DNA of 33,661 nt, from positions 1 to 33,661 of IMG/VR virus record IMGVR_UViG_3300042455_002490, one strand, 5' to 3'. The notes under the pieces were generated by a model. It was not told the origin of the DNA. It ran no database searches and saw only the letters and a list, made by a program, of their open reading frames with translations. The translations under genes and the position numbers were made by a program. How positions within the stretch are numbered: the first letter of the stretch is position 1; every line of letters starts with the position of its first letter. Source of the DNA: a virus. Shown in pieces: positions 1 through 33,661 of the stretch.

Positions 1-291
1 AAATCTTTCGTAAAGCGCGAGCTGGTTTTTGACAACATGGTTCATTCGGCTTGCGTTATCCGCAAGTCTGTCCTGGCTGAGGTTGGTCTCTACGACGAGT
101 CCATGCCTCCGGCGGAAGACTATGAGTTGTGGATGCGCATCGCCAAAGAACACATCATCCTGCATCTTCCTGAAGTCATGATGGATGTCAACGAAGGCGC
201 ACACCAACTGTCGCGTCGCACATCCTCTGACTTTTACGCCAAGCAACTTCAAACTCTCAGGGGGCGACATTGTCAGAGCTTGCTGTCGTAA
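1..291 (+). CDS. Family 2 glycosyltransferase, C-terminal fragment (5' end cut by window)
   Basis: The frame is open from base 1, so this is the last 96 residues of a gene that starts outside the window. The visible part has the usual C-terminal half of a GT-A family 2 glycosyltransferase: a VFDNMVHSACVIRKSVL stretch followed by GLYDE and the acidic motif AEDYELWMRIA, where family 2 enzymes carry the catalytic-base region (ED..L..R). The family moves a sugar from a nucleotide-sugar to an acceptor in the cytoplasm. The end overlaps the next gene by 22 bases, pointing to one operon with the sugar-activation genes that follow. Acceptor and sugar cannot be told. The family call is fairly firm; the specificity is unknown. 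Confidence 0.75.
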   Translation, partial: KSFVKRELVFDNMVHSACVIRKSVLAEVGLYDESMPPAEDYELWMRIAKEHIILHLPEVMMDVNEGAHQLSRRTSSDFYAKQLQTLRGRHCQSLLS

Positions 292-974
292 TATCGGCTG
301 CTGGCGCTGGACGCCGCATGAAAGCCCGCGGGCCGAAAGCCCTCATTGACATTGGTGGGGGCGAGACTGTCCTCAGTCGGCAATTGCACATGGCCAAGAA
401 GGCCCTGCCGAACGCCGAAGTGGTGGTGGTAGTCGGCTACCAAAAAGACCGCGTCATCAAAACCCTGCCAAAAGATGTGCGATGGGTCGAAAACCCAGCC
501 CACGAAGAAACCAATGTGGCCCGATCCCTGCTGATTGGCGTCTCTGGCCACCCAGCACGCAGGGCGGTTCTGATGTGCGGCGATCTCGTCTTTGGTCCGG
601 ACTTCTTGTCCAGCCTGCCGACCGCCGGTTCTGCTGCCGTCATTGATGAAAACCACAATCATCGCTCTTCTGAAGTAGGTTGCAATATCGACCGGGAGAG
701 GGTCTGTCATTTCAGTTACGGGGTTTGGCCGAAATGGGGCCAGGCTGTCGTCTTGGCGGACAAGGAGCTTGACCTCTACAGACGCATAGCCTCCCGTGAC
801 CAATGCGCCCGCTGGTTTGCTTATGAGGTCTTGAATGAAATCATCGATGCGGGCGGTGTGATCGCCCCAGCCTATCCAGAGAAATCATATCTGGTCGAGA
901 TCGACAGCACGCAGGATATCGACAGGGCCAAAACCATGGTTAATAAATTGCGTCGCAAGGGAGTTGTCGCATGA
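270..974 (+). CDS. NTP-transferase (LicC/HddC-like sugar- or choline-phosphate nucleotidyltransferase)
   Basis: This 234-residue protein opens with the nucleotide-binding loop of MobA/GlmU/LicC-type nucleotidyltransferases, AVVISAAGAGRRM (residues 5-17), followed by GPKALIDIGG, where the conserved PK lysine sits. VVVVVGYQKDRVI and the acidic VLMCGDLVFGPDF come next. It ends with YLVEIDSTQDIDRA, a C-terminal signature of the LicC/HddC type. Such enzymes join a sugar-1-phosphate or phosphocholine to CTP or another NTP. I chose the TTG at 270 because it keeps the first strand of the fold and has AGGGGG five bases upstream; the first internal ATG would cut the nucleotide loop. It overlaps both neighbours, and a kinase-like gene lies in the same operon. 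The substrate is not inferable from sequence alone. Confidence 0.8.
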   Translation: MSELAVVISAAGAGRRMKARGPKALIDIGGGETVLSRQLHMAKKALPNAEVVVVVGYQKDRVIKTLPKDVRWVENPAHEETNVARSLLIGVSGHPARRAVLMCGDLVFGPDFLSSLPTAGSAAVIDENHNHRSSEVGCNIDRERVCHFSYGVWPKWGQAVVLADKELDLYRRIASRDQCARWFAYEVLNEIIDAGGVIAPAYPEKSYLVEIDSTQDIDRAKTMVNKLRRKGVVA

Positions 975-1765
975 ATATCTTGATTGTCAACGATGACAAC
1001 GGGGTTGGCAGCGGCGCTCTCGCCAACGGCTTTGCCACGCTCAAGCATGATGTGGCCCTGTGGACACCGGGAAAAATGCCGGTCTACCAGGCTTTTGCCA
1101 GACAAAAACCCGATCTGTTCATCGGGCCGACCTCCTCCGTCACACCCGCCCTGCTGCGCAATCAGGGCAAATGTCGCCTCGCCCTCTGGCAGGATGAAGT
1201 TGTCCTTGAGACACCACCCGACGGAGCATTCATTTTTGCCACCGACGACAACGACAAGAAGCTGCCTGTCATCCGCTGGCCCTTCTTGCCCATGGACGGA
1301 AAATCTTTTTACAACGATGACCTGGCTACCGATGTCGTGTTTCTGGACGGCTATCGCTCCGGCTACGATTCTTTCTTCATGCCGCTTTTTGAGAATGTCG
1401 AGTTTGTCTCCAGGGTTTATTGCGATACCCCCTGGCCGATCCCCTACTATGCCGGTTCTCTGACAGCACAGGAACGAACACAAGCCATCGCTTCTTCCTT
1501 GGTCAGAGCCATGACGAGCGACGATGCGCGTGATGTGCGGGCGATTTACGAGACGATCAGGGTGGGTTCCATCCCGGTCGTGGCCGGGGACGAGAATCTC
1601 TTGCCTTACGGCGGCACACCGGAAAGCTATCTGTCCATGATCAAGAGTCTCGTGTCCGACAAAGACATCCACCAAGACATTCTCGACAATCTGACCGATA
1701 TGTTCTCGCAGTATACGCCGGTTGATACTGCCCAGTCCTTACTGAAAGCGATGCTGACATGTTGA
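971..1765 (+). CDS. GT-B-type glycosyltransferase-like protein
   Basis: The product is 264 residues. The start MNILIVNDDNGVGSGALANG is typical of the N-terminal Rossmann half of GT-B enzymes, with a glycine-rich loop after strand 1. The C-terminal part contains YETIRVGSIPVVAGDENLLP, resembling the E-x-x-x-x-G-x-I-P-V-V segment that contacts the nucleotide-sugar in GT4 and exostosin-like enzymes. At 264 residues it is shorter than most full GT-B proteins (about 350-400), so it may be a compact or reduced form. Translation is coupled: its ATG overlaps the preceding TGA (ATGA), and its last 7 bases overlap the next gene. A glycosyltransferase role is inferred from these two motifs and the operon; the sugar and acceptor are unknown. 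Confidence 0.55.
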   Translation: MNILIVNDDNGVGSGALANGFATLKHDVALWTPGKMPVYQAFARQKPDLFIGPTSSVTPALLRNQGKCRLALWQDEVVLETPPDGAFIFATDDNDKKLPVIRWPFLPMDGKSFYNDDLATDVVFLDGYRSGYDSFFMPLFENVEFVSRVYCDTPWPIPYYAGSLTAQERTQAIASSLVRAMTSDDARDVRAIYETIRVGSIPVVAGDENLLPYGGTPESYLSMIKSLVSDKDIHQDILDNLTDMFSQYTPVDTAQSLLKAMLTC

Positions 1766-2385
1766 GTCTTGTTCTGGACAAGCCACACAATCTTGATGTG
1801 CTTTGTCGATGCCTGTCCATGATTGCCGCATACCGTCCGTCCTCCGAGACGGAAGTGATCGTGCCGTGGGACGGGAAGCCCAGGGAAATCCTGCCGATCC
1901 TGAAAGCATTCAGCTCGCGGTTCTACTGGAAGATCGGGTTGTGTCCCGAAGGCACGGCTGGATATCTGGCTGTCGCCCACCTCGCCAAGGCTGAGCAACC
2001 TGTCTTCTTGAGTCATCGCCTGCTGATGACCGGAGAGACGCTGGCAAACCTGGAGAGCACGACACCAGGGCGGGCATCCGTCTACAAGACAGACGGGATG
2101 CTGATGGAATACGACCCGTACAGCTACTGGTTCCCGGATGGCTACCGCCAAAACTGCCTGAAGATGCCGCATCAGGTCAAGGAGGTCCAGGTTGACAACC
2201 TGCCCTACTGCGTGGCTGGAACCAAGGATCTGCTGGACAAGGTGGCTGACCTTCCTTTTGTCGACGCCCAGGTCTTCCTGATGGATGGCCCGCCTGTCTC
2301 GCTTGGTAAATTTTCCGGCGAAGAGATCCCCTGCCTTTCCAGCACCGACACCCCGTGTTTCCCACCCGATGAAGATCGAGTTTGA
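1759..2385 (+). CDS. Unrecognised protein of the glycan operon (possibly a degenerate GT-A fold)
   Basis: This 208-residue protein is not recognised with confidence. Its start has the feel of a GT-A domain: MLSLVLDKPHNLDVLCRCL followed by ETEVIVPWDGKP, resembling the first two strands of family 2 glycosyltransferases. I find no clear DxD metal motif after it. A loop with FLSHRLLMTGETL follows, and the C-terminus is acidic and proline-rich without evident structure. It overlaps the genes on both sides (7 and 17 bases), so it belongs to the same transcript and is probably made in proportion with its neighbours. A role in glycan transfer is inferred only from position. Confidence 0.6.
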   Translation: MLSLVLDKPHNLDVLCRCLSMIAAYRPSSETEVIVPWDGKPREILPILKAFSSRFYWKIGLCPEGTAGYLAVAHLAKAEQPVFLSHRLLMTGETLANLESTTPGRASVYKTDGMLMEYDPYSYWFPDGYRQNCLKMPHQVKEVQVDNLPYCVAGTKDLLDKVADLPFVDAQVFLMDGPPVSLGKFSGEEIPCLSSTDTPCFPPDEDRV

Positions 2386-3076
2386 CCACATCGAGGGCTG
2401 GGGCAAAATCACCCAGCACGACTTGATTCACGCCCCCTGCTGGGTCATCCGAGAGGAAGAGTCTCCGGATCAGATGCTGGAGATGGGTTTTCTGCCTTGG
2501 GATAGCAAGTGGTTTCCTGCTCGTTCCGTGCGTTACGATCTGGAACGCATGACTTTCGGGCGCACAGTGATGAAAAGCTTTCGCAGGGCGTGCGATTGTG
2601 CCAGCTGGCATCACGGCAAACCTAATTTGAATGCCTACCAGAAAGTCGTGGATGGGTATCTAGCCCGCCACCAGTTCGCCAGCGGACATGTGTTCTCTGA
2701 GTTAAGAACCAATCGGGAATTCTCCTGGCTGAACTATCAAGCAAACGAGCGAATCGTGGCCTTTCTGGCCTACTTGATCTATCCGCAGTCTTTCGTTGGC
2801 GTTCAGTTTGCCTGGGATTATGCCGACCCCAAGCTCTCCCTTGGGTCGGTTAGTACATATGTCGAGGCCATGCTGGCCCGGTCAAACGGTTGCCGCTGGT
2901 ATTACGTCATGGGAGGTTATGAGAATGCCAGCGCCTACAAGGCAAACCATGAAGGCTTCCAGTTCTGGACGGGCAAAGAGTGGTCGGAAGATCGCGAACT
3001 CTACGCTCAACTCTGCGCCCGGGACTCAAAAATCGAGTACTCCGATGATCATTCACGAATGCCGCCAACCAGTTGA
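2369..3076 (+). CDS. Arginyl/leucyl-tRNA-protein transferase-like (ATE/Bpt C-terminal GNAT fold)
   Basis: This 235-residue protein resembles the C-terminal half of ATE/Bpt enzymes, which move an amino acid from aminoacyl-tRNA to a protein N-terminus. Matching segments in order are: AYQKVVDGYLARHQFASG (89-106; the family Y-x-x-Y-x-x-x-RH helix), FAWDYADPKLSLG (147-159; family YDPDxxxxSLG), and WYYVMGGYENASAYKANHEG (177-196; family YYYLGYYIxxxxKMxYK), then GKEW (202-205). The N-terminal ~60 residues lack the CC-containing ATE N-terminal domain. ATG 2369 overlaps the previous gene by 17 bases and has no good Shine-Dalgarno, so translational coupling is likely. Its place in a glycan operon suggests amino-acid decoration of a glycan, phage or host protein; that is inference. 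Fold assignment is moderately sure, substrate unknown. Confidence 0.6.
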   Translation: MKIEFDHIEGWGKITQHDLIHAPCWVIREEESPDQMLEMGFLPWDSKWFPARSVRYDLERMTFGRTVMKSFRRACDCASWHHGKPNLNAYQKVVDGYLARHQFASGHVFSELRTNREFSWLNYQANERIVAFLAYLIYPQSFVGVQFAWDYADPKLSLGSVSTYVEAMLARSNGCRWYYVMGGYENASAYKANHEGFQFWTGKEWSEDRELYAQLCARDSKIEYSDDHSRMPPTS

Positions 3077-3251
3077 GGTGGACACACCCCGTGGCAGGGG
3101 CAGAGTCTGGCTGGTGACCGATTACGGCACCGAGATCGAGAAGGTCTTCACTGTTGTCTTGGCTGAGTCCGGAGAAATCTGGGAGTTCAGCAACAAGGAC
3201 ATCAAGGCCACCAAGAATTTCACCATGGGGCGGGGGACCTGGCCTAAATGA
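3045..3251 (+). CDS. Small hypothetical protein (68 aa)
   Basis: A 68-residue product starts at MIIHECRQPVEV. It contains alternating strand-like segments (GRVWLVTDYGTEIEKVFTVV, then SGEIWEFSNKDIKA) and ends in a basic tail, suggesting a small beta-rich domain. No family is recognised. The start overlaps the ATE-like gene by 32 bases and its stop overlaps the next ATG (ATGA). It fills the interval between two genes exactly, which supports it being real. The Shine-Dalgarno is weak (GAGT), so the exact start is uncertain. Confidence 0.6.
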   Translation: MIIHECRQPVEVDTPRGRGRVWLVTDYGTEIEKVFTVVLAESGEIWEFSNKDIKATKNFTMGRGTWPK

Positions 3252-3982
3252 GAATCGCATTCGCACCCTACAACTTCACCCTGGTCGGCACCGACCAAGC
3301 CGGTGTCGTCAACGGAGAAATCCACAGTATCCGGGTCTCGCTGCGGGCAGGTGTTTGGGCCGTTCGCCACAAGGAGCGCGTGGAGTGCTTTCAGGATTTC
3401 CCCGACGCCAATCTCGGCCAGGAATTCTCGTGCAAACTGGCCACGAAGATACTGCAAGACGATGGCTGGTATCCCGGCAAGATTGACCAGTCTGAAACCC
3501 TCGACGAGGTCTCCTCCCGCGCTGGCGGTCTGGTCTCCATCGCCAAGGACAGCATCGGCTTGAACGGGCCGTTTGTGCTGCCTTTCGGGGAGGGGCTGGA
3601 GAAGAACGGCATCCTGCTCCGGGTCGATGGCAATTCCACGGAATGGAAAAGGCCCCAGTACCCACAGCACGCCACCAGTCTGACCATCATGGCCGGAATG
3701 CTTGTGAAAAACATGGCGGCTGGAGACTGGGAAAAAGCGGGCGAGGTGCTTGAGCAAGCTTGGCGACTGATTCGCGAGGAAGCTCCACCCGAGATTATCC
3801 GGGTGTACGCCGACGCAAGAATGCACGGGGCGTCTGGCTGTGTGTGGTGTGGGGACAACACCCTGTTCTGCATGGCCCCCTCCGAATGGCACGGAGCGAT
3901 CTCCAGCATTGTCGGCGTGGAAAAGCTGCCGTTCCAAATCAGCTACCAGGGGGCTGGCCTGCGGGCGGCTTTGAAGCCATGA
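3248..3982 (+). CDS. GHMP-type sugar kinase-like protein (heptose-7-phosphate kinase relative, possibly inactive)
   Basis: The product is 244 residues. Its ends resemble the HddA branch of GHMP kinases. N-terminal MRIAFAPYNFTLVGTDQAG mirrors the P-x-R-I-x-x-x-GGGTD segment. C-terminal ARMHGASGCVWCGDNTLFCM followed by LPFQISYQGAGLR mirrors the GA.GGK..GAG.GGF...VPF.FE..G segment. The central helix WEKAGEVLEQAWRLIREEAP matches the family's late helix. I cannot find the ATP-binding loop P-x-x-x-GLGSSA that defines active GHMP kinases, and the length is below the usual 320-340. With the nucleotidyltransferase at 270 it could once have formed a kinase plus nucleotidyltransferase pair for sugar activation, but an active kinase is doubtful. 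ATGA overlaps at both ends place it in the operon. Confidence 0.5.
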   Translation: MRIAFAPYNFTLVGTDQAGVVNGEIHSIRVSLRAGVWAVRHKERVECFQDFPDANLGQEFSCKLATKILQDDGWYPGKIDQSETLDEVSSRAGGLVSIAKDSIGLNGPFVLPFGEGLEKNGILLRVDGNSTEWKRPQYPQHATSLTIMAGMLVKNMAAGDWEKAGEVLEQAWRLIREEAPPEIIRVYADARMHGASGCVWCGDNTLFCMAPSEWHGAISSIVGVEKLPFQISYQGAGLRAALKP

Positions 3983-4431
3983 AAATTCAGTTTCTTGTGC
4001 AGACGCTCGCCCCCTCCCATCAGTCGCTGGCCCTTGTTCATTGCTGCAACGAACTTGTGTCGAAGGGTCACGAGGTTCAGGTCTTTGTCGAAGACAAGGG
4101 TTCACCACCCGCTAAGCCGAATTTCCCGATCTTTGATGCTGCCTACGCCTACAGTCAGAACAACCCGCTGATTGTCACATCCCTTTCCAGTCTGGCTGTG
4201 GCGGTCAACTCGCCCGCTGGCAGAAAGATCTGGTTCTACGCTTGGGATATGGAATGGCTGAACGGCGAACCTTTTGCGTGGAACAATCTGCAACCGATGT
4301 ACACGGCTGTTCCGCTGTTGGCGAGATCAGAACATCACAGTCGCGTTTTACGAAATACCTGGGGGAAAGACCCAGAGGCGATCATCAACGACTTCAGCGC
4401 AGAACAGATCGAGAGGCTGCTATGCTCATGA
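3979..4431 (+). CDS. GT-B glycosyltransferase N-terminal half, stand-alone (150 aa)
   Basis: This 150-residue protein starts MKIQFLVQTLAPSHQSLALV and continues NELVSKGHEVQVFVED, the first Rossmann strand-helix-strand of GT4 glycosyltransferases. FYAWDMEWLNGEPFAWNN and YTAVPLLARSEHHSRVLRNT follow, resembling the part where GT4 enzymes enumerate the target. The nucleotide-sugar-binding C-terminal Rossmann domain is missing: the gene stops where the endonuclease gene begins, overlapping it by 10 bases. It is either a genuine half-enzyme working with a partner such as the protein at 971-1765, or a gene shortened when the endonuclease gene arrived. The start ATG overlaps the preceding stop (ATGA). 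Confidence 0.55.
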   Translation: MKIQFLVQTLAPSHQSLALVHCCNELVSKGHEVQVFVEDKGSPPAKPNFPIFDAAYAYSQNNPLIVTSLSSLAVAVNSPAGRKIWFYAWDMEWLNGEPFAWNNLQPMYTAVPLLARSEHHSRVLRNTWGKDPEAIINDFSAEQIERLLCS

Positions 4432-5204
4432 CCTATGACTATCTGGTAGAAGAATACGTCAACAAGCAAAGGTCCACTCACGAGATCGCCGAGGAGTTGG
4501 GCACCTACCCCAACCGCGTCCGCAGGGCATTGAACAAATTCGGCATCCCCGTCCGCAGCCGTTCCGAAGCTCAGTTGGTCGCTCTAGAGCAGGGGCGTCA
4601 GGAACACCCCACCAAGGGCAAGCAGCTTTCCCCCGAGAGGCGGGCGCAGATCGGGGAGCGTATGGCTGAACAATGGGGCACCATGTCTGACGAGGAGCGC
4701 AAGCGCCGTAGCGAGATTTCCCGCAAGCAATGGGAAACGATGGGCGAGGAGAAGCGCGAATCCTTGCAGAAAAAGGCCCTGGACGCTGTGCGCGTCGCCG
4801 CCGATACGGGCAGCAGGCTGGAGAAATACCTGATCCGCGGTTTGACCCAGGCTAAGTATCCGGTGGATTTTCATGTGCAACTTGAACGTCAGCACATCGA
4901 CATGGTTGTTAGCCGTAAGGTCGGGCCATTTAAGGGGATAGCGATCGAGGTTAACGGCCCCTCCCACTACAAACCGATCTGGGGCGACGAATATTATGAA
5001 AAAAGGGCAGCTTCTGACGCGAAGAAGGTTGGGATGCTCGTCGGAAGTAACTTCCTTGTGATCATCATCAAAGACATGAAAGGAAGTCCTTCCGAAATTC
5101 GTATGAAAAACACTTTACAAAAGCTGTTGAGCATCATAGAATTGGCTAAGACCGACCCCGGGGTGGGGTCATATCATGAGATTGAGGTGGCGGTCGATGG
5201 CTAA
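4422..5204 (+). CDS. HTH/NUMOD-containing Vsr-like (PD-(D/E)XK, EDxHD-type) endonuclease, homing type
   Basis: The product is 260 residues with three visible parts. Residues 14-50 form a helix-turn-helix of the homing-endonuclease kind: STHEIAEELGTYPNRVRRAL then FGIPVRSRSEA. Residues 64-108 are a basic, helical NUMOD3-like DNA-contact tract with KGKQLSPERR and repeated SEISRKQWETM-like units. The C-terminal domain (130-220) looks like the Vsr/PD-(D/E)XK fold: RLEKYLIRGL (E134), QHIDMVV (D160) and IAIEVNGPSHY (E176, H182), candidate metal and catalytic residues as in EDxHD homing enzymes. No intron is visible, so it would be a free-standing homing endonuclease in the genome. ATG 4422 overlaps the GT-B half-gene by 10 bases. 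Cutting site and activity are unknown. Confidence 0.65.
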   Translation: MLMTYDYLVEEYVNKQRSTHEIAEELGTYPNRVRRALNKFGIPVRSRSEAQLVALEQGRQEHPTKGKQLSPERRAQIGERMAEQWGTMSDEERKRRSEISRKQWETMGEEKRESLQKKALDAVRVAADTGSRLEKYLIRGLTQAKYPVDFHVQLERQHIDMVVSRKVGPFKGIAIEVNGPSHYKPIWGDEYYEKRAASDAKKVGMLVGSNFLVIIIKDMKGSPSEIRMKNTLQKLLSIIELAKTDPGVGSYHEIEVAVDG

Positions 5205-6051
5205 GAAGAAGACTGTTTCTGTTTCCGATTTGGACGGCGAAAGCGTTCTGGACACTGTTTCTCTGGACACCCCCGTGGTGGTCGAGGATGGCATCCAGTT
5301 CAACTCCGATGTCCTGGTGACTCAGGTCGGGGCCTCTGAGCCGCCTGAGATGCCGGAATTCAACGCCGACAACTACAAGGAACATTGTCCGACCGATCCG
5401 GACTGGACCGAGTATGTTCTGTCCAAGCTGTCTCCCGACGAGCTGTCCCCAGAAGGGCGACCGACTTGCGATGGTCTCCGACGAGTGGCCGAGCTGGTGC
5501 TGGGGCCGACTGTCAATTCCAGCGTCCGCATCATCCAAGCCCCCGGCCCTGAAAACGCCATGACTGCGGTGGCCGAGTTCAGCTACACCTACGAGTCGAT
5601 CCACACCAACCGTGAGGTGACTTTCACGGCGGCTGCGGATTGCAACTCCGGCAATACTGATGGCATGTTTTCTAAGTTCGCCACGGCCATGGCAGAGACC
5701 CGGGCTGAGGGGCGGGCTTTGAGGAAAGCTTTGCGCTTGCGCAGGATCATCACGGCTGAGGAGCCGTCCGCCCTGTTCCACGATGTCGATCTTTCCAATG
5801 GTGGCAAGTCGACCGAGATGCAGCACAGCTTCATTCAGACCCTGTGCAGTCGCAACGACATCAATATCGACGCCTATCTTGGTTCGTCGAAGTCCTTTAA
5901 GTGGGACGGCAAGCTGGAGAACATCCCGCACAAGTCGGCTGTTCTCATCATCGCGCATCTGAATGAGCTTCAGAGGGATCGCAGCAAGATCGACCCCAAG
6001 TACAAGGGTTATGATCCTGACTGGAAGAAGACTGTTTCAAACCAGGAGTAA
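5197..6051 (+). CDS. Candidate phage single-strand annealing / recombination protein
   Basis: This 284-residue protein has an acidic, low-complexity N-terminal ~60 residues, then a central alpha/beta domain. It contains GLRRVAELVLG, an AVAEFSYTYESIHTNREVTF strand pair and the helix AMAETRAEGRALRKALRL (164-181). This last helix resembles the conserved TRA..RALR.AL element of several phage annealing proteins (Rad52/Sak-like families). The C-terminal part (LCSRNDINIDAYLG, then SAVLIIAHLNELQRD) resembles the small helical tail often found after such domains. Those proteins pair complementary single strands during phage recombination. The next gene, a zinc ribbon 2 bases downstream, fits a DNA-metabolism pair. 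ATG 5197 has GAGGTGG upstream and overlaps the endonuclease stop by 8 bases. The assignment rests on motif resemblance only. Confidence 0.5.
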   Translation: MAKKKTVSVSDLDGESVLDTVSLDTPVVVEDGIQFNSDVLVTQVGASEPPEMPEFNADNYKEHCPTDPDWTEYVLSKLSPDELSPEGRPTCDGLRRVAELVLGPTVNSSVRIIQAPGPENAMTAVAEFSYTYESIHTNREVTFTAAADCNSGNTDGMFSKFATAMAETRAEGRALRKALRLRRIITAEEPSALFHDVDLSNGGKSTEMQHSFIQTLCSRNDINIDAYLGSSKSFKWDGKLENIPHKSAVLIIAHLNELQRDRSKIDPKYKGYDPDWKKTVSNQE

Positions 6052-6053
6052 GC

Positions 6054-6419
6054 ATGAAAGCGCACATTCCAACCGCCCACGGCACCATTGAAATTGATGC
6101 TACAGATGTCAAAGAGTTGTTCCGGCAGATTGCCGCTACTCAAGAAGTTTTTGGCGATCATCGCTGCGGAGCCTGCGGTGAAGACCGCATCGCACCCCGC
6201 GTGCGTCGTGTGACCAAGGGTAAGGTGGAATACGAGTACTTCGAGATCTGCTGCAACAACCCGAAGTGTCGGGCCAAGCTGGCTTTCGGTCAGTATCAGG
6301 ACGGATCAGGTTTGTTCCCCGTTCGCAAGCTGGACAAAGATGGCCAGCCCGATCGTGAAAACGGTAGCTACGGCCCACACAATGGCTGGAGCCGATACCG
6401 GGGCGAACATAAGGACTAA
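6054..6419 (+). CDS. Zinc-ribbon protein, probable DNA-metabolism partner
   Basis: This 121-residue protein has a clear zinc ribbon: CGACGEDRIAPRVRRV (C38, C41) and FEICCNNPKCRAKLAFGQ (C66/C67, C72). A conserved-looking tail follows, with GLFPVRKLDKDGQP and NGWSRYRGE. From memory, small phage proteins with the same layout, two CxxC-type knuckles then FGQ and FP.RK, sit beside recombination or single-strand-binding genes; a nucleic-acid-binding role is inferred from that. It begins two bases after the preceding stop with a strong AGGAG, so it is co-translated with the annealing-protein candidate. It is the last gene before the operon's terminator. Confidence 0.65.
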   Translation: MKAHIPTAHGTIEIDATDVKELFRQIAATQEVFGDHRCGACGEDRIAPRVRRVTKGKVEYEYFEICCNNPKCRAKLAFGQYQDGSGLFPVRKLDKDGQPDRENGSYGPHNGWSRYRGEHKD

Positions 6420-6448
6420 GGGGCCTTGGCGGGACCCTTTTGAAGAGG

Positions 6449-6479
6449 GCGGGGGACTCGTCGTCCCCCGCTCTTTTTT
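6449..6479 (+). terminator. Intrinsic terminator ending the plus-strand operon
   Basis: A perfect 9-bp stem GCGGGGGAC / GTCCCCCGC (6449-6457 and 6463-6471) with a 5-base loop is followed by TCTTTTTT (6472-6479). It lies 30 bases after the zinc-ribbon stop codon. The U-tract is only on the plus-strand side, so it should act on the left operon, not on the minus-strand genes coming from the right. Confidence 0.92.
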
Positions 6480-6499
6480 ACGCACGCAGGATCAAAGAA

Positions 6500-6601
6500 A
6501 TGAAAAAGCTGGTGCTGGAATTGGTGCTGTTGGTAGTATTCGGCTTGATCTGCATGGCCTGGGTGGCCGCAGCCTACTACCTCATGACCCTGGTTCTGTG
6601 A
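6500..6601 (+). CDS. Small single-pass membrane peptide (33 aa)
   Basis: An ATG at 6500 preceded by AGGA at 6488-6491 opens a 33-residue frame. It starts MKKLVLELVLLVVFGLICMA and continues WVAAAYYLMTLVL: two lysines, then one continuous hydrophobic helix with a single acidic residue. That is a typical small membrane protein with N-in orientation by the positive-inside rule. It begins 20 bases after the terminator, so it needs its own promoter or read-through. Its 3' end overlaps the convergent minus-strand gene by 20 bases. No family is recognised; small phage membrane peptides can be holin-like or superinfection-exclusion proteins, but nothing here decides. Confidence 0.45.
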   Translation: MKKLVLELVLLVVFGLICMAWVAAAYYLMTLVL

Positions 6602-6767
6602 CTTCAGGAAGTGCGGTCTCGACCACGACCAGGTCGATTGGATGGGCGACGACCTGGAACGGCAAAAAGACCCGGGGGTCGATCAGCACGCTCTGGTCTG
6701 CTGTGGCCGTATACTCCGGGGTCGGAGATTCGAGGGCCGGAGTAATATCGATTTCTTCTGGGGTCAT
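6582..6767 (-). CDS. Small acidic hypothetical protein (61 aa)
   Basis: This is the last gene of a three-gene minus-strand unit. The 61-residue product is acidic, starting MTPEEIDITPALESPTPEYT and containing a hydrophobic strand stretch (VFLPFQVVAHPIDLVVVETA). No family is recognised. Its ATG overlaps the stop of the preceding gene (ATGA), and AGGA lies upstream, so translation is coupled. It converges on, and overlaps, the small membrane peptide gene on the other strand. Confidence 0.5.
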   Translation of the reverse strand: MTPEEIDITPALESPTPEYTATADQSVLIDPRVFLPFQVVAHPIDLVVVETALPEVTEPGS

Positions 6768-7000
6768 GATTGAATCCTCGTTCGTTCATCATCCGTTTCA
6801 CCTTTAATCGCCCCACCGGTCAGGGCACTACGCACATTACGCAGGATGCCTGCAACCAGAGGGCCAATCTCAGGTTGATACCCGCCCCATTCACACAGGG
6901 GCAGTCTTTGTTCGAGCGTCGACAGGAAAGCGTCTGCTGCTGTCCAGCCAGCCATTTCCACGGCGTCTCGAATGTCCTTGGGGAAGTCTTCCAGCCTCAT
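6764..7000 (-). CDS. Small hypothetical protein (78 aa)
   Basis: The product is 78 residues, starting MRLEDFPKDIRDAVEMAGWT. The segment up to about residue 30 reads as amphipathic helix; a GGYQPEIGPLVAGILRNVRS helix and a charged tail follow. No family is recognised. I chose the ATG at 7000 because it overlaps the glycosyltransferase stop as TGATG; an upstream in-frame start would lie inside that gene's zinc-binding tail. It is a middle member of the glycosyltransferase unit; a function in the same process is only positional inference. Confidence 0.55.
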   Translation of the reverse strand: MRLEDFPKDIRDAVEMAGWTAADAFLSTLEQRLPLCEWGGYQPEIGPLVAGILRNVRSALTGGAIKGETDDERTRIQS

Positions 7001-8037
7001 CAGACTTCCTCGTAGTCGCTGCAATTCTGGCAAGAGCGAATGCCATCGCCATAGTCCCTGAAGGGACGGCATTTTTCGTGAAGCTCACAGCTGTAAACAA
7101 ATTTGAGTGGGCAGTTGCAATTTCCCGTGTCGATCGGGGTCGCGCTTCTGTGAAAGCACGGCAAGCTTCGTCGAATTGTGCGGACTGTACGAAAGCGTTC
7201 AGGGAAAACACCTTGGCTGGGATCAAGAGCTTCCGCCTCAGCAACGACGGCTTGCAGATTGGCCTCTGCAACCTTGGGAGTGAAGTGTTCAACGACATCC
7301 TGGTAGGGCAAGCCAAGCTCGCGACGGCCAAGAATATAATTGAAAATTCGGTCTTCCAAGAACAAGCGATATGGCACGCCTTTGGGTCGACCGAACCGGT
7401 GCAGCCAAGTCATCCAAGGAACACACATCGCCTGTCCGCCGAACAAGCGGACCTTGGAATGTATATACCCCTCTTCACCACCAAAGCCCCTGAACAGAGT
7501 GTTGAAGCCTGGCCATTCGTTCTTGTTCATCATGAACTGACCCAGGCCTTGCATGGGGATGGGGAATGGCTCTCCGGCTTTCACGCGTTCATCAGTCGCC
7601 CAGGTCCCGTACATGCTGTCGCGCCACACAGGTTCAAAGTGCGTGGCCATGTTGATGTGATCGTCGTACAAAAGCGGGCCTTGATAAAGATTCTTGGGAT
7701 TGGCTTGACCTGACCGAATGAATTCTTTGGTCTTGGCCACCACATCCTTTGTCAGCAGCACATGGCTGTCGAGGCACATGACCCATTCGCCTTGCGCTTC
7801 TTCAAATACGAGCTGTCTGGGCAGAGAAGTGCCAGTCGCATGACCTCGGTGGAGATAGCGCGCTTTTGCCCATTCCGCCGCGCTTTTGGTGTGCGGGCAA
7901 CCGTTGGGTAGGTTGTCCACCACAACGATTTCAACATCAGTCAGGTCGTGGTAGGCACGCAACGCCTGGACGGTGAAATAGACCCCGTCGTAATCGTCGT
8001 AGGTCGCCATGCCGATGGTGAGAAGTGGTCCAGCCAT
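7000..8037 (-). CDS. GT-A glycosyltransferase with GT27-like DSH and GGEE motifs and a Cys-rich tail
   Basis: The product is 345 residues. MAGPLLTIGMATYDDYDGVY begins a family 2/27 GT-A domain. VEIVVVDNLPNG (35-46) is the second strand, and WVMCLDSHVLL carries D90-S-H92, a D-x-H metal site like that of polypeptide GalNAc-transferases instead of the usual DxD. GFGGEEGYIHSKVRLFGG followed by WMTWLHRFG copies the GGEN/E...R...GG...H acceptor-loop layout of those enzymes. The last ~50 residues are cysteine-rich (CNCP, SCELHEKC, CQNCSDY), probably zinc-binding. ATG 8037 is set by AGGAGGA just upstream. It stands apart from the main glycan operon, between it and the tail genes, making a virion or host protein a possible acceptor (inference). 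Confidence 0.8.
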   Translation of the reverse strand: MAGPLLTIGMATYDDYDGVYFTVQALRAYHDLTDVEIVVVDNLPNGCPHTKSAAEWAKARYLHRGHATGTSLPRQLVFEEAQGEWVMCLDSHVLLTKDVVAKTKEFIRSGQANPKNLYQGPLLYDDHINMATHFEPVWRDSMYGTWATDERVKAGEPFPIPMQGLGQFMMNKNEWPGFNTLFRGFGGEEGYIHSKVRLFGGQAMCVPWMTWLHRFGRPKGVPYRLFLEDRIFNYILGRRELGLPYQDVVEHFTPKVAEANLQAVVAEAEALDPSQGVFPERFRTVRTIRRSLPCFHRSATPIDTGNCNCPLKFVYSCELHEKCRPFRDYGDGIRSCQNCSDYEEV

Positions 8038-8109
8038 GATTCCTCCTGCGTCATATGGTTTTATGCGTGCTGGCAGGGGAACGGTTACTATCAACAGAAG
8101 GAGAACGAA
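8038..8109. promoter_or_regulatory. Divergent intergenic region with two Shine-Dalgarno sites
   Basis: This 72-bp gap separates the divergent glycosyltransferase and oxygenase-like genes. It must hold initiation signals in both directions unless transcription enters from elsewhere. Strong ribosome sites lie at each end: AGGAGGA for the minus gene and AGAAGGAG for the plus gene. I see no convincing -35/-10 pair in either direction; TTGATA on minus is spaced too far from CATAAA. A phage-specific or host-factor-dependent promoter is possible. Confidence 0.4.
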
Positions 8110-8832
8110 ATGGCAGCTACTGAACTATTGATTGGTGAACCCCTACCTGGGTTTGGCGGGAACAGTATTGTCAGCCAGATTGAGACGGGGCCGTATCCAT
8201 ATCTGGTTGTGGAGAACGCTTTCGACACCCAGGTCCTCAACGAAGCCTTCTATACGCTACCGCCGTCCAACTGGCCGAACTGGGTGACCTACAACAATGA
8301 CTTTGAGAGAAAACGCACAAGCCGGGACCTGCCTTTGCTGTCGCCGTTCACAAGGAACTTGCTGGAGGCCATGCAAGCTCCGTCTTTCGTCAACATCGTT
8401 AGTTCCGTCACGGGTATCTCTAACCTTATCGCTGACCCGGGCCTGCATGGCATGGGTATCTACCGGTATGACAATGGCGGTTTCTTGGCGCCCCACATGG
8501 GCTACGAGCTTCATCCCATATTGAACTTAGAGCGTCGGGTTAATGTTTTGTTGTTTCTGACGCCCGAATGGAATGTCGGCTGGAATGGGCAGCATTTGCT
8601 GTGGGATGATAATGGCTTCAATGTTGTTCGAGAGATTGAACCACGACAGGGGCGTATGGTCATTTATCAAAGCCAAGAGAACGGCTGGATGTCCGTGCGC
8701 CCGATCCAAACGCCAGGGGGTGAAAATCAATACCTCGCCATGGCGGCAACCACCTATCTGACCCAGCCTCGGGCGACGGCGACGAGGAAAAGGGCAGTCT
8801 TCATTCCCAACCGTGGCTACGAGTTCGCCTAG
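8110..8832 (+). CDS. 2-oxoglutarate/Fe(II) oxygenase-fold protein with a degraded metal site
   Basis: The product is 240 residues, close to phage and bacterial prolyl-4-hydroxylase-like proteins. IYRYDNGGFLAPHMGYELHP (117-136) is the strand that normally carries H-x-D; ERRVNVLLFLTPEWNVGWNG matches the family R.ltlllYLNpdW..ewGG. REIEPRQGRMVIYQS then QENGWMSVRPIQTPG matches the distal-His strand. H129 is kept, but the Asp is G131, the distal His position is W193/M194, and the Arg that binds 2-oxoglutarate is Q207. An active dioxygenase is therefore unlikely, and a binding or structural role is more plausible. ATG 8110 has AGAAGGAG upstream. It is a lone plus-strand gene between a glycosyltransferase and the tail operon, ended by a hairpin. 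Confidence 0.7.
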   Translation: MAATELLIGEPLPGFGGNSIVSQIETGPYPYLVVENAFDTQVLNEAFYTLPPSNWPNWVTYNNDFERKRTSRDLPLLSPFTRNLLEAMQAPSFVNIVSSVTGISNLIADPGLHGMGIYRYDNGGFLAPHMGYELHPILNLERRVNVLLFLTPEWNVGWNGQHLLWDDNGFNVVREIEPRQGRMVIYQSQENGWMSVRPIQTPGGENQYLAMAATTYLTQPRATATRKRAVFIPNRGYEFA

Positions 8833-8843
8833 AAACGACAAGA

Positions 8844-8865
8844 CCCGCCCCTTGCAACGGGCGGG
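8844..8865. terminator. Hairpin between convergent genes (candidate bidirectional terminator)
   Basis: CCCGCCC (8844-8850) pairs with GGGCGGG (8859-8865) over an 8-base loop, between the oxygenase-like stop (8832) and the end of the tail operon (8895). The position is right for both transcripts. The following tract is poor in U on both sides (CTTATC on plus, TCTTGTCGTTT on minus), so efficiency is uncertain. Confidence 0.55.
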
Positions 8866-8894
8866 CCTTATCGCTGCTTACTGGACGGGTTCTC

Positions 8895-9566
8895 TTAGAC
8901 GTATTCCAGCTGGACCCATAGTCCAAACTGCTTACTTCCGATCCCGTCCGGACTGGCCGATAGAGCCAAGTACCAGTCGTGTCGGGCATCTGTGGTGTTT
9001 GCGCCCGAAGGACGCAGCCCAGAGATCCCCGGCGAGGCGGTCAGGGTGACCGGTTCTCGCTGCGCTGGAGTGGCTTGATTAGCCGTAGTGAACACTTCCC
9101 ATGCCGTAGACCCCGAGCCGGTAGGATTACCGGAATCTTGTACTGTGACGGGGTGAATAATTTCGGCTAGATAAGTTGTTACACCAGATGCCGGATTGGT
9201 CGGAAGGACTCGGTCGTAAATATAGGCTTTGACATTCTGTGTCTTGACCGCTGAGTCGGCGGTGAAGCGCACATTCAGCGTGCTCTGCCAGTTGGGAATG
9301 GCCCGCAGGGGGATGGCCGAAGTGCCGCGCCCCACCAGCCCGCTTCCTGCGTTGGCGTATTTCACATTCCAAGCTTCGGGACCCTGGTTGGTTCCCGTTG
9401 AGTTGGTGATGAAGGTCTTGTCCTGGGCGTTGCCAACGGGGACGGATTCACCGAAACCGCCGCCGTAAAAACCCAGGCCCGAACCAGCCAGACTGGCAAT
9501 CTGAAACGTCGAGAACGTGCCACCGTCCTCAAACTGTCCTGCGTAAAACGAAATCGATGCTGGCAT
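8895..9566 (-). CDS. Phage structural protein, last gene of the tail operon
   Basis: This 223-residue protein is rich in Gly, Ser, Thr and Asn and looks all-beta. It starts MPASISFYAGQFEDGGTFST and has strands in STLNVRFTADSAVKTQNVKA and an aromatic C-terminus ending FGLWVQLEYV. The C-terminal segment ARHDWYLALSASPDG resembles ends of other virion proteins that I recall only in general terms. GGAGG lies 9 bases before ATG 9566. Position after the Cys-rich and Tyr-rich genes, at the distal end of the tail operon, suggests a tail-tip, fibre or decoration protein. No specific family is recognised. Confidence 0.6.
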   Translation of the reverse strand: MPASISFYAGQFEDGGTFSTFQIASLAGSGLGFYGGGFGESVPVGNAQDKTFITNSTGTNQGPEAWNVKYANAGSGLVGRGTSAIPLRAIPNWQSTLNVRFTADSAVKTQNVKAYIYDRVLPTNPASGVTTYLAEIIHPVTVQDSGNPTGSGSTAWEVFTTANQATPAQREPVTLTASPGISGLRPSGANTTDARHDWYLALSASPDGIGSKQFGLWVQLEYV

Positions 9567-9596
9567 GGTCTAGTACCTCCAGTAGAAATTACACCG

Positions 9597-9941
9597 TCAC
9601 CATTTGCCGTCTGGGCACTTTTGTTCGTCCCAGGAGGCTTTTACATTCATAAAACAACCACAGCCAGAACAACGATTGTCGGGCCGCAGCTTGGGGCAGG
9701 CTTTGCAAATTGCCATTCTTTTTTGATAGGTTTCGCTATCAGATGATTGCATGCCTGTGGCCACATGTTGAGCAACTGCCGTGATGAGGTTCAGGCCTTG
9801 TCGTAACAGCCCAGGCAAGGGCGGTTGAGCCGGAGTCCCCGGCAAGCCCTTGTCCCAAAGTTCACGATAGACCGGGTTACTACTGTATAGCTTGCAGATG
9901 GCGCATTCGCAGACTGATGGATCGTTGGGACACGGCTTCAT
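9597..9941 (-). CDS. Cys-rich zinc-binding protein (114 aa)
   Basis: The product is 114 residues with two cysteine clusters. The N-terminal one has C4, C11, C13 and C16 (CPNDPSVCECAICKLY). The C-terminal one has C79, C82, C91, C94, C96 and C109 (AICKACPKLRPDNRCSGCGC, ending KCPDGKW). The C-terminal pattern C-x2-C...C-x2-CGC...CP..KW is one I recall from small phage proteins encoded among tail genes, where it probably binds zinc. I chose ATG 9941 because it overlaps the previous stop (ATGA) and starts exactly at the first cluster. Its role is unknown; assembly factor or minor tail protein are both possible. Confidence 0.65.
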   Translation of the reverse strand: MKPCPNDPSVCECAICKLYSSNPVYRELWDKGLPGTPAQPPLPGLLRQGLNLITAVAQHVATGMQSSDSETYQKRMAICKACPKLRPDNRCSGCGCFMNVKASWDEQKCPDGKW

Positions 9942-11845
9942 GGCGTCACCGTGATAGGGGGGTGTGCTGTACGATAACCGACTTCGCAAGAATGGCAGTT
10001 GGTAGACCAAATATGATCGATACCATAGAGATACCAAGTTCTGACTTTTACTTTGACCGATTGACCATTGACTAATTGAGACCCAAAAGGAGAAGTTTTT
10101 GATCCGCCATACATTCCACCAAAACTTTCAAATCTAGACACAATTGGCATGTTGGTGAGATAGTGATACGAATAGGCTGTCCCAAGCGATGGTCCAGTCA
10201 CAAACGGATTGCAAATAATCGGTTGATTTTTAATGGTCATTGGCCAGTCGTGATACTCAATATTGTCGTGTTTATTTTTGTAGTTGGCTGAACCTTGTTC
10301 GCAGACATAATAGTAATCGTAAGTATTATAGTAATAGTTGTAATAATAGTAATCGTATGGGTCGCCAATCTTCCAACTTTGAATGATTCCCGATCGCAGT
10401 ATAATAGTTCCATCTGGGTATCTGTACGCATCTGGTATTATTGGATTTGTTGGCTCGGAATAATAATTGCCATCATCAATAAAATATTCAAGAACTGATG
10501 TCAAATAACGCTCTTGAGCATTTGGTACTACTCCCAAATCAATAAACCCATTAGTGCGATTGGTTTTGTTGATCAAATAATAAGAAGCTTCGGCTCTACT
10601 CAACGGAAAAGAACAATCTTTGAGTTGTTGAGACAGACTGCTTTCATTGTAATAAGGTTGTTTGTAGCCAGCGTAAGCAAATAGATAGTAAATAGAATTG
10701 TCCGCTTGTATTTCCGTAAAATTTCCACAGTTTGTGTAGGTATAAGGAATTGGTTGGGTGTTGTCGTAATCATAGTAAACGGGCGCAGCAGCTGAAACCT
10801 GAGCGGTTTGCGTACCCAAACATTTAGTTACGATAGTGACATTGAGTGTCGCAGGTAAACCGCCTCCGCACGGAGGGATAGAATCTTGTTCGTAGGCACA
10901 TAAGTCAAAGTAGGTGTGACCGCCTTTGCTCCAATATTTATCTAAACTACGACTAGTGTTGTCTGCGTAACCACCGTACCATCCCCACCAATATCCATAA
11001 TAATTGTTGGTGTTTGAAAAAGGCCACGAGCAATTGGTTGGCGTACCATAGGGTTGATTGGAACCAGGAAGATATCCGTCACCAGCACCAAGTCCCCAAT
11101 AGCCAGAGTAGCCATTCCATCCGCCCCACCAGTAATACCAATTACCATTGGTTGAATAATCATACTCCTGAGAACGAAGCTCCGCACTCAGCTTGCTCTT
11201 CGTGGAAACGCACTCAGGTATGCCGTTCTTGAAACGGATTACTACGAAGTTGACATCTGCGTTGGCTGTTTTGAGTGGATTTTCTGTGGGCCACTCGTCC
11301 AGATTGAACGGCAACGAGGAAAAGCGAAGATCCATGTCGTTGTTGTTGGCCTGGAATGCTCCCTTGCTAATCGGTATGTACTGAGTGGATGGGTCTCTCA
11401 GGAACTCGGGGCCTTCATACCAGCTATTGTAAAACCAATAGTATGTCCAGCCATAAAGACTTGTGACATCATTCAAGCATGGACAGCGTGTGGCATTGAC
11501 GATCGGGCCAAGCACATTAGGGTTGGTGTAATAGACAGCCCATCCATAATAGTGATAGTTCCAATACCAATAATAGTAGTAATCGTTGTTATAATCGTTG
11601 CGGTCAACGAGGTGTGGGATCGGCAGATCCTGCCCGTTCAGCTTCAAGGACAGAAATCGTTCGGGGGAAGAAAAATCAAAATCCGGCAGGTATTTTCCTG
11701 TTGTTGAGTCGTAAGTGCTGGATTCGCGTGCTCCGAAACGAACAAGAACAACATATTCGTATTCGCCACCCGTGGGGTCAGAATCACACCCAAGGCATTG
11801 GCTTGCCCGATTGCAACAGCACGGCCATCGTCCTTGACAACTCAT
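9938..11845 (-). CDS. Tyrosine/tryptophan-rich virion-operon protein with Cys cluster (635 aa)
   Basis: The product is 635 residues with about 77 Tyr and 22 Trp by hand count. The N-terminus is a Cys cluster (MSCQGRWPCCCNRASQCLGC), then an ordinary beta-like start (YEYVVLVRFGARESS). Aromatic tracts break up otherwise normal sequence: DYYYYWYWNYHYYGW (about residues 81-106), NWYYWWGGWNGYSGYWG and NNYYGYWWGWYGGY (about 226-295), and PYDYYYYNYYYNTYDYYYV (about 495-514). Between the tracts the protein looks globular, with further Cys pairs. The tracts are coded by runs of TAY codons and are AT-rich compared with neighbours. The TAATG overlap with the hub-like gene and ATGA with the next show it is made with the tail. 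A receptor-binding or surface role is inferred; no family is recognised. Confidence 0.7.
   Translation of the reverse strand: MSCQGRWPCCCNRASQCLGCDSDPTGGEYEYVVLVRFGARESSTYDSTTGKYLPDFDFSSPERFLSLKLNGQDLPIPHLVDRNDYNNDYYYYWYWNYHYYGWAVYYTNPNVLGPIVNATRCPCLNDVTSLYGWTYYWFYNSWYEGPEFLRDPSTQYIPISKGAFQANNNDMDLRFSSLPFNLDEWPTENPLKTANADVNFVVIRFKNGIPECVSTKSKLSAELRSQEYDYSTNGNWYYWWGGWNGYSGYWGLGAGDGYLPGSNQPYGTPTNCSWPFSNTNNYYGYWWGWYGGYADNTSRSLDKYWSKGGHTYFDLCAYEQDSIPPCGGGLPATLNVTIVTKCLGTQTAQVSAAAPVYYDYDNTQPIPYTYTNCGNFTEIQADNSIYYLFAYAGYKQPYYNESSLSQQLKDCSFPLSRAEASYYLINKTNRTNGFIDLGVVPNAQERYLTSVLEYFIDDGNYYSEPTNPIIPDAYRYPDGTIILRSGIIQSWKIGDPYDYYYYNYYYNTYDYYYVCEQGSANYKNKHDNIEYHDWPMTIKNQPIICNPFVTGPSLGTAYSYHYLTNMPIVSRFESFGGMYGGSKTSPFGSQLVNGQSVKVKVRTWYLYGIDHIWSTNCHSCEVGYRTAHPPITVTP
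10306..10362 (-). repeat. TAY-codon microsatellite-like tract coding PYDYYYY...DYYYV
   Basis: Nineteen codons here are almost all TAT/TAC with interspersed AAC, GAT and ACT, giving 12 Tyr among 19 residues. It looks like an imperfect trinucleotide expansion inside the 635-residue protein. Confidence 0.7.
11530..11605 (-). repeat. TAY-codon tract coding YYYYWYWNYHYYGW region
   Basis: A second imperfect TAT/TAC-rich tract lies near the N-terminus of the same protein. It carries Trp codons that differ from Tyr codons by two bases. The flanking sequence codes for ordinary mixed residues, so the tract reads as an insertion or expansion in a loop. Confidence 0.65.
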
Positions 11846-14800
11846 TAGCAGTCCGCCGCAACAACAACATAAGTACTGTTATATTCGGCCACAATTACTT
11901 TAGCTCCAGAAGAAATAGGAGTAGATAGATAATTATATACTGATTTAACTCCGCGATTGATTAGGTTGGCGTTTCCGTTTGAGCCGCCGTAGATATATCC
12001 GAGGGCGTTGCCCAGATAAACCTGACTGCCACCGCTTGTCTGATACCACTTCTGTTCATTCGGGACATAAGTCGCCAGAGTGAATCCCTGGGATATGGTG
12101 CTGCCGACAGAACTGGAATAAACCTGGATGGCCTTGGTGGTTGTCACACCGTTGATGATGACATAACCAGACGCAGGATTGCCCTCGGCGAAAATGTATA
12201 CTCTGGTGATTCCAACGCCTGTCCAAACCTTGCGGATGTCATCCCAAAACAAGTCGGTTGGACCCGCCCTGTGAAGATCCGACCTGTAGCCTTGCGTGCC
12301 GCCAATTTGGGTTAGGGAGCCAGGGTTATAAATATCCTGCCCGTAACCAACAACCATCAGGGGACCGCGCAGGCCGACGCTCCTAGCCTCAAACGCCCCT
12401 GCCCCAGCCCCTGCGTTCCAGTTGTTCATCTCGCAGGGTTGCCCGTTTGCCTGCTGGTAGGTGACGATAGATATATCGTTTGAACCAGGGTAGGCGATCG
12501 GCATCAGATTGGTTGCGTTGGCACCCGCAAGGCCCACAGGCAATTCTGCCTTTGGCAACAGAGATGTCCCGTCTGGAAGCGTCCTATACGAAATCCCATA
12601 CTGTGAGCTGGATATACCCCCGTTGTATGTCGGCGCACGGTAGGGCCTGAACAAAGCATCCTGGCTGGTGATCGCCCTGTTCGCAAAGGCCTGTGGATCA
12701 TCAGCCTCCGTATTCGTCATCAATTCATGCAGAGGCGCACTTTTAACATCCAGACGAACGGCGCTGTTGGATGGGCTGGCAAAACCGGCCACGCATTCAT
12801 GCGGGGTTTGAACCCGGTGGAACTTGTCGAATGCCCCAGCGGTCATCGACAGACCAAAAGCCCCCGCGCTCGCTCTTGCGGAACTCTGCCTAGCTTTCGC
12901 CTGATCGATGGCCATCTTGGAAAGGTTTCTACGAAGCTGAAGACCTAGCTGGCCCGTCTTCCGCATCCGGTCGATCGTCTGTCTTGGGATCACGCCAAAG
13001 CGTGGACTGTAGTTCTGGAATGCGTAGGTTGAAGTCACGCCGCCCGTGCCCAGAGAAATCTCAATCGAAGTCACGGCTGGCCCGTTGGCCTGGAGTGCCT
13101 GTCCCAGAGAAACTTTTGGGTAATCCGGTTGTGTGATGCGGCCATGTTCGGTCAGGGCCAGCTGACTAGAACCATCAAACAATCTGGCGAGGGCGACGCG
13201 GTTCATCACGATTTCAGAACCGTAATTGCTCGGCACTAACTCGCTATCAACTTCCACCTTCACCCTTCCTGGCACGCCTGAGTAAACCCAGTATGGGCCG
13301 TAGGTGATCCGGTTACTTTTCAGCGGCACAACGAAGAAAGATGGGTAAATGGGAGGTGGGTGGATGCGTGTCTTTGAAGACTCTGCGTTCGTTTGATAGA
13401 GATCTGCCGGAGTTCCCAAGACGCGACTGATAATGCTGTGGTTGCCGGATGGGTCGTTTGTCTTGGAGAAAATCGGATTCTGGACGGTCATCCTCACCAG
13501 AGGCCCGCCCATATAGGCTATCCCAGGTCCCGACAAAACATAGCGAATGAATGGGCTGTTGCTGTAAGGAGTCGTTACCGAAGGATAATACATCTGCTCG
13601 ATTTTGTCGCCGATGGAAGACTTGACATAAGCGCCCACCTGATCCATCAGGACATCTTGCGGATTATCTATGACGGCCCCGCCCTGGATCAGCCTCTGGT
13701 AGTTGTAAACGACAAAAGGCTCAAATCGACTCTGCTCGTCTGAAAGATAAAGATGGGTCGGCGTTAAGAGGGTCAAGCCGAACGGAGCAAAAAGAGGGTT
13801 GGGGTTGATCGGCGGCTCGGTGATCTCCATGAATGCGCTGCGGGTGATGTCGAACTCGTAGCGAATGTTCGGGCGAAGATCTTCCTTGAAAGGAACTTTC
13901 TCGTCAATCGTCGACGCAGAGATGCCAAGGCTGACGATGAATTCTTTGCCGAGGTGTTGGTTGGCAACGCCAGACAACCAGCTGAAAAACCTTCTCCTGC
14001 CCTCGGATCGATCGTATGTGGCCTCCAAAGCGCGGGCAAGTATGGCCTGCGGGTTGGTCTGCACCATGCTTCCTGTGTTGACGCCAGCAAGGAGCACCTG
14101 ATTGGAGCGGTTACTCTGGAAGCCGGTCATGGCGAAAAATACTTCTGGTCGGTATTTCTCGATGAACTCCATCCAGGAGTCGATCCCGGCCATGGCGAAT
14201 TGCAACTCAAGTGTTGTGCAGAAGTAGTAGGTCGACCCGATGACATCCTCGACGCCTTGGGCGTAAAGGTTCATCATGTCGCAAGGATAAGAGATGGGGC
14301 CTTCACCGGGCAGTTTGGGGGCGAGGATAGCCACCCCGGGCTGACCAAGAATCGGATTCTTGTTTGCGTCATACCCCCAGAAGGAAGCATAGTCCAGCTT
14401 GCTGAACATTCCTTCGTAGGGGCCACCAATCAACATGGAGGCCGTCTGATGGCCCTGGGCCATTTCGATGCCGTGCTCAATCGAGGTGGCGTTGGAGCCA
14501 GGCTGATTGACAATGGCCCCGATGGTGCCAAGGGAAAGGGCCAGCTTGCGACTGATCGTCCTGATCTTGATCGTGTAGCCGATCAGCTCTACGACAAAAT
14601 CGTATCCTGCGTCTTGACAGACTTTGCTGATAACATCGTACAGGCTGACGACAGCGTTGCCTTCGATGCGATAGTAGGGGTCGGGGATAGGGAGTTCGCT
14701 TAAATCCAACGAATAATAGACGCCTTTTGGAAATTCAGCGGTTGGCACGCCCCACCGCATGGGGCCACCGTAAGGCGTGATCAGCGGCTGATTACAAATG

Positions 14801-15300
14801 AACAGCACGGCCTTGAAGAAGGTGATCCAAGGCATACCGATTTCGTCAGACCCCGAGAAACCAAACCCGCCAAGGCCGTTCGTTTCATCTTCCCAGAACC
14901 CATAGGCGTTGATGACATTGGTGATGCCGATCGGTATGGGGCCGACATATTGACCAATGATGACCTGAGTGGCCTGGAGAATCTCTCGGGGATCAACCAG
15001 AACCGTATCGTAGGCAATGCCGCTGGTTGATTTCTTCTTGGTCACCTTGGACAAGATGCCGCCGAAGTAGAATCCACCCAGACGAAAACGCATGGGGTGG
15101 CCGACTTGGCAAGGGAAGTCGTTGTAGAGATAGTCGAAGTCGCCCGTCTCTTTGACGAGACTCAGATTCATGGAGCTTCCGTTGTCGCCCCAGGAAACAT
15201 TGCTGCTGGCCTGCTGGACATAAAAGCCCAACAAAGTGCGGTCATTTGACCCGTAGGTTACCTGCGGTAACAGGTACTGAAAATCACTTTCCGTAGGCAT
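11845..15300 (-). CDS. Large tail hub / tail-tip protein candidate (1,151 aa)
   Basis: The product is 1,151 residues. The N-terminal ~360 residues look like a tail-hub beta domain. They contain VGHPMRFRLGGFYFGGILSK followed by YDTVLVDPREILQATQVIIG, a layout like the 'field of view, then DPReiL' part of gp27/late-control-D-type hubs, with VISKVCQDAGYDFVVELIG afterwards. The centre is mixed alpha/beta. From about residue 770 comes YSPRFGVIPRQTIDRMRKTG and a helical tract, then a Gly/Ser/Thr-rich C-terminal beta region (GVTTTKAIQVYSSSVGST). It sits three genes after the tape measure, where siphovirus hub or tip genes lie. It overlaps the previous gene by 17 bases with no obvious Shine-Dalgarno, suggesting coupled translation. 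Structural role likely; hub assignment moderate. Confidence 0.6.
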   Translation of the reverse strand: MPTESDFQYLLPQVTYGSNDRTLLGFYVQQASSNVSWGDNGSSMNLSLVKETGDFDYLYNDFPCQVGHPMRFRLGGFYFGGILSKVTKKKSTSGIAYDTVLVDPREILQATQVIIGQYVGPIPIGITNVINAYGFWEDETNGLGGFGFSGSDEIGMPWITFFKAVLFICNQPLITPYGGPMRWGVPTAEFPKGVYYSLDLSELPIPDPYYRIEGNAVVSLYDVISKVCQDAGYDFVVELIGYTIKIRTISRKLALSLGTIGAIVNQPGSNATSIEHGIEMAQGHQTASMLIGGPYEGMFSKLDYASFWGYDANKNPILGQPGVAILAPKLPGEGPISYPCDMMNLYAQGVEDVIGSTYYFCTTLELQFAMAGIDSWMEFIEKYRPEVFFAMTGFQSNRSNQVLLAGVNTGSMVQTNPQAILARALEATYDRSEGRRRFFSWLSGVANQHLGKEFIVSLGISASTIDEKVPFKEDLRPNIRYEFDITRSAFMEITEPPINPNPLFAPFGLTLLTPTHLYLSDEQSRFEPFVVYNYQRLIQGGAVIDNPQDVLMDQVGAYVKSSIGDKIEQMYYPSVTTPYSNSPFIRYVLSGPGIAYMGGPLVRMTVQNPIFSKTNDPSGNHSIISRVLGTPADLYQTNAESSKTRIHPPPIYPSFFVVPLKSNRITYGPYWVYSGVPGRVKVEVDSELVPSNYGSEIVMNRVALARLFDGSSQLALTEHGRITQPDYPKVSLGQALQANGPAVTSIEISLGTGGVTSTYAFQNYSPRFGVIPRQTIDRMRKTGQLGLQLRRNLSKMAIDQAKARQSSARASAGAFGLSMTAGAFDKFHRVQTPHECVAGFASPSNSAVRLDVKSAPLHELMTNTEADDPQAFANRAITSQDALFRPYRAPTYNGGISSSQYGISYRTLPDGTSLLPKAELPVGLAGANATNLMPIAYPGSNDISIVTYQQANGQPCEMNNWNAGAGAGAFEARSVGLRGPLMVVGYGQDIYNPGSLTQIGGTQGYRSDLHRAGPTDLFWDDIRKVWTGVGITRVYIFAEGNPASGYVIINGVTTTKAIQVYSSSVGSTISQGFTLATYVPNEQKWYQTSGGSQVYLGNALGYIYGGSNGNANLINRGVKSVYNYLSTPISSGAKVIVAEYNSTYVVVAADC

Positions 15301-16942
15301 AGGTCACGCTAAAGTTGTAACGACCAGTCGTGTAATTGAATCCGTCTGTCAGTTTTTCAACAAACAGCTTGGGGAACTGAGCGGTGTTTGGTATTAGGCC
15401 AAGCTGAGCCAAAGCCGTGAATGCGTCTTGACGACTTGGCTTTACTGGTCTTCCATCAGACTGATTCACAGTGCCCACAACAACTTCCATCGTGATGTCG
15501 CGAGTTGTTTTGGTGATGTTGAGTAAGTTTTGGTAGATTGGCCCCTTGCCGAGCGGATTAGCCCCATCGATTCGCCCCAACACATCGATTGCGGCGAAAA
15601 GAGGAGTGCCGCCATTGTCTGTGAAGCTAACCTCAAAGAATTTTGCCGTTTGAAAAACGGCTGGGCGATAACGATTGTTGAATTCTAGATTGTAAGTAAT
15701 GGTTCCAGCCACCTTATTGTGGCCGACAGTTACCTGAGCTGGTTTTTGAGCCAAATATTCAGAACCTAGAATCAACACAATCCTGTCGCGCACTAACTTG
15801 TAATCGTTTGCGGCAAGCAAATTCCATTTAGTTTTGGCGTGTTCGTATTTTGCTAATGGTTGTTCAAAAGCCCCCGTCCTGTTTGGCCGCAAGGCTGTGA
15901 TGGTGCCATCGATTGAGATTGTCTTCAGGGTAGACTCCGAGGAGTCCTTGATGCTGATGTTGAACTCTTCCAGAGCAGGGATGTAATTATTCCCCACCTT
16001 GGCCCCGAACTCGTCCACATTGGCTTTGGCCAGATCGACGATCGTCCAGTTTTCAGTAACGCTAAACTTACCACCAGCCTCATCAACCGTAATAGTACGA
16101 ATGGCATCGTAGGCCCTGACGCTGTCAGAACCGGAAGCTGGCTGTTCGCTGAAGGCATTGGCGATAGCCCCGCCCAGGCCAAAGTAGCTGAGTCCGGCGG
16201 GAAGATTGTTCAGCTTGAGCTTGGAGGATGGCGGGTCTCCCGTCGCCGCATTATCGACAAGATTGGTGTCCGAAGCCAGCTTTTTCAGGACGGCGGCTCG
16301 GGCGATTTCAAACCCCGGCACATTCCTGTTGGTGGTGCCACCGACCCATCGGGTTGTCGCCTGTGCGCTGGCTTGATGGGTGAGCTTGTACTTGCGGAGA
16401 CTTTCGTCCGGCTCCATCGTCCAGGATTCTTCCACGCCCACATCATCCTCGGCATCCATACCGATGGTGTTGGTGCCAATCTTGAGGTAGTCTGCCTCCA
16501 GATTGATCGTGTACTCGAAATAATCGGTGAACGGCCCATCGGTGATGTCGATGGATTTGACACGCGGATAACAAAGAATTGTGGAACTTGCGCCAGAAGC
16601 ATCCCAGGGAGTGATTTGGAGGCTGGGGCGTTCAGTCTGTGCCAATGGCACTTTTGGCCGAAACAGTTCTTCAAGCTGACCAATTTTCTTTTGAATCTCC
16701 GCTTGACGACTGTTCATTTGAACGGTCGTTGCGGGCTGGTTTGCTTGAGCGATCAAATCTGCGGTGCTAGTGTTGGCAATAACACCACCCTTGTACGCCA
16801 GCATCCGCCCCTTCAGGCTGATATTGAACAGATACTTCTTGACACGACCGTCTTCAAATCTGTCGATCTGGGTTGAGATGGACACAAAGGGGCCGGGAGC
16901 CAGGACTTTTTCTTGTCCCTGTGGTCCGTAAAGAACAGGCAT
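15284..16942 (-). CDS. Tail-tip / baseplate-like structural protein (552 aa)
   Basis: The product is 552 residues, mostly beta, starting MPVLYGPQGQEKVLAPGPFV. A first domain to about residue 200 contains KKYLFNISLKGRMLAYKGG and GPFTDYFEYTINLEADYLK. A helical linker follows (NSRQAEIQKKIGQLEELF is in the early part), and a second part repeats the theme with TITYNLEFNNRYRPAVFQ and YNFSVTYAYGK at the end. The two halves share 'Y..N.E' strand patterns, suggesting a duplicated beta domain. Position two genes after the tape measure suggests a distal-tail or tip-ring protein. A good site, GGAGGG, precedes ATG 16942, which overlaps the preceding stop as TAATG. No family is firmly recognised. Confidence 0.6.
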   Translation of the reverse strand: MPVLYGPQGQEKVLAPGPFVSISTQIDRFEDGRVKKYLFNISLKGRMLAYKGGVIANTSTADLIAQANQPATTVQMNSRQAEIQKKIGQLEELFRPKVPLAQTERPSLQITPWDASGASSTILCYPRVKSIDITDGPFTDYFEYTINLEADYLKIGTNTIGMDAEDDVGVEESWTMEPDESLRKYKLTHQASAQATTRWVGGTTNRNVPGFEIARAAVLKKLASDTNLVDNAATGDPPSSKLKLNNLPAGLSYFGLGGAIANAFSEQPASGSDSVRAYDAIRTITVDEAGGKFSVTENWTIVDLAKANVDEFGAKVGNNYIPALEEFNISIKDSSESTLKTISIDGTITALRPNRTGAFEQPLAKYEHAKTKWNLLAANDYKLVRDRIVLILGSEYLAQKPAQVTVGHNKVAGTITYNLEFNNRYRPAVFQTAKFFEVSFTDNGGTPLFAAIDVLGRIDGANPLGKGPIYQNLLNITKTTRDITMEVVVGTVNQSDGRPVKPSRQDAFTALAQLGLIPNTAQFPKLFVEKLTDGFNYTTGRYNFSVTYAYGK

Positions 16943-17538
16943 TAATAACCCTCCGTAATCAGATCAACAGAGTTGGTGCCCACACCAGTGCCTGCCGTGA
17001 TCATGTCCAGCGACCCCGTAGATCCAATGGGGCCAACCAAATACAATACGCAGCCACCAGTGGCCTCTTGTGCATAGCCGGTCACTGTGAGCGGCAACAC
17101 AGAAGAGGTCTCTGGCGTTCTCCAAACCACTAGGTTGAGGCCTGCGCCAAACACGGGCGCCTCGATGGTCAGAGGAAGCGAATCGCTGACGATCTCGGTG
17201 GCGTTGTTGGCGGTGAGCAGCGGCAGGGAGTTCGAGACTGTCTGGTTCGCCCCCTCCACAAACAGGTTCATGTTTTGCTGGCTATCAGCTATATCACAGA
17301 AGATATATAGATTTATACCTTGTCCATATATCTTGCCGCTGATGACTAAGGGTAAACCTTTGGCCGTCCCATAGTTGACGCCGACGGTGTGAAGGGGCAA
17401 GGAGCTACCACCAGCCGGTATTTCAGGGGCCTTGAGGAATAGGTTGAACGGCTCCCATGTCAAGGATTCGCCGCCGAACCCGAGGACCAGCCCCCCGGGC
17501 GCGGCGAGTACGTCTCCCAGTCTTCCGGTGAAGATCAT
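16942..17538 (-). CDS. Beta-repeat structural protein following the tape measure (198 aa)
   Basis: The product is 198 residues built from repeated short strands of the type 'LPL.(V/I).G.....G..L.L(Y/W)': SSLPLHTVGVNYG, GLPLVISGKIYGQGINLYIF, SLPLTIEAPVFGAGLNLVVW and VLPLTVTGYAQE. The regular spacing suggests a repetitive beta structure. Similar 'LPL..xG' repeats occur in proteins next to tape measure genes in other siphophages (general recollection). The TAATG overlap with the tape measure stop means it is translated right after it. Likely a tail-tip or distal-tail component; the exact role is not known. An AT-rich patch with an 8-bp inverted repeat (17301-17333) lies inside the coding region. 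Confidence 0.6.
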   Translation of the reverse strand: MIFTGRLGDVLAAPGGLVLGFGGESLTWEPFNLFLKAPEIPAGGSSLPLHTVGVNYGTAKGLPLVISGKIYGQGINLYIFCDIADSQQNMNLFVEGANQTVSNSLPLLTANNATEIVSDSLPLTIEAPVFGAGLNLVVWRTPETSSVLPLTVTGYAQEATGGCVLYLVGPIGSTGSLDMITAGTGVGTNSVDLITEGY

Positions 17539-20500
17539 TATTGCGACCTCTGCTCGACCGGCTGGTTAGCTCGGATGGCTTCGGCAATCATCGGCCCGAT
17601 GGCCTCGGTGACCGCCTTGACGATTGAATCCTGGCCCATCAGGTTGACGCTGATCTCATTGGCTCCAGACAGTTCGATCTGGCCGGGGATCTTGCCAACC
17701 GCCTCGTCGAACTTGTCGACAAAGGTGCCGAAGTTTGCCACGGCTCCGTTGAAGGTACTAACCGAGGTAGAGAAGCCGGACAGTCCCTGGCTGATCTGGG
17801 TGGCGGCTTGGTTGAACTTGGCGGCGACGTCAAGAAGCTCAGGCCCGCCCTGCGCCATTCCTCCGTTGGCGAACCCTTGGATGCCGCCCACAATTCCGCC
17901 GTTGGCGAATTTCTGGACATGCTTCTTGGGCACTACCAACTCGCCTGGCTCCAGCATTGCCGGAACGATGTCGCCAGAGCCGACTCCTGGCACTATTCCG
18001 CCAGCAGCTCTCTTTGCCAAATTAGCGTCGGCGTTTTTCCGTTCTCTAGCGGCTCTGATCGCCTTATCTATTTCTGTTCCGCCCTGCTCCTTTGTTTTTG
18101 CTAGTTCGGCTTCTTTCCTGGCTCTTTCTTCCAGTATTGCTTTGTCTGCGCCAGTCAGGCCAGGTTTTTGGACTTCATTTAGTTCTTTTTGGCGCCGTAT
18201 TTCTTTGTCTATTTCAGTTGGCATCCCCATAGCAAACTTACTTTTTTGCACGGGTTCTTTTGATTCAAATTGTGAATTGTCGGCCAAGTATTCTCTTATA
18301 AATTTTTCTTTGTCGGAAATTCCTGGTTCATCAATTATCCTATCTGAAAATTTACTTTCTAATAATTTGTTATAGCCTGTTAAATCAACGCGTACTTCAT
18401 CGCCAGCTTCGGCGTATTTTCTTTCCGCATGCACTCTGTGAAGCTCTGGGCCTTTATAGTTAGGGAGCCATGAGTATTTAACATTAGGACCTTGGGCTTT
18501 TTTTCTTTCTTCATACTTTAAGTCTTGACGCGCTCGGATGGCTTTGTCGATCTCTGTTAGCGGTGCTGGATTTTTTTTCAGCATTTCCTTTCTTGCTTCT
18601 TCAGCCGCTCGTACTTTTGCGTTATGTTCTTTTACGGCTTCTGGACCGCTGATTTTCTTGCCGTATTTTTCTTCCATTTTCGCATTGTGCGCCGCAACAG
18701 CTTCTGGACCAGTAGGTTTCTTGCCGTACTTTTTCTCCATTGCTGCATTGTGAGCGGCAACGGCTTCTGGGCCATTTTCTTGTATTCCATATACATTTTC
18801 CATGTTCCGATTGTGAGCTGCAACAGCTTCTCTGCGCTGCGCCCATTCTCGCTCAAGAATTTCGTTCTTTGGCTGATTGTTCTTACCAGCCATCGCTGCC
18901 CGCAGGACTTGTGGCGGGATAGATCTCGCGGCCAAGACATACTCTTCGTACATTTCTTTGGCGTAAAGCCTGCTTCCGTAGTCTTGTTTGTTATCAAGCA
19001 TTTGCTTACGCAATTTTTTGGCTTCTTCCAGAAATTTTTCTGGAGATTCTTCAAATTTACTGAGTGCTTCTTGGGCGCTCAGCATTCTTTGAGCCGCGTC
19101 AGCTTGAGCTACGAACGGATTCGTGAGTTCTGCGTGAAGCTCGCGGAACCTGGCGACATCTTCTTTGCTTCGATTTCTGCTGGCTTGCAATTTGTTGCGT
19201 AGCTGATAATATTCGGCTTTTTTCCTAATCAATGTTACGCGATCTAAATTCATGTTGTTGGCAACAATAGCCTGCTGGAATTCTTGTTCGGCGGCTATTT
19301 GATTTCCGGCGTGCCTTGGGATTGCGCCAGCATTAGCGTTGGCTCCAAAAGGCATGGCTTTGTTTTGGACGGCCCCTTGATTGATGGGCATGCCAGCAGC
19401 CCAAGGATTTGCTCCCTTCGGAACAAAAACCCACTGGCCTTCTTGATTGGGAACGCCGCCGCCAAAAACGCCCGCCCCTTGAGCGTTTACTTTTTGTCCG
19501 CCGGGTTGTCCCCCTGGAACATCGCCTCCGTAATAGTAGCCAGGTAGTTTTCCGTTTTGGTTGATGTAATCCAGCTTGCCTTTGCCGATCTTGGACGCTT
19601 CATTAGGAGTGAAGATATGTTCGCCAGGCATGACCATGGCTGGGACGACTCCGCCCTTGGCCATGTGCGGCAACGAAGCAAGGGTGTCAGCCCCAAGCTT
19701 GTTGACCGAAGATTTGCGGATGACATAGCTGCCGACCGGGAGATTGGCTCGGACAGAGTCGGTATTTCCAACGCCTGGGACAAGACCGCCGGAAGCAAAC
19801 TTGATCAATCCGCCGTCGGCTTTGGCCGGTGGACCCATCGGTTTGCCGCCCATTTCTCCTGCTTCGTTCGCACCAAAGAAGCCGGGCTTTTGAGGCTGAA
19901 CTCCTGCGTCTCCAGCCTTTTTCCCCAACAGACTCTTGTCTTTGAAAACTGCGAAGACGCTAGGAATTTTGGTTGGTGTACCAAAGTAGCTCATCACCAT
20001 TTCGATGAGCGCCGCTTCGTTCGCGTAAGCTTCCGCCCCCTTGTCTTCTGCGGCGGACATGCGGGCCTGAATCAAACCAGGATTGGCCGACAAAAACTGC
20101 CCCATCCTGTTTAAGCCAACGCGATTTTTCTTATCTTGAACCTGATCGTATGCGCTTGTCTTTGCTCGACTCTCAAGCGCAATCAGATAGGCATATTTTT
20201 CTGCCTCGTTAAGATCTTCTGGCTTCTTGCCGTTGGCGTTGTTTGCAACTCTCTCCATCAACAGTTCAAGAAACGCCCTTTGCAACATAGACATTTTGTT
20301 TTTGTCGCGAGCATAAAGAGCTATTTCTTCGGCCGTTAGATTTTTATCCGCGAGATCAAAACGAGCACCAAGTTCTTTTGTTTGTTGGTCTGTCAGGCGG
20401 CCATCTTTGCGAATAGAAGCTTTTAGAGGCTCAAGGTATTTTGCCTGAACCGCCGGATTGAGCTGATTGAATAGCTCGGCTTCGCGCATAAGATTCTGCG

Positions 20501-23500
20501 CCTTAATAATCTCCAACATGTTGCCTTGACCCAATTGCTTCGGGTCGACAGCGCCAACCGCCGCGTTCAATTTATCTTGCGGCGTTGAGAAAGTTTTAGA
20601 TCTGTCGCGAACGTCTTTTTCAATTCCCTCCTTGGCCTTGACCATGCCAAAGTTCTTTTCTTTCTCCTTGTTGACTTCTTCTAGCTGGGCCTCGATAAGT
20701 GCTTTGATTGAAGCTTCGTAGTCAAAAGCTGCTGGCGCATCCAAACCAGCATTCCTTATTTTCTTGAACACTTCATTAGTGTCAGCCATGAACTGTTGTT
20801 TGTCGACAGGCAAGGCGCTGATGCCACTTTGCCACACATTTTTTTCAAAATGTTTTTCAATGTCGCCGCCATAAATCTTGTCTATAAGATTCTGTCTATT
20901 TCTTTTTTCTCCCTTAATGAGCCTTGGGACATTTTTTTCGCGCCATTTTTTAATGTTGCTTTCTGTGTAGTTAATACCATCCAAAGAACTAAATTGTTGA
21001 TAAATAGAATCTGGAACATCTTTGTGCAGATCATCAAAGAAATGTTGGTATATTTCTTTTTTGTGTTTAGTTAATTCTACAGGTAAATATTTTTTGGTTT
21101 TATTAAATATAGCATCCCTTGAGTTTTCATAAATTTTTTCATTTGTTTCATATCTTCCACTAAAATTTTCAAGTATTTTTGGTATTTCTTCCACAATTTT
21201 TTCTGGTGGATTAATTTTGAATCTATTGTTTTTTAAGGCAAAAGCTAGCCAGCTAGCTTTAGTTGAATCGTAAACTTTTTCGGCTTCCGGCAGAAGCTCT
21301 TGAAAAGCCGGAGCATTTTTCTGGTCTTCAAAGTCTTTCAGCCGTTTTTCATATGCGGCTTGTTCTTCGCGCTTACCCTTGACCTTATTCAAGGCGTCGA
21401 GAATTCCTTCCTGGAAAGGATTAGTGGGGCCGTCTTTCAGGATTTTGATTTGATCATCAATCAGTTTTTCTCGTTGATCTTTTGGCACATCCTTGAGCTG
21501 CAACAAAAACATTGCGGCAGAATTGATGCGCGCAAGCCTTTTCGCTTCCTCGATTTCTTTTTCGCCGCCGACCATCTTTCCTTCGCGAGAAAGAATGCTC
21601 TTGGCATTGTTTAGGCTGCCATAGATTTCATCTACAATGCCTCCTTCGGCCATGCCGACAAGACCGCCTGCGTTTATCTTTTCAAGTAGGGCTTTGTTTC
21701 TTTGTGCTGGTCCTGCGGCAACCACAAATTCATTCGGATTGATTCTAGCGTTAACAGTGTCAGCACCGTGCGGGGTTGTGCTACCGCCGCTACCCCAGCC
21801 GCCTTTGTTGAAGAACCTAACCAGGCCACCATTGGCTTTCTTTTCTGGTTCAGAGAGCTTTTTCAGTCTGTCTTTGGCGGCGTCCAATTCCTTGGTAAAG
21901 TCCGTGAATTTTCCACCAAAGTTTTCAACCGCCTTGATTGCTGTCTCAAGATCTGCGAAATTAAGCTTACCAAATTGTTTTTCGGACTCCAGAGCGATTT
22001 GCCTGATGACATTTTTATCGAGATTATTTGCATTCTTCGACAGTTCTTTTTCTGAAACATCTGCCGACAAGCGAGCGCCGCCAGCGCGTCCGCCAATAAC
22101 TCTTTCCAAAGTTTCCCGCAAAGCATTTTTTACATCTTCAGCTCTACCTTCAAAAGTTCCGCCGCCTTTTTCGGCAAGCGCAACCTTAAATCTTTCAAAA
22201 ACTTCTTGTCTGAGATCGTTATTGATACCAATTTCTTCTAGTCGGCGCTGAATAACTCCGATCGAACTTTCTTTTGTGGTACTAAGATCTTCCTTACCAA
22301 TATCCTGATTAATTCTCTTGCTGAATAAATCCAACATTTCTGGTCTAGAAACATCTTTTAGAAGAGCGTCGAAGCTAGCAGCTTCGTTCCTTTTAGTGAC
22401 TATCTGCTTCAGATCTGTGTTGATCTTAGGATTCTTGACTAGTGCCTTGAGCACTTCAAATTGATCGTTGTCTTTGATGCCGATATTGCCGAGCATAGAC
22501 AGTTCGCCGCCGCCCTTTTCCAGCTTAGCAACTTCTTCAGACGCCCTCAGAATGAGGGTCTGCTTCATCAGGTCGGCTGTCTCTTTGTTGATTTTCGCCA
22601 ATTCAGACAAGAATTTGGTCTGGCTGTTTTCCAGTCGCCCGAACAACTCAGACATCAGATTGGTCTGATTGTCGACTTGTAGTTGAGCCGCCCTGGAAGC
22701 TACTTCATAGTTCTGCTGGACAAAATTTTCGAGCGCACGCTCCATGGCGGCGGTCTGGGGGTCTAGGCTGAAAGCGCCACCAAAAGTCGTGTTCAACAAC
22801 TGGGAAGTGATGTCCTTGACCGTGGCCCCACCAAGTCCCTGCAAACGCATTTGCGGCGACAGCGAAGAGAGGAGGCTGAAGATCTGATTCTGGTCACGAA
22901 CCGTGAACTGGGAGGCCGTTCCCATCCTCGCCGCGCTGTTTAGCAGGCTGAAGGCCCTGGCGATCTCGGTACGCCCCTCGATGTTTGAGGTGGCATAACG
23001 CATCCCAAGAGACTGGCGACCCTCTCTCTCGTTCTGAATCTTTCCGAGCTTTTCCTGGGCGGCTGCATTCCGCTCGCTGACATCGGTCAAGTTCTTCAGG
23101 GCCTGGTTGAGATCGGCTGCCCGTGTCTTCAGGTTGGTCAGTTCTGTGATGGCCTGATTGGAGGCGTTGACATTCTTGCCTTTGGACAACTCGTCAACAT
23201 TTCGCTCGGCCTTCTTGATCTTGGCGACCACTTCCTGGATGGCGTCAAAGATCTTGTCTGGGTTCTGCGCGTCGGCGACAGCTTGCTGGTTGGGGAAAGC
23301 ATTCCCGTTGCCAAAATTGGTGAGACGGGACTGGCGCAGTTGCTGTTGGCGCAGGCTCAGGTTGAAGATGTCGTTTTCGGCCCCGAATTCAGGAATCTCT
23401 TTCCGTTTGGCAGCCGTCTGGATGCTGTTCCGCACGGCGGCGATCTCAGCATCGTTGGCGGCATCAATCATCTCGCCTTTCTGGCGTGTGCGGCGGGCAA

Positions 23501-26500
23501 TGTCAGCAATCCGGTCGGCGAAATCCTTGGCCCGCTCGTCCATCATCTTGGACATTTTTTCGGAGTTGCGGGTCAGAGGCTCAACGATTGGTTTGAGCAA
23601 GGAGTCAACCATCTTGCTCATATCCTGGCCGCTCTCACGCAAAATCTTGCTGAAGTCTTCTTCACCAAGCTGGCTTTGAATCATCCCGACGATGGACGAG
23701 GAAATGCCTTGGTCCATACCCTTGGCAGTCAAAGCCTTTTGCAGCGTGTCTCCGACCTGGATGCCGAAATTCTCACCCTTAGCCAGATTGGCAACAGGCT
23801 GTGAGCGGATGGTGGCGATAATACCTGGGAGAAGCGTGCCAGCCATCGTGGCCGCTTCGGCCTGCTTGACAACATCATCGCCGTTGCCGGTGATGCTGGT
23901 GATGGTCTTGATCGCGTTGACAAAGTCTTCGCGCCCAGCCCCAAATGGCTGCTGCAAAGAAGAAGCCAGTCCGGAACCCATGAATGGCCCGATGTTCGAG
24001 TCCATTACATCTGTGACATTCTTGCTGGCTGCTGACATCTCCATCAGCTTTTGCGTGGAAATTTCCAGGGCCGTATTGAGATTCCCAAACAGTACGGCAG
24101 ACTGGTTGACCTTGGCGGTCGACTGCTCTTGCTTGGTGCGGATAGCTTCCGAATCGGCAATCCTCTTGAACAAGTCGAGCATCTTGCCCCTGAGGAGATT
24201 GATATCCTGTCCGGTAGCGGAGGCGATCTGGCCAAGCTGGCTGCGACCAAACCCGCCGTTTTCCATCAGGACATCTTCAAAAGCCTTCTTGCGACTCTCC
24301 TCGTTCATGTTGGCGTTGTTGCCAATCTCTTTTTTGGCCCTGTCTTCAATGATTTTGGTCAGGGCATCCATGCGGGCAGGCACTTGCTGCGCCATGGTTT
24401 CCTTGCGGGAATTGACAATCTGCGCCTCAAAATCTGTTTGGGAATAGAACGGGATTCCCATGGTGGAAAGCTGATTTCTTGCCTTCTGCGCTTGTTCCTT
24501 GTCGATAATGCTTTCTTGTTGTCGCAAAAAATCAGAGTCAAAATTGACGGTTCCCTTTGCGAAATTCCTTAGGTAATCGTCTATCTTTTTGATTGAATTG
24601 CCGATCTGGACATTTGAAATTTCAATTTCTGCTTCTTGCAGGGCGCTCATAAATCCGGTGAGGGCACCAGCCACGCCACCAAGTGTCCCCAGAACCATGG
24701 AAGCTGTTGAGCCTGGGCCACCCACGGTATATCCAGCAAAAGCGCCTGAACCAGCGCCAGCCCCAAGACCAGTGGCGGCGCCACCCATAGCTCTTTTGCT
24801 TACAAATCCTACCTCGTTCTTGCCTTCGACCGCGTCTTCTGCTTTACCAGCACTTCTGGAAAGAGCGTCGCCGAGATAGGAAGCGCCGACAGAAACAGCG
24901 GCTATGGCTGTCTCTAAATTCAGGAAGTTCTTTTTGAAGGATTCGACTCCCGACCGCAGCATGTCTTTGATCGATGCTTTTCCGGTTGAGCCGGTATCGT
25001 ACAGCTCCTTGTCGTAAACCTTTGTGCCCTTGCGAAGGACCTTGGCGTTTTCATCGATGGCTTTCAGCCGCATTTCTTCGGCGACGATCAAGGCGTCATT
25101 GATGTCCGACAGCCCGCGAGCCTGCATAACCTGACGGGAGGTTGTCTGGAGATACTGGCTCTTTATGTTTAGCTCAGCTTCTTCCATCGCCTTCTGTTTG
25201 GATATGTCGCTGAGACCCTTTCCTCTCGGGTCTTTCTTTTTGATGATGTTTTCATATTCCTGCGCAACCAAATCGCCATAGCTGCCGGATGGTGGTCGGC
25301 TGGACTTTTTTGCCACGTTGGCGTTCACGACCTTGTTGCCGAGGGCATCGACCTTCGTGGTGACCAAAGTGTTATTGTGGAGATTCTTGTTGAACTCTTC
25401 GATCGCGATAGCCCTGGCGGCTTCCAGGCTATTGATCTGCTTTTCTTTCATAATGATCTGCGCCATGCCGTCGGCGTATTCTCGGCGCAGCTTGTTGGTT
25501 TCTTCCTCTATAATGGCGGCTTTGGTGATCTCTGAAAGCCCAGCACCTTTGCCGGTCGGGTCAATAGTAGCCATTCTATCGGAAACGCGATCTTGACGGA
25601 GTTGGGCAAGGGTAAGACCGCCACCCGCACCGGTTGTTGGGGAGGCAGGACCCGCCCCGAAGTTGCTGGCGTCGCCGCCAAATTTAACGGTTTCTACGCC
25701 GTAAGCGTCTTTTTCAAAGGAAACAGATATGTCCTTAACTGCTTCGGCCTTTTGTTTTGCTTCCTCGTAAAATGCTTTTGCTTGTTCGTTCATGGTTTGA
25801 ACGATAACCTTATATCCGTCAAGCAATTGATTTAAAGCATTTTCATCTTCTTGAGGCAATTTATATTTGTCGTTTTCTGAATCGTGCTCGAGCAGAAGAT
25901 TCATACCACTTGAATCTTTAATTTTGTCCATCATTGCCACAAGATTGGATTCAACCATTTCTTTTGCTTGTTCAGCTGCTGGCGAGTCAATTTTATTGAG
26001 TGCATTTTTTTGACCAACAAGGCTTTTGTATTTTTCGATATCTGAGATTCTTTCTTGAGCCTGTCTGGCTTGAAACTCAAATGCTTTTGCCTGATTCTCG
26101 GCTCCGACAGAAGCGTTAGCTGAATTAAAAATCCTATCGGATTCTTTTTCGGCTAAAGCCTTCCTGTCTCTTGCCGTCAAATCTGGCCTGCTGCTGTAAG
26201 CAGCTTTGTAAATGGCTCCTTCAAGAATAGAACGCGTTGAACTACTCGCAGACATCTCCGACAACATTTTTACTTTTTGAGAGTCGTCGACAGCTTCTGA
26301 GACCTGAGCAATTGGCCCCATTTCGTTTTTGCTTGCAGCAATATTCACCAGCCTTTGACCGTATTGATCGGCTGGGCGACTATAAGATTCAAATTGTTTA
26401 ATGTCTAGCGGATTAAGTGAGGATTTGCGTTTATTCGCTGCTTCTTCCGCAGCTTTAGCGGCTGCGTCAGCTGCTTTTTTGGCTTTGGCAGCAGCTTCTA

Positions 26501-29500
26501 CTTCTTCCCGATAAGAATCGACTCTTCCTTGGGCCGCGTCGACTAGAGTCTCATAAGCTTTGCGTGCGTTTTCAAGATCTACCTTGAGTGCTTCTGATAT
26601 CGACAGTTTTTCTCCGTCTTCGGCAATTAATCCTGTAGCTCTTAAACCAGAAGCTTTTTGGACCACTTTCGCTTTATTGTTTGCTTCATCAATTAACGCG
26701 CTTCTTTCTGCTTTTATTTTTGGATCAAAATTTGAAAAATAATTAAGATCATTAATTTTTTCAAGTATTTTTGGCAAATCTGAGATAGCCTTAAGACGAA
26801 CACTATATTCATTGAGATCAAATTCTGCTTCTTCGAGACCTTTTGGTCTTGTCTTAGAAGGAGTCACGCTTGGGATTCGATCTGGCACTAATCTTGGAAT
26901 AAAAGCAGGAGTGATTCCATATTTTGAATCGTCGCCTTCAAGTTGTGGGCGAACAGTCCCAGAAGCATCGCGCTGAATAGATATCTTAACATTTTTTAAA
27001 TTTTCTTTGGCTTCTTTCGCTGTGATCGTTGCCTCTTTAATCTTCTCGGAAGCAATTTCTGCAACAGCTTCGAGTTCTTTTTGTATTTGATTGAGTTGTG
27101 GCTCAATCAATTCATTTATCTTAAATTTGCCACTTAAATCTGCTGTGTATATGCTATCTTTTATTCCTTCGTTTTTTTCAACTTTGTATCCTAAATTATA
27201 AAGTGATGTAATGTCTTTATCTCTATCATCACTTGCCGTAGAATCAACCATACTGCGTTCTTGCAAAGAATTTATTCTATTTATTAGAGTTTTAATTCTT
27301 CCTATGTCTGAAGCTCTGCCAGACGCAGCATCGTAACGAGATTTATTTTGATCAATAATATCATTCGAGTCAACAAAACGCAAAGCGTTTTGTTGCATCG
27401 AATCTAAAACTGTAGAACTAAGATCTTCTGATCCTTGTGACTTAAACCTATTGCTTAATTCTTGTTTGATGAATGCTCCAAATTGAGTTTTGGTAGATCG
27501 GGACAAATACCTCGCTATTTCCGCTTCGTTTAATGTCGAAATGGTACGAGATGTGGTTTTGTCAATAGGCTCAAAAGTATTATTGTAATCTTCGTCATCC
27601 TGTTCTCTGAGATCAAGAGCCGAAGGATCATCAAGTGGAACATATTTAGTTTTTGGCCTTTTAATTTTTCCTTCAAAATCCCTTAGGCCAAAATTGTTTG
27701 CGTATTTTTGCTCGGATATTGGCTTTGGCCGACGAGACGAAAAGTTTTTATCCGAATCTCTTTGTTCTTTCATAAGAATCGCCGCAGCTTCTTCTTGCGC
27801 TCTTGCTGCCGCAAAAACAGCGTTGCTGATTTGCCCACGTCCTTCGTCCCTACTCCGCAAAGGGAGTCGCCCTTCTTCTTTGAAGTTGAGATCTGAAGGA
27901 ATTTCTCTTTCTTTTTCAAGAGCAGCAACTTCTTTCGCAAGCATAGACGCGGCTTCTTCGGGCGCTCTGGCAGCAGCAAAAGCAGCGTTGGCGGCTTTAC
28001 CACGACCAGCTTCTCTGCCCATAGAGAGCAATCTGGCTTCGATATCTCCAGGCTTAAAACCAAGATCAGATGGAAATTCTTCTTGCTTCATATTCCAAGA
28101 AGCTGGACCAAGAACTTGAGGTTCGTATCCAGCAGACGAAACTCGTCTAGCTCCACCAACACGGACCATTTCTTCTTCAGACAAACCTTTTGCAAATCGA
28201 GGATTGCCAGAAGTTTTTTCGGTCGATAAAATTTTGATGTTGTCTGGGTCTGGAATCATGCCAGGATCAGCTGGCACAACTTCCATTTCTGAGTAAAGCG
28301 GAGTTACAACTGAGCTGAAGTCATATTCTGGTGTTGCAGCAGCAACAACAGGAGGACTTTTTGCCGCTTTATATTGCTCAATAATTTGTTTTTTCTTTTG
28401 GCCTTTTTCGTAATCCGCAATTATTTTTGCCGCTTGTGCTTTTTCAGCGACTAAATTGTCGATATCAGACTTTGTCAGATAATTACGTTTACCGGTAGCA
28501 TCAATATTCTTGAGTTCTTCATCGGTCAATCCAAGTTCATCGGCTAATTTTTTAATGGTGGGCGTAACCCTACCACCCTTTGCGTATCCTGGAAGAGAGC
28601 CGGTTGAATTGAGATGGGAAAGAGTGCTGTATCCAATACTGCTGGCTTCCTGGGGAGAGAAAATGTATTCCCCAGGCATGACCATGGCGGGGACAATGCC
28701 ACCAGTCGCCATTTTCTTCAGTGAATTGACAGCGGACTTGCGAAGAACAAAAGAGTCTTTTTCTAAAGGAGCGAAGACACTGTCTGTGTCGCCGGTTCCT
28801 GGCACGAGACCTTTTGCTTTCTTAGAATAGGGATTTTTATCTTGATCCAAAAAAGCAGCATCTAAACCATTAACAATTACGGCTTTCAAAAAATTTTGAT
28901 TCGGAATTAAACCCTTGCTTACGCCTTTAATTTTTTTCGCTGCTAATTTTGCGGCTTGTGGAACACTAATATCTGGCTTATCTTCTAAAAATTTAACCAG
29001 TTGCCTAGCGTGTAAATTTTGATATTCTTGATAAATATTTTTTGCTTGATCTCTTATCGTATCAGAAAAGATTTTAGTATTGGGATCATTTTCCGAAAGA
29101 CTATTTTTATCGAAAAAATAATCCATCTTTTTCTGTTCAATATTCATCCTGAGATTTATGCTTTTTAAAACCAAATCCATAATATTTTGTGGACTACTAT
29201 TATTTTTTTCTAAACTAAAAGATGATTTAATTGGCGTGCCTTTAGCGTCCGCTTCGTCATATGGCAATCTATTAATCTTTTTTCTTTTGCTTTGTAGTGT
29301 GCCAACAGAAAACTTAGACAAAGAACTTAATGAAGATATTGAATTGTCTATTTTAAAATCTGGCACATTTGCAATTTCTTTTCTAAAAGTCTTATTGCTG
29401 TGCCTTATCAATTTTTCAAAAGCTATTTTTTGATTTTTATTTAGCTGTGAATTAAACAAATCTTTTGTGTTAAACGTATCTTTTGCGCTATCTTTTTCGT

Positions 29501-31781
29501 CTATGCTTATGTCGTACAGCTCAGACAAATCTTTTGTTCTTTTAGAAACATCAATTAAATCATTTTGATTTTTATATTTTTGATGCGTATTAGCATAAAG
29601 ATGAGCTAAAATTTCAACTGGTTTCAAAAGATAATCTTCTGTACCCGAATTTATTTTTGTTTTATTTAATAGTTTGCTAATGCGCAATGTATTTACGCCA
29701 GTATTAGTCAAAAGATTTTCAGACAAATATTTCCTATTCGGCTGAACAACTTTTTGATTTTGATTAGGCCAACTTACAAGGGGCCTAAAGCGCGGATCAT
29801 TAAACGGCTTACTATTTTTTTTGTAAAAATCATCACCAGCATTAAAGTCCAATAAATGAACCATCTCATGCAATAAAGTATCACCACCATGACGTGGATA
29901 AATATTAATACTTTTGGGTTCATCAGGCGAAAAAGTTCCCGCAATGCCTTCAAAATTATCATATTCATCGTAATATCTTGCGATATTTTTTGGATTTTGA
30001 ACATATTTTTTTATTATATTTTTAAAGCCTCCTTGTTTAATTGCTCGATTTGTTTGCCTCAAAAGATATTTTTTTACTGTTGGGTTATTGTTTGTTGTCT
30101 TGATCAAACCCATCTGTTCTTCAGAAGAAAGAGGTCTCCTGCTAAATTCATCTTGGCCAGGAGCAGCTTCTGCGCCAAGATACATCTTTGATCCTGCTTC
30201 ACGCATGATCTTAAGAGCTTCTTCTGTTAATTTTGAATTATCAAGTATTTTTCCGCCATTAGCATAACCCATAACTTTTTGGGTTGAGGATTTCCGCAAG
30301 ACAAAAGATCCTGGGGCCAACAGGGCCGGAACACTGTCGGTATTGCCAGACCCGGGGACCAGGCCACCAGCGGCGAATTTCTTCTTCGGAACAACTGGGC
30401 TGGAGTTGTAGTAGGTCGCTCCACCCACCATTTCCCGCAAGAAGGGCATGGCGCCAAAACTCAGCTTGACAGCGCCGATCGCCGACAGCAAAGGCAGGAG
30501 GGGGCGGGCGGCATCCAAAACGCCCAGGATGCTTTTAGCCAATCCCTCAAAGGCGCTGAAAGCCCCCTTGAAGCCACTGGTATCCATCATGCTTCGGCCA
30601 AAAGAGGCGTAGCTTTCGCCAAGCTTTGCCAACTTGTTTCCATAGGACTCAGCGGCCTGGGCGGCGTTCACTTGCAGGCTGATACGTCCGGCTTCTGCCA
30701 CCATCAAGGCCCGCTCGCTTACGGCGAACTCTTTCAACATCGGGATGACTTTGCCGATCTGGCGGTACCCACCCAGCTCTTCGCTGATGGAGGCAAAGCG
30801 TGAGTCGCTCTCAGGAATCTGGGCGAGGGCCTGGGAAAGGCGATTGACAGCCTCATAGGCACCGACGAACTGATCGGTCAACTTGATGTTGCCCATCTGC
30901 TCGGCTTCTTCCCTGGTATACCGCAGGTTAACACCGATGCTTTTCAGCTGACTGACTGTCTCGTTTCGCTGTAGGCGCGTGAAAATTGTGCGCAGGCCTG
31001 TGGCGATGCTTTCAGCGGATTCACGAGTGGTCTGCCGAACAGAGGTGAACACGGCCATCAATTCGTTGAGGTCGCCACCGCTGGCCTTAAATGCGCCGCC
31101 TGTGCGACGAACGACCTCGATAAGGTCACCGGCTTCGACGGCGAACTCACCAGCCACAGCGTTCATGGAACCCAAGGCTTGTTCAAGATCCTTGCTCTCG
31201 ATCTTGAACTGGTTCATCACCGCAATGGCACCTTCGGTAGTCTGGGCCATTGAGTCAAAGTTGGGGGCCAGGGCGGACTTGGCAAGTGCCTCAAGCGCCG
31301 CCTTTGTTTCATTGATCGAAAGGTTGGCTTGCTTCAACGTGACAGCGGTCTTGATCAGGTCTTGGCTGGAAACACCGAGGCCGACAGAAAGCCGAGTGAC
31401 TTCTGCGCCAATACTCTTGACTTCCCCGCCAACGTCCATTGAAACTTGACGGAGGCGCACCATCTCTTTGTCGAAAGCCATGGCTTCGCTGGCGGCATTG
31501 CGGAAGGCCGAACTCAGGGCAATAACAGGGCCAGCGGCGAGGGTGAAGGCGGCAAAACGCTTGAGGGCCAAGCCGGATTGCTGCGCGAACTTCAAAACGG
31601 ATGAAGTGGCAGATTCTAGCTGGCTATTCAAAGACTTCAGAGCGGCGGTGTCAGCCTTGATTGGGATATTGACGGCACCAACGCCGGAACTACGCAGTCC
31701 AGAATTGATTTCATTTGCTATATTTCTTACAGCGCCTGAAGCAAGACGTAGATTAAGCTGTCCAGTGATATCAAATGCCAT
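17538..31781 (-). CDS. Tail tape measure protein, 4,747 aa, mosaic with protease-like module
   Basis: The N-terminal core (about 70-400) has TP901-type features: LRQVSMDVGG, SVGLGVSSQDLIKTAVTLKQ, RQTTRESAESIATGLRTIFT and LGGYRQIGKVIPMLKEF. Five Gly-rich repeats (470-510, 987-1073, 3315-3390, 3987-4089, 4592-4648) then separate long charged, coiled-coil modules. The first module carries HEMVH (638-642) and PVEILAHLY with E723, a gluzincin-like metal site. A glycine-rich membrane-type segment lies at about 2318-2381 (GLGAGAGSGAFAGYTVGGPG). Near the end come 21-residue repeats and TEIDKAIR units. The protein sets tail length and is thought to pass into the host membrane at infection. ATG 31781 (MAFDITGQLNLRL) is chosen over an upstream GTG that falls in a terminator loop. 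Only GGGG serves as ribosome site. Confidence 0.95.
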   Translation of the reverse strand: MAFDITGQLNLRLASGAVRNIANEINSGLRSSGVGAVNIPIKADTAALKSLNSQLESATSSVLKFAQQSGLALKRFAAFTLAAGPVIALSSAFRNAASEAMAFDKEMVRLRQVSMDVGGEVKSIGAEVTRLSVGLGVSSQDLIKTAVTLKQANLSINETKAALEALAKSALAPNFDSMAQTTEGAIAVMNQFKIESKDLEQALGSMNAVAGEFAVEAGDLIEVVRRTGGAFKASGGDLNELMAVFTSVRQTTRESAESIATGLRTIFTRLQRNETVSQLKSIGVNLRYTREEAEQMGNIKLTDQFVGAYEAVNRLSQALAQIPESDSRFASISEELGGYRQIGKVIPMLKEFAVSERALMVAEAGRISLQVNAAQAAESYGNKLAKLGESYASFGRSMMDTSGFKGAFSAFEGLAKSILGVLDAARPLLPLLSAIGAVKLSFGAMPFLREMVGGATYYNSSPVVPKKKFAAGGLVPGSGNTDSVPALLAPGSFVLRKSSTQKVMGYANGGKILDNSKLTEEALKIMREAGSKMYLGAEAAPGQDEFSRRPLSSEEQMGLIKTTNNNPTVKKYLLRQTNRAIKQGGFKNIIKKYVQNPKNIARYYDEYDNFEGIAGTFSPDEPKSINIYPRHGGDTLLHEMVHLLDFNAGDDFYKKNSKPFNDPRFRPLVSWPNQNQKVVQPNRKYLSENLLTNTGVNTLRISKLLNKTKINSGTEDYLLKPVEILAHLYANTHQKYKNQNDLIDVSKRTKDLSELYDISIDEKDSAKDTFNTKDLFNSQLNKNQKIAFEKLIRHSNKTFRKEIANVPDFKIDNSISSLSSLSKFSVGTLQSKRKKINRLPYDEADAKGTPIKSSFSLEKNNSSPQNIMDLVLKSINLRMNIEQKKMDYFFDKNSLSENDPNTKIFSDTIRDQAKNIYQEYQNLHARQLVKFLEDKPDISVPQAAKLAAKKIKGVSKGLIPNQNFLKAVIVNGLDAAFLDQDKNPYSKKAKGLVPGTGDTDSVFAPLEKDSFVLRKSAVNSLKKMATGGIVPAMVMPGEYIFSPQEASSIGYSTLSHLNSTGSLPGYAKGGRVTPTIKKLADELGLTDEELKNIDATGKRNYLTKSDIDNLVAEKAQAAKIIADYEKGQKKKQIIEQYKAAKSPPVVAAATPEYDFSSVVTPLYSEMEVVPADPGMIPDPDNIKILSTEKTSGNPRFAKGLSEEEMVRVGGARRVSSAGYEPQVLGPASWNMKQEEFPSDLGFKPGDIEARLLSMGREAGRGKAANAAFAAARAPEEAASMLAKEVAALEKEREIPSDLNFKEEGRLPLRSRDEGRGQISNAVFAAARAQEEAAAILMKEQRDSDKNFSSRRPKPISEQKYANNFGLRDFEGKIKRPKTKYVPLDDPSALDLREQDDEDYNNTFEPIDKTTSRTISTLNEAEIARYLSRSTKTQFGAFIKQELSNRFKSQGSEDLSSTVLDSMQQNALRFVDSNDIIDQNKSRYDAASGRASDIGRIKTLINRINSLQERSMVDSTASDDRDKDITSLYNLGYKVEKNEGIKDSIYTADLSGKFKINELIEPQLNQIQKELEAVAEIASEKIKEATITAKEAKENLKNVKISIQRDASGTVRPQLEGDDSKYGITPAFIPRLVPDRIPSVTPSKTRPKGLEEAEFDLNEYSVRLKAISDLPKILEKINDLNYFSNFDPKIKAERSALIDEANNKAKVVQKASGLRATGLIAEDGEKLSISEALKVDLENARKAYETLVDAAQGRVDSYREEVEAAAKAKKAADAAAKAAEEAANKRKSSLNPLDIKQFESYSRPADQYGQRLVNIAASKNEMGPIAQVSEAVDDSQKVKMLSEMSASSSTRSILEGAIYKAAYSSRPDLTARDRKALAEKESDRIFNSANASVGAENQAKAFEFQARQAQERISDIEKYKSLVGQKNALNKIDSPAAEQAKEMVESNLVAMMDKIKDSSGMNLLLEHDSENDKYKLPQEDENALNQLLDGYKVIVQTMNEQAKAFYEEAKQKAEAVKDISVSFEKDAYGVETVKFGGDASNFGAGPASPTTGAGGGLTLAQLRQDRVSDRMATIDPTGKGAGLSEITKAAIIEEETNKLRREYADGMAQIIMKEKQINSLEAARAIAIEEFNKNLHNNTLVTTKVDALGNKVVNANVAKKSSRPPSGSYGDLVAQEYENIIKKKDPRGKGLSDISKQKAMEEAELNIKSQYLQTTSRQVMQARGLSDINDALIVAEEMRLKAIDENAKVLRKGTKVYDKELYDTGSTGKASIKDMLRSGVESFKKNFLNLETAIAAVSVGASYLGDALSRSAGKAEDAVEGKNEVGFVSKRAMGGAATGLGAGAGSGAFAGYTVGGPGSTASMVLGTLGGVAGALTGFMSALQEAEIEISNVQIGNSIKKIDDYLRNFAKGTVNFDSDFLRQQESIIDKEQAQKARNQLSTMGIPFYSQTDFEAQIVNSRKETMAQQVPARMDALTKIIEDRAKKEIGNNANMNEESRKKAFEDVLMENGGFGRSQLGQIASATGQDINLLRGKMLDLFKRIADSEAIRTKQEQSTAKVNQSAVLFGNLNTALEISTQKLMEMSAASKNVTDVMDSNIGPFMGSGLASSLQQPFGAGREDFVNAIKTITSITGNGDDVVKQAEAATMAGTLLPGIIATIRSQPVANLAKGENFGIQVGDTLQKALTAKGMDQGISSSIVGMIQSQLGEEDFSKILRESGQDMSKMVDSLLKPIVEPLTRNSEKMSKMMDERAKDFADRIADIARRTRQKGEMIDAANDAEIAAVRNSIQTAAKRKEIPEFGAENDIFNLSLRQQQLRQSRLTNFGNGNAFPNQQAVADAQNPDKIFDAIQEVVAKIKKAERNVDELSKGKNVNASNQAITELTNLKTRAADLNQALKNLTDVSERNAAAQEKLGKIQNEREGRQSLGMRYATSNIEGRTEIARAFSLLNSAARMGTASQFTVRDQNQIFSLLSSLSPQMRLQGLGGATVKDITSQLLNTTFGGAFSLDPQTAAMERALENFVQQNYEVASRAAQLQVDNQTNLMSELFGRLENSQTKFLSELAKINKETADLMKQTLILRASEEVAKLEKGGGELSMLGNIGIKDNDQFEVLKALVKNPKINTDLKQIVTKRNEAASFDALLKDVSRPEMLDLFSKRINQDIGKEDLSTTKESSIGVIQRRLEEIGINNDLRQEVFERFKVALAEKGGGTFEGRAEDVKNALRETLERVIGGRAGGARLSADVSEKELSKNANNLDKNVIRQIALESEKQFGKLNFADLETAIKAVENFGGKFTDFTKELDAAKDRLKKLSEPEKKANGGLVRFFNKGGWGSGGSTTPHGADTVNARINPNEFVVAAGPAQRNKALLEKINAGGLVGMAEGGIVDEIYGSLNNAKSILSREGKMVGGEKEIEEAKRLARINSAAMFLLQLKDVPKDQREKLIDDQIKILKDGPTNPFQEGILDALNKVKGKREEQAAYEKRLKDFEDQKNAPAFQELLPEAEKVYDSTKASWLAFALKNNRFKINPPEKIVEEIPKILENFSGRYETNEKIYENSRDAIFNKTKKYLPVELTKHKKEIYQHFFDDLHKDVPDSIYQQFSSLDGINYTESNIKKWREKNVPRLIKGEKRNRQNLIDKIYGGDIEKHFEKNVWQSGISALPVDKQQFMADTNEVFKKIRNAGLDAPAAFDYEASIKALIEAQLEEVNKEKEKNFGMVKAKEGIEKDVRDRSKTFSTPQDKLNAAVGAVDPKQLGQGNMLEIIKAQNLMREAELFNQLNPAVQAKYLEPLKASIRKDGRLTDQQTKELGARFDLADKNLTAEEIALYARDKNKMSMLQRAFLELLMERVANNANGKKPEDLNEAEKYAYLIALESRAKTSAYDQVQDKKNRVGLNRMGQFLSANPGLIQARMSAAEDKGAEAYANEAALIEMVMSYFGTPTKIPSVFAVFKDKSLLGKKAGDAGVQPQKPGFFGANEAGEMGGKPMGPPAKADGGLIKFASGGLVPGVGNTDSVRANLPVGSYVIRKSSVNKLGADTLASLPHMAKGGVVPAMVMPGEHIFTPNEASKIGKGKLDYINQNGKLPGYYYGGDVPGGQPGGQKVNAQGAGVFGGGVPNQEGQWVFVPKGANPWAAGMPINQGAVQNKAMPFGANANAGAIPRHAGNQIAAEQEFQQAIVANNMNLDRVTLIRKKAEYYQLRNKLQASRNRSKEDVARFRELHAELTNPFVAQADAAQRMLSAQEALSKFEESPEKFLEEAKKLRKQMLDNKQDYGSRLYAKEMYEEYVLAARSIPPQVLRAAMAGKNNQPKNEILEREWAQRREAVAAHNRNMENVYGIQENGPEAVAAHNAAMEKKYGKKPTGPEAVAAHNAKMEEKYGKKISGPEAVKEHNAKVRAAEEARKEMLKKNPAPLTEIDKAIRARQDLKYEERKKAQGPNVKYSWLPNYKGPELHRVHAERKYAEAGDEVRVDLTGYNKLLESKFSDRIIDEPGISDKEKFIREYLADNSQFESKEPVQKSKFAMGMPTEIDKEIRRQKELNEVQKPGLTGADKAILEERARKEAELAKTKEQGGTEIDKAIRAARERKNADANLAKRAAGGIVPGVGSGDIVPAMLEPGELVVPKKHVQKFANGGIVGGIQGFANGGMAQGGPELLDVAAKFNQAATQISQGLSGFSTSVSTFNGAVANFGTFVDKFDEAVGKIPGQIELSGANEISVNLMGQDSIVKAVTEAIGPMIAEAIRANQPVEQRSQ
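17840..18007 (-). repeat. Tape measure Gly-rich repeat R5
   Basis: It codes GGIVPGVGSGDIVPAMLEPG, then ELVVPKKHVQKFANGG and FANGGMAQGG. It is the last repeat before the conserved-looking C-terminal ~100 residues of the tape measure. Confidence 0.85.
18612..18830 (-). repeat. 63-bp tandem repeats (21 aa) in the tape measure gene
   Basis: Repeat starts (Glu codons) lie at 18830, 18767, 18704 and 18641, exactly 63 bases apart: three full copies and a partial fourth. The unit is EAVAAHNxxMExxYGKKxxGP. Copies differ mostly at third positions and at the tail. Confidence 0.92.
19515..19822 (-). repeat. Tape measure Gly-rich repeat R4 (double unit)
   Basis: It codes GGLVPGVGNTDSVRANLPVG, then VIRKSSVNKL, GGVVPAMVMPGEHIFTPNEA and LPGYYYGG. 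It is nearly collinear with R2 and shares CCAGGCATGACCATGGC (19624-19640 on plus) exactly with it. Confidence 0.85.
21615..21838 (-). repeat. Tape measure Gly-rich repeat R3 (divergent)
   Basis: It codes NGGLVRFFNKGGWGSGGSTT, then HGADTVNARINPNEFVV and NAGGLVGMAEGGIVDE. It is the same kind of linker as R1/R2/R4/R5, but the VPG core is replaced by a GSGGST stretch. Confidence 0.7.
25072..25566 (-). repeat. GKGLSDI-type repeats in the tape measure gene
   Basis: The segment IDPTGKGAGLSEITKAAIIE recurs as KDPRGKGLSDISKQKAMEEA about 330 bases on, and a shorter third form ARGLSDINDALIVAEE follows about 100 bases later. Degenerate internal repeats with helical surroundings. Confidence 0.6.
27750..28080 (-). 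repeat. Two-copy ~175-bp repeat in the tape measure gene
   Basis: Two copies of a ~58-residue unit: FPSDLGFKPGD ... GRGKAANAAFAAARAPEEAA, then IPSDLNFKEEG ... GRGQISNAVFAAARAQEEAA. Spacing between the PSDL motifs is about 175 bases. An internal duplication is the simplest explanation. Confidence 0.75.
28564..28822 (-). repeat. Tape measure Gly-rich repeat R2 (double unit)
   Basis: It codes GLVPGTGDTDSVFAPLEKDS, then VLRKSAVNSL, GGIVPAMVMPGEYIFSPQEA and LPGYAKGG. It closely matches R4, including an identical 17-base stretch at 28672-28688. It closes the protease-motif module. Confidence 0.85.
30252..30372 (-). repeat. Tape measure Gly-rich repeat R1
   Basis: It codes GGLVPGSGNTDSVPALLAPG then SFVLRKSSTQK and ends YANGG. 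It marks the border between the TP901-type core and the AT-rich protease module. Confidence 0.85.
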
Positions 31782-31795
31782 GTTAACCCCGCGAA

Positions 31796-31843
31796 ATAAA
31801 AGGACGGTGGTCCTCACTCATGAAAGAGCAAAGACCACCGCCC
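31796..31843 (-). terminator. Intrinsic terminator / attenuator just upstream of the tape measure start
   Basis: Read on minus, GGGCGGTGGTC (31843-31833) pairs with GACCACCGTCC (31812-31802) through 11 pairs including one G-U. The 20-base loop has a small inner CTC/GAG pairing, and TTTTATTT follows (31801-31794). It lies between the chaperone-position gene (stop 31871) and the tape measure ATG (31781), inside a co-directional gene run. Partial termination would lower tape measure synthesis relative to the genes before it. Confidence 0.8.
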
Positions 31844-31870
31844 GCGTAAGCCTGTCCGGTTCAACAGAAA

Positions 31871-32707
31871 TTACACCGCAGCAATAGCCTGAGTGCTGCT
31901 AGAAACTTCGACCGAAATTGGATTACCTTCGTCGTCTAGGAAGGGCTTTTCGTCAACAACGAAGTTGCCTTCCTCGTCGACCAAATTGCCGTCGCGATCG
32001 ACGAATTGGCCAGCTTCATTGATGTAGCGGCCATTTTCATCAACCAGACGACCTTCTGCGTCGACTTTGCGCCCCTGCTTGTCCACAAGGTGCAGACTTT
32101 CGTCCGCAAACTTGTACTTCACCAGGAACTGGTTCTCAGGAAGCTTCTTCTCGTAGTCGTCTTCCAGGTTGTAGATGATCTTTGCCAGGGCGCTGGCGGC
32201 GGGGCCAACGGCAGGATCATCCTCTTTGGTCATGTATTCTTCGTAGGACTTGAAATACGGCTTACCGTCGTTGGCATGGACGGTGCAGACTGAAACCCAG
32301 TAATTGAACTGGGCGTTGTCTGCCTGAGCCTCGGCGGAATTGTTATCCAGGCTCATGCGCTCAGAATTCAGTCCGCGAAGCTCGGCCCGGTCACGGCGAA
32401 GCTGGATAGCCAGATCGCGTGCTTCCGACAGCTTGATGCCACCGGAACGAACCTTGCGCTCCTTCTCGCTGATGGAGGTTTGGAGCTTGCGCAGCTCGGC
32501 CTCCTTCTGATCGTCCCACAGCTTCTGCTCGCGCATCACGCTTTCAATCTTGGCCCGGAGAATAGCTCCGGATTCGACTGCTTCACGGAAAGCCCTGTTG
32601 TAGACTTTCTGTGCTTCCTGGCGCTGCTTGGCGTTGGGACGAAGAACAGCCAGTTCTACTTCCTTGCCACCGATCTCAACCTTGACAACCTTCTTGTTGG
32701 CGCTCAC
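31871..32707 (-). CDS. Tail-assembly-chaperone-position protein with C-terminal heptapeptide repeats (278 aa)
   Basis: I chose GTG 32707: GGAGGAGG lies 5 bases upstream and the GTGA overlaps the preceding stop, while the further ATG lies inside the previous gene. The N-terminus (SANKKVVKVEIGGKEVELAV) is beta-like. A long charged helix follows, with QRQEAQKVYNRAFREAVESG and RKLQTSISEKERKVRSGG, and then KIIYNLEDDYEKKLPENQFL. From about residue 208 the protein turns into eight 7-residue acidic repeats and ends ISVEVSSSTQAIAAV. It lies directly before the tape measure gene, where siphoviruses code tail assembly chaperones that coat the tape measure; that role is positional inference. No frameshift site is evident. 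Confidence 0.6.
   Translation of the reverse strand: MSANKKVVKVEIGGKEVELAVLRPNAKQRQEAQKVYNRAFREAVESGAILRAKIESVMREQKLWDDQKEAELRKLQTSISEKERKVRSGGIKLSEARDLAIQLRRDRAELRGLNSERMSLDNNSAEAQADNAQFNYWVSVCTVHANDGKPYFKSYEEYMTKEDDPAVGPAASALAKIIYNLEDDYEKKLPENQFLVKYKFADESLHLVDKQGRKVDAEGRLVDENGRYINEAGQFVDRDGNLVDEEGNFVVDEKPFLDDEGNPISVEVSSSTQAIAAV
31916..32086 (-). repeat. Eight tandem 7-residue repeats (VDxxGxx) at the end of the chaperone-position gene
   Basis: The units are VDKQGRK, VDAEGRL, VDENGRY, INEAGQF, VDRDGNL, VDEEGNF, VVDEKPF and LDDEGNP, 21 bases each. Each carries D/E before Gly and a hydrophobic residue first. The regular acidic spacing could form a beta-type solenoid or bind cations. Confidence 0.9.
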
Positions 32708-33072
32708 GAATCCTCCTCCACGGGTAGGGTCTTCTGACAACGGTTCCAGCTAACCGTATATTGGGCCAGTTCTGATTCGACGGCACGCAGCTGGGCGTTA
32801 CCGTTGTTTAGGATCGAGGAGCGACAGGTTTCCCAGATCTGCTTCCATTTCTCCTTAGCTGCTTCCCGCTGTTCCGGCGTGGCATTGTGGCCCCACAGCT
32901 CACCGAAACTTTGTTCCACGGCGCTCAAGGCGCCAATGAAAGCGGTTCGCATTTTTGTAGCGAGAATCCTCTGAAGACGAGCGCGTGAATTGCGTTCATG
33001 GTTCTTGAGAGCATCCTCCTCTGTTCGACGGGCCGCGTCCGCAGCAGCCTCCATCTGTTTATAAGCATCCAC
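32704..33072 (-). CDS. Small helical protein of the tail operon (122 aa)
   Basis: The product is 122 residues and almost entirely helical: MDAYKQMEAAADAARRTEED, then MRTAFIGALSAVEQSFGELW and AAKEKWKQIWETCRSSILNN. It starts with GTG 33072; the ATG four bases on is out of frame, and GGAGG lies 6 bases before the GTG. The last bases overlap the next gene's GTG start (GTGA). Its place between a truncated gene and the chaperone-position gene suggests a tail-assembly factor, perhaps partner of the 278-residue protein. No family is recognised. Confidence 0.6.
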   Translation of the reverse strand: MDAYKQMEAAADAARRTEEDALKNHERNSRARLQRILATKMRTAFIGALSAVEQSFGELWGHNATPEQREAAKEKWKQIWETCRSSILNNGNAQLRAVESELAQYTVSWNRCQKTLPVEEDS

Positions 33073-33083
33073 AGGGGTCCTCC

Positions 33084-33661
33084 TTACTTGCCTGGCATGG
33101 TCCTTTGAGCCATCATCATGATTTCCCGCTTGGAGTCGGGCATGTGTTGCTCTTCGACCTCGCCTTTTTTGGCGATGTGTGCCAGTCTCTCTCTTTTAAT
33201 CGCGGCGGCCTGGGGGCTGTTCAGGGATTCGATATTTTGCAGGTCTTCATCGGTCTCCGCGACCAGGAAAATCTCGCCGGAATCTGGCAATTTCATGCCC
33301 GATAGGACCGCCTCTGCTGTTGCTTCCTTGCGTTGGCGCTCACGCTCTTTGCGTTGAAGGATAAGCCATCCGTCAAAAGCATCATCATCCTTGATGATGT
33401 CTTCGTGTGGCGGGTTGGGATGCTCTGCCACATTGTCGTAGAGCTGCGACCAGGACAACAGACTCCTTTGTTCTTCGGTCAGATCAACCGCCGATTTTCC
33501 AAAGATGTCAAAGGTGTTGTCTTTGCAATTCCAAACAGAACGCCACTGGTCAGAACGGGCCAAAGCTCGCATGGCTGACTCGCTGATTTGGGCGTCGGAA
33601 TAGGCTGTGACAGCATCGTCCAGAAGGGAATCGTTACCTTTATAGAATTCGTCATTTTTCC
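33084..33661 (-). CDS. Tail-operon protein, N-terminus beyond the window (at least 191 aa)
   Basis: The frame stays open to the right edge (KNDEFYKGNDSLLDDAVTAY precedes the first internal Met), so the gene begins outside the window; an ATG at 33572 is probably internal. Visible parts are an acidic segment (SDQWRSVWNCKDNTFDIFGK), a charged helix with LQRKERERQRKEATAEAVLS, and a C-terminus ending MMAQRTMPGK. No family is recognised. The stop is TAA, within the Shine-Dalgarno site of the next gene (TAAGGAGG), so translation is coupled. Probably a minor tail-assembly protein by position. Confidence 0.55.
   Translation of the reverse strand, partial: KNDEFYKGNDSLLDDAVTAYSDAQISESAMRALARSDQWRSVWNCKDNTFDIFGKSAVDLTEEQRSLLSWSQLYDNVAEHPNPPHEDIIKDDDAFDGWLILQRKERERQRKEATAEAVLSGMKLPDSGEIFLVAETDEDLQNIESLNSPQAAAIKRERLAHIAKKGEVEEQHMPDSKREIMMMAQRTMPGK

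Follow-up and report, generated by a model that had tools for sequence, protein, structure and literature searches.

The locus described here raises the question of whether the tyrosine- and tryptophan-rich tracts of a protein encoded in a phage tail operon are fast-changing products of triplet expansion or are maintained by selection, and what part such a protein may play in the tail. The stretch of DNA analyzed (termed the window) comprises 33,661 nt from an uncultured bacterial virus; its IMG/VR record (IMGVR_UViG_3300042455_002490) is linear and probably a fragment. Coordinates of its features are collected in Table 1.

The aromatic protein and its tail operon

An open reading frame with an ATG start and a translated chain length of 635 aa was confirmed on the minus strand at exactly positions 9938–11845. 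Its product, termed the YW protein, contains 77 Tyr (12.1%), 22 Trp (3.5%) and 19 Cys residues; proteins encoded by the adjoining genes have 2.2%–5.7% Tyr and 0.2%–1.0% Trp. A set of 220 open reading frames of at least 150 aa, taken from the phage group of the window virus, was ranked by combined Tyr and Trp content. The YW protein (15.6%) and its homologue P0006 (16.5%) are the top two, the third-place open reading frame has 10.9%, and the mean is 5.1% (SD 2.3%). The aromatic residues are also clustered relative to shuffles of the YW protein itself, with p = 0.0004 for 10 Tyr/Trp within 12 residues, p = 0.0002 for 11 within 16 and p = 0.0004 for 14 within 24.

Five aromatic tracts were delimited (tracts I–V, Table 1). 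Asn, Asp and Gly are interspersed in the tracts and the protein as a whole is acidic, with a net charge of −18. Cysteines form an N-terminal motif, CX5CCCX5CX2C, and a C-terminal CX2C motif.

Sequence and profile searches gave no Pfam, PHROG or PDB match to the YW protein, tblastn gave none in 50,697 phage records or in plasmids, and self-BLAST detected no internal duplication. An AlphaFold model, built on an alignment of two sequences, has a pLDDT of 25 and is unusable.

Table 1. Positions of the YW gene, its tracts and the neighboring tail-operon genes in the window
Feature	Position (nt)	Strand	Evidence
Conserved 223-aa protein flanking the cassette	8895..9566	-	90–96% identity in all close relatives, 42% in the distant clade
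Small Cys protein, DUF6171-like C-terminus	9597..9941	-	PF19668, 4.2e-8; phrog_13558; ATGA overlap with YW gene
YW protein (P0001), putative tail-tip adhesin, 635 aa	9938..11845	-	Open reading frame and translation, composition, homologue P0006
Aromatic tract V, residues 490–515	10301..10378	-	1 residue longer in relative; degenerate tandem array
Aromatic tract IV, residues 278–297	10955..11014	-	1 residue shorter in relative
Aromatic tract III, residues 227–251	11093..11167	-	2 residues shorter in relative
Aromatic tract II, residues 128–147	11405..11464	-	Comparison with relative
Aromatic tract I, residues 82–108, RNDYNNDYYYYWYWNYHYYGWAVYYTN	11522..11602	-	27/27 aa the same in relative; pN 0.0, pS 0.957
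N-terminal Cys cluster, residues 3–20 (SCQGRWPCCCNRASQCLGC region)	11786..11839	-	Six Cys invariant between homologues
Putative hub, C-terminal ~64 residues, replaced along with YW gene	11848..12039	-	Alignment collapse in L013/L015, not in L002
Putative tail-hub body (P0002, 1151 aa)	12040..15300	-	79% to L013/L015 over residues 1–1092; 72–73% to L002
Conserved 552-aa tail-operon protein, upstream of hub	15284..16942	-	72–85% in relatives
198-aa tail-operon protein	16942..17538	-	Operon position
Tape measure protein, 4759 aa	17538..31817	-	PF10145 PhageMin_Tail, E 1.9e-22

The gene order on the minus strand is tape measure, 198-aa protein, 552-aa protein, 1151-aa putative hub, YW protein, small Cys protein and 223-aa protein. 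The PF10145 match of the tape measure protein places the YW gene in a tail operon. Because the 1151-aa protein has no profile or PDB match, its designation as a putative hub follows from its position only. The 50,697 phage records contain no match to the YW protein and none to the putative hub or the 223-aa protein, and the terminase of a relative has ~30% identity or less to known phages among the matches listed. The YW protein is a candidate tip protein of an uncultured, large siphovirus-like lineage that lacks close matches among these records.

Tape measure proteins correspond to about 0.15 nm of tail per residue; on this basis, the 4759 aa of the protein in the window would predict a tail length of roughly 700 nm. 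The tape measure in a relative found on a 149-kb contig has 3868 aa. An HExxH motif of the metallopeptidase type is present at residues 650–654 of the tape measure, in IYPRHGGDTLLHEMVHLLDFN, with no Pfam peptidase match. The same protein carries repeats of the form GG.VPG.G.TDSV.A.L.PGSFV.RKS at residues about 481–515 and 974–1085 and in its C-terminal third, and the repeat segments match one another between genomes.

Selection on the aromatic tracts

The sole homologue of the YW protein found is P0006, encoded on a 149-kb IMG/VR contig (locus L002), with an identity of 73%. No further homologue was found in viral-contig scans with the protein or parts of it, in a genome-contig scan, or by tblastn of phages and plasmids. 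Synonymous sites are saturated between the two genes (pS 0.81 over the gene), and the pair is therefore informative about selection. The 73% identity equals that of the neighboring genes (72%–73%). Accelerated evolution of the YW protein is thus not seen, and since the pair evolves no faster than its neighbors, its sequence displays no sign of an arms race.

Tract I shows no amino acid change over 27 codons at a pS of 0.96. In tracts II–V, Tyr or Trp is kept at 92.5% of the Tyr/Trp positions, while other residues there are 59% identical. The pN of the tracts together is 0.164, compared with 0.182 for the rest of the gene. Residue order has drifted in four of the five tracts, and three have changed in length (the lengths differ by 0–2 codons), with aromatic composition kept. 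All 19 Cys residues are invariant (19/19). The longest run of TAY codons in the gene is four, with TAT and TAC mixed; the longest run of a single codon is three (AAC), and TAT or TAC runs do not exceed two. The unchanged tract I, the retention of Tyr and Trp, the invariant Cys residues and the mixture of TAT and TAC point to purifying selection and not to triplet expansion or hypervariable loops. As judged from these comparisons, this means that the aromatic composition of the tracts is held by purifying selection. Two ideas that are often merged are hereby separated: tracts that look to be of low complexity need not be hypervariable.

A preliminary description of this DNA had reported the Tyr/Trp tracts in a 635-residue protein and an N-terminal Cys cluster containing CCC. 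The tracts are borne out in counts, outlier composition and clustering beyond shuffles, and the Cys cluster is present (C3, C9, C10, C11, C17 and C20). The same description likened the TAY runs of the tracts to trinucleotide expansions, a view at odds with the short, mixed TAY runs and with the restriction of the degenerate array to tract V. It also considered fast loop variation plausible, but such variation is not seen in the pN values, in the 27/27 identity of tract I or in the small differences in length. A comparison of tract lengths among relatives had been suggested there, with tracts identical in length and sequence across divergent relatives to count against the proposal; the result obtained with P0006 is near that outcome.

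Two processes that would generate variation in the tracts can be considered in the light of these data. If the tracts had arisen by TAY simple-sequence slippage, fast changes in tract length could act as a host-range switch. This is very improbable and has already been largely refuted. It would fit the 1–2 codon indels, which sit in tracts III, IV and V, and the overlap of tract V with a degenerate array (period 18, 2.8 copies, 76% matches). Tract V is however the sole aromatic tract for which Tandem Repeats Finder reports an array. The codon runs are short and mixed, tract I is unchanged where synonymous sites are saturated, the tracts have no higher pN than the rest, and near-perfect repeat units with length variation, as in a simple-sequence contingency locus, are not found. 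It is hardly credible that the tracts are targets of a DGR, i.e. that these segments rich in Tyr, Asn, Asp and His came from adenine-specific mutagenesis of AAY codons. The tract residues Tyr, Asn, Asp, His, Ser and Thr do correspond to the set derived from AAY, and Mtd, the DGR-diversified tropism protein of a Bordetella phage, becomes Tyr-rich, with a potentially Tyr-rich binding surface (PMC3567102). Against this, a reverse transcriptase (PF00078) was found in none of seven records (the window and six related records, including the 149-kb contig; records may be incomplete), and no template-like second copy of any tract was found in the window or in the 149-kb contig. The tracts are conserved, not hypervariable, and several are distributed throughout the YW protein, in contrast to the one C-terminal variable region in Mtd.

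Exchange of the gene block and a variable slot in two clades

Two baits, the putative hub and the 223-aa protein, retrieved closer relatives of the window. These are L013 (the same as L014 and L018), L015, along with the partial contigs L016 and L019, and L025. The hub body of the window has 79%–81% identity to L013/L015 and 72%–73% to L002. The similarity to L013/L015 collapses after about residue 1090 of the hub, but that to L002 does not. In L013/L015 a gene for a 169-aa protein, unrelated in appearance, takes the place of the YW gene; similarity is also missing over the first part of the gene that follows and then returns. Only L002 has the window version of three pieces: the putative hub end, the YW gene and the beginning of the following gene, whose product, the small Cys protein, has an N-terminal part that co-varies with the cassette. 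Together these pieces make up the contiguous block that is swapped.

A tree of the flanks, built on the 223-aa and glycosyltransferase proteins, has the form (L025,(L002,(window,(L013,L015)))), and both inner branches are strongly supported. The AU test rejects a clade of the window with L002 (p = 0.00023), and on the flank tree the cassette type has thus changed at least twice. The divergence of the YW pair equals that of its flanks and so gives no sign as to which lineage gained or lost the cassette. With the 169-aa protein as query, a viral-contig scan added no genomes to this set, and the hub had no matches in a scan of genome contigs.

The junctions in both genomes with a YW gene (window and L002) are TAATG between hub and YW gene and ATGA between YW gene and next gene; those of the alternative 169-aa cassettes are TGATG and ATGA. 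Overlapping junctions in both cassette types are consistent with translational coupling.

The 169-aa protein is found in the slot of L013, L015 and L025. It resembles the YW protein in its operon slot, in the kind of overlapping junctions and in having an N-terminal Cys motif, which ends in LGCD. It differs in being a quarter of the size and in having no aromatic tracts. Its AlphaFold model is a beta-sandwich of moderate quality (pLDDT 66.5). Comparison of this model with the PDB gives CBM60 (Z 6.5) and PLAT/C2-like domains (Z 5–6), which are below the level to trust. Two clear relatives were found in BFVD (A0A516MDF2 and A0A516LRQ9, ~30% identity, E under 1e-8). Homology between the 635-aa and 169-aa proteins is not claimed: the hhalign probability is 2%–3% and there is only a short N-terminal likeness, LGCD-x-Y, a similarity matched by 2%–17% of shuffles for the window protein and 11%–55% for its relative.

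The same operon order is present in a distant clade of IMG/VR contigs of 96–157 kb (L026, L027 and L028). Between L026 and L028 the hub has about 82% identity overall and 34% over its last roughly 150 residues. The slot protein (about 1260–1280 aa) has 47% identity, and the following protein, of the 223-aa type, 95%. The slot proteins of this clade (1158–1281 aa) are 26%–40% identical in their C-terminal part, and their flanks 82%–95%. They form a second variable tip family, with no match in phage records.

The slot is thus variable in two clades, and in both a conserved hub body is followed by a hub end and a putative tip protein that have been exchanged or have diverged. From the wholesale replacement of the gene block in relatives, the YW protein probably belongs to the host-contacting part of the tail tip. 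It is a genuine orphan protein of an unusual kind, encoded in an exchangeable, putative tail-tip cassette, and the conserved aromatic tracts are its distinctive feature.

A proposed tail-tip adhesin and its alternatives

The reading favored here, and held with moderate confidence, is that the YW protein is an exchangeable tail-tip adhesin whose aromatic patches serve as a fixed contact surface. The protein would be built into the tail tip as a structural part, either joined to the putative hub at its C-terminal end or assembled with that end, and would make the surface that contacts the host. The five tracts may lie exposed as patches or loops of constrained composition and bind a surface ligand. 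The leading guess for this ligand is a glycan on whose sugar rings Tyr and Trp would stack, or else an epitope made up of both protein and glycan. Aromatic stacking is described as common in sugar binding (PMC6152320, PMC5726637), and Mtd provides a precedent for Tyr-rich surfaces as effective binding sites (PMC3567102). Judging from the sequence, the 19 invariant Cys residues would allow metal binding, and they may stabilize the fold by this means or by disulfides. Host range would be changed by recombination that swaps the whole cassette (hub end, tip protein and start of the next gene) and not by mutation of the tracts. The receptor-binding role put forward in the preliminary description retains indirect support in the tail operon, the overlap with the putative hub gene and the wholesale-replaced slot; the fast loop variation attached to it does not.

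Interfacial energies bear on where the tracts may lie. On the Wimley-White scale the values for tracts I, III, IV, II and V are −14.0, −12.8, −10.4, −9.2 and −8.0 kcal/mol per 19 residues. The best values elsewhere are −4.5 for the hub, −3.3 for the 552-aa protein and −4.5 for the 223-aa protein. By a wide margin, the tracts are the five most favorable segments of the YW protein, and in the relative the corresponding five likewise stand out. A serious alternative, though an unlikely one, is that the tracts are membrane-interface elements, i.e. Tyr/Trp patches inserted into the outer leaflet or outer membrane that anchor the tip or help open the envelope without a specific receptor. On the Kyte-Doolittle scale the tracts do not come out as hydrophobic, which is the behavior of interfacial and not of transmembrane segments. 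Exposed hydrophobic patches on the “brush fingers” of other siphophage tips are thought to touch lipid-rich surfaces (PMC13243795), and conservation of the tracts would suit an invariant target such as lipid. The interfacial energy however follows trivially from the Tyr/Trp content, and the interspersed Asn, Asp and Gly residues and the net charge of −18 also speak against membrane insertion. A similarly low probability is given to a structural protein of the tip or baseplate in which the tracts are buried and pack between subunits or domains, so that cassette exchange would reflect co-adaptation and not host recognition. Full conservation of tract I would be in accordance with a core interface, and exchange of the YW gene jointly with the hub end and the first part of the following gene suggests a physical interaction. 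On the other hand, drift in order of four of the five tracts and in length of three would be unusual for a tight core, the Asn/Asp/Gly-rich spacing suggests loops, and the slot tolerates a 169-aa replacement protein.

The tail-tip adhesin proposed above can be compared with known systems. In long-tailed phages the tail tip is the most diversified part, and hubs can carry C-terminal receptor-binding domains, as in lambda gpJ (PMC10721106). The YW gene resembles the lambda gpJ C-terminus and T5 pb4/pb5 in its place behind a putative hub at the end of the tail operon, and here too the hub end and following protein are variable or exchangeable with the hub body conserved. It differs in that the YW protein is a separate protein of 635 aa with aromatic tracts and a Cys cluster, in that there is no sequence match, and in that the hub is assigned by position. 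A compositionally biased, low-complexity tip protein also recalls the gp38-type adhesins and poly-glycine “brush” of S16, PP01, LSH1 and mycobacteriophages, in which tip loops of low complexity are proposed to touch the host surface (PMC12892980; PMC13243795). The bias of the YW protein is however aromatic and not toward glycine, its tracts are conserved and not hypervariable, and there is no PDB-chain profile match. Glycine accounts for 8.3% and 7.2% of residues in the two homologues. A poly-glycine II structure was rejected: the one short segment with GXX spacing, GWNGYSGYWG, loses this spacing in the relative. In the lambda gpL type of iron-sulphur tip protein, Cys residues coordinate a cluster; the YW protein, with its 19 invariant Cys residues, may be capable of binding metal.

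It may tentatively be suggested that the YW protein represents a new class of tail-tip contact protein, with conserved Tyr/Trp patches on a Cys-stabilized scaffold that would function in recognition or membrane docking and be exchanged only as an intact cassette together with the hub tail. Such a class would be distinct from hypervariable loops, poly-glycine brushes and DGR lectins. If the adhesin reading is right, the locus offers a clear, testable example of a phage host-contact tip that is swapped as a unit reaching from the hub end into the beginning of the next gene, and of a tip binding surface built from conserved aromatic-rich tracts.

The primary receptor-binding proteins may instead lie elsewhere. 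In the 149-kb relative, a cluster of long fiber-like open reading frames (up to 2047 aa) extends from L005:10172 to L006:10573. Several of these display LamG/ConA-like features by eye, and the cluster may encode side-fiber receptor-binding proteins. Beside the tail operon of the window are a MobA-like nucleotidyltransferase (PF12804, positions 270–974, plus strand) and a family-2 glycosyltransferase (PF00535, positions 7000–8094, minus strand), and the 149-kb relative has several more glycosyltransferase-like open reading frames. A possible role of these genes is modification of virion or host glycans.
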